Notes under the pieces: model-generated | What the model was told of the DNA's origin: nothing | The model's input: only the letters and a program-made list of their open reading frames with translations | Database searches by the model: none | In this document: in pieces, positions 1 to 45,540 of the stretch | Layout: each line of letters starts with the position of its first letter | Numbering within the stretch: the stretch's first letter is position 1 | Made by a program: the position numbers and the translations under genes | Origin: a virus | Length of the DNA: 45,540 nucleotides | IMG/VR virus record: IMGVR_UViG_3300048919_000583 | Coordinates: 1 to 45,540 of that record | Direction: 5' to 3' (one strand)

Positions 1-1503
1 ATGAAAATCCGTATTCCAGCCCTTAAGGTTCACCAGTGGCTCCCTGAATGGGACAAAGTCTCTTGGGATAGTCATCAGCATCGATCAGCTCCACCCAAAA
101 ACTTTATGGTTTTGTCGATGAAGGCTGGTGACTTACGACGCCTCTCCGCAATTTATCGTCGACAGGCGGAAGGGACTCCCCGGACAGAGGATCTTGGAAT
201 TCAGCGCCGCCATGATAAAAAGCGATCTGAAAATATCAAGCAGTTTGTCAAGTACGGATACCCCTATTGTGATCTTACTAAGCACAACCAAGAGTCAGGA
301 GATCACGAAACTCTGAGAAAGCCCGGCTGGCTTCCCACAGGCATCGTGATCAATATCCTCAAAGCTGGCGATACTCGAATGGAAAAGACGGTCGCTGAGG
401 ATGACTTGATAGATATTGTTGATATGAGCGATAAGCTCGCTGAACTGTCGTATTCGGAAAGTATGACAGCCGATGACTGGACACCTAGCGGCATCGCACC
501 AGTGGAAGTCATTGATGGTCAGCATCGACTTTGGGCGTTCGATGATTCGGATTTCGCACCAGACTTCGAAATGCCGGTTATCGCGTTTCATGGTCTTGAT
601 ATCAGTTGGCAGGCGTACTTGTTCTGGTCGATCAATATCAAACCAGTAAAAATCAATACGAGCTTAGCTTTTGATATGTATCCGCTTCTGCGAGCAGAGG
701 ACTGGCTGGAGAAGGAAGGGCATAAAGTCTATAAAGAGGCTAGAGCGCAAGAGCTTGTTGAAACACTGTGGATACATCCTGATAGCCCATGGAAAAACCG
801 CATTGATATGCTCGCGACACCCAACAATCCATATGTTCGGCAGGCTGCATGGATTCGAACGATTATTAGCTCGTTCATCAAGCCTGTTGACGCCAGAAAA
901 AGCTCGGGGGGATTGTTTGGCGAAATTAAGAATGCAAGCAGCGAGGTGTTGCCTTGGAACAGGGCGCAGCAAGCGGCATTTTTAATATATGTGGGCAAGG
1001 AGCTATGCTCAGAAGTTCGTAAATCTGATTCAGATTGGGCCAAAGTTCTGAGAGAAGATTGCGCACCTGACATGCTCGATCCGGATTTTGAGCCAGCGAT
1101 GTTTGGTAAGAAGACTTTCTTGAATACTGATCAGGGTATTCGTGCACTCTGGTTAGTCGTCAATGATATTTTCATTAGTCACTTGGGTGAGTGGAAGTTA
1201 TATGAGTGGCATCCGGTCGATGAATATGGGAATTGTTCCGAGGAAGTTATTTCCAGTGAACTAAAAAATATCGCCAGCCTACCTCTCGCGTCCGTTATTC
1301 ATAAACTTGCGCAAAGTCTCGCGTCGTTCGACTGGCGAACCTCGACTGCGCCCGGTCTAGAAAGAGAACAAATCAGCCTGCGTAAAGGGTTTAAGGGGAG
1401 TGGAGGGTACGTAGATCTAAAACGATTGATTTTAGAGCATATCGCAAGGGATGCGGTTGCACCGGAGATTTCTGAGGCCGCTGCTGCGGTGTTGAAGTTC
1501 TAA
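1..1503 (+). CDS. DGQHR-domain (DndB/ParB-like) protein, first gene of a putative defence cassette
   Basis: A 500-aa protein whose hallmark is the DGQHR motif at residues 172-176 in the context EVIDGQHRLWAF. This motif defines the DGQHR/DndB group, which shares the ParB/sulfiredoxin-type fold and is linked to DNA modification systems. An Arg/Lys-rich helix at about residues 69-83 precedes it. No nuclease or methylase motif is visible. The next gene starts 13 bases downstream, and an adenine methylase is the third gene of the same operon, so a role in sensing or controlling modified DNA is plausible but inferred. The ATG coincides with the window edge, so the true start could lie upstream. GC content looks well below that of the phage genes, suggesting transfer. 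Confidence 0.75.
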   Translation: MKIRIPALKVHQWLPEWDKVSWDSHQHRSAPPKNFMVLSMKAGDLRRLSAIYRRQAEGTPRTEDLGIQRRHDKKRSENIKQFVKYGYPYCDLTKHNQESGDHETLRKPGWLPTGIVINILKAGDTRMEKTVAEDDLIDIVDMSDKLAELSYSESMTADDWTPSGIAPVEVIDGQHRLWAFDDSDFAPDFEMPVIAFHGLDISWQAYLFWSINIKPVKINTSLAFDMYPLLRAEDWLEKEGHKVYKEARAQELVETLWIHPDSPWKNRIDMLATPNNPYVRQAAWIRTIISSFIKPVDARKSSGGLFGEIKNASSEVLPWNRAQQAAFLIYVGKELCSEVRKSDSDWAKVLREDCAPDMLDPDFEPAMFGKKTFLNTDQGIRALWLVVNDIFISHLGEWKLYEWHPVDEYGNCSEEVISSELKNIASLPLASVIHKLAQSLASFDWRTSTAPGLEREQISLRKGFKGSGGYVDLKRLILEHIARDAVAPEISEAAAAVLKF

Positions 1504-1516
1504 AAGGGGCAAAGGA

Positions 1517-2863
1517 ATGTTGGGCGCAGCAGAACAGTTAAAGTTCAATTTGGCTTCCCCGGGTAGCATAGTCAATGCCTTAAGTCGCGCGTCGGCTAAT
1601 TTTTCCTCTGATTCTTTCTTGGCTAGTGGCAACACCTATCAAGTTGGCGTCGGTGCATCGGTTAAAAACCTTATTGCAACAGCTAGCGGGCCTTTGCAGG
1701 CTCCGGAATTGGTGGAGTCGATTGCGGTTTCGTCCATCCTGCACTTGTATGACGGATGGTCGTATCTCTCACAAGCGCTTCGGGCGACATTTCGAAGTGA
1801 TGACTCCATCGCTCGTCACTTGGCTTATTACGGAGAGCTAAGGGCATCGCTTTCAATCCTGGCATCATATGGTGTGGGAGTCTTTAGCACTATACATGTG
1901 GTGGTCGATGCTGCTGAAAATGTGCACAAGTTCCATAAAGGTGGTACGCACCAAATTGCCTGGTCCGCCTTGGAGGCCTGGGGCAAGACACCCACTTCAG
2001 GAGCTTTGATAGGGTCAGAAATCCAAGCGTTTGGTCGCGATATGGCTGACTGGATTATGGCGTTCCAAGGGACATCAACTCCAAGTCTGATTGGTGCTGA
2101 TTGGGTTGAAAATTGGGGTATAGATCTGAGCTCGTTCTCATCAGACAGGTCAACGCGGAACGAGGTGTCTTATGGTGTCGATTTTGATCACACAAAGATT
2201 TGTCTCACGCCCAAAACTATCGAACCCTGGCTACGGGAACTCTGGTTAACTTCTGAGCCCGGAGGAGCCTCCTTCGAGCTACTAGACAGGTATTTAGTTC
2301 GCTCGACTCTTGAAGGTATTTATAATACAAAGTTCAAAGATCCCCTTCATACTCCAGAGCAGTCGGTGGACGATCTACGTGAAAAAATGCTAGATACCTG
2401 TCTAGCAATGGGGTTGGCCTCCGATGATATTGTGGACTTTTTCATTCGAGACACGTGTGAGGAAGATCTTCTGGTAATGAAGTTGGCTCGTTCACGCTCT
2501 GCAGTTCAGGATCCTCTTCAATATCAGGAAGTCATGTCTAGGACTTACCTTTTGTTAAGGTTAGCGACAGCATCCGTCAGCGCACTATTACGTAAAGCAA
2601 GCTTAAGCACGGATGATCTAGCATTTTGGTGGGTAAAAACTAGCGAGGCTTCGGGACTGTGGGACAGTGCTCTCGGACTGAAAACTGCAGAAGAAATCAA
2701 GGATCTCTGGGCTGATACCTCGCTGTCCTTGGATGAGCTAAGTGAGTGCATTGCCAATAATTCAGCCAGTGCAGATAGTTGGTTCTTTTTTAACGCTAAT
2801 ATATCGAAGGATCTAGAAAGTCTTTCTCGGGTGGAAAAAGTGGCTTTGTGGGGTATTTCGTGA
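1517..2863 (+). CDS. unrecognised 448-aa protein, second gene of the DGQHR-methylase cassette
   Basis: I do not recognise this family by name. The protein looks soluble and mostly helical, with no signal peptide or membrane segment. The stretch most like a conserved core is at about residues 78-130, around RHLAYYGELRASL (100-112), followed by a glycine-containing hydrophobic strand and HVVVDAAENVHKF. The C-terminal half is helical and acidic. I see no PD-(D/E)XK, HNH, PLD, Walker or clear HEPN RX4-6H motif. The ATG follows an AAAGGGGCAAAGGA ribosome site. It sits 13 bases after the DGQHR gene, and its stop overlaps the methylase start (GTGA), so the three are co-translated. It is the cassette's unknown component and therefore a candidate effector. 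Confidence 0.7.
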   Translation: MLGAAEQLKFNLASPGSIVNALSRASANFSSDSFLASGNTYQVGVGASVKNLIATASGPLQAPELVESIAVSSILHLYDGWSYLSQALRATFRSDDSIARHLAYYGELRASLSILASYGVGVFSTIHVVVDAAENVHKFHKGGTHQIAWSALEAWGKTPTSGALIGSEIQAFGRDMADWIMAFQGTSTPSLIGADWVENWGIDLSSFSSDRSTRNEVSYGVDFDHTKICLTPKTIEPWLRELWLTSEPGGASFELLDRYLVRSTLEGIYNTKFKDPLHTPEQSVDDLREKMLDTCLAMGLASDDIVDFFIRDTCEEDLLVMKLARSRSAVQDPLQYQEVMSRTYLLLRLATASVSALLRKASLSTDDLAFWWVKTSEASGLWDSALGLKTAEEIKDLWADTSLSLDELSECIANNSASADSWFFFNANISKDLESLSRVEKVALWGIS

Positions 2864-3669
2864 ACAGTGGCAGTGTACAGCCATTTTTGAAATGGGCCGG
2901 TGGGAAGCGTTGGCTAGTTGATAAACATATCAACTCTTTTCCGCGTGAGTTTAATGGTTATTTTGAGCCGTTTCTTGGCAGTGGAGCAGTGTACTTCTCT
3001 CTGATGCCAGAAAACGCTGTTCTGTCTGATCTTAACGAGAGTCTTGTTGATACTTACTGTGCTATTCGTGACGATTGGGAGCAAGTTTATAATGTTCTAA
3101 AACGCCATCATAGTCAGCATTCTGCGGAGTATTATTACAAGGTTAGGTCCTCAAAGCCGCGTACGCCACATACCAAAGCAGCGCAGTTTATTTATCTTAA
3201 TCGCACCTGCTGGAATGGACTGTATCGAGTCAACCTGAACGGCGATTTCAATGTTCCTGTAGGTACAAAGAAAAATGTCATTCTTGACACAGATGACTTT
3301 GCGGCAGTCTCGAAAATGTTAGGTTCGACAGAGATCAACGTTTGCGATTTTGAGGAAACAATCGACAGGGCGGGGCGGGGCGATTTGATCTTCGCGGATC
3401 CTCCTTATACCGTAAAACATAACTTCAACGGATTTGTGAAGTACAACGAAAAGATATTTAGCTGGCAGGATCAAGAGCGGCTCAGTGAAGCGCTCATTAG
3501 AGCCTCAGCCCGTGGCTGTTTCATCGTTTCCACTAACGCTCATCACCCTGCGGTCGTCGATCTGTATCAAGAGTTCACACTCCAGTCGCTAGATCGCTCG
3601 AGCGTAATAGCTGGCTCCGTGGCTGGTCGTGGTCGTTATGCCGAATTGTTCATTACTAACTTTTCCTAA
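2860..3669 (+). CDS. Dam/DpnII-type DNA adenine-N6 methyltransferase
   Basis: A 269-aa class-alpha (D12) adenine methylase. The N-terminal FLKWAGGK (about residues 9-16) and the PFLGSG loop (37-42) bind S-adenosylmethionine. The catalytic motif IV is DPPY at 180-183. Length and motif order match Dam and M.DpnII, so the product should methylate adenine in a short palindrome, possibly GATC; the target is inferred. I chose the GTG at 2860 because it overlaps the previous stop as GTGA and has GGGG six bases upstream; a GTG at 2848 is also in frame. It could be the self-protecting modification arm of the cassette. It differs clearly from the second prophage methylase at 39489-40283. Confidence 0.88.
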   Translation: MNSGSVQPFLKWAGGKRWLVDKHINSFPREFNGYFEPFLGSGAVYFSLMPENAVLSDLNESLVDTYCAIRDDWEQVYNVLKRHHSQHSAEYYYKVRSSKPRTPHTKAAQFIYLNRTCWNGLYRVNLNGDFNVPVGTKKNVILDTDDFAAVSKMLGSTEINVCDFEETIDRAGRGDLIFADPPYTVKHNFNGFVKYNEKIFSWQDQERLSEALIRASARGCFIVSTNAHHPAVVDLYQEFTLQSLDRSSVIAGSVAGRGRYAELFITNFS

Positions 3670-3675
3670 TCCTTC

Positions 3676-3711
3676 ACGACAGGTAGCTGTGAATCGGATG
3701 CTACCTGTCGT
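3676..3711. terminator. 12-bp perfect hairpin between methylase and integrase
   Basis: A perfect 12-bp inverted repeat (3676-3687 with 3700-3711) lies between the convergent methylase and integrase genes. It has no T-tract on either side, so it is a weak intrinsic terminator at best. It could instead be a protein-binding site. No tRNA-like att core is present in 3670-3759. Confidence 0.4.
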
Positions 3712-3759
3712 TGTGGGGTTGGTCTCGAAGCTAAATATAAAATTGCTGAAAAAACTCAT

Positions 3760-4824
3760 TCATTTCGTGGGCTTTACGATCTCCCCGACACGTCGGTAGA
3801 CCTTCTTGGTGATCTCCTCGGAAGAGTGGCCGAGCAGTCTACTAGCATGCTCCAGGGCTATCTCGCTCGCGGCTTTTGGCCGTATGTCACGAAACTGAAA
3901 TTGCCGGATGCTCGTTGCCAGAGCATTATCGCCATCGGCTGCAGCCTTGATAGCGGCCTTTTCCCGGGCTTCATCCCAACGATTGCGCAGCATCTGCTGG
4001 CTCATGCGCAAGCCTGAAGCGTTGGTGATCAGCACCGAGGTCTTGATGCGATTCATTGCGCGTCGTTCCTTTAGTTTCTCCAGGAAGACTGCTAGGTCTG
4101 ATTGTTTGCCAGCGTCCTCCAAGAGGATTCGTAAGCGTTTCTCGGTTTTGCCCTGGCCAATCCGCAGAAAGCCTTCGCTCATGTCTGTGGTCGCAGCCTT
4201 CAGCACATCCGCGGGCCGCTGACCGGTGAGGTACGCAAGATCCATGGCGTCTCTGAGTTCCTGCGCTGCCTGGGCATATACAGCATCCCAGACGATATCG
4301 CCCGCGTAGTAGTCCCTCGGTGTTTCCTTGTTGCGGCGCACACCAAAGCACGGGTTGGCCTTATCAGTCATGCCCCATTCTCTGGCGATGGTGAACACGT
4401 GGGAGAGCAGGGCAATTTCCCGATTGGCCCTCACCTTGGCGGTGCGGGCGTCGCGATACTGAGCCACGATCTGAGGCGTGATCGCATCTATGGGAGCGGT
4501 ATCGAAGGCTTTGCGCAGTTGCTTGAGCTCCTTGAGGTTGTCGCTTTGAGTCCGTGGCTTTTTTCCGGGGATGATTTTCGCTTCGTACTTGTCGAAGAGC
4601 GCTCCCATCAGGTGCGCAGGTTTCGGTGGCGCAGTGCGCTCTAGCCTGGCCCATTCGATCCTTGCCTCATTGAGGTCGCTACCCAGTGGGATCTCGACGC
4701 GCTTGCCATCGGCATTGCGCCCGCAGTAGTAGTACCCGACCCAGATCTTGCCGCTCTTTCTTTTACGGGTACGCCTGAGCATCCGAGGCGGCAGGTCCCG
4801 GTTTTCTAGCGTTCTATGGCGCAT
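3760..4824 (-). CDS. int: phage tyrosine recombinase (integrase)
   Basis: A 354-aa tyrosine recombinase for prophage integration and excision. The N-terminal about 75 residues contain a basic region and a beta-sheet segment (KIWVGYYYCGRNADGKRVEIPLG) resembling AP2-like arm-binding domains. A SAM-like core-binding domain covers about 75-165. The catalytic residues are visible: R203 (TGQRP), K226 (GQGKT hairpin), R315 (FRDIRPKAAS, with no classical HxxR), H333 (LLGH) and nucleophile Y343. The start lies four bases after the DUF4224 stop, so the pair is one operon. The remnant integrase at 43117-43966 is a close relative beside a tRNA-Cys att, so this enzyme probably uses the same site. Confidence 0.93.
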   Translation of the reverse strand: MRHRTLENRDLPPRMLRRTRKRKSGKIWVGYYYCGRNADGKRVEIPLGSDLNEARIEWARLERTAPPKPAHLMGALFDKYEAKIIPGKKPRTQSDNLKELKQLRKAFDTAPIDAITPQIVAQYRDARTAKVRANREIALLSHVFTIAREWGMTDKANPCFGVRRNKETPRDYYAGDIVWDAVYAQAAQELRDAMDLAYLTGQRPADVLKAATTDMSEGFLRIGQGKTEKRLRILLEDAGKQSDLAVFLEKLKERRAMNRIKTSVLITNASGLRMSQQMLRNRWDEAREKAAIKAAADGDNALATSIRQFQFRDIRPKAASEIALEHASRLLGHSSEEITKKVYRRVGEIVKPTK

Positions 4825-4827
4825 GTG

Positions 4828-5094
4828 TCAGCCCACCTTCGACAGGTCGAGGGTCCAGGTCTCGGCGACTGCGTTTGTCGTTGAGGCTTTTACGCCCGCC
4901 AATTTGAGGCGGGCATAAATACGACCAACGATGGGGCGTCTAGCCCCGGTCAGAACGAACTCCCAGCCGTTGCGGGTCAGCCACTGGATTTGTCGGGAGG
5001 GGATCTGATAGCCCGTAATGGCTACGAGTTCCTCCTGGTTGAGTGTTTCGCTTGGCAGCGCGACAGATTCGATAGACCCTGTTCTTTTACTCAT
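4828..5094 (-). CDS. DUF4224 family protein, possible excisionase-position gene
   Basis: An 88-aa protein with the DUF4224 signature: LNQEELVAITGYQIPSRQIQWL followed by NGWEFV and a basic segment ending in ETWTLDLSKVG. Such proteins sit directly upstream of phage integrases in proteobacterial prophages, where an excisionase would be expected; the function is not established to my knowledge. I start it at the ATG at 5094, because the upstream open extension is hydrophobic and runs into the opposite-strand gene. The C-terminal end (TWxxDLSxV) is also recognisable in the remnant element at 43968-44042, showing that the DUF4224-int pair is a shared module. Confidence 0.75.
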   Translation of the reverse strand: MSKRTGSIESVALPSETLNQEELVAITGYQIPSRQIQWLTRNGWEFVLTGARRPIVGRIYARLKLAGVKASTTNAVAETWTLDLSKVG

Positions 5095-6097
5095 ACCGGT
5101 AGCCTCGCAATGATGCACGCTGCAGTACTTGCCTTCCGGATTTAACGGGAAGAGGAGGAGTCGTGTGCAATTGAAAAGGGAAAAAATCTTTATGACGACT
5201 AGAAGCCCCAATGGTAGTGCCACTGCGCCTCAAACCGTTCGAACGTTCCAAATCAAAGCTGTAAGCGATGTGCTGGCAAAGCTTGATTGGGAGATCGAGC
5301 AACTTCAAAAGGCTCAATTTTCTCAGAGCATCGATACGGTGGAGACTTTGAGCTATCACGCCATCAATGCTGCGATCACGGCTTTTCATCTTTGCGAGTG
5401 GATATGGCATGCCGGGACGCCGCAACAAAGGGATGTATGGCTGCTGGCGGCACCTTCGGCCTCTAAGACCAAGGGGAAAACGCGATTTCAAGTTGGCTTG
5501 AAAACACAATGTCCCGAGTTTGGTGTGTGCAGAGAAATAGCAAACTCCTTCAAGCACTTCGCTGATGATCAGCACACAGACACTAGCGTGCGGACTGACG
5601 TGCCTTTGTTCGAGTCTTTTGTGCCGGCCATGGCAGGTATCACCAGAGCAGGAGAGCCTCTTGTTCAGTATTCGAAAACTTTGATGGTTCGTATTAAGGG
5701 GGATAGCACTCCTATTGCGCATGTGCTCTCTAAAACACATGGTTTTCTTGAGGATTTCTGCGAGAAAAATGGATTTTTGATTATTTAATAGCTTTGAATT
5801 TGGACGGTACTTGTACCCCTCCACAAGCTGCGCGAGCGGCCCACTCTGAGCGTTCAGCATTGCTCCAGGTGTGGCGGCCCCGCGCAGCTTCTCGTGGGGT
5901 ATACGTACCTCGGTGGTGCTGCGGGCAAGAGCAGTAATGGCTGCTGCTGCGCAGCAGAGGCTCTTTGTTTTCTGCGCGTCGACGCCGGTGAAGTTGCGGA
6001 GCAACGCGGTCATGGTTCGGACGGTGGGCTGAGCGTGCGGCATGCCGCTTTCCTCCGGTTTCTGATAGCGGGTTGGTCCATCGATCTGCTGGCTCAT
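5087..6097 (-). CDS. small early phage protein with uncertain 3' end
   Basis: The ATG at 6097 overlaps the stop of the upstream gene (ATGA), the mark of translational coupling. The first roughly 100 codons (down to about 5800) read like a small phage protein: MSQQIDGPTRYQ, then a segment rich in Ala and Thr. The frame stays open to 5087, but everything beyond about 5790 is antisense to the cargo gene at 5165-5788 and does not look like selected protein. I interpret this as a short early gene whose original 3' end was probably lost when the cargo gene was inserted. Function unknown. Confidence 0.35.
   Translation of the reverse strand: MSQQIDGPTRYQKPEESGMPHAQPTVRTMTALLRNFTGVDAQKTKSLCCAAAAITALARSTTEVRIPHEKLRGAATPGAMLNAQSGPLAQLVEGYKYRPNSKLLNNQKSIFLAEILKKTMCFREHMRNRSAIPLNTNHQSFRILNKRLSCSGDTCHGRHKRLEQRHVSPHASVCVLIISEVLEGVCYFSAHTKLGTLCFQANLKSRFPLGLRGRRCRQQPYIPLLRRPGMPYPLAKMKSRDRSIDGVIAQSLHRIDALRKLSLLKLLDLPIKLCQHIAYSFDLERSNGLRRSGTTIGASSRHKDFFPFQLHTTPPLPVKSGRQVLQRASLRGYRYE
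5165..5788 (+). CDS. hypothetical protein, plus-strand cargo gene in the minus-strand early region
   Basis: A 207-aa protein I do not recognise. It looks soluble and helical, with Trp-containing helices (HLCEWIWHAG) and the segment CREIANSFKHFADD. That segment has R and H seven residues apart, so it does not fit the HEPN RX4-6H pattern. The GTG at 5165 is preferred because a strong GAGGAGGAG ribosome site ends four bases upstream; an ATG at 5192 is the alternative. The gene opposes all its neighbours and has lower GC, so it is probably a moron. The antisense strand is also open across its whole length, but that reading is rich in Arg, Cys and His and looks like a shadow. Confidence 0.65.
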   Translation: MQLKREKIFMTTRSPNGSATAPQTVRTFQIKAVSDVLAKLDWEIEQLQKAQFSQSIDTVETLSYHAINAAITAFHLCEWIWHAGTPQQRDVWLLAAPSASKTKGKTRFQVGLKTQCPEFGVCREIANSFKHFADDQHTDTSVRTDVPLFESFVPAMAGITRAGEPLVQYSKTLMVRIKGDSTPIAHVLSKTHGFLEDFCEKNGFLII

Positions 6098-6501
6098 GCC
6101 GCTTCCTCCTTTGCGGCTGGCTCCACTAGGGCGGCCATGGCCAGGGCTTGATCGCGCAGCGAGCGCGAGTCTCTTTCGAGTTTTTTCCCGGTCTTGAAGG
6201 CGCTGAATGTCTCGGCGGCAATGCGTAGCAGATCCGCGATGGCCAGCAAGGTCTGCCGGTGTGCTGGCTTGAGGGCTTGGCTGTCCTGCAGGTGAACCAG
6301 CCTTTGGTTATCGGCTCGAACAAACTTGAGGGCAGTTGTCAGCTCGCGCAGGGCTCTTGCGTTGTCCGCTTCGGCAACGGCTTTGCCTTCCTCGATCCCG
6401 GCTGCTCGGCCATTGCTCCGGCCTATCAGGTAGCCGGCCCAATAGAGCAGGGCGACGGTGAATATCAGGCCGATCAGGGCAATGATCTGTATGTGGGTCA
6501 T
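6094..6501 (-). CDS. small membrane-anchored phage protein
   Basis: A 135-aa protein with one N-terminal membrane segment (about residues 4-26, IIALIGLIFTVALLYWAGYLIG). A basic, Ala/Glu-rich helical cytoplasmic part with coiled-coil character follows (about 35-130). It probably sits in the inner membrane with its C-terminus in the cytoplasm. Function unknown; proteins of this shape are common in the leftward early operons of Pseudomonas phages. It is part of the minus-strand operon running from 8082 to the integrase. Confidence 0.6.
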   Translation of the reverse strand: MTHIQIIALIGLIFTVALLYWAGYLIGRSNGRAAGIEEGKAVAEADNARALRELTTALKFVRADNQRLVHLQDSQALKPAHRQTLLAIADLLRIAAETFSAFKTGKKLERDSRSLRDQALAMAALVEPAAKEEAA

Positions 6502-6545
6502 GTGGTGTGCTCCGGTGGGTTTGGCTGGTGGTGGCAGCCGTTGGG

Positions 6546-6872
6546 TTATTGGTCGTGATCGTTGGTGTCGGCCTGTTGCTTGGCGTGTTCTTCATCTGCC
6601 CGGTAAGCGCGGATGTCGATCAGTGCCGCAACGTGGCGGATGTGTGCGTACTTCGGGGCCTTGCGGCTGCTGTCCAGGGTGGTGACGGGCAGTTGAATGC
6701 GGCCGCTGCTGATCTCGGCCGCGAATGACTGTTCGTTGAGGTTGCGGAAGTACTGCACGCGTATCTTTTCCAGCGGGATCAGTACGTCGCCGAAGGTGCG
6801 ATACAGCAGCTCGACGGTGGCGGTTTCCGGTGCTGGCATCAGGCGCAGCGGGGTCTGATTGGCGTTACTCAT
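6546..6872 (-). CDS. PrtN-like pyocin activator family protein
   Basis: A 108-aa protein matching the pyocin-activator (PrtN) family pattern: LLYRTFGDVLIPLEKIRVQYF, then a conserved turn, GRIQLPVTTLDSSRKA and a C-terminal helix HIRHVAALIDIRA. In P. aeruginosa, PrtN activates the SOS-controlled pyocin genes by binding their promoters. A phage-borne copy in the early operon may activate phage genes or interfere with host pyocin control; both are inference. It is slightly longer than typical because of an acidic/His tail. Its start overlaps the upstream gene by eight bases. Confidence 0.75.
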   Translation of the reverse strand: MSNANQTPLRLMPAPETATVELLYRTFGDVLIPLEKIRVQYFRNLNEQSFAAEISSGRIQLPVTTLDSSRKAPKYAHIRHVAALIDIRAYRADEEHAKQQADTNDHDQ

Positions 6873-7044
6873 TGGCTGGCTGGCTCTCCATGCGCTGGCG
6901 GCGTTTCGGGTGGTTCCAGGTGATCAGGCAGTGGGCTTTGGTCAGCTCGCGCAGATGCTCGGGTACCTCAAGGAGCGCAGCGTTGCGCTCCTCTTTGGTC
7001 CGTAAGGCGATGATCTGGCGGGCGTACTCCCTAGGCCACGTCAC
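6865..7044 (-). CDS. small early phage protein (59 aa)
   Basis: A 59-aa protein starting at a GTG inside the end of the KilAC gene (overlap of 14 bases). It reads TWPREYARQIIALRTKEERNAALLEVPEHLRELTKAH, the pattern of small early proteins found near PrtN-like genes in Pseudomonas phages. It is charged, helical and cytosolic; function unknown. A longer in-frame extension to 7191 exists, but it overlaps the KilAC gene and is low in coding character. Confidence 0.5.
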   Translation of the reverse strand: MTWPREYARQIIALRTKEERNAALLEVPEHLRELTKAHCLITWNHPKRRQRMESQPANE

Positions 7045-7315
7045 GGCGATCTGCCGGGATCGCGGGCAGGGCGAGGCCCAGTTGCTCGGCAAGCCAGGGA
7101 ATGCCGGCCTGTCGAACCCGCGTTGACTGGCTGTACTGCAGGCCCAGCTCCGGGTGGAACCATTTGCCTTCCTTGGTTCCCAGGTACTCACGGTCGCGTG
7201 TTGGATAGGCCGGCAGTCGCTCGGCGTTGAGCAAGCCTTTCTCTTGCATCAGGCCGATCAGCTGCGGTCGTGTGATGCCGAAGTACCGGGCCGTTTCCTT
7301 GAGGTTGCGATCCAT
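7031..7315 (-). CDS. KilAC-domain (antirepressor C-terminal) protein
   Basis: A 94-aa protein with the KilAC/Ant C-terminal layout. A helix-turn-helix (LKETARYFGITRPQLIGLMQEKGLL, about residues 5-29) is followed by DREYLGTKEGKWFHPELGLQYSQSTRVRQAGIPWLAEQLG. KilAC domains form the DNA- or ligand-binding tail of phage antirepressors. Here the domain stands alone without an N-terminal BRO/AntA part, so it is probably a small DNA-binding regulator of the early operon. Confidence 0.7.
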   Translation of the reverse strand: MDRNLKETARYFGITRPQLIGLMQEKGLLNAERLPAYPTRDREYLGTKEGKWFHPELGLQYSQSTRVRQAGIPWLAEQLGLALPAIPADRRDVA

Positions 7316-7324
7316 GGTGGCCTC

Positions 7325-7909
7325 CTAAGCAGCGTGCGCAGCGGGAGTCGCCAGCGCTGCCAAATGAAGGATGGATTCGCAGACGTCCCGGTACATCTGC
7401 ACGTCGCTGCCCGAGACGGTGAAGCACTTGGTCCGTGGGCTTTTGACGCCGATGCTCAGAATGACGGTGACACCCTTGCGCGTTCGGGTGCGGTGAACGG
7501 CCAGACGAATCGGCAGTTCAAACCCGAGATCCAGATCGAGGAAACCGCCCAGACACACCACACCAAACACCTGCTCGCGCTGTTGGGCGCTGAAGGCTCC
7601 GAACACGCGCTCGGCGTGTCGTGGTGGAGCCAGCTCGGCGTTAGGATCGATTGGGCCGTTGGCGATTTCTTCGATGAAGTCAGCCAGCTTCAAGTGGGCT
7701 TTCTTGTCGTTGGCCAGGGTCAGCGTGTGGCGTTCGCTGCCGACCTCGACAACAAAAGTAGTGTCTGCTGGGGTGCGATCAACCTTCAGCCGAAGCTTCA
7801 ACGCTGTGCGCTGTGGTGAGTTGCGCAGAGTGTGGTGGAAGGTTTCGCTCAGGTTGACCTGAGCCTTGAGCAACTGCAGCGTGCGGTTGTCGACTCTGAA
7901 CTTGCTCAT
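7325..7909 (-). CDS. hypothetical early phage protein (194 aa)
   Basis: A 194-aa cytosolic protein that I do not recognise. It alternates beta-rich segments (TALKLRLKVDR, TTFVVEVGSERHTLTL, GVTVILSIGVKSP) with short helices and has no membrane segment. It overlaps the end of the next upstream gene by four bases (7906-7909), so it belongs to the leftward early operon under the 8118-8160 operator region. Nothing links it to a known activity. Confidence 0.55.
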   Translation of the reverse strand: MSKFRVDNRTLQLLKAQVNLSETFHHTLRNSPQRTALKLRLKVDRTPADTTFVVEVGSERHTLTLANDKKAHLKLADFIEEIANGPIDPNAELAPPRHAERVFGAFSAQQREQVFGVVCLGGFLDLDLGFELPIRLAVHRTRTRKGVTVILSIGVKSPRTKCFTVSGSDVQMYRDVCESILHLAALATPAAHAA

Positions 7910-8082
7910 GCTGCGTCGCCTCCGCCGTTCGGATCGAAGGGGGTGGGAACTGCGCGTTGTTTAGGCTTCGCGTTGGTGGGGACAAAGGCGCATCCGAGTT
8001 CTTTTGCCAAGCGGCGAATCTCGAAGACGCGGAAGGGATTGGCAGCGGCCGGATGGACGTGCAGGGTTGCTGTGGTGTGCAT
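7906..8082 (-). CDS. first gene of the leftward early operon (58 aa, unknown)
   Basis: A 58-aa protein beginning MHTTATLHVHPAAANPFRVFEIRRLAKELG. I start it at the ATG at 8082 because GAGG lies seven bases upstream on the minus strand; an upstream extension to 8148 would run through the operator region. The N-terminal part carries several His residues and the middle is a basic helix. Function unknown. As the promoter-proximal gene it should be repressed in the lysogen. Confidence 0.45.
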   Translation of the reverse strand: MHTTATLHVHPAAANPFRVFEIRRLAKELGCAFVPTNAKPKQRAVPTPFDPNGGGDAA

Positions 8083-8117
8083 GGTTTGCCTCGCTCTGTG
8101 GTGAAAGAGTTCGGCAA

Positions 8118-8160
8118 ATATCAACTGGTGGTTGTGATATGTCAACAACTATAGGTTGAT
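8118..8160. promoter_or_regulatory. left operator region for the prophage repressor
   Basis: Four half-sites resembling those at the cro operator cluster here: ATCAAC (8120-8125), a GTTG (8131-8134), GTCAAC (8141-8146) and GTTGAT (8155-8160). They form two imperfect dyads upstream of the leftward early operon, and the helicase-nuclease gene starts to the right. The half-sites match the perfect palindrome at 11538-11554, which suggests that one repressor controls both promoters, like OL and OR in lambda. Binding is inferred. Confidence 0.6.
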
Positions 8161-8254
8161 TATTGGTGCGAGATTAAGACTGATAGCGTATGGACATCCT
8201 CCTCGCCTGAGTTTACGTTCCCAGCCACCACATCAGAAAAAGGATGAACTGACC

Positions 8255-10747
8255 ATGATAGATTTCACGCGCATTGGAACGGGTGTAACAGTTGATACCG
8301 TCCTGCAACCTAGAGAAATTTTCAACGCGTTACCTAAAAAAAATGCCCATAAGTTTCAATATCCTCGTGATGTCCAGTCTCAGGTGTGGTCAAAATGGTT
8401 TGAACGTCGTAATGAGAATAGCTTAGTTCTTAAGTTGAATACTGGAAGCGGGAAAACTGTAGTTGGCCTGTTAGCATTAAAAAGCTGCATAAACGAAGGA
8501 AAGTTCCCCGCTGTATATATATGTCCAGATCCCTATCTTGTAAAACAGGTTATGGACGCTGCGGAAGAGTTAGGCGTTGAAGTTACAGATGATGTGCACT
8601 CGCATCGGTTTATCTCCGGAAAAGCTATTCTAATAGCAAATATATTCAAGTTGGTGAATGGCCGATCAGCGTTTGGTGTTGGAGATGAAGGAGTAAAAAT
8701 AAAAATTGCAAGCTTGGTTGTAGATGATGCGCATGCATGCATCGGTTATGTTGAAGAACAGTTTACGGCGGAAATTCCGCATGAGAGTGCTGCCTACACT
8801 GCATTATATGAGTTGTTTAAGGAATCGTTGCATAATCAATGTGAGTCAAAAGCGCTGGAGGTGGAAAGTGGTAATACAGCTGCTTTGATGCAAGTCCCTT
8901 ATTGGGTGTGGCAAAGTAAGATTTCAGAAGTATGTAGAATTTTGATTGCGCACAAAAAAGAAGATTTCTTACAGTTTGTTTGGCCTTTGATAAAAGAGTT
9001 CCCTAAGCTGAGTCATTGTGTGGTTGGTGCGAAGAGTATTGAAATAACTCCTCATGCAATTCCTATTCATATGATCCCAAGCATCATTGATGCTGAACGA
9101 AAATTATTCATGACTGCTACGCTTGTAGATGATTCTATATTGGCTAGTCATTTTGGAGTGAATGAGAAGTTCCTGAAGCATCCGATTGTCCCTGATTCGG
9201 CGGGTGATGTTGGCGATCGAATGATATTGCTCCCACAGGTGATAAATTCCGATTTCGCCGATGATCATATAAAAAAGTACTGCAAGTTTATTGCTGAATA
9301 TATGAATGTTGTGGTTATTGTTCCATCAAAAGCGCGAGCTGATTACTGGAGAGATAGCGCCAACTTGGTTCTTTTTGCGAATAATCTTTATGAGGGTGTC
9401 GATAAGCTGAAGGCTGGTAAAGTAGGTCTTGTCGTACTTGTTAATAAATACGATGGGATTGATTTGCCAGGGGATGCTTGCAGGTTATTAGTAATTGATG
9501 GATTCCCGGATGTGCGTAGTAAGATTGACAGGATCAATCAAACTGTTCTGCTGGGAAGCGATCGTGACGTAAACCAGATAATTCAGCGTGTTGAGCAAGG
9601 GATGGGGCGCGGGGTCAGGTCGAATGATGATTATTGTGTAGTATTTTTAATGGGGAGAGATCTGACCAGTAAGCTATATGCGCAAGGTGCTTTGAATAAG
9701 TTTTCTCCAGGTACTAGGGCGCAGTTGACCTTGTCTGAACAAGTTTCTGAGCAAATTAAAGGAAAGAAGCTGTCGGAAATTACAGATACATTAAATTATT
9801 GCTGGGCGAGAAAGGAAGAGTGGGTTGCGGCGAGTAAAGGAGTGCTTGCAACACTAGCGTATGCTCATGAAAACACTCTAGACTCTAATATTATTTCCCT
9901 CAGAAAAGCGTATGATTTTGCTTGTAATAGTAACTATGCGGCGGCGGCAAAAGAGTTGAAAGATTTGGTTAATGGAGTGTCTGATCTAAAATTCAGAGGC
10001 CTAGTTAAGCAGCATTACGCCGAGTATACTAATTTGTCAGATCTCGCCTCTGCTCAAAAGATTCAACTGTCGGCGGTGGGCGATAATCGAAGACTTCTTA
10101 AGCCTATTGAGGGCATTCAATATCACAAGATATCCGGAGCTGTTCTCGATCAAGCCAAAGCATGTAGCGAGTTCTTGACAGAGAGCTTTCAAGATCCGAA
10201 TAAGCTGGTTGTCGAAATTAATGGAGTGTTGGAGGGGCTAGATTTCAAGCTTGACAGCTCTGAACTGTTCGAAGCAAGGATGAAAGAGGTTGCTAGATAT
10301 TTGGGTTTCCGCAGTCAACGCCCGGAGCAAGAGTACCAAAAGGGGCCTGACGTTTTGTGGAAGACTGGTGAGCTAAACTACTTTGTGATTGAGTGTAAAA
10401 ACGAGGCGGTGGTTGAGACTATAAGCAAGTACTACTGTAATCAGCTCAACGGTTCTTGTGAGTGGTTTGAGGATCGCTACGATCACTCGAGCAGTTATAC
10501 TCCAGTTTTGGTTCATCCGTATTCGTTGTTCGAGTACTCTGCCTCGCCAAATCAAAATATTCGGGTTATGACTCGGGAAAAGCTAGGCGAATTTAGAGAG
10601 GCGGTTCGTCAATTTATCAGCTCTGTCGCTAGCAGTAATGAATTGGGAGATGCAGTTGCAATCAGGCAAAAGTTGATTGCGGCGCAGCTAAGAGCGTCTG
10701 ATTTCTGTGATAAATATACCGTTCCCTTCAAGGTGAAAACGCGTTAA
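8255..10747 (+). CDS. SF2 helicase fused to a PD-(D/E)XK nuclease, putative superinfection defence
   Basis: An 830-aa protein with two visible parts. The helicase has Walker A TGSGKT (63-68), motif II DDAH (157-160), motif III TAT (287-289) and motif VI QGMGRGVR (448-455). The last is reminiscent of DinG/XPD-type and other SF2 enzymes. After a helical linker (about 500-650), the C-terminus carries GPDVLW (about 697-702) and ECKNE (713-717) behind an acidic helix, the arrangement of a PD-(D/E)XK nuclease with D699, E713 and K715. It lies between the left operator and the repressor, facing the repressor, which is the position of rexAB in lambda. GC is clearly low. I start it at the ATG at 8255 (AAGGA ribosome site). 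Role as anti-phage protein is inferred. Confidence 0.8.
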   Translation: MIDFTRIGTGVTVDTVLQPREIFNALPKKNAHKFQYPRDVQSQVWSKWFERRNENSLVLKLNTGSGKTVVGLLALKSCINEGKFPAVYICPDPYLVKQVMDAAEELGVEVTDDVHSHRFISGKAILIANIFKLVNGRSAFGVGDEGVKIKIASLVVDDAHACIGYVEEQFTAEIPHESAAYTALYELFKESLHNQCESKALEVESGNTAALMQVPYWVWQSKISEVCRILIAHKKEDFLQFVWPLIKEFPKLSHCVVGAKSIEITPHAIPIHMIPSIIDAERKLFMTATLVDDSILASHFGVNEKFLKHPIVPDSAGDVGDRMILLPQVINSDFADDHIKKYCKFIAEYMNVVVIVPSKARADYWRDSANLVLFANNLYEGVDKLKAGKVGLVVLVNKYDGIDLPGDACRLLVIDGFPDVRSKIDRINQTVLLGSDRDVNQIIQRVEQGMGRGVRSNDDYCVVFLMGRDLTSKLYAQGALNKFSPGTRAQLTLSEQVSEQIKGKKLSEITDTLNYCWARKEEWVAASKGVLATLAYAHENTLDSNIISLRKAYDFACNSNYAAAAKELKDLVNGVSDLKFRGLVKQHYAEYTNLSDLASAQKIQLSAVGDNRRLLKPIEGIQYHKISGAVLDQAKACSEFLTESFQDPNKLVVEINGVLEGLDFKLDSSELFEARMKEVARYLGFRSQRPEQEYQKGPDVLWKTGELNYFVIECKNEAVVETISKYYCNQLNGSCEWFEDRYDHSSSYTPVLVHPYSLFEYSASPNQNIRVMTREKLGEFREAVRQFISSVASSNELGDAVAIRQKLIAAQLRASDFCDKYTVPFKVKTR

Positions 10748-10749
10748 GA

Positions 10750-10777
10750 ATAGTGGGTCATTCAGGGATGAATGATC
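10750..10777. terminator. hairpin shared by the convergent helicase-nuclease and repressor genes
   Basis: GGGTCATTC and GAATGATCC form a near-perfect stem (one G-T pair) in the ten-base gap and the 3' end of the repressor gene. There is no T-run. The placement between two converging stops suggests a bidirectional terminator or attenuator. Confidence 0.3.
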
Positions 10778-11489
10778 CAACCACCTTGCCGCAGATGTGC
10801 GTTTCCTCCGTAATATCAATGATTGGATATTGCGGGTTGATCGGCCTAAGGAATTGTCGACCAGCATCTTCTACCAATATTTTGAAGGTTGCTTCATTTG
10901 TGCGTGGCACTCTTGCAATTACTCGGTCCCCTGTCTTTGTTTCAGCTTCAGGATCTACAAAAATGATACATCCTGTTGGGTAGCTGCGCCCAGGTCCTGG
11001 ATTGGTCATTGAGTCACCGAGAACCTTCAAGGCATATCCATGGTCGCTTATCGGAACCGGGCACGACAACCAAGAGTCGCTATCATAGTTCTCAATGTTA
11101 GAGATCGCCTCGCACCAAGCCCCGGCCTGAACCCAAGAGATCAATGGAACCTTGCCAAAGCGATGATTGATTTCACTAACGTTGCTCAAGTCACTAGGGG
11201 CTAGAGCGTGAACGTTGCTATGGCCAATCTGCTCTTTCGGCAGAACCCCGTACTCAAGCCATTCCCGCCTGACACCAAGCCATGAGCAGAGGGCAGACAT
11301 ACTATCCGCCTCAGCCATCGATTCGCCATTCAGCCATTTACTGATGGCCTGGGTTGTTTTATCAACACCCACGCTTTTCAACTGACGATGAATATCCACT
11401 CCACGACCACGGGCGCGTACGCCAGCATCGTCGAGGGCTTCGTGTAGGCGCTCGCTGAAAGCTGCGCGGAGAGAGTTTTTATCAACCAT
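10758..11489 (-). CDS. CI-like prophage repressor (HTH plus S24/LexA autoprotease)
   Basis: A 243-aa repressor. The N-terminal XRE-type helix-turn-helix spans about residues 5-75 (GVDKTTQAISKWLNGES). The C-terminal S24 domain shows cleavage site A122-G123 in WVQAGAW, catalytic S160 in GDSM and K203 in ATFK. RecA-stimulated self-cleavage after DNA damage would therefore induce the prophage. It is divergent from the Cro-like gene, across an operator with a perfect palindrome at 11538-11554, and convergent with the helicase-nuclease gene. Confidence 0.93.
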   Translation of the reverse strand: MVDKNSLRAAFSERLHEALDDAGVRARGRGVDIHRQLKSVGVDKTTQAISKWLNGESMAEADSMSALCSWLGVRREWLEYGVLPKEQIGHSNVHALAPSDLSNVSEINHRFGKVPLISWVQAGAWCEAISNIENYDSDSWLSCPVPISDHGYALKVLGDSMTNPGPGRSYPTGCIIFVDPEAETKTGDRVIARVPRTNEATFKILVEDAGRQFLRPINPQYPIIDITEETHICGKVVGSFIPE

Positions 11490-11524
11490 GAGTTGAGAGT
11501 CTCATAGGAGTTGCGCAATAGTCA

Positions 11525-11554
11525 GTTGATCTATAACATCAACCGAAAGTTGAT
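11525..11554. promoter_or_regulatory. right operator (repressor/Cro binding sites)
   Basis: The palindrome ATCAACCGAAAGTTGAT occupies 11538-11554, with half-sites ATCAAC/GTTGAT and a 5-base spacer. A third half-site, GTTGAT (11525-11530), precedes it. It lies in the divergent gap between the repressor and Cro-like genes, where both promoters must be. The Cro-like gene has GGAGG at 11559-11563. Confidence 0.7.
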
Positions 11555-11568
11555 AAGTGGAGGTTGTC

Positions 11569-11829
11569 ATGTTGGACCCCGCAGATTTTCCGAGCGCAGT
11601 TGCGTTTGCGTTTGAAGCCGTAGGCGGCATCGGGGCCGCTGCGAAGGTATGCAATAGAAGCTACCAAGCACTCAACAAATGGCGTCAGGCGGCATGCCTG
11701 CCACGAACGGATTACACAGGTGAAACCAAATACGCCGAGCTGTTAGCGACTGCTGCGAAGCAGAAAGGCAACGCATTCCAAGCGGCTTGGCTGTTGAACG
11801 CTTCGGCTCCACAAAAAGCTGCAGCGTAG
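11569..11829 (+). CDS. Cro-like / YdaS-type regulator
   Basis: An 86-aa protein, divergent from the repressor. The segment VAFAFEAVGGIGAAAKVCNRSYQALNKWRQ is a helix-turn-helix like those of YdaS/Cro-type proteins. It probably represses the lysogenic promoter at the 11525-11554 operator during lytic growth. The ATG at 11569 follows GGAGG by five bases; an in-frame GTG at 11557 is less likely because it precedes that ribosome site. Confidence 0.75.
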   Translation: MLDPADFPSAVAFAFEAVGGIGAAAKVCNRSYQALNKWRQAACLPRTDYTGETKYAELLATAAKQKGNAFQAAWLLNASAPQKAAA

Positions 11830-11833
11830 TCAG

Positions 11834-11857
11834 AAAAAAGGCGACCCAAGGGCCGCC
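11834..11857 (-). terminator. probable minus-strand intrinsic terminator
   Basis: Read on the minus strand, a seven-pair GC-rich stem (one G-T) with a 4-base loop is followed by six T. It would stop leftward transcription before it enters the Cro-like and repressor genes. No minus-strand gene is seen to the right, so it may block antisense transcripts. Confidence 0.45.
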
Positions 11858-12157
11858 CAGTTCCTCCCGACACGCACCACCACAGTGCTGTCGGGTCGCG
11901 ATAAAGATAGGCGGGCACACCACATGCAAACCGTCGATCTTTACCGCGCTTTCAAGGCTCGGAAGCCTTGGGTTGCTGCCTTTTCCACCACAGATTGGGC
12001 AGCTGTTGCGCCAGAGGTGAACAACGGATTGTTCGCCTCGGCACGGTGCCGGTGTCGATCTTGCGGATCTAGCCGGCGTTTGGGCCCTTTCAAGCCACGC
12101 GGCAAATGTATCACCACTGCATGCCGCGCGGCACTGGCAACTTTTAGGATTAATGCC
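11858..12157 (+). other. gap between Cro-like and CII-like genes
   Basis: A 300-base gap. The CII frame stays open upstream to 11885, with an ATG at 11924 that lacks a ribosome site. The translated extension is rich in Cys and Arg and reads as non-coding. I see no other convincing gene, and no promoter that I can place with confidence. Confidence 0.35.
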
Positions 12158-12676
12158 ATGAGCCGTATTGCTCTGAACTGCATTGAGCGGGCCAAGCGGG
12201 AAGTTTTGCCGCTCGATCTCGCGCTTTACCATGCTGCCCGGGACTATCCCGGCGGCGCCGCTGCCATCGCTGCCACCACCGGCCGCAACCCGACCACGCT
12301 GCAGCACAAGCTGTCTCCCACCCATCCCAGCCACAGCATCAACATTCAAGAATTCGGCGAGATTCTGGAACTGACCAAGGACCGGCGCATTCTCGATGCG
12401 GTGCATGCCTTGGTAGGGGACACGATCTGGCAGGAGTTGGCTGAGGCTTACACCAACGACATGCCGGAGACGCTGACCACGGGCATCGCGGTGTATTTCC
12501 GTCAGGTTGCCGACCTGGCCGACACCTGGGCCAAGAGCATCGGCGATGGTGTGGTAAGTGATGCCGAGCTGGCCGAAATCCGCCTGCAGGTGTTTCGCGG
12601 CATACAGGGGCTGCTGGGCATGTTTAACCGCGCCAGTTACGTCAACCAGACCACTCGGGGGGCGGACCATGGCTGA
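12158..12676 (+). CDS. CII-like phage regulatory protein (Phage_CP76 family)
   Basis: A 172-aa protein resembling the CP76/CII-type phage regulators. Near the N-terminus it reads LALYHAARDYPGGAAAIAATTGRNPTTLQHKLSP, a helix-turn-helix, followed by INIQEFGEILELTKDRRILDAVHALVG. Such proteins regulate early lytic/lysogenic choice. The ATG at 12158 is chosen for the TAGGA site nine bases upstream. It overlaps the TraR-like gene by eight bases and opens the rightward early operon. Confidence 0.75.
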   Translation: MSRIALNCIERAKREVLPLDLALYHAARDYPGGAAAIAATTGRNPTTLQHKLSPTHPSHSINIQEFGEILELTKDRRILDAVHALVGDTIWQELAEAYTNDMPETLTTGIAVYFRQVADLADTWAKSIGDGVVSDAELAEIRLQVFRGIQGLLGMFNRASYVNQTTRGADHG

Positions 12677-12893
12677 CATTGCGGATTTTGCCAACGATCT
12701 GGTGCAAGAGCGCCTTGATCAAGCGCTCGCGGCGCGTCAGTTGTTGAGACCTGAGCTGGCGGCGCATTCCTTCCTCATCTGCGAAGACTGCGACGGTCCT
12801 ATTCCCGAAGCGCGCCGCTTGGCGCAGCCGGGTTGCACCATGTGTGTGACCTGTCAGGAGATCGATGATGTGCGGAGGGCCCGCCATGCTTGA
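12669..12893 (+). CDS. TraR/DksA-type C4 zinc-finger protein
   Basis: A 74-aa protein with the TraR pattern CEDC...IPEARRL...GCTMCVTCQ; zinc ligands are probably C38, C41, C59 and C62. TraR/DksA proteins bind the RNA polymerase secondary channel and change promoter use without DNA contact. The short N-terminal helix (ADIADFANDLVQERLDQAL) is typical. The start overlaps the CII-like gene and the end overlaps the primase gene, so it is tightly coupled in the early operon. Confidence 0.85.
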   Translation: MADIADFANDLVQERLDQALAARQLLRPELAAHSFLICEDCDGPIPEARRLAQPGCTMCVTCQEIDDVRRARHA

Positions 12894-15105
12894 TGAGGTC
12901 CTGGGGCAGTTCGCCGATTACGGCCTGGAGCCCGCGCAGCCGTTGGTGTTCGGTAAGCTCACCCGCTGCAAAACGGCGCAGGATAAGGGCAAGGAGAAAA
13001 ACGGTTGGTATGTGGTGCATGAGCACTACACCGAGAAGGGCGAAACCCTGATCTTTGGCAGCTTTGGCGACTGGCGTTCGGGTGTGACGCAGAAGATCAA
13101 GATCAAACCCGGGCGGATGAGTGCCGAGGAGCGTGAGGTGATGCGCGCGCGGCAGGAAGAGGCGAAACGCCGTGCGGCGGAGGTCGCCGCCAATGCAGCG
13201 CGTCGTGCGGCAAAGCGTGCCGCCGGGTTGTTCAAGCGTATGCCGGAGAAGGGCAAGAGCACCTACCTGGACCGCAAGCAAGTGGTGGGCTTCGGGGTGC
13301 GCTATGCGCCGCGCTCGGGTGCGTTCCTGGTGCCCATGAGCAACGTACGCGACCAGATCGTCGGCTTACAGGTGATCTATCCCGAAAAGCAGGAAGACAC
13401 CGGGCGCGACAAATCCTACTGGCCCTATGGTTTGTCCAAAGAGGGCGCTTTCCACCTGATCGGTCCCCAACCTGAGCCCGGCGATCCGGTGCTGGTGTGT
13501 GAGGGCTACGCCACCGGCGCCAGCCTGCATATGGCAACCTCGCTGACCGTGGCCATCGCCTTTGATGCGGGCAATCTCATGCCGGTGTGCAAGGCGATGC
13601 GTGAGCGCTTTGCCGGGTGCCCGATCATCGTTTGTCGAGATGATGACTGGAAGACCAAGCGGGCCAACGGTGAGCCCTGGAACCCCGGCAGAGAGCGTGC
13701 TGAAAACGCGGCAACGGTGGTCGGCGGCCAGGTGGTGGCGCCGATCTTCTCCGGCGAGCGGGAGATCAAGTGGACCGACTTCAACGACCTGCACTGCGCC
13801 GAAGGTTTGGAGGCAGTGCGTCGTCAGGTGCTGGCGGTGGTCAGGCCACCCGCCGCGGGCGGCTGGCGGGATCAGTTGGCCCGAAGTGACAGCGGCATGC
13901 TGATCGCGCACATGCAGAACGTTGAGCTGATCCTGAGCAACGATGAGCGCTGGGCCGGGGTGATTGGCTTCTGTTCGTTCAGTGCCAAGATCGTCAAGCT
14001 GCGGGTACCGCCCTATGGCGGCGACACCGGCGACTGGGCCGACATCGACGACATGCTGGTGATGAAGTGGCTCGCGCAGCAGTACAACCTCCGGGTTAAG
14101 GTCGGCAACGTGATCGAGGCGGTGAGCGTGGTGGCGCACTATCGAGCGTTTCACCCGGTACGCAATTACCTGCGTGGCCTTGAGTGGGACCGCGTGCCCC
14201 GGCTCGATTTCTGGCTCACCGAGATCATGGGCGTGGAACCGACCGACTACAGCTCAAAGGTCGGCAAGCGCTGGATGGTTTCGGCGGTGGGCCGGGTGAT
14301 GGCGCCGGGGTGCAAGGCGGACTCGGTGATGATTCTGGAAGGTGCACAGGGCGCTGGTAAGTCGACGGCGATGAGCATTCTCGGCGGTTCGTGGTTTATG
14401 GATACGCCATTCACCCTGGGCGACAAGGATGCGTTCCAGGCGATCCGGGGCAAGTGGATCATCGAACTGGGCGAGCTGGACAGCTTCAACAAGGCCGAGT
14501 CGACCAAGGCCAAGCAGTTCTTCTCGGCCTCGGTGGACACCTACCGCGAGAGCTACGGCCGCAGAACCATGGATGTGCCACGCCAGTGTGTTTTCGTGGG
14601 CACCACCAACCAGGATGAGTACCTCAAGGACGCCACCGGCAACCGGCGTTATTGGCCGGTGGCTTGCACCAAGGTCGACCTGGAGCAACTGCGACAGATC
14701 CGCGACCAGCTCTGGGCCGAGGCGATGTTCTGCTATCAGGCTGGCGATATCTGGTGGGTGATTCGCGACGAAGCGCCGTTGTTCGCCGAGGCGCAGGAAG
14801 AGCGCTTTGTGGTGGATGAGTGGGAGGTGCCGATTCTGAAGTGGCTGGAAGAGTCGCACCTGGGGGAGACCACCACCGGCAGCCAGATCCTGTCCGAGGT
14901 TCTGAAGATCGATCCCAGTCACTGGGGGAAGCCGGAGCAGATGCGTGTGGGTGCGATCATGCATCGGCTGGGGTGGCGCAAGAGGCGTATGCCGGCGTTG
15001 GCGAAGAGTGGTATACGCCCCTGGGCCTATCAGAAGCCGACCAACTGGGGGCGCGGATCTGCCTTACAGGTGGCGCCGATGGAGGAGGAGCCTTGCTTTG
15101 ATTAA
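12886..15105 (+). CDS. TOPRIM-VapE replication protein (primase/SF3-like helicase)
   Basis: A 739-aa replication protein. The N-terminal half has a TOPRIM-type region (VCEGYATGAS about 204-213, CRDDDW about 250-255). The C-terminal half is a virulence-associated-E (VapE) ATPase with Walker A GAQGAGKST (about 486-494), a following acidic GELD and the sensor VGTTNQDEYLKDATGNRRYWP. It would prime and unwind phage DNA at its origin. The ATG at 12886 follows GGAGG by eight bases and overlaps the TraR-like stop. It also overlaps the Q-like gene by eight bases. Confidence 0.9.
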   Translation: MLDEVLGQFADYGLEPAQPLVFGKLTRCKTAQDKGKEKNGWYVVHEHYTEKGETLIFGSFGDWRSGVTQKIKIKPGRMSAEEREVMRARQEEAKRRAAEVAANAARRAAKRAAGLFKRMPEKGKSTYLDRKQVVGFGVRYAPRSGAFLVPMSNVRDQIVGLQVIYPEKQEDTGRDKSYWPYGLSKEGAFHLIGPQPEPGDPVLVCEGYATGASLHMATSLTVAIAFDAGNLMPVCKAMRERFAGCPIIVCRDDDWKTKRANGEPWNPGRERAENAATVVGGQVVAPIFSGEREIKWTDFNDLHCAEGLEAVRRQVLAVVRPPAAGGWRDQLARSDSGMLIAHMQNVELILSNDERWAGVIGFCSFSAKIVKLRVPPYGGDTGDWADIDDMLVMKWLAQQYNLRVKVGNVIEAVSVVAHYRAFHPVRNYLRGLEWDRVPRLDFWLTEIMGVEPTDYSSKVGKRWMVSAVGRVMAPGCKADSVMILEGAQGAGKSTAMSILGGSWFMDTPFTLGDKDAFQAIRGKWIIELGELDSFNKAESTKAKQFFSASVDTYRESYGRRTMDVPRQCVFVGTTNQDEYLKDATGNRRYWPVACTKVDLEQLRQIRDQLWAEAMFCYQAGDIWWVIRDEAPLFAEAQEERFVVDEWEVPILKWLEESHLGETTTGSQILSEVLKIDPSHWGKPEQMRVGAIMHRLGWRKRRMPALAKSGIRPWAYQKPTNWGRGSALQVAPMEEEPCFD

Positions 15106-15463
15106 GCGAATCGACGAGATGCTCAAACTCTGGGCCCAGGATCTGCACATGCCCACGACCCTGGCCATCGGCACCGCAGGCGGCGGTAACATGATCGCCA
15201 TGCTGATGGAGTGTAAAGGCGAGCTGATACGGGGAACCCGGGGCAGCCGGGTGCTGCTGGATGAATCGGCCGATATCGAGCTGATCGTCAACAAGCACCT
15301 GCCGCCCGAGCTGGCCCTGGTGGTGATGGAGCATTACTGCAATCACGACAGCCTGCTCTCGCAGAAGATGCTGCACTGCGGCTGTAGTGTGCCGACGTAC
15401 TACCGTCGACTGCATGAGGCGCACGTGTGCATCGACGGCTTGCTCATGGGGAGGGCTGCTTGA
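15098..15463 (+). CDS. Q-like late antiterminator family protein
   Basis: A 121-aa protein whose C-terminal half (IVNKHLPPELALVVMEHYCNHDSLLSQKMLHCGCSVPTYYRRLHEAHVCI) has the helix-turn-helix layout of the phage Q/antitermQ family. It is placed at the end of the early operon, before the late genes. I use the TTG at 15098 as start because GGAGGAGGAG lies just upstream and overlap with the preceding stop matches its neighbours. It probably lets RNA polymerase read through terminators into lysis and head genes, such as those at 15933 and 16392. Confidence 0.7.
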   Translation: MIKRIDEMLKLWAQDLHMPTTLAIGTAGGGNMIAMLMECKGELIRGTRGSRVLLDESADIELIVNKHLPPELALVVMEHYCNHDSLLSQKMLHCGCSVPTYYRRLHEAHVCIDGLLMGRAA

Positions 15464-15932
15464 GCCTTACCCTGGCTGCGTCTGCTGCTGTCCTACTGGC
15501 TCGCCTTGTCCGACTGCGTTTTAACGTAGCAGGACAAGCGCGGGCCTTGTCGTTCGTGGGCTGTCCTACTGTCCAACCTCTCAGCGCGTCATGCGCACAC
15601 ATGAGCGCAGCGGGCACACATTACGCGCCGTGGGCGCGCACGCGTGCCTTTCAATTTCTTCTTACATGCGAGAAAGGAAAGATAGAGGTAGGACAGTAGG
15701 TCAGAGTCTTGTATTTCGGGGCCTGTAGCTGTCCTGCCTGACTTACTATCAGTGGGACAGGCAGGACAGCGCCAAAGGCGCTGATAGCCGAAATAAAGAT
15801 ATTCGCCGACATTGCCTAGGCGTTCACTAGACATTCACCGGGTGGCGTTAAAACAGGGTTGCTGCCATGAGAATCCACCTGTAAAAAGTAGCCATCTTCG
15901 ATAGGTGCGACCGCAGAGAGCGGTGCAATCAA
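15464..15932. other. non-coding early-late boundary region
   Basis: About 470 bases without a convincing gene between the Q-like gene and the terminator at 15933. It contains the TGTCCTRC repeat cluster and long hairpin described separately, and alternating purine-pyrimidine GC-rich runs (CGCGCACGCG). By position it should hold the late promoter and Q target. I cannot define a promoter reliably. Confidence 0.5.
15489..15770. repeat. cluster of TGTCCTRC repeats in both orientations
   Basis: At least six copies of TGTCCTAC or TGTCCTGC occur. Direct copies are at 15489, 15562 and 15730. Inverted copies (GCAGGACA or GTAGGACA) are at 15529, 15688 and 15761. The last direct and inverted copies form an 11-bp perfect stem (15728-15738 with 15760-15770). 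The cluster is confined to the region between the replication gene and the late genes, so iterons of an origin or binding sites of a late regulator are possible. Confidence 0.6.
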
Positions 15933-15958
15933 ACCGGCCCCAAGGCCGGTTTTTTTTT
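15933..15958 (+). terminator. intrinsic terminator before the late region
   Basis: ACCGGCC and GGCCGGT form a seven-pair stem with a 4-base loop, followed by a run of nine T. A second small hairpin (CCGC/GCGG) lies just upstream. The T-run overlaps the stop codon of the opposite-strand membrane gene. It is a likely target of Q-type antitermination. Confidence 0.8.
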
Positions 15959-16322
15959 AGGCTGCCGCTTCTGCCTCGGCCGACTTTCGTTTTTCGATCT
16001 GGGCCTTGATCTGCAAAAGAATTGCGACGAGACCGAAGAAGCCGTAAGCGAAGGCGATCCAAATATTCATCAGCAGAGTTAGCACATCCGGGCGGGTAAT
16101 TGGGGCTGTACTCAAACCAAAGGCAACGATCTCAAAAATGTTGACCGCCGAAGCTCCGAATGCCATCAAAACTCCCAAAGCAAAATATGCAGTGGAGCCA
16201 AGTTTTTTGAGGCTTTTTTTGATTTTGATTTTCGTCTCTTCCGCTTTATCGACCCAACTGAGGTAGGTTCCAAAGATCGTAACCACGAGAGCGGCGAAAC
16301 CTAGCAGGGTATTCAAGTCCAT
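15957..16322 (-). CDS. small membrane protein with three predicted membrane segments, possible moron
   Basis: A 121-aa inner-membrane protein on the strand opposite to the late genes. Hydrophobic segments lie at about residues 4-22, 43-68 and 83-106, with a highly basic loop (TKIKIKKSLKKL) at 30-41 and an Ala/Glu/Lys tail. AAGGAG lies eight bases before the ATG. It has lower GC than its neighbours and is flanked by two intrinsic terminators, the layout of an autonomously expressed moron. I do not recognise the family; a superinfection-exclusion or membrane role is possible but unproven. Confidence 0.65.
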   Translation of the reverse strand: MDLNTLLGFAALVVTIFGTYLSWVDKAEETKIKIKKSLKKLGSTAYFALGVLMAFGASAVNIFEIVAFGLSTAPITRPDVLTLLMNIWIAFAYGFFGLVAILLQIKAQIEKRKSAEAEAAA

Positions 16323-16391
16323 TCAGTTCACTCCTTGAGAAAAATAGAGATGTTGCTGCCTCAGAAATAATTCATTTTCATACCCATCACA

Positions 16392-16415
16392 ACCGGCCAT
16401 TAGGTCGGTTTTTTT
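16392..16415 (+). terminator. intrinsic terminator upstream of the holin gene
   Basis: ACCGGCC-ATTA-GGTCGGT (one G-T pair) followed by seven T, ending 15 bases before the holin ATG. It would insulate the holin from upstream transcription unless antitermination occurs. Confidence 0.7.
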
Positions 16416-16430
16416 ATGCCCGGAGAATTT

Positions 16431-16772
16431 ATGACGAATGAGCAACAAGCGCTGGCAGAGATGCCGATCTGGCTAGTGATCGTCCTTGCCCTGGTGGGCG
16501 GCGTCTCCGGGGAGATGTGGCGAGCAGACAAGGAAGGGGCGCGAGGTTGGGCATTGGTTCGGCGTCTCGCGCTGCGGTCCGGTGCCTGCATCGTCTGCGG
16601 GATGGCAGCACTGATGCTGCTGATCGGTGCAGGGGTTTCGATCTGGACGGCGGGCGCCTTCGGTTGCCTGACGGCGATGGCTGGTGCAGATGTCGCCATT
16701 GGCCTGTACGAGCGCTGGGCGGCCAGACGGATTGGGGTTTCGCAACCGCCCTCCGGCGATGGAGCGGTCTGA
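16431..16772 (+). CDS. phage holin (LydA-type, holin superfamily III)
   Basis: A 113-aa holin. Hydrophobic segments lie at about residues 11-27 (MPIWLVIVLALVGGVSG), 50-70 (ACIVCGMAALMLLIGAG) and 72-92, with a basic loop between the first two and an Arg-containing C-terminus. The MWRADKEGARGWALVRRLALRSG stretch is typical of the Pseudomonas holin family related to LydA. It would open the inner membrane to release or activate the endolysin at 38269. GGAG lies seven bases before the ATG at 16431. It is unusual that holin and endolysin are about 22 kb apart, although this is seen in related phages. Confidence 0.8.
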   Translation: MTNEQQALAEMPIWLVIVLALVGGVSGEMWRADKEGARGWALVRRLALRSGACIVCGMAALMLLIGAGVSIWTAGAFGCLTAMAGADVAIGLYERWAARRIGVSQPPSGDGAV

Positions 16773-16832
16773 ACGTCGTAGGGGTCCATAACCGCGGCTT
16801 TCGGGCTTGAGTTGGTAAAAGAGGATGAACTG

Positions 16833-17150
16833 ATGCCCGCACCTGCAACGCCTGCGAAGGTCATCAGCCCCTACAACTACCGGTGGCAGCAAGCGCGCGA
16901 AGGTTTTCTGCGCAAGCATCCGCTGTGTAGCAATTGCGGGCGCCGCGGCATCGTCGAGGCGGCCGGTGTGGTTGACCATATCGTTCCTCACCGCGGTGAC
17001 ATGACCCTGTTCTGGGACCGCAACAACTGGCAGTCGCTCTGCATCCCTTGCCACAACTCCTACAAGCAGCGACTGGAGAAATCCGGGCGCGAGGTTGGCT
17101 GCGATCAGGGCGGAAAGCCCCTGGATCCGGGCCATCACTGGAATCGGTGA
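16833..17150 (+). CDS. HNH endonuclease beside the terminase genes
   Basis: A 105-aa HNH nuclease. Cys pairs C32/C35 and C70/C73 bind zinc around the catalytic VDHIVPH (H49), NNW (about 65-67) and CHN (H74). HK97 gp74-type HNH proteins sit next to terminase and help packaging and cos cleavage in cos phages. The ATG at 16833 follows AGAGGA by seven bases. Its place directly before the terminase small subunit fits that role. Confidence 0.9.
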   Translation: MPAPATPAKVISPYNYRWQQAREGFLRKHPLCSNCGRRGIVEAAGVVDHIVPHRGDMTLFWDRNNWQSLCIPCHNSYKQRLEKSGREVGCDQGGKPLDPGHHWNR

Positions 17151-17324
17151 GCGCGCACCAAAACTGTGCAAAAAATGACCATTTTTCGGGGAGGGGGGGC
17201 AAAAAATCCTTTCCCGAAAACGTTCTAGACCGTTCGCCCCTCTCTCTGTGCAACGCCGGGAAAAATGGCAAGGGGGGGTATGAAGAGGTTCGGGGGTTAA
17301 GGTCCGATTTTCAAGGAGGTTCAC
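17151..17324. other. HNH-terminase gap, candidate cos/packaging region
   Basis: A gene-free stretch of 174 bases with G-runs (GGGGAGGGGGGG and AAGGGGGGG) and A-rich blocks. In HK97-type cos phages, cosN lies between the HNH and terminase small subunit genes, so the packaging site may be here. This is from context only; I cannot identify the cut site. The AAGGAGG ribosome site of terS is at its right end. Confidence 0.3.
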
Positions 17325-17855
17325 ATGGCTGGAAACGGCAATTCAGGTCGGGCGCCCAAACCGACAGTGCTGCATGTGTTGGACGGCAACAAGAGTAAGA
17401 AGAATTTCAGCGCCTTGATGGATGACCTGACATCCCCGGCGATTCCGGTTCAGGCCCCGCCGATGCCCGACTGCCTTTCCGATGGTGCAGTCGCCGAGTG
17501 GGAACGCCTGGTTCCAGACCTGCTGGTCCTGGGGCTGGTGACCAAGCTCGACATGATGGCGCTCGCCAGTTACTGCGAAGCCGTCGCCGATTGGCAGGGC
17601 TTCCGTCGCCGGATTGCAGAGGTCAATGCCCAGCACGCAGGCCTGGAACAAGGCGACATCCAAACGTTCGCCACTGGAGCCAAGCAGATATCCATCTGGC
17701 GCCAGTTGGCGAACGACGCCGAGAAACGTGCCAACGCCGCCGGGGCGCAATTCGGATTCTCGCCTATGGCGCGTCGCAATCTGAAAGTCACGGCGCCACA
17801 AGGTGAGCTGTTCCCTAATGAGCCAAAAGACGCCGCCAGCAAGTACTTCAGATAG
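17325..17855 (+). CDS. terS: terminase small subunit (P27 family)
   Basis: A 176-aa P27-type terminase small subunit. It has a short basic N-terminus (GRAPKPTVLHVLDGNKSKKN), then the typical PMPDCLSDGAVAEWERLVPDLLVLGLVTKLDMMALASYCEAVADWQ core and a C-terminal RRNLKVTAPQGELF. It recognises the packaging site and regulates the large subunit. AAGGAGG lies nine bases before the ATG. It overlaps terL by 38 bases. Confidence 0.92.
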   Translation: MAGNGNSGRAPKPTVLHVLDGNKSKKNFSALMDDLTSPAIPVQAPPMPDCLSDGAVAEWERLVPDLLVLGLVTKLDMMALASYCEAVADWQGFRRRIAEVNAQHAGLEQGDIQTFATGAKQISIWRQLANDAEKRANAAGAQFGFSPMARRNLKVTAPQGELFPNEPKDAASKYFR

Positions 17856-19653
17856 TCAGGACCGCGTTTCCGAGTTCGCTCGAGCGGTCATTGCCAAGCA
17901 AATCGTTGCTGGCCCCGATGTTCGCAACGCCTGTCGCCGACACATGCGCGACCTACGTAGTGGGCACAAGCGTGGCCTGGTCTTCGACTTGGAGTCAGCC
18001 AATCGGGCCATCGGCTTTTTTGAGGATGTCCTCTGTCTCAACGGCGGCGAGTATGAAGGGCTTCCCTTCATCCTGGCCCCGTGGCAAGCCTTCATCGTTG
18101 GCAGCCTGTTTGGTTGGAAGACTGAGGACGGCTACCGGCGCTTTCGGATCGCCTACATCGAGACGGCCAAAGGCAGTGGCAAGTCGCCCCTGGCGGCGGG
18201 CATCGGCCTGTATGGGTTGGTTGCGGACGGCGAGGCCCGGGCTGAAATCTACGCTGCAGCCACGAAAAAGGATCAGGCCATGGTCCTGTTCCGTGACGCG
18301 GTGTCGATGGTTGACATGTCGCCGCACCTCAACGCTCGGCTGCATCGTTCGGGTACCGGGGATAAGGTCTGGAACCTGTACTACCCGAACGCGGGTTCGT
18401 TCTTCAAACCGATCAGTGCTGACGATGGCCAGTCCGGCCCGCGTCCGCACATCGGGTTGCTGGATGAGGTGCACGAGCACAAGACCGCGACGGTCATCAA
18501 CATGCTGCGCGCTGGTACCAAGCACCGGAAACAGGCGCTGATCGTGATGATCACCAACAGCGGCTCGGACAAGACCAGCGTTTGCTGGGAGCACCACGAA
18601 CTGGGCTCGCGGATCTGTGCGGGCAAGGAAGACAACGACAGTGTCTTCGCCTTCATCTGCAGCCTGGACAAGGGCGACGATCCGTTCAAGGACGAAAGCT
18701 GTTGGCCCAAGGTCAACCCGAGTCTGGAGTTTGCCCTCGACGGCCAAGTCGATGGTATCCCGGGTCGCAAGTACTTGCGTGAACAGGTCGCCGAAGCCCG
18801 CGGTATGCCGTCGAAAGAGGCGGTGGTCCGGCGGCTCAATTTTTGCGAATGGACTCAAGCCTCTGCACCGTGGATTTCGTGGGACGTCTGGAGTCAGGCC
18901 GCGCAGCGGGTGCGGATGTCGGTGTTGCGTAACCGCCCTTGTGTGGGCGGACTTGACCTGTCCAGTACCACGGACCTGACGGCTTTTGTGCTGCTGTTCT
19001 TCCCGACATACGAGGATCCGCACTGGCGGTTGCTGCCGTATTTCTGGATCCCGGATTTCCAGCTGGCTGATCGAGAGAAGCGCGACAAGGTGCCGTACCT
19101 GGCCTGGATCAAGGCCAAGGAGCTGGAAACCACGCCGGGCAAGGCCATCAGCAAGCTGTTTGTGCTGCGGCGGTTGCAGACCATCTGTGGCTACTTCGAC
19201 GTGCGCAAGATCGCCTATGACCGCTGGCGTATCGAGGATCTTCAACAGCTGATGGATGAACACGACATTTGCTTGCCGGAGATCGCGCCCTTTGGCCAGG
19301 GCTACAAGGACATGGGCCCCGCGGTGGACGAGTTTGAGCGGCGTCTGCTGGGCAACATCGAGCGTGCGCCACCTGTGCTTGATCCGGACGCTGAAGACGC
19401 CGAGTTGATCAGCGATGCCACGGTGGCCGATCTGGTTGAGCCACTCCGGCACGACGACAACCCGGTCATGACCTGGTGCGCGAGCAACGCGGTCATCACC
19501 GCCGACCCGGCCAACAACCGCAAGGCGGACAAGTCCAAGGCCATCGGGCGCATTGACGGCATTGTCGCCAGCATCATGGCGACGGGCATCAGTGGGTCGA
19601 TCCCTGTGGCTTCCTCGGGTAAATCCATCTACGACGAAGGAGTAAGCATTTGA
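17818..19653 (+). CDS. terL: terminase large subunit
   Basis: A 611-aa packaging motor and nuclease. The ATPase has Walker A AKGSGKS (117-123) and Walker B LLDEVHE (214-220), with coupling motif VMITNSGS (about 243-250). The nuclease domain begins around GGLDLSSTTDLTAF, with catalytic D380. Length and order match HK97/P27-associated terminases (Terminase_1). I use the ATG at 17818; an in-frame GTG at 17803 exists. The stop overlaps the TTG of the next small membrane gene. Confidence 0.95.
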   Translation: MSQKTPPASTSDSQDRVSEFARAVIAKQIVAGPDVRNACRRHMRDLRSGHKRGLVFDLESANRAIGFFEDVLCLNGGEYEGLPFILAPWQAFIVGSLFGWKTEDGYRRFRIAYIETAKGSGKSPLAAGIGLYGLVADGEARAEIYAAATKKDQAMVLFRDAVSMVDMSPHLNARLHRSGTGDKVWNLYYPNAGSFFKPISADDGQSGPRPHIGLLDEVHEHKTATVINMLRAGTKHRKQALIVMITNSGSDKTSVCWEHHELGSRICAGKEDNDSVFAFICSLDKGDDPFKDESCWPKVNPSLEFALDGQVDGIPGRKYLREQVAEARGMPSKEAVVRRLNFCEWTQASAPWISWDVWSQAAQRVRMSVLRNRPCVGGLDLSSTTDLTAFVLLFFPTYEDPHWRLLPYFWIPDFQLADREKRDKVPYLAWIKAKELETTPGKAISKLFVLRRLQTICGYFDVRKIAYDRWRIEDLQQLMDEHDICLPEIAPFGQGYKDMGPAVDEFERRLLGNIERAPPVLDPDAEDAELISDATVADLVEPLRHDDNPVMTWCASNAVITADPANNRKADKSKAIGRIDGIVASIMATGISGSIPVASSGKSIYDEGVSI

Positions 19654-19838
19654 CTCTTATCGCATGGGCCGCTTGGCTCGCTGGCGCGCTAGGCTTCGGC
19701 CTGCTCATTGCCGGTATCGCGTTGATCCACATACCGGCGGCGTTCATCGCGGCCGGGCTCTGCCTGCTGTTCTGGGCCTACATTGCTGATAAGGCCGCTG
19801 CGGCCTTGCACAACAAACAATCCCCCGGAGGTGGCTGA
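19650..19838 (+). CDS. small membrane protein between terminase and portal
   Basis: A 62-aa protein with two hydrophobic segments (about residues 4-26 and 28-49) and a short polar tail. The TTG start overlaps the terL stop (TTGA) and follows GAAGGAG. Similar tiny membrane proteins occur between terL and portal in Pseudomonas HK97-type phages; function unknown. It is followed two bases later by the portal gene. Confidence 0.65.
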   Translation: MTLIAWAAWLAGALGFGLLIAGIALIHIPAAFIAAGLCLLFWAYIADKAAAALHNKQSPGGG

Positions 19839-19840
19839 TC

Positions 19841-21112
19841 ATGTTCTTCAGCAATCTGCTGGGGCCCCGTGACGGGCTTACTGTCAATGACGGTGCCGGT
19901 TTGTGGAGCAGCCTTATCGGTTCAGTTCGTTCTGCGGCGGGTGTGAAGGTCACAGCGGAGAGCGCGCTGGCGATTACCGTCCTGCAGAACTGCGTCACGC
20001 TGTTGGCCGAGAGTGTGGCGCAGCTGCCGCTGGAGATGTACCGGCGCATAGGGGAGGGCAAGCGTGAAGCCGCCTTGAATCATCCGCTGTATGACGTGCT
20101 GCGCTACCAGCCCAACCCCTGGCAAACGCCTTATGAATACCGGGAGTGCAGCCAGCTTGCTGTGGGTTTGCGGGGCAACGCTTATAGCTTCATTGATCGG
20201 CACGACGACGGATCGGTGAAGGGGCTCTACCCACTGCACAACGATAAAGTCAGCGTGCTGAAAGGGGCTGACTTGATGCCGTATTACCGGATCGGAGCGC
20301 AAGACCCGGTGCCCATGCGGCTAATTCACCATGTTCGTTGGCACACCAAGAATCACTACACGGGCATGTCGCCGATTGAGCTGCATGCCGATGCTGTGGG
20401 GCTGGCCCAGGCAGTACGGCAGTACGCCGGCAAATCCTTCCAAAACGGCACGGCTGTCAGCGGCGTGATCGAGCGGCCAAAGGAGGCCGTAGCGATCAAG
20501 AGTCAGGCTGCGATTGATCACATTCTTGATCAGTGGGGGAGCAAGTTCTCTGGCATCGACAACGCCAAAAAGGTCGCGATGCTTCAGGAGGGGATGACCT
20601 TCAAACCGGTGTCCATGAACAACGTCGATGCCGAGCTGCTGGGCATCCTCAAGGTGACGGGCACCGACTTGGCGCGGATCTACAAGATCCCCCCGCACAT
20701 GATCAACGACCTGGAGAAGGCCAGCTACAACAGCCTGGAGCAGTTGCTTATCCAGTATGTGATCTTCGCCTTGTTGCCCTGGGTCAAGCGGCATGAGGAA
20801 GCAATGATGCGCGACTTCCTGCTGCCGGCCGAGCGCCGTGAATACTTCATTGAACACAACCTGTCCGGCCTGCTGCGCGGCGACCAGAAGAGTCGCTACG
20901 ACTCCTACGCCGTGGGGCGCCAGTGGGGCTGGCTGTCGATCAACGACATCCGCCGCCTGGAAAACATGCCGCCAGTGGCCAACGGTGACAGCTACCTGCA
21001 ACCACTCAACATGACCGACGTGGCCCATGGGCTGCCGAATCTGCACAACCCCGACGTCCGTGCCCAGCTTGAACAGCAGCGCGACGACATAGTGAGGATG
21101 CTTGCCGCATGA
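19841..21112 (+). CDS. HK97-type portal protein
   Basis: A 423-aa portal protein of the HK97 family. Recognisable blocks include VLQNCVTLLAESVAQLPLEMYRR, HPLYDVLRYQPNPWQTPYEYRE, the RWHTKNHYTGMSPIE region, IPPHMINDLEKASYNSLEQ and the C-terminal GWLSINDIRRLENMPPVANGD. It forms the dodecameric ring at the capsid vertex through which DNA is packaged. GGAGG precedes the ATG, and the stop overlaps the protease start (ATGA). Confidence 0.95.
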   Translation: MFFSNLLGPRDGLTVNDGAGLWSSLIGSVRSAAGVKVTAESALAITVLQNCVTLLAESVAQLPLEMYRRIGEGKREAALNHPLYDVLRYQPNPWQTPYEYRECSQLAVGLRGNAYSFIDRHDDGSVKGLYPLHNDKVSVLKGADLMPYYRIGAQDPVPMRLIHHVRWHTKNHYTGMSPIELHADAVGLAQAVRQYAGKSFQNGTAVSGVIERPKEAVAIKSQAAIDHILDQWGSKFSGIDNAKKVAMLQEGMTFKPVSMNNVDAELLGILKVTGTDLARIYKIPPHMINDLEKASYNSLEQLLIQYVIFALLPWVKRHEEAMMRDFLLPAERREYFIEHNLSGLLRGDQKSRYDSYAVGRQWGWLSINDIRRLENMPPVANGDSYLQPLNMTDVAHGLPNLHNPDVRAQLEQQRDDIVRMLAA

Positions 21113-22092
21113 AACAACATCTGCGCGCCGCCAGTCTGCTGTTCAATCAGCCGCTGTTGATTACCCCGGACATGCTCGATCTGGCTGTCCGATGGGCCAA
21201 CCAAACCATGAGCCTGAATATCGTCAACCTCAACCTGTCCGGTGCTGGAGCAGATCCGCGCCCGAAGCTGGGTTTCTACGATGACGACGACGGCCCGAGT
21301 CCTGCCGAGCGGCTTGAAGAGCAGCGGCGTTCAGCCGTTGCTCAGACCGGCGTTGAGGTGATTCCGGTTCACGGCTTTCTGGTCAGTCGCGCCAATCACC
21401 TGAACGTGTGCGAAACCATGACTAGCTACGAGGGGTTGAGCGCGTCGATCAAGCAAGCCGTTGCCGACCCTATGGTCGAGCGCATTGTGCTGGACATCGA
21501 CAGCCCTGGCGGCAGTGCGGTGGGCTGTTTCGAGTTGGCCGCTGATATCCGCGCCGCCAGCCTGATCAAACCCATCACGGGCCTGGTCAACTTCTCGGCG
21601 TACTCGGCGGCCTATTTCATCGCAGCGGCTTGCACCGAGGTGGTGGTGAGCCAGACCTCGGGGGTGGGTTCGATTGGCGTGATTGCCAGCCACATGGACC
21701 GTTCGCGAATGCTTGAGGGGGCCGGGGTGAAAGTGACCACGGTTTATGCCGGCGCCCACAAGAACGACCTGAACCCCAACGAGCCGCTGAGCGAGCAATC
21801 GCTGGCATTTCTCAATGCCGTTGTGCAGGAAAACTATCAACTGTTCACGGGGGCAGTTGCCCAGTACCGCAACCTCGACGTGGCCCAGGTTATTGCCACG
21901 GAGGCCGCCTGTTACTGGGGGCAGGCCGCTGTCGAGGTCGGGCTTGCGGACCGGCTGGAGTCGCCGCAGATGGCGGTGGATGGCATCGCCCGTGCGGTTG
22001 CGCTCAGCCGTGCCCAACGCTCGCCCGTCGCCCAAGCGCGGCAACGCATCGCCGTACAGGCCGCGGCCTTTGCAATCCAAGCCCAGGCTTGA
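21109..22092 (+). CDS. S49-family (SppA-like) prohead protease
   Basis: A 327-aa serine peptidase. The SppA-type fold shows DSPGGS (131-136, oxyanion region), catalytic Ser166 in AYSAAYF and Lys218 in AGAHKND, 52 residues apart as expected for a Ser-Lys dyad. In HK97-like phages this class cleaves the scaffold (delta) domain of the capsid protein during head maturation. It overlaps the portal gene by four bases and is followed by the capsid gene. Confidence 0.9.
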   Translation: MKQHLRAASLLFNQPLLITPDMLDLAVRWANQTMSLNIVNLNLSGAGADPRPKLGFYDDDDGPSPAERLEEQRRSAVAQTGVEVIPVHGFLVSRANHLNVCETMTSYEGLSASIKQAVADPMVERIVLDIDSPGGSAVGCFELAADIRAASLIKPITGLVNFSAYSAAYFIAAACTEVVVSQTSGVGSIGVIASHMDRSRMLEGAGVKVTTVYAGAHKNDLNPNEPLSEQSLAFLNAVVQENYQLFTGAVAQYRNLDVAQVIATEAACYWGQAAVEVGLADRLESPQMAVDGIARAVALSRAQRSPVAQARQRIAVQAAAFAIQAQA

Positions 22093-22132
22093 GTTTCGCT
22101 CACTCTGACCGCGTTCGCGGCAGTGATACCCA

Positions 22133-22153
22133 ACCGCCAATCGGCGGTTTTTT
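22133..22153 (+). terminator. intrinsic terminator or attenuator before the capsid gene
   Basis: ACCGCC-AATC-GGCGGT followed by six T, about 20 bases before the capsid ATG. In a late operon it probably acts as an attenuator or an RNA-processing boundary rather than a full stop. Confidence 0.65.
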
Positions 22154-22173
22154 ATTGCCCAGGAGGCAACAGC

Positions 22174-23493
22174 ATGTCTTTAGTCACACAACTACGTAGC
22201 GAACGCGCCCGGCTCAACGGCGAGATCCAGGCACTGGCCAAGATCGAAGCCGACGGTGGTTCGCTGTCTGTCGAGCAGCTCGCTCAGTTCACTCAGCTCG
22301 GGGCCGAATTCAATGCCCTGGGCGACAAGCTCGCTCGCGCCGAGTCGGCCGAACGTGTCGCCGCGGCCAGTGCGACACCGGTCGAGGAGGGTGCTCAAGG
22401 CATCAACGGGCCGCCCCGTGTCGCTGGGCCCTATGCAGCCAAGCCTGTCCCTGGGGCCAACATGGCGCAAATGGTGCGGGTACTGGCCGCCACTCGGGGC
22501 GATCAGTACGCCGCGGCCAAGATGGCTCACGACTCCGGAATGAACCCCGAAATTGCTATGGCCCTCAGCACTGTGACTCCGGGGGCTGGCGGTGTACTGG
22601 TGCCGCAGGGCTTCTCCAGCGAGGTGATCGAACTGCTGCGACCGAAGTCGGTGGTGCGCAGCATGGGTGCGGTTTCGCTGCCGCTGCAGAACGGCAGCCT
22701 GACTATTCCGCGCATCAAGGGCGGGGCAATCGTCGGCTATATCGGCAGTGAAGAGGACATGCCCGCCACCGGCATGCAGTTCGATGACCTCAAGCTGTCG
22801 GCGAAAAAGCTGGCTGCGTTGGTGCCCATCAGCAACGACCTGTTGAGCTACTCGGGCGTAAACCCGAATGTGGATCGTCTGGTGGTGAACGACCTGACCA
22901 GCGCTGTGGGCCTGGCCGAGGATCTCTCTTTCCTGCGAGGTGCCGGCACCGGCAACCTGCCCAAGGGGCTGCGGTTCTGGGCGCCTGCTTTCAACGTGTT
23001 TGATGCACCCACTGATCAGACTCTCGCTGCTGTCGAGCTGGCGCTTTCCGCCCTGATCCTGCGGCTGGAAAACGCCAACTCCAACATGCTGGCGCCGGGG
23101 TTTGTGATGGCGCCTCGTACCAAGCGCTGGCTGTCGGCGCTGCGTGTTGGTGACGACGGCAAGGGTGCCAAAGCCTATCCGGAGCTGGAAGAAGGCAAGC
23201 TCAAAGGCTTCCCGGTGGCGACTACCACGCAAGTGCCGATCAACCTGGGGGCTGGCGGTGATGAGTCGGAAATCCATTTTGCTGACTTCGCCGACTGCTT
23301 CATTGGTGAGGATGATGCGATGGTCATCGACTTCAGCAAGGAGGCTACCTACAAGGATGCCGGCGGCAACCTGGTGAGCGCTTTCCAGCGGGACCAGACC
23401 CTGGTGCGTGTGATTGCCAAGCACGACTTCGGCCCACGTCATGTCGAGTCGGTAGCGGTCATGACCAAGGTCAAATGGGGCAGCACCCTTTAA
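22174..23493 (+). CDS. HK97-fold major capsid protein
   Basis: A 439-aa major capsid protein. Residues about 1-110 are a helical delta/scaffold domain (LVTQLRSERARLNGEIQALAKIEAD). The coat domain follows: TPGAGGVLVPQGFSSEVIELLRPKSVVRSMGA is the classical HK97 N-arm, and MAPRTKRWLSALR and LKGFPVATTTQVP are later conserved blocks. Processing by the adjacent S49 protease is expected between the two parts. AGGAGG precedes the ATG at 22174. Confidence 0.94.
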   Translation: MSLVTQLRSERARLNGEIQALAKIEADGGSLSVEQLAQFTQLGAEFNALGDKLARAESAERVAAASATPVEEGAQGINGPPRVAGPYAAKPVPGANMAQMVRVLAATRGDQYAAAKMAHDSGMNPEIAMALSTVTPGAGGVLVPQGFSSEVIELLRPKSVVRSMGAVSLPLQNGSLTIPRIKGGAIVGYIGSEEDMPATGMQFDDLKLSAKKLAALVPISNDLLSYSGVNPNVDRLVVNDLTSAVGLAEDLSFLRGAGTGNLPKGLRFWAPAFNVFDAPTDQTLAAVELALSALILRLENANSNMLAPGFVMAPRTKRWLSALRVGDDGKGAKAYPELEEGKLKGFPVATTTQVPINLGAGGDESEIHFADFADCFIGEDDAMVIDFSKEATYKDAGGNLVSAFQRDQTLVRVIAKHDFGPRHVESVAVMTKVKWGSTL

Positions 23494-23500
23494 CCCTATC

Positions 23501-23518
23501 GGCCCGGTTTGCCGGGCC
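23501..23518. other. perfect GC hairpin after the capsid gene
   Basis: GGCCCGG-TTTG-CCGGGCC, a perfect seven-pair stem eight bases after the capsid stop, with no T-run. It could stabilise the abundant capsid mRNA by blocking 3' exonucleases. Confidence 0.4.
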
Positions 23519-23547
23519 AACCCAATTCCCGATTAGAGGTTCAGCTC

Positions 23548-23895
23548 ATGTCCGTTGCAGCGTTAATCATCGTGTTGTTCATCAAGGCTTGGCGCGGCTA
23601 CGCCCCAGGCGAAATTGCCGGCTTCAATGAAGAGACTGCCGAGGGGCTGATTCAGGGCGGTTTTGCAGAGGAATATACCGGCGCGGAGGGTCGGTCGCCC
23701 TCCGCCAGTGGCAAGTCTTCTACTCGGGCCAAAGCCCCGTCGAAGTCCAAGCCTCAGACCAAGGACAAGCTTGAAGGCGCTCCCGACTCACCCGCCACCG
23801 GTGCAGAGTCTGGTACTGAGGGGGCAGGCGGGGCTGACAACGCTGGCGATGCTGATCCTGAGAAGGATGAGTCTGCCGACGATGAGAAGCCCTAG
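23548..23895 (+). CDS. small head-associated protein with disordered acidic tail
   Basis: A 115-aa protein. A short N-terminal domain (VAALIIVLFIKAWRGYAPGEIAGFNEETAEGLIQGGFAEEY) resembles small proteins found after capsid genes, which carry YxPGExAxF motifs. The remaining about 70 residues are low-complexity Ser/Lys/Pro, then Glu/Asp/Gly, and surely disordered. A structural or head-decoration role is inferred from position. GAGGT precedes the ATG at 23548. Confidence 0.6.
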   Translation: MSVAALIIVLFIKAWRGYAPGEIAGFNEETAEGLIQGGFAEEYTGAEGRSPSASGKSSTRAKAPSKSKPQTKDKLEGAPDSPATGAESGTEGAGGADNAGDADPEKDESADDEKP

Positions 23896-23897
23896 TC

Positions 23898-24485
23898 ATG
23901 GCCCTGCTGATCAGCTACACCGGGCCGGAGCCGCTTACGTATGACGATGTGGTCGCTCAGTGCCGGCTGGATCCCGACGACGATGACACCGCCGAGCGTG
24001 ATCTGATCGAACGGATTGTTATCCCTGCGGCCCGTGGGCTGGCAGAGGAGGCAACCGGTGCAGCGATCCGCAAGGGGCAGTATCGTGAACATCTGCCGAA
24101 AGTCCCTGCAGTCAGTGCTTTTGCTGCCACCAAGGGCCAGGCTTTCGAGTTGCAGAGCATTGCCCTTGGTGCCACGCCGGGGGCGGCGTTGCTTGATCCT
24201 GCTGCGGCGTACCTGGTCAACGGTGGTAAGGAGTCGTTTGTTTACACCCAGCAGGGCCTGCCGTGGCGGGACGTGGTGGGTAGCTGCCCTCAGGGATTGA
24301 TGGTCACCTATCAGGCGGGCATCGAGATCGAGGACCACCCCTCTGTTCGGCACTATCTACTCCTGGCCGCCGCCTGGGCTTACCGGCATCGGGAGTTGCT
24401 GGTACTTGGGCAAACCCTCAACGAGTTGCCAGACCGTTACCTGTTGACCTTGCTGGCGGGTATCACCGTTCCGCCGAGGATCTGA
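23898..24485 (+). CDS. head-tail connector protein (gp6-like)
   Basis: A 195-aa protein. The N-terminal DPDDDDTAERDLIERIVIPAARGLAEEATG is the helical pattern of phage gp6/DnaQ-connector proteins that form the ring beneath the portal. A helix VRHYLLLAAAWAYRHRELL near the C-terminus completes the fold. It lies two bases after the preceding gene and before the head-closure gene, the standard connector order. Confidence 0.8.
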   Translation: MALLISYTGPEPLTYDDVVAQCRLDPDDDDTAERDLIERIVIPAARGLAEEATGAAIRKGQYREHLPKVPAVSAFAATKGQAFELQSIALGATPGAALLDPAAAYLVNGGKESFVYTQQGLPWRDVVGSCPQGLMVTYQAGIEIEDHPSVRHYLLLAAAWAYRHRELLVLGQTLNELPDRYLLTLLAGITVPPRI

Positions 24486-24486
24486 T

Positions 24487-24849
24487 ATGGCCTTACGCGA
24501 ACCCGGGGCGGGCGAGCTGAATCGGCGGGTGCGAGTCCGTCGCCGGTCGGATTTGCCCGCCGACAATATTGGACTCGACTCTGTTTTCTCCGAAAGCAAA
24601 TGGCGCTGGGCGATGATCGTTCCGGCAGGAACGGGTGTGTATGTCGATGGCATCCAGACCGACAATAAATTCACCCACTGGATAACCCTGCGGTTCCTGA
24701 AGGGGGTCACCAGTGACCATGAGGTAGTACACGGCAGCACCCTCTACCGGGTCAAGCGCAGTGCCGATATGAACGGCAGCCATCGCTTTACGCTGCTGCA
24801 GGTGGAGGAACTGGGCGAGGCTCAGGCAGGAGGCAACATCTATGTCTAA
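24487..24849 (+). CDS. head closure / head-tail adaptor protein
   Basis: A 120-aa beta-rich protein of the phage head-tail adaptor (SPP1 gp16-like) type. It begins with the characteristic GELNRRVRVRRR, continues with a Trp-containing strand (KWRWAMIVPAG), HWITLRFLKGVTSDHEVVHGSTLYRVKR and a C-terminal strand. It plugs the portal-connector channel and receives the tail. It overlaps the next gene by eight bases. Confidence 0.85.
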   Translation: MALREPGAGELNRRVRVRRRSDLPADNIGLDSVFSESKWRWAMIVPAGTGVYVDGIQTDNKFTHWITLRFLKGVTSDHEVVHGSTLYRVKRSADMNGSHRFTLLQVEELGEAQAGGNIYV

Positions 24850-25363
24850 CTCTGCCTCGGTCGAGGGCTACCTGCACTTCGAAGGCTTCGACAACTTCCT
24901 GCGTGATGCCTTCGACAAGAAGGCGATCCGCGCCGGGATGCGCAAGGCTGGCCGCTTGGTCACCCAACGAGCGCAGATGAACCTCGCCCTAGGAAAGGGC
25001 CAGGAAGGCTACCCGGTCAATCGTACCGGGGCGACCTTGGAGTCGATTGCTTTCAAGGTGTCTCGCTCGGGCTTTCTTGTGAAGATCGCACCCCGGAAAA
25101 CTGCGGCCATGGCTGAGTTTTACCCAGCCTACCTGCACTACGGGGTGAAGCGCGGCAGGCGCCTGGGCAAGCTGGCACCAGGGAAGGGCAAAGGAAAGTC
25201 CAACCGGCGAGCCGCTGGCACACGTGCGGCCGCTATAGCTGAACGTGCGGCGGGGGAGTGGCGTATCAAGCCGCGTGACAACTACATGGCTGATGCGCTG
25301 CAGGACTCGAGTTCTGATGTGAGGGGGATTCTCAGTGCGGCGTTCGCTAGCGCCTTGCGCTGA
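24842..25363 (+). CDS. HK97 gp10-type neck / tail-joining protein
   Basis: A 173-aa basic protein of the HK97 gp10 family: FDNFLRDAFDKKAIRAGMRKAGRLVTQRAQMNL at the N-terminus, then RTGATLESIAFKVSR and PAYLHYGVKRG. It contains an unusually Lys/Arg/Gly-rich insert (RRLGKLAPGKGKGKSNRRAAG, about residues 107-127). It functions at the head-tail interface. The C-terminal PRDNYMADALQ motif is typical. Confidence 0.85.
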   Translation: MSNSASVEGYLHFEGFDNFLRDAFDKKAIRAGMRKAGRLVTQRAQMNLALGKGQEGYPVNRTGATLESIAFKVSRSGFLVKIAPRKTAAMAEFYPAYLHYGVKRGRRLGKLAPGKGKGKSNRRAAGTRAAAIAERAAGEWRIKPRDNYMADALQDSSSDVRGILSAAFASALR

Positions 25364-25429
25364 AAGCGGGTGATGCCTGCTCCGAAGATGCGCTACGATC
25401 CGCGGTCCATTGGAAGGAGGTCAAAAGGA

Positions 25430-25987
25430 ATGATCGGTCGTTTAGTAGTGTGCGCTCTTCTGGCTATGCAAGTGTTGCCTGCATTCGCGGCCAAGGATGA
25501 GGTTGAGTATCTGATCCCGGAGGACTGGGATTCAAAAAAGGATGAGGCTAAGCCTGTCGGCGGCTTGCCACTGACTTCGAAGGAACTTGAGTCTGGCATG
25601 AGGAAGAGATTCAAGGAGGTTCCGCAATGTTCAGGCGTTGCGTTTGGTAAGGCCCAAGCTATGAAGAATGGTGAGGTGATTTACCAAACCTTGAGCTTGA
25701 AGGGGGCCCAGCTGGAGATGTTTGTTGAAATCAACAGTGCTGGAAAGGTAGGTAATGCCAAGTTCCTGGGTAGCAAGGGAGCAAAGGACGATCCCGAACT
25801 TCGTCTTATGATGTGCTCGACCTACGCGGTCATGCGGACTTTGCAGCCTGACCTTGAGTCGTCAGAAGCTGCGCTGAAAAGCTCTTCTCGTGCGTGGACC
25901 TTGTCGAAGCAAAAGCCATTTGAGATGGCCTTCTATTTCAACAAGATCAAAACCCAGTACGTGCCCTTTGAGATGAACGTCTACTGA
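25430..25987 (+). CDS. secreted periplasmic moron protein
   Basis: A 185-aa protein with a clear signal peptide (MIGRLVVCALLAMQVLPAFA, cleavage after AFA) and a soluble mature part with two or more Cys (QCSGVAF, MMCSTYAV). It is therefore a periplasmic or envelope protein, not a virion part. It interrupts the conserved head-to-tail gene order between gp10 and the tail terminator, has lower GC, and is grouped with the membrane gene at 26063 before a private terminator. This is the pattern of a moron expressed from the lysogen. I do not recognise the family; superinfection exclusion is a guess. Confidence 0.7.
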   Translation: MIGRLVVCALLAMQVLPAFAAKDEVEYLIPEDWDSKKDEAKPVGGLPLTSKELESGMRKRFKEVPQCSGVAFGKAQAMKNGEVIYQTLSLKGAQLEMFVEINSAGKVGNAKFLGSKGAKDDPELRLMMCSTYAVMRTLQPDLESSEAALKSSSRAWTLSKQKPFEMAFYFNKIKTQYVPFEMNVY

Positions 25988-26062
25988 AGTTTGCTGCTCG
26001 GTTGAAAAGGAAATCCAGCGGACTCTGGGTTTCTTTGGCTTCTAGATTCTGGAGAGATATCG

Positions 26063-26602
26063 GTGTTACAGACGTTGTGGGTCTTGCTCAATTGGGAAGC
26101 GTGGGGGGAGTCACTTGTAATAGCTTCTATCCCATTTATTCTATTTGTCTGGGTTGGGGCTCTGGTCACAATGCTGGTCATTCGTTTCCGTGGCCGCATT
26201 CCTATCTTTTGGGCAAATCTGTTGGCGGGCGGAGTTGCGGGTGTGGCAGCTACGCTGGTTTGTATGATGGCGGCACCTTATGCGCTTGATTATAAGGCTT
26301 ACCGCGAAGGCGTTCGGCAGTTGGAGGCTCAGGAGCGCTTACAGCGACAACGGGAGTCGCCAGATGGTAATGCGCAGCCTGTTGAGTTGGCAGGAGGGAT
26401 GGCAGGACTGGAGTCAATGAAGATTTTTATGGCACTGGTTTCATACCGAGCTAATTCCAAACAGCCCCAAGAGAGTGACCAGCAACCTGAAGATAAGGAA
26501 TTCTTACAGACTCAAAAAACATCGCAGACTGTTGACGTTCAATCTGTAAGCAATCCTGAGAATGCTTTAGGAGAGGTTTCAGATTCTTCAGGACGGCGAT
26601 AA
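26063..26602 (+). CDS. moron membrane protein with two N-terminal membrane segments
   Basis: A 179-aa inner-membrane protein. Hydrophobic segments lie at about residues 17-40 (SLVIASIPFILFVWVGALVTMLVI) and 49-72 (ANLLAGGVAGVAATLVCMMAA). A cytoplasmic charged, Gln-rich and probably disordered tail follows (about 80-179). GTG start with GGAGAG six bases upstream. It follows the secreted protein gene and precedes a strong terminator, so the two probably form one moron unit. Function unknown. Confidence 0.65.
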   Translation: MLQTLWVLLNWEAWGESLVIASIPFILFVWVGALVTMLVIRFRGRIPIFWANLLAGGVAGVAATLVCMMAAPYALDYKAYREGVRQLEAQERLQRQRESPDGNAQPVELAGGMAGLESMKIFMALVSYRANSKQPQESDQQPEDKEFLQTQKTSQTVDVQSVSNPENALGEVSDSSGRR

Positions 26603-26617
26603 CAGTTTTTTAAAAGA

Positions 26618-26641
26618 GCCTCGCACAAGCGGGGCTTTTTT
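26618..26641 (+). terminator. intrinsic terminator closing the moron unit
   Basis: GCCTCGC-ACAA-GCGGGGC (one G-T pair) followed by six T. It lies 15 bases after the membrane moron gene and just before the tail operon, isolating the two-gene insertion. Confidence 0.8.
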
Positions 26642-26661
26642 ATGCGCGGAGTTTACCCCTA

Positions 26662-27252
26662 ATGAAATTAAACCCTGTTGTTGCCCAGTTGCGGGCGACC
26701 TGTCCGACCTTTGCCCAAAGGGTCACGGGCGGTATTGATTGGGATGCCGTGGCAGAAAGCGCGAAGTTGGATTTGCCTGCCGCCTACGTGATCGCATCCG
26801 CCGATGCGGCAGACGATAACCAGGCACAGAACACAGTGCTTCAGCGAATCACGGACCAGTTCGCTGTTGTTGTCGTTCTTGAGGCCACGGACGAACGAGG
26901 GCAGGAAGCCAACGACCTGTTGCACGACATCAGGGCCGAATTGTGGCGCTCGCTGATTGGCTGGAAACCGGCGCCCGAGTACACGCCCCTGGAGTACGGC
27001 AAGGGCGCCTTGCTCCACATCAGCCGCGCTCGGGTCGTGTATCAGATGACCTTCGTCGCGGCCTTCCAGCTTGGACGCAACCTTCCCCAGGAACCTGCCG
27101 AAACCTGGGCCGAGCTGGCGGCGGACGGCCTGGTGCCGTTTGAGGGGGCGACTTTCAACATGGACTGCATCGATCCGGCGGATCCCAACCTGCGCCAGCC
27201 CGGCCCGGATGGGCGCATTGAAGTCAAATTTTCAGGAGACGCAACACCATGA
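26662..27252 (+). CDS. tail terminator-like protein (gp37-type)
   Basis: A 196-aa protein of the phage tail-terminator fold: VVAQLRATCPTFAQRVTGGIDW, LPAAYVIASAD, ITDQFAVVVVLEATDERG and a helix ANDLLHDIRAELWRSLIGWKP. It caps the growing tail tube and joins it to the neck. It sits at the start of the tail operon after the moron interruption and overlaps the DUF2635 gene by four bases. Confidence 0.75.
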   Translation: MKLNPVVAQLRATCPTFAQRVTGGIDWDAVAESAKLDLPAAYVIASADAADDNQAQNTVLQRITDQFAVVVVLEATDERGQEANDLLHDIRAELWRSLIGWKPAPEYTPLEYGKGALLHISRARVVYQMTFVAAFQLGRNLPQEPAETWAELAADGLVPFEGATFNMDCIDPADPNLRQPGPDGRIEVKFSGDATP

Positions 27253-27449
27253 CCCAGCGCATCACAGTGGTACCGGCCCCGGGCCGTGCAGTGCCTGACC
27301 CAGAAGCCGGCGATCTGTTGCCGGCTGAGGGGCGGGAAGTTCCGGATAACGCTTGGTGGCGCCGTCGCCTGTTGGATGACGACGTGACGCTCAAGCCAAC
27401 CAAACCCGCCAAGGCTGTCGCCGCGGCGACTCAAGAGGGGCCGAAGTAA
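27249..27449 (+). CDS. DUF2635 family protein (Mu gp38-like)
   Basis: A 66-aa protein matching the DUF2635 pattern: ITVVPAPGRAVPDPEAGDLLPAEGREVPDNAWWRRRLLDDDV. Such proteins precede the tail sheath gene in Mu-like myophages (Mu gp38 position); the exact role is not known. It overlaps its neighbours on both sides. Confidence 0.85.
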   Translation: MTQRITVVPAPGRAVPDPEAGDLLPAEGREVPDNAWWRRRLLDDDVTLKPTKPAKAVAAATQEGPK

Positions 27450-28945
27450 TGGCTATCGGATTCAGCAACATCCCCGCGGATATCCGCGTTCCGCTGTTCT
27501 ATGCGGAAATGGACAACTCCACAGCAAACACTGCCGCCTCGGCCATGCGCCGCTTGATCGTCGCCCAGGTGAACGACAACGCCCCCAGCGAAGGTGCCGG
27601 CAAGCTGGTGCTGGTGCCCAGCGTGGCATTGGCGAAAAGCATCGGCGGCCAAGGGTCGATGCTCGCCGCGATGTACGACACCTGGCGCAAGGCAGATCCC
27701 ATTGGCGAGATCTGGTGTTTGCCGCTGCTGAGCACTGAGGGGGTCAAGGCAGCGGCCAAGGTCACTCTGTCCGGCACTGCCACCGAGGCCGGTCTGTTGA
27801 GCCTGTATGTAGGCGGTGTTCGTGTTCAGTCCACCGTCACAGCGGCAGCAACTGCCGCGGTGGCTGCCTCGGCACTCGCGGTAAAAATCAACGCAGCCGC
27901 CGATCTACCAGTGACTGCCAGCGCTGCTGGCGGCGTTGTGACGCTCACTTGTAAATGGTCGGGTGAGAGCGGCAACGACATCAGCATCGTCCTGAACCGC
28001 CTGGGCAAGACCAATGGCGAATTTACCCCGGCGGGGTTGACCGTTGAGCTGACCCAGATGCTGGGTGGCGCGGGCGTTCCGGATCAGGTAGACGCCATTG
28101 CCGCGTTGGGTGATGAGCCCTTCGAATTTATCTGCGTGCCTTGGTCCGATACCACCACGCTGAATCAGTGGCAGGCGGTCATGGATGACAACGTGGGGCG
28201 CTGGAGCTGGGCCAAGCAGTTGTTCGGTCATGTGTACAGCGCGAAGCGGGGCACCGTCGGTACCCTGGTGGCCGCCGGTCAGGCGCGCAACGATCAGCAC
28301 ATCACCATCCAGGCCCTGGAAAACGGTGTGCCGCAGCCGGTGTGGGTCCAGGCCGCGGCCCTGGCGGCACGGACGTCAGTCTTCATTTCCGCCGATGCCA
28401 GCCGCCCCACGCAAAGCGGGTCGCTGCCGGGTTTGGATCCGGCCCCGGCCAGTGAGCGTTTCACCCTCACTGAGCGTCAGTCGCTGCTGAGCTACGGGAT
28501 CGCTACGGCGTACTACGAGGGGGGCTATGTCCGCATTCAGCGCTCGATCACCACCTACCAGAAGAACGCCTACGGCCAGGCGGATAACTCCTACCTGGAC
28601 AGCGAAACCATGCACCAGTCGGCGTTCATCATCCGCCGGATGCAAAGCGTGATCACCAGTAAGTATGGGCGCCACAAGCTGGCGAACGACAGTACCCGGT
28701 TTGGCGCCGGCCAGCCGATTGTCACGCCGAGCACTATTCGCGGTGAGCTGATTGCCCAGTACGCCAAGCTGGAGCTGGAAGGGCACGTGGAAAACGCCGA
28801 GCTCTTTGCCGAGCACCTGGTGGTTGAGCGTGATTCGCGTGACCCAAGCCGGGTAAACGTCCTGTTCCCGCCGGACTACATCAACGGCCTGCGCATCTTC
28901 GCGTTGCTCAATCAGTTCCGCCTGCAGTACGACGCGGCGGCATAA
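27449..28945 (+). CDS. contractile tail sheath protein (Mu gpL-like)
   Basis: A 498-aa tail sheath protein, beginning IGFSNIPADIRVPLFYAEMDNSTAN as in Mu gpL relatives. Middle domain motifs (DEPFEFICVPWSDTTTLNQWQAVMDD) and the C-terminal ARFNQFRLQYD-like end are visible. Its presence proves a contractile (myovirus) tail. It starts one base before the end of the DUF2635 gene. Confidence 0.94.
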   Translation: MAIGFSNIPADIRVPLFYAEMDNSTANTAASAMRRLIVAQVNDNAPSEGAGKLVLVPSVALAKSIGGQGSMLAAMYDTWRKADPIGEIWCLPLLSTEGVKAAAKVTLSGTATEAGLLSLYVGGVRVQSTVTAAATAAVAASALAVKINAAADLPVTASAAGGVVTLTCKWSGESGNDISIVLNRLGKTNGEFTPAGLTVELTQMLGGAGVPDQVDAIAALGDEPFEFICVPWSDTTTLNQWQAVMDDNVGRWSWAKQLFGHVYSAKRGTVGTLVAAGQARNDQHITIQALENGVPQPVWVQAAALAARTSVFISADASRPTQSGSLPGLDPAPASERFTLTERQSLLSYGIATAYYEGGYVRIQRSITTYQKNAYGQADNSYLDSETMHQSAFIIRRMQSVITSKYGRHKLANDSTRFGAGQPIVTPSTIRGELIAQYAKLELEGHVENAELFAEHLVVERDSRDPSRVNVLFPPDYINGLRIFALLNQFRLQYDAAA

Positions 28946-28963
28946 CGCAGCCATTGCACCTAC

Positions 28964-28986
28964 AGCCCGCCATGAGCGGGCTTTTT
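28964..28986 (+). terminator. terminator-like hairpin between sheath and tube genes
   Basis: AGCCCGC-CATGA-GCGGGCT followed by five T, between tail sheath and tube genes. Within a late operon this probably tunes relative expression. Confidence 0.6.
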
Positions 28987-29002
28987 CATTCGGGAGAAGA
29001 CC

Positions 29003-29350
29003 ATGGGTCAATTAGTGGCGGGTACCGCCTACGTCAAAGTCGACGGTGCGCAGCTCACCATCACTGGCGGGGCAGAGGCTCCGTTGATGACGGTGAAGCG
29101 AGAGACGGTCGCGACGGGGTTCTACAAGGAAGAAGACCTGCCGCCGTATCTGAAGATGACGGCCATCCTGTCCCCGGATCTGGACTTCAAGAAGATCGTC
29201 AACGGGCGTGACATGACGGTCACCTGCGAGTTTAAGAACGGCAAGGTGTTCGTGCTGGCAGGGGCCTATCTGGTCGGGGAGCCCTCTTACAAGGGCGATG
29301 ACGGTACCGCCGAATTTGAATTCAACGGCATCAAGGGGACCTGGCAATGA
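29003..29350 (+). CDS. tail tube protein (Mu gpM-like)
   Basis: A 115-aa beta-rich tail tube protein with the Mu gpM pattern: VAGTAYVKVDGAQLTITGGAEAP near the start and a central KETVATGFYKEEDLPPYLKMTAIL-like block. The C-terminal FNGIKGTWQ is also typical. It polymerises into the inner tube inside the sheath. It overlaps the chaperone gene by four bases. Confidence 0.9.
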   Translation: MGQLVAGTAYVKVDGAQLTITGGAEAPLMTVKRETVATGFYKEEDLPPYLKMTAILSPDLDFKKIVNGRDMTVTCEFKNGKVFVLAGAYLVGEPSYKGDDGTAEFEFNGIKGTWQ

Positions 29351-29643
29351 GTCAACCAATCAAGCTGCAGGCGCCGATTGAGGCGCACGGTGAAACGCTG
29401 GCCGAGCTGACCCTGCGCCGCCCGACGGTGCAGGAGGTGCGGGCCATCAAGGCGCTGCCCTACAAGATCGACAAAAGCGAAGAGGTCGGCCTCGACATGG
29501 ATATCGCCGCCAAATACATCGCGGTGTGCGCAGGTATTCCACCTTCGTCGGTCAACCAGTTGGATCTGGTTGATCTGAACGCTTTGAGCTGGGCGGTGGC
29601 CAGTTTTTTCATGACTGCGGCGTCCACGCCATCGACGACCTGA
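29347..29643 (+). CDS. tail assembly chaperone, short form (Mu gp41-like)
   Basis: A 98-aa tail assembly chaperone of the Mu gp41/gpE type: IKLQAPIEAHGETLAELTLRRPTVQEVRAIKALP near the N-terminus. It binds the tape measure protein during tail assembly. The zero-frame product ends shortly after the slippery site at 29604-29610; a -1 frameshift makes the longer form. Confidence 0.88.
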   Translation: MSQPIKLQAPIEAHGETLAELTLRRPTVQEVRAIKALPYKIDKSEEVGLDMDIAAKYIAVCAGIPPSSVNQLDLVDLNALSWAVASFFMTAASTPSTT

Positions 29644-29774
29644 TCGCGCTGGCCTACGACCTGGCCTGGTTCTGGAAGATCGACCCCGAACAGATGATGG
29701 CCAGGCCCCTGGATCTCATTCTTGAATCGCTGAGCCACGCCCAGCGGATAAACCAAACCCAGCAGGTGCAGTGA
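29347..29774 (+). CDS. tail assembly chaperone, -1 frameshift fusion (gp41-gp42 type)
   Basis: Zero-frame codons AGT TTT TTC present the heptamer T TTT TTC (29604-29610). A -1 slip there continues into an open frame for 54 more codons, reading HDCGVHAIDDLIALAYDLAWFWKIDPEQM to a TGA at 29772-29774. The fusion would be 142 aa. The frameshifted extension lacks its own start, and its Trp-rich WFWKIDPEQM matches the T-domain of myophage chaperones. Such frameshifts in this gene are conserved across tailed phages. The TGA overlaps the tape-measure ATG. Confidence 0.85.
29604..29610 (+). promoter_or_regulatory. programmed -1 ribosomal frameshift site
   Basis: The heptamer T TTT TTC is in the correct phase for simultaneous slippage (X XXY YYZ). 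It lies 11 codons before the zero-frame stop and leads into the chaperone T-domain frame. Confidence 0.85.
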
Positions 29775-31825
29775 TGGCGGACAAGTTCCAGCTCAAGGCG
29801 TTGATCACGGGCGTTGACAAGCTGTCGCCAACGCTCACCGGGATCCGCAAGAATGTCGCGGGCTTTCGCAAACAGATGGAAAGCTCCGGCCTGGGCAAGA
29901 TTGACTTTCAGGACTTGTTGCAGGGTGGCGCTTTCGCTGCCCCTTTTATCGCAGGCGCCAGGGCTGCGATCAAGCTTGAGTCAGCTATGGCCGACGTCAA
30001 CAAGGTTGTTGACTTCGATACACCTGAGCAGTTCAAGCAGATGACTAAGGATGTGCTTGACCTGTCTGAACAGTTGCCAATGGCTGCTGATGGTATCGCT
30101 GCCATTGTTGCTGCAGGTGGTCAGTCGAAGATCCCGCGTGCGGAACTGATGGCGTTCGCGGCCGATGCCGTGAAGATGGGGATCGCGTTTGATCAAACCG
30201 CTGAGCAATCGGGCGAGATGATGGCTAAGTGGCGAGCCGCCTTCAAGATGAACCAGACCGAGGTTGTTGCTCTGGCGGATCAGGTTAACTACCTGGGCAA
30301 TACTGGTGCCAAGGCAAGTACGGTCGCCAATATTGTTACCTCTGTCGGTGCGTTGGGTGGTGTTGCCGGTTTAGCCGCTGGGCAAGTTGCGGCTATGGCG
30401 GCGACGCTCGACAAGGTAGGTGTATCTCAGGACGTTGCTGGTACAGGCTTGCAGAACTTCATGTTGACTTTGACGGCCGGAGCGGCTGCGACAAAGCAAC
30501 AGCAGCAAGCGTTTAAGGCGTTGCGGCTTGATACCAAGGCACTTGCCAAAGGTATGCAGAAAGATGCACAGGGCACTATCGAAGACGTTCTGGACCGCAT
30601 TGCCAAGGTCGATCCTTCAAAGCAGGCGGGCCTACTTACTCAACTGTTCGGTAAAGAGTCGATTCGGCCGATCTCTCAGTTGCTCACCAGTCTCGACATT
30701 CTCAAGGTCAACTTTGCTGCCGTCGGGGATTCGAAGATCTATGCGAAATCGATGGAGCAGGAGTTCAAGACAAGGGCGGCGACTACTGAAAACGCGCTCA
30801 TTCAGTTGCAGAACCGCGCTACCCGGTTGGGTATTGAGATCGGTGGCGCGTTGGTGCCGCCGCTCAACGATACTTTGAAAGTGATAGGCCCGCTGATTTC
30901 CCAGGTGTCCGCCCTGGCGGCGGAACATCCCGAGGTGATCAAGGGCGTTCTCGGGGCGGGTATTGCCTTTGGTGTCCTTCGCTTGGCGGTGTTGGCCAGT
31001 ACGGTCGCTATGAAGGTCTTTGGTGCCGTTACGTCCATGTCTCCCGTGGGACTGATCGTGAGGGGGATTGCGTTGGCAGCGGGGTTGTTGATCGCCAATT
31101 GGTCCACCGTCGGGCCGTATTTCCAGGCGCTGTGGGAAAAGATCAAAGGCCCGGCCATGGTGTTGTGGGGCTGGTTTAAACAAGCCTTCGCCTTCACTCC
31201 GCTTGGCTTGGTGATCGAAAACTGGGGGCCGCTGACCGAGTTCTTCAAGGCCATCTGGGGTGTGTTGGTTGCGATCTCGGGCCCGGCCTGGGATCTCATA
31301 AAGCACATGTTCGACTGGTCCCCGTTGGGGATCATCATCAAGAACTGGGAGCCGATCACCGCTTGGTTCAAGGGGTTGTGGGAAAAAATCAAACCCATCA
31401 TTGAGCCGATCCTGAACTTCATGGGCGCCGGGGAGGGTGGCGACGGAATCATCAAGACCGCGACCGATAAGGCCAACGCCTTCGCTGAGGAACAGCGCAA
31501 GCGCAATGCCGGGGAGGGCGGCGGTACCGGTGACTTCCTACGCTCGGACGCTGCGAAGGTCATGCAAGAGCGGCAATCGTTCTTGAACAAGACCCAGGGC
31601 GGGGCCAGTGCCGGCGATCTGTTGCGGGCGCCGGGCCAGGTTCCGCCGCCGGGTAGCCTGCTGCAGCAGACTGCCGCAGCCAACGCCCAAAGCCTGAAGG
31701 GCCAGATCGATATCAACCTCAACGGCGCGCCGCCCGGATCCACTGTCGAAGAGTCGAAGAGCAACCAGCGCGGCCTGAACATCAAGCCGAACGTTGGGCG
31801 GCGTACTGTCGGCGCAGAGAGGTAG
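29774..31825 (+). CDS. tail tape measure protein (TP901 type)
   Basis: A 683-aa tape measure protein that sets tail length. The N-terminal part is the TP901 core (KLESAMADVNKVVDFDTPEQFKQMTKDVLDLSEQLP; MLTLTAGAAATKQQQQAFKALRLD). The centre is hydrophobic (about 385-440). Residues about 440-555 contain three tandem units of about 40 residues built around PLGxxxxNWxPLxxxFKxxW. The ATG at 29774 overlaps the chaperone stop. Length relative to other Mu/SfV-like phages is ordinary. Confidence 0.92.
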   Translation: MADKFQLKALITGVDKLSPTLTGIRKNVAGFRKQMESSGLGKIDFQDLLQGGAFAAPFIAGARAAIKLESAMADVNKVVDFDTPEQFKQMTKDVLDLSEQLPMAADGIAAIVAAGGQSKIPRAELMAFAADAVKMGIAFDQTAEQSGEMMAKWRAAFKMNQTEVVALADQVNYLGNTGAKASTVANIVTSVGALGGVAGLAAGQVAAMAATLDKVGVSQDVAGTGLQNFMLTLTAGAAATKQQQQAFKALRLDTKALAKGMQKDAQGTIEDVLDRIAKVDPSKQAGLLTQLFGKESIRPISQLLTSLDILKVNFAAVGDSKIYAKSMEQEFKTRAATTENALIQLQNRATRLGIEIGGALVPPLNDTLKVIGPLISQVSALAAEHPEVIKGVLGAGIAFGVLRLAVLASTVAMKVFGAVTSMSPVGLIVRGIALAAGLLIANWSTVGPYFQALWEKIKGPAMVLWGWFKQAFAFTPLGLVIENWGPLTEFFKAIWGVLVAISGPAWDLIKHMFDWSPLGIIIKNWEPITAWFKGLWEKIKPIIEPILNFMGAGEGGDGIIKTATDKANAFAEEQRKRNAGEGGGTGDFLRSDAAKVMQERQSFLNKTQGGASAGDLLRAPGQVPPPGSLLQQTAAANAQSLKGQIDINLNGAPPGSTVEESKSNQRGLNIKPNVGRRTVGAER

Positions 31826-31829
31826 CAGA

Positions 31830-33080
31830 ATGGAAAGGACATGGCGCGACGAACTGCTGCCGGCGTCATTCAGGGGCATCAGCTTTCTGGTTGACCGGGC
31901 CGCGGTGCCGGTGGGCATGAAAGGCCAGCTGCATGAATTCCCCCAGCGGGATGATCCGTACTTTGAGCAGTTGGGCCGGCAGTCGCAGGTTCACGCCCTG
32001 ACGGTGTGGATCATCGGTGACGACTGTTTCGAGCGGCGTGACAAGTTTCTTGAGGCAGTCCAGACCCGGGGCGCTGGCGAGCTGGTGCACCCCTGGCTCG
32101 GGCGAATGCAGGTCAAGGCCGGCGAATGTGAGATGAACCACAGCCGGCGCGAGGGCGGCCTGGTCGCCTTCGACGTGGTGTTTTATCCGGATAAGCCGCT
32201 GCAATTCCCGGTGGCCCGGGTCAACACCCAGCAGCAGGTGGTCAAGTCGTCGGAAGGTCTGCTGGATTCCGCGCTGGCCCGGTACAAAGCGGCGATGGCG
32301 AAGGTTGACCAGGCCCGCCTGGGCATCATCGGTTTGCGCAATAGCTTGTCGAGCGTCTACAGCGTGATTCAGCAGCAGTTCGCGCCGCTGGTGGGTCTGT
32401 TCACGAACCTCAGTGGCTTTGTGCAGTCGCTGATCAACTCGCCCGGTGCGCTGGGGGCGCTGTTCTCCAGCTACTTCAGCGACTTCACCGGCCTGGACTT
32501 CTCAAGCCCTGGATCCAGTTATCGCGGTTCCATTGCTTCCGCGACGCAGCACAGCGAGGCGGTGACGGGTATCAACACGGTGAGCCAGGCCGCAGGGGCT
32601 GACACGAACGCTGCCGCACAGGCTACGGCTGACCTGGTGCAGGATGCGCTGCTGGTACAGGTGGCGCTGATCGTCAGCGAGATGCCGGTGGCGAGTCAGC
32701 CGGTATCGAACGACTCGACCCCATCGGTTGATCAGCAGGCTGTGCAGCCGGTTGAACGGCCTGAGGTGCCCGTGGCGGATGATGTCATTGAGCTGCGGGA
32801 CAGCCTGAGCGAGGCGATCTATGAGGCCTCGCTCAAGGCGGACCCGCAGCACTATCAGGCCCTGACCAACCTTCGCCAGACGTTGGTGAAGCACCTGACA
32901 GCCGTAGCCCAGTCTGGCGTGCGGCTGGTGGAGATCACCCCCGCCGAAGCGCTGCCGGCCCTGGTGCTGGCTTATCGGCGCTTCGGCGACGCCACGCGGG
33001 CGGGGGAGGTGGTGCAGCGCAACCGCATTCAACACCCCGGCTTTGTACCGCCGGTCCCGCTCAAGATCGCTCGGGAGTAA
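31830..33080 (+). CDS. Mu gpN-like DNA circulation / tail protein
   Basis: A 416-aa protein of the Mu gpN family. The N-terminus reads TWRDELLPASFRGISFLVDRAAVPVGMKGQLHEFPQRDDPYFEQLGRQ, and the middle SRREGGLVAFDVVFYPDKP. The family carries an old DNA circularisation name but is a tail/baseplate component. The ATG at 31830 follows GAGAGG by eight bases. It lies between the tape measure and the hub gene, the standard order. Confidence 0.9.
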   Translation: MERTWRDELLPASFRGISFLVDRAAVPVGMKGQLHEFPQRDDPYFEQLGRQSQVHALTVWIIGDDCFERRDKFLEAVQTRGAGELVHPWLGRMQVKAGECEMNHSRREGGLVAFDVVFYPDKPLQFPVARVNTQQQVVKSSEGLLDSALARYKAAMAKVDQARLGIIGLRNSLSSVYSVIQQQFAPLVGLFTNLSGFVQSLINSPGALGALFSSYFSDFTGLDFSSPGSSYRGSIASATQHSEAVTGINTVSQAAGADTNAAAQATADLVQDALLVQVALIVSEMPVASQPVSNDSTPSVDQQAVQPVERPEVPVADDVIELRDSLSEAIYEASLKADPQHYQALTNLRQTLVKHLTAVAQSGVRLVEITPAEALPALVLAYRRFGDATRAGEVVQRNRIQHPGFVPPVPLKIARE

Positions 33081-33083
33081 CCC

Positions 33084-34199
33084 ATGCTCGATACACAGAA
33101 CGTCGTCAGCCTCACGGTTGACGGTGTGGATTACAGCGGCTGGAAATCAGTGGAAATCTCGGCAGGACTGGAGCGCCAGGCCCGGGACTTCAACCTGGGC
33201 ATTACCTGGAAGTGGGGCGATCAGAAGATCGAGGTGCCTATCAAACAGGGCGCAAAGTGTCAGGTTCGTATCGGTGATGACCTGGTGCTGACTGGCTGGG
33301 TGTTTGGCACTCCGATCAGCTATGACGACAAGCAGATCACTCGGTCGGTCACCGGGCGGTCGCTGCCGGCGGATCTGGTGGACTGCGCCGCGGTGAACAA
33401 GCCGGGGCAGTGGAATAGCCAGGGCGTGCTGTCGATCGTCAAGGCGCTGGCCGCGCCCTACAAGATCGCCGTGCGCAGCGAGATCCCCGAAAGCTCGAAG
33501 CTGTCCGACCACACCATCGAGCCCGGCGAGTCGGCGTTTGAGTCCATTGACCGGCTGTTGACGCTGTTCCGTGTGTTCTCCACCGATGACGCCCGCGGTA
33601 TGGCGGTGCTCGCGAAACCGGGCAGCGAGGGGCGGGCCTTCGATGCCCTGGCCGTGGGGCGGAACATCAAAGCCGGCGATGCTCCGCTCGACTTCTCTGG
33701 GGTGTATTCGGAGTACCAGGTGCTGGGACAAAAGACCGGTACCGATGAAGAGTTCGGCGAAGCAGCGGCGGAAGTGTCGGCCAAGGTTACGGACGAACGA
33801 ACGACCCGACGGCGCGTCAAGATCATTCAGGAGTCGGGGCAGGTCACCCAGGAGCTGGCCCAGGCCCGGGCCAACTGGGAGCGCAGCACGCGGATGGGCA
33901 AAGCGCTTTCCGCAACCTACACGGTGCAGGGCTGGCGGCAATCGAACGGCCAGCTGTGGAAGCACAACATGATCGTGCGTGTTGTGGATCCGATCATTGG
34001 CTTCGACCGCGACATGCTGATCGCCGAGATCACCTACAGCCTGAGTGACCAGGGCATGACCACGAAAATGCTGGTTGGCCCGCCGGATGGTTTCGAGCCC
34101 GAGCCGGACGACTCCCACAAGAACCGCAAGCTGAAGAAGGGCGGCAAGGGCGACAACTTCGAATACCTGATTCCTGCTGACTATGAGCCTAAAAAATGA
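33084..34199 (+). CDS. baseplate hub protein (Mu gpP-like)
   Basis: A 371-aa baseplate hub protein. It begins VVSLTVDGVDYSGWKSVEISAGLERQARDFNLGIT and continues with GRSLPADLVDCA and NSQGVLSIVKALAAPYKI, as in Mu gpP. The C-terminus is Lys-rich (NRKLKKGGKG). It anchors the tail tube to the spike. It overlaps the spike gene by four bases (ATGA). Confidence 0.92.
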   Translation: MLDTQNVVSLTVDGVDYSGWKSVEISAGLERQARDFNLGITWKWGDQKIEVPIKQGAKCQVRIGDDLVLTGWVFGTPISYDDKQITRSVTGRSLPADLVDCAAVNKPGQWNSQGVLSIVKALAAPYKIAVRSEIPESSKLSDHTIEPGESAFESIDRLLTLFRVFSTDDARGMAVLAKPGSEGRAFDALAVGRNIKAGDAPLDFSGVYSEYQVLGQKTGTDEEFGEAAAEVSAKVTDERTTRRRVKIIQESGQVTQELAQARANWERSTRMGKALSATYTVQGWRQSNGQLWKHNMIVRVVDPIIGFDRDMLIAEITYSLSDQGMTTKMLVGPPDGFEPEPDDSHKNRKLKKGGKGDNFEYLIPADYEPKK

Positions 34200-34702
34200 G
34201 CCTGATGAAGATGCTTGCCCGCGGCACGGTGGTACTGGCCGACGCGGCGAAGAAGCTGCAAACCCTGCAGGTGCGGCTGACGGCTGGAGAAGTGAAGGAC
34301 AAGGTTGAACACTTCGAACCCTATGGCCTCACCAGCCACCCGCTGGCGGGCGCTGAGGTCTTGACGGCGTTCTTCGGTGGGGATCGGTCCCATGGGGTGG
34401 TACTGGTGGCTTCAGATCGCCGGTACCGCGTGCAGGAGTTGAAGCCCGGTGAGGTCGCTATTTACAGCGACGAAGGCGACAAGGTGCACCTCAAGCGCGG
34501 ACGGGTGATCGAGGTGGTCACCGAGACGCTGAACATCACCGCCAGTAGCGCCGTGAACATCGATACGCCGCTGCTCACCCAGACAGGGAAGATCGTTTCA
34601 CAGGGTGACCAGATTGCCGGCGGGGTCAGCCAGATCAATCACGTTCACGGCGGCGTCATGGCGGGCCCAGGCCAGACCACCGCGCCTGTTCCAGGGGGCT
34701 GA
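34196..34702 (+). CDS. baseplate spike protein (Mu gp45-like, gpV type)
   Basis: A 168-aa baseplate assembly/spike protein. An OB-fold N-terminal part has LTAGEVKDKVEHFEPYGLTSHPLAGAEVL and FFGGDRSHGVVLVASDRR. A beta-helical C-terminus (TETLNITASSAVNIDTPLLTQTG) follows, with INHVHGG near the end whose His-x-His probably binds iron at the spike tip. It pierces the outer membrane on tail contraction. Confidence 0.9.
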   Translation: MSLMKMLARGTVVLADAAKKLQTLQVRLTAGEVKDKVEHFEPYGLTSHPLAGAEVLTAFFGGDRSHGVVLVASDRRYRVQELKPGEVAIYSDEGDKVHLKRGRVIEVVTETLNITASSAVNIDTPLLTQTGKIVSQGDQIAGGVSQINHVHGGVMAGPGQTTAPVPGG

Positions 34703-34704
34703 CG

Positions 34705-35103
34705 ATGATCATATCGGGAACCCTTGAAACCTCGCTAGTTCGGGCGGTGGTGATCAGCCTGTTTACCTGGCGCCGCGCCGCGACCGATGACCCGATTGAC
34801 GATGAAGAGCGCTTCGGCTGGTGGGGCGATAGCTTCCCGGCGGTGGTCGATGACCGGATCGGCTCCCGCCTCTGGTTGTTGCGTCGGGTAAAGCTCACCC
34901 GAGAAACCCAGCTCGATGCCGAGTTCTATGCCCGGGAGGCCCTGCAATGGCTGCTCGACGACGGCGAGGTAATTCGCATCGAGATCCGCAGCGAGCGGGC
35001 CACGGACAGCCGCCTGAACCTCGGTGTAATCCTGACCGTCTCCACGGGCGAACGCCTGGAGATCCACCCCACAGAGCTATGGCAGGTGATTTATGCCGTT
35101 TGA
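34705..35103 (+). CDS. baseplate wedge protein (Mu gp46-like)
   Basis: A 132-aa GP46-family protein. DEERFGWWGDSFP is the family signature, followed by GSRLWLLRRVKLTRETQLDAEFYAREALQWLLDDG. It connects sheath and baseplate wedges in Mu-like tails. It overlaps the next gene by 11 bases. Confidence 0.9.
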   Translation: MIISGTLETSLVRAVVISLFTWRRAATDDPIDDEERFGWWGDSFPAVVDDRIGSRLWLLRRVKLTRETQLDAEFYAREALQWLLDDGEVIRIEIRSERATDSRLNLGVILTVSTGERLEIHPTELWQVIYAV

Positions 35104-36133
35104 AACCCCCACGCTTCCCGTGCTGGTCAATCGCACGCAAAGCGACCTGGCCGGCGATGCGTTGCGCCGCTCCGATGCTCAAGTGCTGGCACGAACGCTG
35201 AGCGGTGCTGCCTTCGGGCTTTATGGTTACCTGGGTTGGATCGCCGAGCAGATCCTGCCGGACACGGCTGAAGTCGAAACATTGGAGCGGATTGCCTCCC
35301 TTCGCCTTAATCAGCCCCGGAAGGCTGCGCAGCCGACCCAAGGTACGGCCAGCTTTACCGCAGCTGCCGGCGCGGTGCTGGACGCTGACACCGTATTGCA
35401 GGCCAGTGATGGCCGGGCCTACCGCGTCACTGCAGGAGTAACCACGGTTGCCGGTACCAACACCGCGACGCTTGAAGCGGTGGACGCTGGAGCGCTGGGC
35501 AACGCGGACGCCGGCCTGGTGCTAAACCTCGTTCAGCCAGTCCAGGGGATAGCTGACTCGTTTGTCGTCCTAGCCCCCGGCCTGCTGGGTGGTGTGGCCC
35601 AGGAAAGCGTGGAGTCATTGCGGGCCCGCGTCATTCAGTCCTATCGCGTGATACCTCATGGCGGTTCGGCGGATGACTATGAAACCTGGGCGTTGGAATG
35701 CCCAGGCATTACCCGGGCTTGGACCCGACGGCTGTACCTGGGGCCGGGCACCGTGGCGGTGTTCGTAATGCGCGACGACGATACCGATCCGGTGCCAACA
35801 GCTGAACAATTGGCCGAGGTGAAGCAGTACATCGAACCCCGGCGCCCGGTAACGGCTGAGGTGTATGTCCTGGCCCCCACGCGCAAATCGGTGGTGTACA
35901 GCATCCGGCTGAACCCGGATACCTCTGCTGTTCGGGCGGCCGTCGAGGCGCAGTTGCGTGACCTGCATGCGCGGGAGGCGGCGCTGGGTGAGCCCCTTTT
36001 GCTGACTCATATCGCCGAGGCCGTTAGTGGATCCGCTGGTGAATGGGACCACCAACTGGTGGCGCCGGTTACTGATGTAGCGGCGGCACCTAACGAGCTG
36101 CTGACGTATGGGGGCTGCCTATGGCTGGCTTGA
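35093..36133 (+). CDS. baseplate J-like protein (Mu gp47)
   Basis: A 346-aa baseplate wedge protein. Motifs include AEQILPDTAEVETLERIASLRLNQPRKAAQPTQGTASF, ESLRARVIQSYRVIPHGGSADDYETWALECPGITRAW and RPVTAEVYVLAPTRKSVVYSIRL, the BaseplateJ layout. It overlaps both neighbours, showing a compact baseplate operon. Confidence 0.93.
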   Translation: MPFETPTLPVLVNRTQSDLAGDALRRSDAQVLARTLSGAAFGLYGYLGWIAEQILPDTAEVETLERIASLRLNQPRKAAQPTQGTASFTAAAGAVLDADTVLQASDGRAYRVTAGVTTVAGTNTATLEAVDAGALGNADAGLVLNLVQPVQGIADSFVVLAPGLLGGVAQESVESLRARVIQSYRVIPHGGSADDYETWALECPGITRAWTRRLYLGPGTVAVFVMRDDDTDPVPTAEQLAEVKQYIEPRRPVTAEVYVLAPTRKSVVYSIRLNPDTSAVRAAVEAQLRDLHAREAALGEPLLLTHIAEAVSGSAGEWDHQLVAPVTDVAAAPNELLTYGGCLWLA

Positions 36134-36729
36134 GAACGGCGCAGCAGTACCGCGCCCAGTTGAGAGCGTTGCTCCCCGCGGGCCCGGCCTGGGAGCCTGA
36201 GCGCGTCCCTGAGTTGGCATTAGTGCTGACCGGCTTGGCGCAGGAACTGGCGCGCATCGAAGCCCGGGCCTTCGCCTTGCTGAATGAGATGGATGCCGGT
36301 GGCGTGAATGAGCTGGTGCCGGACTGGGAGCGCGTCATGGGGCTGCCAGATCCTTGCATTGGGCTTGAACCGGTATTTGAGGACCGCCGTCTGGCGGTGC
36401 GTCAACGGCTGACGGCTGTCGGCGGGCAATCCTGTGGCTACTTCATCGAGATCGCGGTGCGCCTCGGCTACCCCGTGGCCACCATCACGGAACGCCGGGC
36501 GCCGCGGTTTGGCCGCTCCCGATTTGGCGCAGCCCACTTCGGTACCTGGTCCGCGCAGTTTATGTGGACGCTCAACACGGGCCCGCGCCGCCGCCTGGGT
36601 CGGCGCTTCGGTGCCAGCTACTGGGGCGAACGGTTCGGGGTCAACCCGAGCGGCGCCTTGGAGTGCGTCATTCGTCGCAGCGCCCCGGCGCATGCACTGG
36701 AAACAATCAATTATGGGGTGGGTGTGTAG
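36121..36729 (+). CDS. tail protein of the YmfQ/DUF2313 family (Mu gp48)
   Basis: A 202-aa protein. It begins with RTAQQYRAQLRALLPAGPAWEPE and contains NEMDAGGVNELVPDWERVMGLPDPC, the DUF2313/YmfQ signature. The Gly/Arg/Phe-rich GRSRFGAAHFGTWSAQF and WGERFG segments and Cys-x-IRRSAPAH end fit Mu gp48. It links baseplate to tail fibres. GC is still high here, whereas the adjoining fibre gene drops sharply. Confidence 0.9.
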   Translation: MAGLRTAQQYRAQLRALLPAGPAWEPERVPELALVLTGLAQELARIEARAFALLNEMDAGGVNELVPDWERVMGLPDPCIGLEPVFEDRRLAVRQRLTAVGGQSCGYFIEIAVRLGYPVATITERRAPRFGRSRFGAAHFGTWSAQFMWTLNTGPRRRLGRRFGASYWGERFGVNPSGALECVIRRSAPAHALETINYGVGV

Positions 36730-37758
36730 ATGGACTATCCGAAAAGCGTACCTAACGTTGGCCTGGTCAATGGCAAGTTTGTTGACGAGAACACTACCAC
36801 CGGGCAAGTCGGCTCTCTGATTCCGGCGGCTTGGGGGAATGCGGTTACTTCTGAAATCCTTAATGTTCTAAGTGCAGCCTCAATAGAGCCCGATGAACAA
36901 AGCACTGATCAGTTATCTGTAGCGATTACTAAAATTATTGCTGGGAGCGGTGTTACAAAAGAAGACCTCAATAAAAAAGCAGACAAGGCAACTACACTCG
37001 GCGGCTACGGTATTACGGATGGTGCTAGTAGGACTTATGTAGATGACCTTGCGCGCCAGTTATTGCCCAAGGCGGGCGGTGTGGTTTCAGGCCCTATATA
37101 TCTTAATAATGGGACCAATGACTCCCCTGAGTTTGCCATGAAAACGCCAGAGGTTGAAGTTTTTATGGATGTTGCAAACAGGTGGTTCAGGGTGTTTGCA
37201 AATTATAATGGTGTTACGACTTTTCCTATGGTTGTTAATGTCCCAGAAAAGGTTGTTTATTTTTTCGATAATGCCGCATGGCACTCCGGGAATTTTAACC
37301 CTGCGACCAAGGCAGATGCCGCTCTGGTTAACCAAGCCACGGAGAATAGTCGGGGAACCGCAAAGGTTGCTTCACAAGGTGCGGTAAATTCTGGTGTTGA
37401 CGGTGAGTCGTTTGTTACTCCAAAAACGCTTGCGGGGGGCTTTAGAATTCTGCTCGCCAATAATGGATATATAGTTTTCCCATGGTGGCTTGGAGGTTTT
37501 GTTGTTCAGTGGGCGTCGGGTGTGAATGCGGCAGTGAGCGGCGGCGGATTAACTTCACAAGATGTACAGTTTCCTATTCCATTTCCCAATGCTGTTTTGG
37601 GTGGGCTCGTTACTAGCAAGTACATATCTGGGGTGACGACTGTCTCTTATGAATCGGCATCAGGGCTTAATAATTCAAAAGTTGGTGTGACGGTGGCAAA
37701 TCCTGTTTCAAGTGGTTCCGGTGTCAGTCAACCACGTGTGTACTTTTTTGGTTATTGA
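36730..37758 (+). CDS. tail fibre protein
   Basis: A 342-aa tail fibre. The first about 60 residues (KSVPNVGLVNGKFVDENTTTGQVGSLIPAAWGNAVTSEIL) are the conserved baseplate attachment part. Short repeats (KADKATTLGGYGITDGASRTYVD, ATENSRGTAKVASQGAVNSGVD) form the shaft, and the C-terminus (FVVQWASG...VQFPIPFPNAVLGG) resembles receptor-binding tips of P2/R-pyocin fibres. GC falls from about base 36850 onward, so the receptor part was probably acquired horizontally. Confidence 0.9.
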   Translation: MDYPKSVPNVGLVNGKFVDENTTTGQVGSLIPAAWGNAVTSEILNVLSAASIEPDEQSTDQLSVAITKIIAGSGVTKEDLNKKADKATTLGGYGITDGASRTYVDDLARQLLPKAGGVVSGPIYLNNGTNDSPEFAMKTPEVEVFMDVANRWFRVFANYNGVTTFPMVVNVPEKVVYFFDNAAWHSGNFNPATKADAALVNQATENSRGTAKVASQGAVNSGVDGESFVTPKTLAGGFRILLANNGYIVFPWWLGGFVVQWASGVNAAVSGGGLTSQDVQFPIPFPNAVLGGLVTSKYISGVTTVSYESASGLNNSKVGVTVANPVSSGSGVSQPRVYFFGY

Positions 37759-37775
37759 TTGTTGATGGGGGAATT

Positions 37776-38219
37776 ATGGCAGATAAATATTTTGCAACTC
37801 TTGACGCGCAAGGGAATCTGGACCTTTGTTTGATTGAGGGTGTTCACAAAATTCCGGACGGCGCGGTGCCGGTTGATCATAAAACTTGGTTCAACCTTAC
37901 CCAAGAGCGATCCAGTCTCTGGACGTGGGATGGCAATACATTCGTTAAAAGTCCAGCACCCGTAGCTGTCCCTGATCCTGAATTAGTAGCTGCCGCCGAG
38001 CGCCAATGGAGAAGCTCCGAGCTGTACGCGACGGATGGAGTAGTGGCGCGCCATCGCGATCAAGTCGAGGCCGGAGCTACAACGGCGCTACTAGGGGATC
38101 AGTACAAGGAGTTGCAAGCGTATCGGCAAGCGCTTCGAGACTGGCCCCAGTCTGCAGATTTCCCTGACGTACAGCGCCGCCCTTCCGCGCCGCCTTGGAT
38201 CGCTGAGCAGACCCAATAA
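37776..38219 (+). CDS. tail fibre assembly chaperone
   Basis: A 147-aa protein of the phage tail assembly chaperone (DUF4376/APC-like) group. It has an N-terminal recognition part and a helical C-terminus with RWRSSELYATDGVVARHRDQVEAGATTALLGDQYKELQAYRQALRDWPQ, ending PSAPPW. It helps fold and attach the preceding fibre, with which it travels as a pair. The ATG at 37776 follows GGGGGA. Confidence 0.85.
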   Translation: MADKYFATLDAQGNLDLCLIEGVHKIPDGAVPVDHKTWFNLTQERSSLWTWDGNTFVKSPAPVAVPDPELVAAAERQWRSSELYATDGVVARHRDQVEAGATTALLGDQYKELQAYRQALRDWPQSADFPDVQRRPSAPPWIAEQTQ

Positions 38220-38220
38220 A

Positions 38221-38244
38221 CGCCCCGCACTGACGGGGCGTTTT
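38221..38244 (+). terminator. intrinsic terminator after the tail operon
   Basis: CGCCCCG-CACTGA-CGGGGCG followed by four T, directly after the fibre chaperone stop. Confidence 0.75.
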
Positions 38245-38268
38245 CATTTCTAATCTTGAGGATTTTCT

Positions 38269-38820
38269 ATGCCTATTACAGAACAGCAATTGCTGCAGAT
38301 CCTTCCCAACGCCCGCCGCCAAGCGGGCGTTTTTGTTCCGGCTCTCAACGCGGCCATGAGCAAGTACGGGATCATCACTCGGCTGCGAATCGCGGCGTTC
38401 ATCGCGCAGATCGGCCACGAATCCGGGCAACTGCAGTATGTACGCGAGTTGGGTAGCGACCAGTACCTGAGCAAGTACGACACCGGCCCACTGGCTAAGC
38501 GCTTGGGCAACACTCCAGAAGCCGATGGCGACGGCCAGAAGTACCGGGGCCGGGGGCTGATTCAGGTCACGGGCCGGGCGAACTATGAAGCCTGTAGCGA
38601 AGCACTGTTCAGCGATGCTCGACTGCTCAACACCCCGGAGCTGCTGGAAACCCCGGTCTATGCCGCGCTGTCGGCGGGTTGGTTCTGGCAGCGAGCGGCC
38701 CTGAACAGCCTTGCTGATAAGGGCGACTTTCTCACGATCACCAAGCGTATCAACGGCGGGACCAACGGCCTGGCGGATCGCGAGGCGCTGTATCAGAGTG
38801 CATTGAAGGTGCTGCCTTGA
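38269..38820 (+). CDS. endolysin, glycoside hydrolase family 19 type
   Basis: A 183-aa GH19-type lysozyme. IAAFIAQIGHESGQLQYVREL carries the two acidic residues E51 and E60 expected for catalysis. KYRGRGLIQVTGRANYE is the substrate-binding block, and the C-terminal ITKRINGGTNGLADR is conserved. No signal peptide or membrane segment, so it depends on the holin at 16431. Its stop overlaps the Rz TTG start. Confidence 0.93.
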   Translation: MPITEQQLLQILPNARRQAGVFVPALNAAMSKYGIITRLRIAAFIAQIGHESGQLQYVRELGSDQYLSKYDTGPLAKRLGNTPEADGDGQKYRGRGLIQVTGRANYEACSEALFSDARLLNTPELLETPVYAALSAGWFWQRAALNSLADKGDFLTITKRINGGTNGLADREALYQSALKVLP

Positions 38821-39338
38821 AGGCCCCGGGCTGGCTGTTGCCGGTCCTGGCCCTGGTGCTGGGGTTCGCCCTGGGCGGTTGGTTGGCCTGGACTTGGCAG
38901 GCCAACGCCTACGGCAAGGATCTCGCTTCTCAGGCCGAGGCGTACAGCACTGATCGCGAGCAGGCCGCCACTGCGGTGATCAACTGGCAGGAAACCCAGC
39001 AGGACGCCCGCAGGGCGCTTGAGGATCGCCTGCAGTTGAACGACCAAACCCATTACAAGGAGCTGCGTGATGCTCAAACGAACCAAGCTCGCTTGCGTGA
39101 TCGGCTTGCTACTGCTGATTTGCGGCTGTCAGTCCTACTCAACACCGCCGCCCAGGGTGGTGGCGGTGGGTTGCCAACCACCCCCGGCGCCTGCGACCTG
39201 GTTCATGGAGGAACGCGAGCCGAACTTGACCCAGCGGTTGCTCAACGAATTGTCGCCATCGCCGGAGATGGTGATCAAGGATTGATCGCCCTGGCGGCCT
39301 GCCAGAGCTACATCAAAGAATTCGTTTCAACGAAGTGA
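38817..39338 (+). CDS. Rz: i-spanin (Rz)
   Basis: A 173-aa spanin subunit. One N-terminal membrane anchor (about residues 5-27, WLLPVLALVLGFALGGWLAWTW) is followed by a periplasmic coiled-coil region rich in Gln, Ala, Asp and Arg. With Rz1 it fuses inner and outer membranes at lysis. The TTG start overlaps the endolysin stop (TTGA). Confidence 0.85.
   Translation: MKAPGWLLPVLALVLGFALGGWLAWTWQANAYGKDLASQAEAYSTDREQAATAVINWQETQQDARRALEDRLQLNDQTHYKELRDAQTNQARLRDRLATADLRLSVLLNTAAQGGGGGLPTTPGACDLVHGGTRAELDPAVAQRIVAIAGDGDQGLIALAACQSYIKEFVSTK
39070..39285 (+). CDS. Rz1: o-spanin lipoprotein (Rz1), nested inside Rz
   Basis: A 71-aa lipoprotein in a different frame entirely within Rz. It has a signal peptide LACVIGLLLLICGC with a lipobox-like ICGC and a short Pro-rich mature part (STPPPRVVAVGCQPPPAPATW), both standard for Rz1. 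AAGGAG lies seven bases before the ATG. The nested layout is like that of lambda Rz/Rz1. Confidence 0.88.
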   Translation: MLKRTKLACVIGLLLLICGCQSYSTPPPRVVAVGCQPPPAPATWFMEEREPNLTQRLLNELSPSPEMVIKD

Positions 39339-39344
39339 AAAGGA

Positions 39345-39455
39345 GCGACCGGGTCAGATGCGTCAACATCTAACCCGGCCGCTGTCCCCGCAGAACGTCC
39401 CTGCGAGTCCAGCCAAGGCTCCTGCTCTGTGCACAAAGCGCGGCGAGCCTAGCAC
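39345..39455 (+). ncRNA. structured RNA resembling phage C4 antisense RNA
   Basis: Three consecutive helices are visible. An 11-of-12-pair hairpin (39349-39360 with 39367-39378) comes first. It is followed by GCTG/CAGC (39381-39384 with 39410-39413), enclosing CGCAG/CTGCG (39389-39393 with 39401-39405) whose loop contains AGAACGT. Last comes AGGCT/AGCCT (39416-39420 with 39446-39450). Architecture and the AGAACGT loop agree with what I remember of the P1/P7 C4 antisense RNA, which silences antirepressor translation. Here it lies directly upstream of the adenine methylase gene, its possible target. The family match is from memory and unverified. Confidence 0.5.
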
Positions 39456-39488
39456 CTGTTTCTCTCTACAGCAAAGGTCTTGCTTTTA

Positions 39489-40283
39489 ATGTCTACCCCT
39501 ATCATCCCCTGGATGGGCGGCAAACGCCGTCTGGCCGACCGGCTTATTCCTCTCTTTCCACCCCATGAGTGTTACGTTGAAGTCTTCGCTGGCGGTGCCG
39601 CGTTGTACTTCCTGCGACCCCAGCCCGCGCCAGTTGAAGTCCTTAATGACATCAATGGCGACCTGGTAACGCTGTACCGCGTCGTGCAGAACCACCTTGA
39701 GGAATTTGTGCGCCAGTTCAAGTGGGCGCTCAGTTCTCGGCAGGTTTTCGAGTGGCAAAAGATGACCCGCCCGGAAACCCTCACCGACATTCAGCGTGCC
39801 GCCCGATTTTTCTACCTGCAGCATCACGCTTTCGCAGGAAAGGTCACTGGGCAAACATTCGGTACCGCGACCACTGGCTCCGCCATCAATCTATTGCGGA
39901 TCGAGGAGAACCTATCCGCTGCCTGGCAGCGCCTGTCTGGCACCTATGTTGAAAACCTTGCGTGGCTTGAATGTGCAGAACGCTACGACCGTGCTCATAC
40001 CTTCCACTACATGGATCCGCCTTACTGGCAGACCGCCGGCTATGGAGTTGAGTTTCCTTTTGAAAACTATGAGCGGATGGCCGAATTTATGCGGCGCTGC
40101 AAGGGCAGGGTAATGGTTAGCATCAACGATCACCCCGACATCCGGCGCGTGTTCGAAGGCTTTCATTTTGAGACTTTGGATATCCGATACACCACCACGA
40201 ATCAGCGCCAGGGGAAGGCCGAAGTGAGCGGAGAGTTGGTGATTATGAACTGGGTGCCGGCGGTTCTGGGAGGGTTATTCTAA
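39489..40283 (+). CDS. phage DNA adenine methylase (D12 class)
   Basis: A 264-aa D12-class adenine methylase. It shows PWMGGKRRL (SAM-binding motif X, about residues 7-15), VEVFAGGAALYF (motif I, about 31-42) and MDPPYW (catalytic motif IV, about 176-181). It differs from the Dam/DpnII-like enzyme at 2860-3669 in spacing and sequence. It probably protects phage DNA from host restriction or regulates expression; specificity unknown. The preceding structured RNA may control it. The ATG at 39489 lacks a strong ribosome site, consistent with translational control. Confidence 0.88.
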   Translation: MSTPIIPWMGGKRRLADRLIPLFPPHECYVEVFAGGAALYFLRPQPAPVEVLNDINGDLVTLYRVVQNHLEEFVRQFKWALSSRQVFEWQKMTRPETLTDIQRAARFFYLQHHAFAGKVTGQTFGTATTGSAINLLRIEENLSAAWQRLSGTYVENLAWLECAERYDRAHTFHYMDPPYWQTAGYGVEFPFENYERMAEFMRRCKGRVMVSINDHPDIRRVFEGFHFETLDIRYTTTNQRQGKAEVSGELVIMNWVPAVLGGLF

Positions 40284-40367
40284 TGCTGCTTCCGGGGGGA
40301 TCTGATCAGCTTGCTATACGCTTTCAACAGAGCGTTACTGTGGCTACGAAAACATAGTGAGGACGCG

Positions 40368-40541
40368 ATGGAAACCGCCGAAATGTACCTGCAGACAATC
40401 CCCGCCAACATTCTTGCCGCAGTAGTGCGTGGGGATGTTGACCTAAACGAACTGGCTCGACATGAGCTTACCTCGCGGGGGTTGAACCCGGAGGGGGAAT
40501 GGGTGGGGTTCAAAGAGGCTCAACGACTTCAACAACTCTGA
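40368..40541 (+). CDS. small conserved phage/plasmid protein
   Basis: A 57-aa protein: METAEMYLQTIPANILAAVVRGDVDLNELARHELTSRGLNPEGEWVGFKEAQR. The pattern of a LAxxELxxRGL motif followed by G-x-WVGF recurs in short plasmid and phage proteins near DNA methylases. Function unknown. GAGG lies five bases before the ATG. It is followed by a strong terminator. Confidence 0.6.
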   Translation: METAEMYLQTIPANILAAVVRGDVDLNELARHELTSRGLNPEGEWVGFKEAQRLQQL

Positions 40542-40547
40542 AATTAA

Positions 40548-40573
40548 AGCCCCGACTATGTCGGGGCTTTTTT
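40548..40573 (+). terminator. strong intrinsic terminator ending the late operon
   Basis: AGCCCCGA-CTATG-TCGGGGCT, a perfect eight-pair stem followed by seven T counting the end of the stem. It closes the rightward operon before the minus-strand cargo. Confidence 0.85.
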
Positions 40574-40639
40574 CATAGTTGCGGCTCAGGGGCTGGTCAC
40601 CGATGTCATTGGGGCCCCTTAGCTTAGGTGCATCCGCAG

Positions 40640-40665
40640 CCTGGTTTGCAGTTGTCGAACTGGTT
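40640..40665 (+). repeat. 26-bp direct repeat, copy 1 (left of the HEPN-like gene)
   Basis: A perfect 26-base match (begins CCTGGTTTGCAGTTG, ends CGAACTGGTT) to 41448-41473. The copies flank the low-GC gene at 40771-41421 and suggest a cassette insertion with duplication. Nothing else is coded in 40574-40770. Confidence 0.85.
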
Positions 40666-40770
40666 ATTGGCTGGGGAGGTGAAGTCATGGGGCAATAAAG
40701 GGGCAAGCTTTAGCCGGTCCAGTGAGCGGAACGAACGATTTGAAACAGCTTTATACCTCGAAGCGATCTT

Positions 40771-41421
40771 CTAAATTATACCAGCCTCTTTTTGTAATTT
40801 TCTAATATAGGCATTTAAGGATTTGCTAAAAAGAGGGAGGGTGTCGTTTATAAAGTTCCAGTTAAAACTCAATAAGGCGCTACTCCAGCCTGCTCTATAA
40901 ATAAGCCCGTCTTCATCGGGTTTTTTATTTCCATGTGTCATGTTAAAGCTGCTTTGGTCAAAGTGAGCGCCATGACTATCGCGGTATGCTTTGGCATCCT
41001 CTATGAACTCATTAAATTTTATCTTAATTTCGTCAGAAAATGCCTCTAGAAGTATATCGTCGACAATAGGACCCCAAAATTTTTTTGTGTTCGAGGCAAT
41101 AATTTCTTCTTTTCCATATCCGCTGTTAAAAATGGTGCAAAATTTAATAATTATTTCTTCGGTTATTAATTCTTCAAAGAGCTGGATGTCATGAATGTCT
41201 GGAAATAAAGAACCATGTTCTTTTTCAAAAATATTTAATGCGTCGTGATCAAGTCGCAGGCCAGTGTTTAATCTGCGGCGCTCCTTGTCGTATAGTTCGG
41301 TAATATGCAGCGGCCTACCAGTTTTGCAGAAGCGATCAACTCGTTGTCGAAGTGCAAGAAGATCAATTGTTCTATTAATTGCTATCTGCCATAAATATAA
41401 CCTGCCAAGGGTTTCTTTCAT
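40771..41421 (-). CDS. HEPN-like protein, candidate abortive-infection RNase
   Basis: A 216-aa, very AT-rich, helical protein. The segment EDAKAYRDSHGAHFD near residue 150 contains R147-x5-H153, fitting the HEPN ribonuclease RX4-6H motif. It resembles the YRDKHxAH-type motif of AbiU2-like proteins. Many HEPN proteins are RNases in abortive infection or toxin-antitoxin systems. No antitoxin-like partner adjoins it. I start at the ATG at 41421 (AAAGGTGA eight bases upstream); a GTG at 41433 is in frame. It is flanked by 26-bp direct repeats and lies in the right-end moron position. Confidence 0.6.
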   Translation of the reverse strand: MKETLGRLYLWQIAINRTIDLLALRQRVDRFCKTGRPLHITELYDKERRRLNTGLRLDHDALNIFEKEHGSLFPDIHDIQLFEELITEEIIIKFCTIFNSGYGKEEIIASNTKKFWGPIVDDILLEAFSDEIKIKFNEFIEDAKAYRDSHGAHFDQSSFNMTHGNKKPDEDGLIYRAGWSSALLSFNWNFINDTLPLFSKSLNAYIRKLQKEAGII

Positions 41422-41447
41422 TTTTTGTATCACCTTTATAAGAGCGC

Positions 41448-41473
41448 CCTGGTTTGCAGTTGTCGAACTGGTT
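41448..41473 (+). repeat. 26-bp direct repeat, copy 2 (right of the HEPN-like gene)
   Basis: Identical to 40640-40665. Downstream sequence remains loosely similar for another few bases (GGTTGCTGCC versus GGTTATTGGC), then diverges. Confidence 0.85.
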
Positions 41474-41542
41474 GCTGCCTGCGGTGGAGGCCAGCAAGCG
41501 AACCATAACCGCCATTCGTTTGGGATAGCTAAGCTGCTGACT

Positions 41543-42451
41543 CTAAAAATCTGACCGAATGTCTGTCGCGTCTAGAGAATCATGATCCTGGAAAGTATCT
41601 GCTGCAGGGTTATCCTCATGATCGTGCCAGTCGCCCGTGTCAACTATCAACGAATCTTCGACGAACTCCAGCGCCTCAGGATCTGGATTTGCCGCTTCAC
41701 AGGTCAATTCGCAGGTGTATTCGAAGGATTCATCCAGTTCGGCTCCATCGCCTCTTCTGAAATCAGAGTTGGATCCCCACTGCAATGTCACGCCCAGGCT
41801 ACCGCTTACTTTGATATGCACGGTCTCCGAGGTGATACAGGTAACCTCGTGCGAATCCACATAGATTTGCTCGAGAGAATAGTGCGTGGCTAGCTCGTCA
41901 ACACCGTCCAAACTTTCCCCGACAATCTGCTGAACCGTTGCATCAGTGATCGCACTTGATAAGCGATCTCCGACGGCGGCTCTGCATTCCTGAATGCAGG
42001 CCATCAGAACGGCCACGGCTTCGATTGTTTCCTGTGCGAGGTGCTCGATGTCGTCGTCTTCCAACTGGAAAACTTCCGGTGTGATGTGGACGTACCCGTT
42101 CAAACGGGTTACGGCATCTCGAAGCTCATTGAACTCTTGAGCGAAGTCCAACCGGAGTTTTGTCCGCACGTAGTGATTGGAAAGTCCTCCCTGCGTTGCA
42201 TACACACACCGCTCGACTCGCGTTACCTGCGGGACAACACCTTCTGCCTTCTGCTGCCACCATATGCACTTTTTCACCTCGGCATCTGGAGCAAGGCGCT
42301 TCAGAGTGTGGCCCACCAGCTCGCGCATAGCGAAGGCGAAGTTATGAAAGCGCAGCCTGTTCCTGCGGTCTTCGAGGTTCAATATCGCAGCTTCGTACAG
42401 CTCACGCTCGAACTGAGCATCACCGATTAGCTGCAAAATCCTCTCGTCCAT
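41543..42451 (-). CDS. acidic protein of unknown function, second right-end cargo gene
   Basis: A 302-aa cytosolic protein. The N-terminal part (LEDRRNRLRFHNFAFAMRELVGHTLKRLAPDAEVKKCIWWQ, then VYATQGGLSNHYV and LRLDFAQEFNELRDAVTRLNGYVHI) looks like a conserved domain. It reminds me of families annotated as pPIWI-associating nuclease domains, but I cannot confirm that. The last about 80 residues are strongly acidic and Asp/His-rich. I start at the third Met (42451), because GGAG lies six bases upstream; earlier ATGs exist at 42463 and 42475. Placed beside the HEPN-like gene at the prophage right end, it could be defence cargo. Confidence 0.6.
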   Translation of the reverse strand: MDERILQLIGDAQFERELYEAAILNLEDRRNRLRFHNFAFAMRELVGHTLKRLAPDAEVKKCIWWQQKAEGVVPQVTRVERCVYATQGGLSNHYVRTKLRLDFAQEFNELRDAVTRLNGYVHITPEVFQLEDDDIEHLAQETIEAVAVLMACIQECRAAVGDRLSSAITDATVQQIVGESLDGVDELATHYSLEQIYVDSHEVTCITSETVHIKVSGSLGVTLQWGSNSDFRRGDGAELDESFEYTCELTCEAANPDPEALEFVEDSLIVDTGDWHDHEDNPAADTFQDHDSLDATDIRSDF

Positions 42452-42614
42452 ATTCTTCTCCATGTTGGCGATCATTCAGGATCATCTCTCAGAGCGGGGA
42501 TAGAAGTCACCTGAAAGCAAAGTAGAAGGATGTTGACGCTTCATGCGGGTCACCCCGGTGGGCACCAGCGGCAGCCTTGGGTCGTTAACAGTCTCGCGTT
42601 TAGATACAGTAGAA

Positions 42615-42764
42615 ATGGGGCGATTCCCTATCCTCTCTGGAGTTTCTTTGATTGGACAGACTCTAATCGGAATGGCGGTCTTTGCTGTTTTCTTGCTTGA
42701 TTTTTGCTACAGCAATGATTGGTTTGCTGATAAGTATATGAAATATAGGAATTATTATTTTTAA
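42615..42764 (+). CDS. possible small membrane protein
   Basis: A 49-aa reading frame from the ATG at 42615, with one hydrophobic stretch (SLIGQTLIGMAVFAVFLLDF) and a Tyr-rich tail. No good ribosome site is visible. It could be a chance frame; the hydrophobic segment is the only argument for it. Confidence 0.25.
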   Translation: MGRFPILSGVSLIGQTLIGMAVFAVFLLDFCYSNDWFADKYMKYRNYYF

Positions 42765-42992
42765 TGCGCCCGATCCATCATCGGATCGACTGAGTTGGTG
42801 AGGGGGCGAAGGGGTAGAGCTAGAGGCTTATCGAGCGGCGGCTGTCGTTGTGTTCTGAGCCTCTTAGGGGCGCAAATCAGTTCCGCAATCAAAATCAGGA
42901 CCCGCGTAGGCCGTGGGTTGCAGCCTTTCTAGGCAATGGTACTTGCGGAACGGATATGTCACTAACTGACTGAAAATCATGAAGTTTTACCT
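42765..42992. other. gene-free right arm next to att
   Basis: About 230 bases with no gene. It holds a 9-bp inverted repeat, GTTCCGCAA (42880-42888) and TTGCGGAAC (42943-42951), separated by 54 bases. Being the phage arm beside the att core, integrase arm-type or excisionase sites would be expected here; the inverted repeat is a candidate. Confidence 0.4.
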
Positions 42993-43046
42993 GGATTGCA
43001 AATCCGCCTACGCCGGTTCGATTCCGACCTCGGCCTCCACCCTTGA
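42993..43046 (+). other. att site: tRNA-Cys 3' half (attR of main prophage / attL of remnant)
   Basis: 42993-43039 reads as the 3' 47 bases of a tRNA-Cys: anticodon loop TTGCAAA (42996-43002, anticodon GCA), T-arm GGTTCGATTCC and acceptor CTCGGCC-T-CCA. No matching 5' half (GGCCGAG) lies upstream, so it is a fragment, not a gene. The bases 43001-43046 recur perfectly at 45495-45540. This is the classic product of integration into a tRNA 3' end. Confidence 0.85.
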
Positions 43047-43049
43047 AAA

Positions 43050-43079
43050 CCCCGTAGATTAACGTCTACGGGGTTTTTT
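43050..43079. terminator. intrinsic terminator after the att core
   Basis: CCCCGTAGA-TTAACG-TCTACGGGG, a perfect nine-pair stem, followed by six T on the plus strand; on the minus strand it is followed by four T. It can end both tRNA-side and integrase-remnant transcripts. Confidence 0.8.
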
Positions 43080-43116
43080 ACTGCCTGTATGAAAGTGCTG
43101 GCGTACCAAAACTTTC

Positions 43117-43966
43117 CTATTTCGTCGGGTTTGCGATGGCGCCAACTCGAACGTAAATCTTCTTTGTGGTCTCCTGTTTTGAGTGTCCGAGAAGCCGGCT
43201 CGCGTCGTCCAGGTCGAGAATTTCAGATGCCGCCTTCGGTCGGATATCACGGAACTGAAACCCTGCGATTTTCTTAGCCAGGCCCTGGTCGCCTTGTTCG
43301 ATAGCCTCAGCCACGGCTTTTGACCTGGGCGTCGTCCCATCTCTGGCATAGCATGCGCTCGGAGACCTTCTTCCCCGACTTGCTCACGATCAAATAGCCA
43401 GAGTTTATTTTTTTCGGTCTGGCAATAATTCTCTCGATGAGCAGGCCCAAGCTATTTTTCTGGCCATCGACCTCCATGAGGATTCGGATCTTCTTGGAAG
43501 TCTTGCCTTGGCCAACGCGCAGATACACTCCCTCCACATCATCGACACGCATTAGTCGGACATCGGCTGGGCGCTGGCCGGTCAGGTAGGCCAGATCCAT
43601 TGCCTCCTGCAGTTCAATTTCGCCTTTCTGGTAGACCGCCTTCCATACCGCGTCGTTTGCGTAATAGTCGCGCGGCGTTTCCTTGTTCTTACGAACGCCC
43701 TGGCAGGGGGTCTCTCTGTTGGTCAAACCCCATTCGCGCGCAATATTGAAGACGTGAGACAGTAAGGCGATTTCTCTGTTGGCTCTGGTTTTCGCGGATC
43801 GCTTATCGCGATAGGCAGCAATCATCGATGGCGTAATCGCATCCACCGGTATCTCGTCAAAAACTGGCCTTAGCTGCCTCAATTCGGCCTTGTTGTCCTT
43901 CTGAGTGCGCTCCGACTTTTTCGGGATGATGTCGCGCATGTACCTATGGGTCTTCCTTGGGCGCAT
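43117..43966 (-). pseudogene. integrase pseudogene of the remnant element
   Basis: A relative of the intact integrase at 3760-4824, sharing blocks such as NREIALLSHVF, NKETPRDYYA, LAYLTGQRPADV, FRDIRPKAASEI and LLGH. Two lesions are visible. After MRPRKTH the sequence jumps to RYMRDIIPKK, lacking about 70 N-terminal residues (the arm-binding domain). At about 43312 an extra A in GTCAAAAGCC (AAA would restore the frame) shifts the C-terminal 65 codons, which carry the catalytic R, H and Y, out of frame. It is therefore inactive. The gene ends 70 bases from the att core. Confidence 0.9.
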
Positions 43967-43967
43967 T

Positions 43968-44042
43968 TCATCTCACTCGCGACAAATCAAAGTTCCAGGT
44001 GGGGACTTCAGCGGGCGGGTTGCTTTGCCCGCCATCGCCGGC
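43968..44042 (-). pseudogene. C-terminal scrap of a DUF4224 gene
   Basis: Reads SNPPAEVPTWNFDLSRVR then stop, corresponding to the DUF4224 end ETWTLDLSKVG of the main prophage, one base before the integrase remnant start. The N-terminal two thirds are missing. Confidence 0.65.
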
Positions 44043-44069
44043 AGGCTTTCCGATTGTTGAGTGGGGTGT

Positions 44070-44393
44070 TTAGAGTTGTTGCAGGATTCGCTGGCCGATC
44101 CAGCGGACGACGGTGACTGCCTTGCTGTTACCGATCGCCTTGTAGCGTGGGCCGTCTGGGCATTCGCTGGCAGGCTTGCCGCGCCAGGGGATTAGGGTGT
44201 AGTCCTCGGGCATGCCTTGGAGGCGTTCGCACTCGCGTGGGGTGGAGCGCCGAATACTGGAATTCGCGAGGATATGTGGTGTGCCGCCTGGGTCTGGTGC
44301 GTGATCGCCTGCTTGTAGGGTATGAGTATTCGCACCGCCCAGGGCCTGGTATCGGAGAGGGCTCCAGTCATGTCTGTGAACGTCCTGATTCAC
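44070..44393 (-). pseudogene. C-terminal fragment of a DNA cytosine methyltransferase
   Basis: The last about 65 residues match C5-methylase ends: RRSTPRECERLQGMPEDYTLIPWRGKP, then CPDGPRYKAIGNSKAVTVVRWIGQRI, covering motifs IX-X. The catalytic PCQ and ENV motifs are absent, so it cannot methylate. The upstream 40 residues are only loosely similar to the family. It is a deletion remnant; phages with this integrase type often carry such a methylase nearby. Confidence 0.8.
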
Positions 44394-44423
44394 GTATGCG
44401 ACACTGTGCTATCTCACTAGGGA

Positions 44424-44966
44424 ATGGAATGTTTACAAATGGTCCAATTGTTAGCGGTGTCCGGAAGCATTCGCGCAGCATCTTCTAACTCTGCACTGCT
44501 ACGTGCGGCTGAGGTGTTGAGCCCTGAGGGGGTGTCGATCAAGCACTATCTGGCGGTTGGTCAATTGCCGCACTTCGATCCGGACCTGGCTGATGATCCG
44601 CCGCAGAGCGTCAGAGAGTTACGGGCTTTGGTGGGTAAGGTAGATGGCATCCTTATTTCGTGCCCTGAGTATGCTCGTGGAATACCTGGTTCTTTCAAGA
44701 ATGCCTTAGATTGGCTTGTGGCCAGCCATGAATTTCCTGGTAAGCCGGTTGCACTGTTTAACGCTTCACCTCGTGCGAGTCATGCCCAAGCGGCGCTTCG
44801 TTTGGTGCTGAACACCATGTCCGCAATAGTTGTCGAGCCTGCGTCGATAACTGTGAATCTGCTCGCAAAGGGAATGAATGAGGCGGACATCGCAGGGAGC
44901 CCAGAGATCAGTAAGCAGATCGTCTCGGCATTGGTTGCATTCAAGAGCCACATTGAGGTCATGTAG
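44424..44966 (+). CDS. NADPH-dependent FMN reductase family protein
   Basis: A 180-aa flavodoxin-like reductase. The FMN phosphate loop is SGSIRAASSNSALLRAA (about 13-29), and PEYARGIPGSFKNALDWLV (about 78-96) is the second flavin-binding block. Such enzymes reduce FMN or quinones with NAD(P)H. The gene appears intact, with start at 44424 (GGAA upstream) or 44439. A metabolic gene lying between phage fragments is odd: it is either cargo or host DNA captured during the deletion that formed the remnant. Confidence 0.85.
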   Translation: MECLQMVQLLAVSGSIRAASSNSALLRAAEVLSPEGVSIKHYLAVGQLPHFDPDLADDPPQSVRELRALVGKVDGILISCPEYARGIPGSFKNALDWLVASHEFPGKPVALFNASPRASHAQAALRLVLNTMSAIVVEPASITVNLLAKGMNEADIAGSPEISKQIVSALVAFKSHIEVM

Positions 44967-44985
44967 GAATCGCGAAGGTGAGCGA

Positions 44986-45540
44986 ATGAACAGGCCTGTG
45001 CCTCCCCTCTCACTGCTTGAGCTAACCGATTTGTCCGACTTCGGTACCCTACGCATCAATCTGCCGGCAGCTACCAGCGGCTGGCTGCTCAGGGTGACCC
45101 GCATCACCTCGAACCAGAACAACAACAAAATTGCCGACATCATGCAGATCGCGGGTTTCACCGAGGTCATCGATGCAAAGCTGCGCTACCCGAACACCGC
45201 GCTGCTCTACATCGAGTTCTCGGCCGAGCAGTTCCGTAGCATCCCAGCCGTCACAGTGGAGACCAAGCTGAAGAGGGTTCTTGTGCCGGCCAACTACAAC
45301 CCTGTGGCTAGGACCTACTCCGGTATCTGGGACGGTAGCTTCAAGTTGGCCTGGACTGACAACCCAACCTGGATGACCTACGACATCACTGTCAGTGACC
45401 GCTTCGGTCTAGGCCGCCGCATCAAGCCGTGGATGGTGGACAAGTGGGAGCTCTACCGGATCTCCCAGTATTGCGACCAACTGGTACCGGACGGAATCCG
45501 CCTACGCCGGTTCGATTCCGACCTCGGCCTCCACCCTTGA
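44986..45540 (+). pseudogene. fragment of a lambda J-like tail tip protein ending in the att site
   Basis: A 184-codon reading frame. Its core (GWLLRVTRITSNQNNNKIADIMQIAGFTEVIDAKLRYPNTALLYIEF, VPANYNPVARTYSGIWDGSFKLAWTDNPTWMTYDI, RFGLGRRI, DKWELYRISQYCDQLVPDG) matches an internal part of the lambda gpJ central tail fibre, which is normally over 1000 residues. Both ends are lost. After VPDG the frame enters the att core and ends by chance 14 residues later. It shows that the remnant came from a siphovirus-type prophage, unlike the main contractile phage. The ATG has GGTGAG upstream, but expression would be meaningless. Confidence 0.85.
45495..45540 (+). other. second copy of the att core (attR of the remnant)
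   Basis: A perfect 46-base direct repeat of 43001-43046, containing the tRNA-Cys T-arm and acceptor with CCA. Identity begins just after the anticodon, so strand exchange lies in or near the anticodon stem-loop. The match may continue beyond the window. Confidence 0.9.

Follow-up and report, generated by a model that had tools for sequence, protein, structure and literature searches.

What common function could be served by three co-directional genes at the left end of a prophage record, encoding a DGQHR protein, a 448-residue protein of an unnamed family and an adenine DNA methylase? The window analyzed here is IMG/VR record IMGVR_UViG_3300048919_000583 at its full length of 45,540 bases, and the three genes (the trio) occupy positions 1–3669, followed by a tyrosine integrase gene on the opposite strand (Table 1). 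The gap between the DGQHR gene and the middle gene (MID) is 13 bp, with an RBS-like AAAGGGGCAAAGG preceding MID, and the MID and methylase genes overlap by 16 nt if the methylase starts at GTG 2848 or by 4 nt if it starts at GTG 2860. The G + C fraction of the trio is 0.473, compared to 0.598 for the structural region at 11–39 kb. An initial annotation, made from the letters alone, had described a coupled low-GC operon of these open reading frames, and this description was confirmed. As the record begins exactly at the ATG of the DGQHR gene and stops at a stop codon, its ends were probably set at gene borders.

Table 1. Features of the trio and its prophage, in window coordinates
Feature	Position	Strand	Remark
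DGQHR protein, 500 aa	1..1503	+	Operon gene 1; TIGR03187 match, E = 1.3e-15
MID, 448 aa, unnamed family	1517..2863	+	MID-profile partner of DGQHR in 86/86 loci
D12-class adenine-N6 DNA methylase, Dam/DpnM type	2848..3669	+	TIGR00571, E = 8e-69
Tyrosine integrase of prophage	3760..4824	-	PF00589, E = 1.6e-10
att copy, 3' end of tRNA-Cys with GCA anticodon loop, right end of main prophage	42993..43046	+	46-bp identity
Second att copy, far end of remnant element	45495..45540	+	46-bp identity with the 42993–43046 copy

Recurrence of the trio was analyzed in other genomes. Single-sequence patterns retrieved no MID relative from viral contigs, and tblastn with MID identified a Rhizobium plasmid and Zymomonas plasmids, each carrying DGQHR, then MID and then a methylase gene. 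A search with a three-sequence DGQHR alignment yielded 78 loci on genome contigs and nine on viral contigs. According to HMM analysis, MID lies directly behind DGQHR, on the same strand and in the same order, in every fetched locus with sequence past the DGQHR gene (86/86); L005 and L083 represent one genome, in which an IS lies between the two genes, and the three loci without MID break off at the DGQHR gene or no more than 65 bases from it. Most MID start codons are within approximately 20 nt of the DGQHR stop codon. The presence of MID is an independent result, because the loci were chosen by DGQHR alone. A D12 methylase gene adjoins the pair in 71 of the 86 loci (HMM) and accounted for 70 of the 82 third-gene candidate proteins scanned, and none of the genes that follow the trio recurs across the loci. 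The three genes thus recur as a unit outside the window, and the link to DNA modification anticipated in the initial annotation is borne out.

The hosts belong to Pseudomonadota, Actinomycetota, Chloroflexota, Bacteroidota, Cyanobacteriota, Planctomycetota, Verrucomicrobiota, Campylobacterota, and other phyla, with one archaeal case in a Methanoregula bin. When approximately 800 genomes were searched with the MID profile, matches were obtained in two of 399 genomes of a phylum sample and three of 399 of a family sample (centre genome included); a locus newly found through MID alone (L268) also carried DGQHR and a methylase. No MID or DGQHR relative was detected among INPHARED phages, and no trio in E. 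coli genomes. Since there were few matches in these genomes yet many phyla, the trio is uncommon among genomes but very broadly distributed. Its settings include plasmids, prophages and islands: a filamentous-phage element with a Zot-like gene (L082), another prophage (L084) and a Zymomonas plasmid, where it lies beside DUF4433 and macro genes (L003). It was also found adjoining type I restriction genes, and one DGQHR–MID pair lies beside DRT III (L038).

The window methylase matched the Dam model TIGR00571 with 232 bits (cut-off, 115) and has intact FLGSG and DPPY motifs (I and IV); its nearest solved structure is DpnM (2dpm; E value, 7e-54). The enzyme is predicted from its sequence to be active, and its likeness to Dam and DpnM suggests GATC as a putative target. 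The methylome of Zymomonas mobilis ZM4 contains only CAGN4CTG, GAAGN7TCC, and GANTC, with no Dam-type gene listed (PMC8432527), but it provides no methylase target, because the sequenced strain probably lacked the trio-bearing 31-kb plasmid. DPPY is kept in all 70 D12 proteins checked. Subfamily A (266–319 aa) is Dam/DpnM-like and includes the window methylase; subfamily B is mostly 373–423 aa long, and the single member tested had no PDB relative. The methylase gene is convergent rather than co-directional in L060, L070, and L084.

Fifteen loci lack an adjoining D12 gene. Five of them form one clade (SH-aLRT 99) with an unrelated N6_N4 methylase gene directly upstream of DGQHR, two carry an MT-A70 methylase gene, a distant one (L026) has DndCD at 550 bp, one has a methylase remnant only (L033), three end at contig borders, and three contain an intact-looking DGQHR–MID pair with no nearby methylase (L019, L030, and L038). 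Three of the four genomes with L019, L030, L033, and L038 carry a D12 methylase elsewhere, the L038 genome being the one without. MT-A70 is not a firm further partner type, as the DGQHR gene is frameshifted in both loci, and neither is DndCD, a single case at that distance. A strict decay of a restriction-modification (R-M) system, with the restriction part lost before the methylase, gave no clean rule: the pair is broken and the methylase intact in L005 and L081, and the opposite holds for L019, L030, L033, and L038.

Subfamilies A and B swap at least eight times on the DGQHR + MID tree: the labels A, B and other methylase require 15 changes in total, and at least eight remain for A even when only strongly supported branches are counted. 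Distances between DGQHR proteins correlated with those between MID proteins at 0.98 and 0.87, compared to 0.64–0.85 for either protein with the methylase. DGQHR and MID therefore evolve together, and the methylase is less tightly bound to them. That the pair is constant and its modification enzyme can be exchanged is the main pointer to what the trio does.

The att core corresponds to the 3' end of tRNA-Cys; it occurs twice in the window (Table 1) and nowhere else in it, including between the methylase and integrase genes. In the remnant element, the integrase gene, which is split over two frames, stops approximately 70 bases from att, in agreement with the initial annotation. Relatives of the window integrase were found on 72 viral contigs, and the att core lies downstream of the integrase gene in 21 of the 53 relatives examined, in constant orientation and 103–4973 bp away. 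The DNA in between has a G + C fraction of 0.40–0.54, and few of its genes are related from one record to the next; PADLOC matches among them include PtuA (Septu), a DRT class III reverse transcriptase, AriA (PARIS-like) and AbiLi. Because this DNA is variable, low in G + C and carries known defence genes, the interval from integrase to att serves this prophage family as a defence-rich cargo slot, as had been surmised before these relatives were compared. One relative (L163) has cargo that resembles a cytosine methylase accompanied by a Vsr-like protein. The trio lies on the att side of the integrase gene with no att core between them, and we infer that it is the cargo of this slot in the main prophage. 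That part of the earlier proposal holds for the side of the integrase; attL and the tRNA gene are off the record, since it was cut at the DGQHR ATG, and no viral contig exactly overlapped the left end of the window.

The DGQHR protein scored 57.9 bits against TIGR03187, narrowly missing the cut-off of 58.85. It possesses the QR, DGQHR, and FxxxN motifs of the DGQHR/GmrS type (PMC4619093), and Q68, R69, D172–R176, F208, and N212 are invariant across 75 homologues. Scores were below the cut-offs for the DndB model (17.8 bits; cut-off, 29.1), DGQHR_dnd_1 (47.8; 450) and DpdB (22.4; 300). The AF2 model (pLDDT 90.5) had no confident fold match in PDB; the top Foldseek match was ParB-CTP (7bm8) at probability 0.95, a weak one with an E value of 0.22 and a TM by target of 0.43, and SspE was also among the top PDB matches, again with weak likeness. 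The protein is a relative of DndB and DpdB and is predicted from its model to have a ParB/Srx-like NTP-binding fold.

The MID of the window matched nothing in Pfam, PADLOC or NCBIfam and had no sequence relative in PDB, so the middle protein is indeed unrecognised, as first noted. In an alignment of 81 sequences with a mean column identity of 29%, H76, W81, H101, Y104, Y105, R109, T144, H145, R214, Y219, and R342 are invariant. Its AF2 model is confident (pLDDT 94.6, pTM 0.94) and found no fold match in PDB or among the viral models of BFVD.

We propose, with a probability of roughly 0.6, that the trio is a mobile, modification-gated defence unit that would act like an R-M system. The proposal rests on the constancy of the DGQHR–MID pair, a methylase that is linked to it yet exchanged, the absence of other recurring genes and the mobile, defence-rich setting. 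The methylase would mark the DNA of the carrier with N6-methyladenine as self, and DGQHR and MID would form a joint constant arm that recognises DNA without the mark and either attacks it or shuts down the cell; of the two proteins, MID would most likely be the catalytic effector. Self/non-self discrimination, NTP use, nucleic-acid cleavage and the choice of the protein that cuts are steps that we infer. Of the methylation-linked defence system suggested in the initial annotation, the recurring unit, its link to modification and the defence slot are supported; a block of phages is putative, and so is the role of the middle protein as effector, sensor or adaptor. Several observations speak against a defence function. 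Neither DGQHR nor MID matched a known nuclease family, the pairs in L019, L030, and L038 have no nearby methylase and that in L033 has a remnant only, and a pair that reads a single sequence would not be expected to exchange its methylase, unless every methylase marks the same site. A stronger version, which we offer tentatively as doubtful, would be a new restriction class. Its constant arm would combine DGQHR as a ParB-fold NTPase with MID as an enzyme that attacks nucleic acids and has a fold not represented in PDB; because this arm could be paired with interchangeable methylases, it would sense the absence of a mark instead of the sequence of one fixed enzyme.

The main rival explanation is DndB-like: DGQHR and MID may form a complex that regulates or targets the methylase, the trio being an epigenetic or self-marking device with no effector of its own. 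DGQHR relatives with known roles (DndB and DpdB) sit in modification arms, where the proposed role of DndB is to restrain phosphorothioation and DpdB aids base insertion, and the trio has no recognisable nuclease and nearly always retains its methylase. However, a one-subunit Dam-type methylase has no need of a 950-residue helper, the pair stays constant while unrelated methylase families come and go, and MID is enzyme-like in its richness in invariant His, Arg, and Tyr. We consider this explanation unlikely.

A special case of the defence explanation concerns the role of MID, which might be a HEPN-kind abortive-infection RNase released when its ParB-like partner detects DNA that is unmodified or damaged. 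HEPN was suspected because the RNxxSY and TH pattern of MID, with R-N-x-x-S-Y at a helix end and an invariant T-H after the helix pair, resembles AbiV-like HEPN variants, in which the motif His is lost and another His is kept (PMC3710099); operons of ParB, HEPN and methylase genes are also reported there. The Rx4-6H motif itself is absent, as R214-N-x-x-S-Y219 lacks His at the motif position and the invariant H145 lies outside it. Moreover, hhalign gave probabilities of 0.1% for HEPN_MAE_28990 and 0.04% for AbiV, a Pfam scan of the 81 members returned zero HEPN matches, and no fold match was obtained. The resemblance is one of motif only, and the assignment, which we rejected, is improbable. 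Least probable is a selfish module for addiction or plasmid-type maintenance, whose loss would lead to attack on unmethylated host DNA with phage defence as a by-product: occurrence on plasmids, prophages, and islands and an R-M-like composition fit it, but the slot is common to dedicated defence systems and in some loci the pair is kept with no methylase nearby.

No description of the DGQHR, MID and methylase trio was found in the papers searched, and MID is in none of Pfam, NCBIfam (window protein) and PADLOC, with PDB and BFVD as the fold libraries compared. If modification-gated defence is the true function, a two-protein restriction arm without a recognisable nuclease has been overlooked in about 85 loci of many phyla, and bacterial immunity would gain a new fold. 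The trio would also offer a simple, testable setting for DGQHR proteins, whose role in Dnd and Dpd is debated. The work further defines a defence-cargo slot, from the integrase gene to the tRNA-Cys att site, in a Pseudomonas-type prophage family.

Judged by its sequences, the trio is best placed outside Dnd, Dpd, GmrSD, and type II R-M systems. DpnII/MboI-like type II systems share the Dam/DpnM-type methylase in an operon, the mobility and the lack of an HsdS-type specificity subunit, whereas the trio has no known endonuclease, DGQHR and MID stand in the place of the nuclease, and its methylases are exchanged. The DGQHR motif, a predicted ParB-like fold and the linkage to DNA modification are common to the Dnd and Ssp systems (DndB and SspE), but the window operon has no DndCDE or SspBCD and no SspE-type HNH domain. 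Compared to the Dpd 7-deazaguanine system, there is the weak DpdB match given above, and the operon contains no DpdA or DpdC genes. The QR, DGQ(H/Q)R, and FxxxN motifs of the ParB/Srx-like GmrS domain are shared with type IV GmrSD; in contrast, the trio has a linked methylase and lacks the GmrD/DUF1524 HNH domain, and no trio protein matched an HNH nuclease domain of the GmrSD/SspE type IV kind. PD-lambda-5, an E. coli prophage defence system with a methylase, is likewise prophage-borne, and the window methylase weakly matches PD-Lambda-5_B (E value, 1e-8), but it is far closer to DpnM, and the partner proteins are unmatched. Finally, although MID is not detectably related to HEPN_MAE_28990, the operons of HEPN MAE_28990, ParB nuclease, and methylase noted in 2013 (Anantharaman 2013; PMC3710099) follow the same logic of a helical protein, a ParB-like protein and a methylase, and the general scheme of the trio therefore has a precedent.

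The prophage that carries the trio (the genes for the DGQHR protein, the 448-aa protein (MID) and the D12 methylase) may hold another defence gene. The gene for an 863-aa helicase-like protein, with a GC content of 0.427, is a candidate on the basis of its sequence match to PDC-S28. A second D12 methylase-like gene in the window, only distantly related, lies outside the trio. The first of two ORFs near the right att lies in low-GC DNA (0.449 at 41-42 kb), and both are possibly more cargo. The integrase of the remnant element is broken across two frames (43059-43349 and 43307-43966).

Features of the window and of other loci bearing the trio or the DGQHR-MID pair
Feature	Location	Strand	Remark
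Helicase-like protein, 863 aa	window 8156-10747	+	PADLOC candidate PDC-S28, E=0
D12 methylase-like gene	window 39480-40283	+	prophage right end
Two ORFs, 220 and 310 aa	window 40771-42475	-	close to right att
Remnant element	window 43046-45540		flanked by two att copies
DUF4433 and macro-domain genes	L003 11890-13613		DarTG-like
DGQHR-MID pair with DndC and DndD genes	L026 11561-17136		Pseudanabaena plasmid
DRT class III genes	L038 790-5018		PRTase-like and RT

Viral contigs with relatives of the window's integrase (L124-L195) contained numerous mutually unrelated low-GC cargoes between integrase gene and tRNA-Cys att core, including Septu PtuA, DRT class III RT, AriA/AbiLi, apparent SIR2-like and C5-methylase+Vsr-like proteins, and a three-gene set (KGGVGR ParA-like) in L140.

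In the Stutzerimonas copy (L005/L083), DGQHR is frameshifted and separated from MID by a transposon-like insert, and the methylase is unbroken. Apparent filamentous-phage genes (read as Zot-like) adjoin the trio in L082 and L083; the trio is therefore considered cargo of unrelated phage types.

The trio adjoins DarTG-like genes on a Zymomonas mobilis plasmid (L003). The DGQHR-MID pair lies immediately downstream of DRT class III genes in L038; in L026 the pair precedes the DndC and DndD genes at a distance of 550 bp.

Follow-up and report, generated by a model that had tools for sequence, protein, structure and literature searches.

The closest described system is Hna (helicase-nuclease abortive infection), whose studied member, listed as SMa2245 (PMC12445080), resides on the megaplasmid pSymA of S. 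meliloti. This protein is a 3'-5' single-stranded DNA exonuclease that ATP keeps in an inactive dimer until a phage single-stranded-DNA-binding protein (SSB) releases it, the outcome being abortive infection (PMC13381803). Its nuclease activity is abolished by the K729A substitution, triple substitution of the loop residues T30, D31 and P34 yields the published dimer mutant, and the monomer and dimer are represented by the PDB entries 10UJ and 9YKJ (PMC13381803). Prophage-borne exclusion genes adjoining a cI-type repressor gene are exemplified by lambda rexAB and by RexAB of P. putida; rexAB systems consist of two genes downstream of cI, which encode a DNA-binding sensor and a membrane effector and no helicase-nuclease (PMC12894663). 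Prophage defence hotspots are also already known, including those of P2/P4 and the cI-integrase hotspot of Vibrio phages, which are fixed prophage sites holding interchangeable defence systems (PMC9122126).

The DNA analysed here, called the window throughout, is a virus record of 45,540 bases, and the gene under study occupies positions 8255..10747 on the plus strand. Its reading frame is intact, with 830 residues and no internal stops, and begins with an ATG preceded by AAGGATGA. The product combines an N-terminal SF2 (DinG/XPD-like) helicase, covered by the Pfam domains DEAD, ResIII and Helicase_C_2, with a C-terminal PD-(D/E)XK nuclease. The motifs named by the original prediction were all recovered, and its description of a single-gene helicase-nuclease in the immunity region of a prophage is correct. 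The motifs are Walker A NTGSGKT (8438..8458, plus strand; residues 62-68, including K67), DDAH (residues 157-160), TAT (residues 287-289), SF2 motif VI QGMGRGVR (9596..9619, plus strand; residues 448-455), and the nuclease active site GPD...ECK (10343..10399, plus strand), in which GPD at residues 697-699 and ECK at 713-715 supply D699, E713 and K715. Among 20 diverse family members aligned, K67, D157, D158, D699, E713 and K715 are invariant, as are G64, G66 and T68 of Walker A and Q448, G449, G451, R452 and R455 of motif VI.

Judged by sequence and predicted fold, the gene belongs to the Hna family, an already described system, and is referred to below as hna. The PADLOC model PDC-S28 (PDLC04986), a candidate label without function that apparently denotes the same family, matches residues 1-827 with 1042 bits, and its sister model PDLC04987 scores lower, at 374 bits. 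The pairwise alignment with S. meliloti Hna spans residues 1-826 (29% identity, 375 bits), and the sole strong PDB sequence match, to an entry labelled helicase, spans residues 12-821 with 382 bits; the entries matched include 10UJ and 9YKJ, and the matched protein sequence is 100% identical to part of pSymA from strain 1021. An AlphaFold model built from relatives (pLDDT 86, pTM 0.82) follows the cryo-EM structure of the Hna monomer, 9yhn, over its whole length (TM 0.91/0.92, 2.4 A). The next-best fold family, DinG, is far lower at a TM of about 0.36; DinG, CasDinG and XPD helicases share the helicase fold at TM values of about 0.35-0.40 and are distant proteins with other domain content. Domain order, length (830 residues in the window, 845 in S. 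meliloti), all helicase motifs and the PD-(D/E)XK triad likewise agree with S. meliloti Hna, and since K715 aligns with the catalytic K729, the nuclease chemistry of the two proteins should be the same.

The original prediction had matched the gene to no named defence system and had presented it as new unless a known defence gene proved to match; the known Hna family does match, in PADLOC, in PDB sequence, in pairwise alignment and in fold, and the idea of a new family was rejected in favour of a new member within a known system. The distinction from ZorD was borne out: Zorya ZorD shows no full-length homology, only its nuclease part matching, at 14 bits, and no HamAB or Nhi model is among the matches up to E 1. 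Searches with Pfam, PADLOC and PHROG returned only helicase, nuclease and Hna-type matches.

Within the family, the window protein stands at some distance from its studied relative. In a tree of 37 proteins it falls in a 17-member clade (SH-aLRT 100) apart from that of S. meliloti Hna. Two related records carry full-length copies of the gene, at 98% and 93% identity, as the window itself does; beyond these three prophage copies, the closest relatives come from Legionella plasmid and viral-contig sequences, at an identity of about 50%, and other relatives were found on plasmids and an integrative conjugative element. Genome contigs scanned with a single protein as query gave no matches. One relative (L159:8986-11475) lies beside genes that read, from their sequence, as P2-type portal/terminase-like, and this site may be the known P2 hotspot. 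Another (L007:4001-6535) is carried by the lactococcal plasmid pMRC01, which confers abortive infection; this relative could be the determinant of that phenotype.

The difference from S. meliloti Hna is clearest in the HEL1 dimer loop. Residues T30, D31 and P34, which belong to the S. meliloti protein and are not a known hallmark of the family, are not conserved in the alignment in window Hna or its clade: the loop reads ATDKGP in S. meliloti and NAHKFQYPRD in the window, and it is variable across the window clade, so that both autoinhibition and trigger may differ. On this comparison of residues, the switch of window Hna may not be that of S. meliloti Hna. A tentative version of the explanation preferred here would have this Hna relative defend, with a trigger or an autoinhibitory contact unlike that of S. 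meliloti Hna; the separate, fully supported clade (17 rows), the divergent loop and an overall identity of 29% point in that direction, although the fold matches throughout (TM 0.91), all catalytic motifs are kept, and a dimer is still possible with a different loop sequence.

The surroundings of hna are those of a lambda-type immunity region. The left operon begins with a gene of unknown function (7325..7909, minus strand; phrog_15582). Between this gene and hna lies a pL-like promoter, TTGACA-17-GATATT (8117..8145, minus strand), which points away from hna. Exact copies of CAAC-N5-GTTG flank its -35 box, forming the left operators OL1, CAACTGGTGGTTG (8122..8134), and OL2, CAACTATAGGTTG (8146..8158), the latter on the hna side of pL. 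Beyond hna lies the gene of a cI-type repressor with an S24 peptidase (10758..11489, minus strand), convergent with hna and separated from it by 10 bases between the stop codons. Around the cI-cro interval, the right operator region (11483..11552) contains two exact copies, at 11483 and at 11540, and a third with a single mismatch at 11516. The rightward operon then opens with the gene of a cro-like regulator (11557..11829, plus strand), which weakly matches phrog_35, transcriptional repressor. Two further exact copies occur elsewhere in the window, at 22833 and 26910, and a shuffled window is expected to contain 0.6 copies on average. The window also encodes an integrase, excisionases, a CII-like regulator and a terminase. 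Both the placement of the gene between left operator and repressor gene and its AT-richness (42.5% GC against 57.3% in the remainder of the window) are as first described.

Lambda rexAB is co-transcribed with cI, and the original prediction had noted that genes in this position are typically expressed in the lysogen. The positional half of this analogy stands, as hna does occupy the OL-cI interval, and the expression half fails: rexAB is read downstream of cI, whereas hna lies on the opposite strand, diverging from pL and converging on cI. A rex-type operon with cI was rejected on strand, and owing to this orientation, expression in the lysogen is not inferable from position. The search for a strong promoter 5' of hna gave a best score of 8/12, which many shuffles matched.

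The gene occupies a slot whose content is exchanged between related phages. The backbone of MT837188 matches that of the window up to position 8146 and again from 10760, with an unrelated 603-residue gene in the slot; the stretch between these conserved blocks (8147..10759, plus strand) is the cargo cassette, and the first gene of the left operon is the left anchor of the slot. Through this anchor gene, related phages were gathered as 80 of the 315 viral contigs found and 62 Pseudomonas genome loci, and about 130 non-redundant loci entered the slot survey. In empty slots the repressor stop is about 195-300 bp from the left gene, and the cI stop is about 20-45 bp from OL2; in filled slots the former distance is 0.8-3.8 kb, with cargo inside. 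The cargoes fall into roughly 40 clusters of unrelated, AT-rich genes, with a GC content of 41.8% against 57.5% in the flanking gene and a lower value in 98% of the cargo ORFs. The operators are kept whatever the cargo (OL1 in 42 and OL2 in 41 of 49 same-type loci, with at most one mismatch). One surveyed locus, L060, probably shows no cargo but a variant of the backbone, in which an antirepressor-like ORF overlaps the anchor gene.

Among the 40 cargo representatives scanned, 24 have PADLOC matches at E 1e-6 or better, although some of the ATPase matches may be superfamily-level only; these are Septu, PDC-M01, AbiTii, PDC-S59, NsnA, PDC-S20, SIR2-type, PDC-M34, AriAB-like, PD-T7-3, retron RT, DRT UG17, DRT5, CBASS cyclase, PDC-S21, OLD-like, Lamassu and type II methyltransferase. 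None of the 10 backbone proteins of the window scanned was matched. The interval between OL2 and cI is a prophage hotspot, which holds unrelated defence genes, or nothing, in related phages. It resembles the P2/P4 and Vibrio hotspots in being a fixed site for interchangeable systems, and the Vibrio one also in bordering cI, but those belong to other phage groups with other anchors (PMC9122126), whereas this slot is delimited by OL2 and the 3' end of cI. A literature search, with most subscription papers outside its scope, found no description of this slot.

The remaining 16 of the 40 scanned cargo proteins have no match in the defence library. The cargoes at L018:6887-8662, L121:6906-8669, L027:7598-8692, L035:5169-6149, L015:7676-8686 and L013:7357-8727 are without a PADLOC match, and that at L009:4905-6716, outside the PADLOC scan, has a VEIKG-type nuclease-like motif; these seven are candidate unknown defence genes. 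The cargo at L022:6871-8667, again without a PADLOC match, carries NACHT and SNaCT13 domains and is likely a bacterial NACHT defence protein.

The survey also bears on whether hna serves the phage itself. A helicase-nuclease might be thought to act in replication or recombination of its own phage, given its two domains and DinG-like helicase fold, yet such a role is most improbable: most sister phages of the same backbone have unrelated genes or nothing in place of hna, the gene is read away from the pL operon and towards cI, it is AT-rich relative to the backbone, its relatives reside on plasmids and an integrative conjugative element, and the phage already has a primase-helicase at 12865-15105. 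That hna is a decaying passenger without function is equally improbable; it is AT-rich, apparently imported, and no strong promoter was recognised, but it has been kept full-length in all three related records with every catalytic residue in place. The gene is very likely anti-phage, and the reading adopted here is that it probably encodes an Hna-family abortive-infection protein, an interchangeable defence cargo of a lambda-type Pseudomonas prophage.

Use of the slot differs with the type of repressor. Repressors from 142 loci (L010-L151) were clustered at 50% identity, with orientation taken from the longest cargo ORF. With the window repressor type, 39 of 52 slots are filled and 13 empty, and the longest cargo ORF runs opposite to cI in all 39. 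A second type (cluster 1) has 35 filled slots and a single empty one, with cargo in the cI direction in 19 and opposite in 16, and across three further types just one slot in 42 is filled. Occupancy differs between repressor types with p = 1e-20 and orientation with p = 2e-8 (Fisher tests), values which overstate the evidence because the surveyed loci share ancestry; as many cargoes are mutually unrelated, descent of the cargo alone is an unlikely cause of the orientation rule. The same counts speak to the notion that hna is a rex-like gene expressed with cI and tuning the lysis-lysogeny switch. The position between OL and cI is that of lambda, and cluster 1 of this very phage group has 19 of 35 cargoes in the cI direction, but hna, like all 39 cargoes of its repressor type, is on the strand opposite to cI, and the Pfam, PADLOC and PHROG searches, with their helicase, nuclease and Hna-type matches, showed no relation to RexA or RexB, so that this notion is barely credible. 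A wider proposal, that immunity type dictates how the slot is used as a site for defence cargo, is possible and on balance doubtful: cargo of the window type would always face cI, perhaps driven from beside OL2 under repressor control, three other types would be essentially without cargo, and Hna would be one cargo among others, from a clade with altered autoinhibition.

For the Hna protein as defence cargo, a working sequence of events can be proposed. A promoter within the cassette would drive production of Hna in the lysogen, independently of both pL and the cI transcript, and ATP would keep the protein inactive. When an unrelated phage begins replication and makes the trigger protein, which in S. 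meliloti is an SSB, inhibition would be lost, the 3'-5' single-stranded DNA exonuclease would act, and the infected cell would die or stall with no phage released. ATP inhibition, exonuclease activity and abortive infection are suggested by analogy with published Hna work, and phage protection and its trigger are likewise presumed. Expression in the lysogen is the weakest step, as no promoter stands out and position does not settle the matter. The PF00436 SSB family was sought in the window and 49 related records and is absent from all 50, although this model would miss a T7 gp2.5-type SSB. By that route Hna should therefore not be triggered by its own prophage; as the related records also lack the family, the absence is nothing special to the Hna carrier and makes the backbone compatible with Hna cargo.

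Other parts of the window contain further features. An exact 46-nt direct repeat at 43001-43046 and 45495-45540 resembles a tRNA 3' end and is probably an attachment site. Close to it, a second integrase (43059-43966), apparently truncated by its Pfam match, resembles the MT837188 integrase in DNA and is perhaps a remnant of another element. A predicted pPIWI-associating nuclease (41543-42475; Pfam pP_pnuc_1, pP_pnuc_2) near the right end is possibly more cargo. At the left end, a weak DndB-like match (1-1503) and a Dam-family methyltransferase (2848-3669) lie in a region, 1-3669 outside the integrase, that is possibly a modification island.

The window gene is a phage-borne addition to a family whose studied member is plasmid-borne, and its divergent dimer loop offers a natural test of how Hna stays inactive and what triggers it. 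The slot is worth more than the gene: across Pseudomonas prophages, this short and well-delimited interval accommodates roughly 40 gene families, among which known defence systems are numerous. A hotspot beside cI has a precedent in Vibrio phages, and the surprising part is this slot, with occupancy and orientation that follow the repressor type, a feature that also sets it apart from the P2/P4 and Vibrio sites. The cargoes that matched nothing in the defence library are candidate new defence genes, and the association of cargo with repressor type poses a regulatory question that can be tested.
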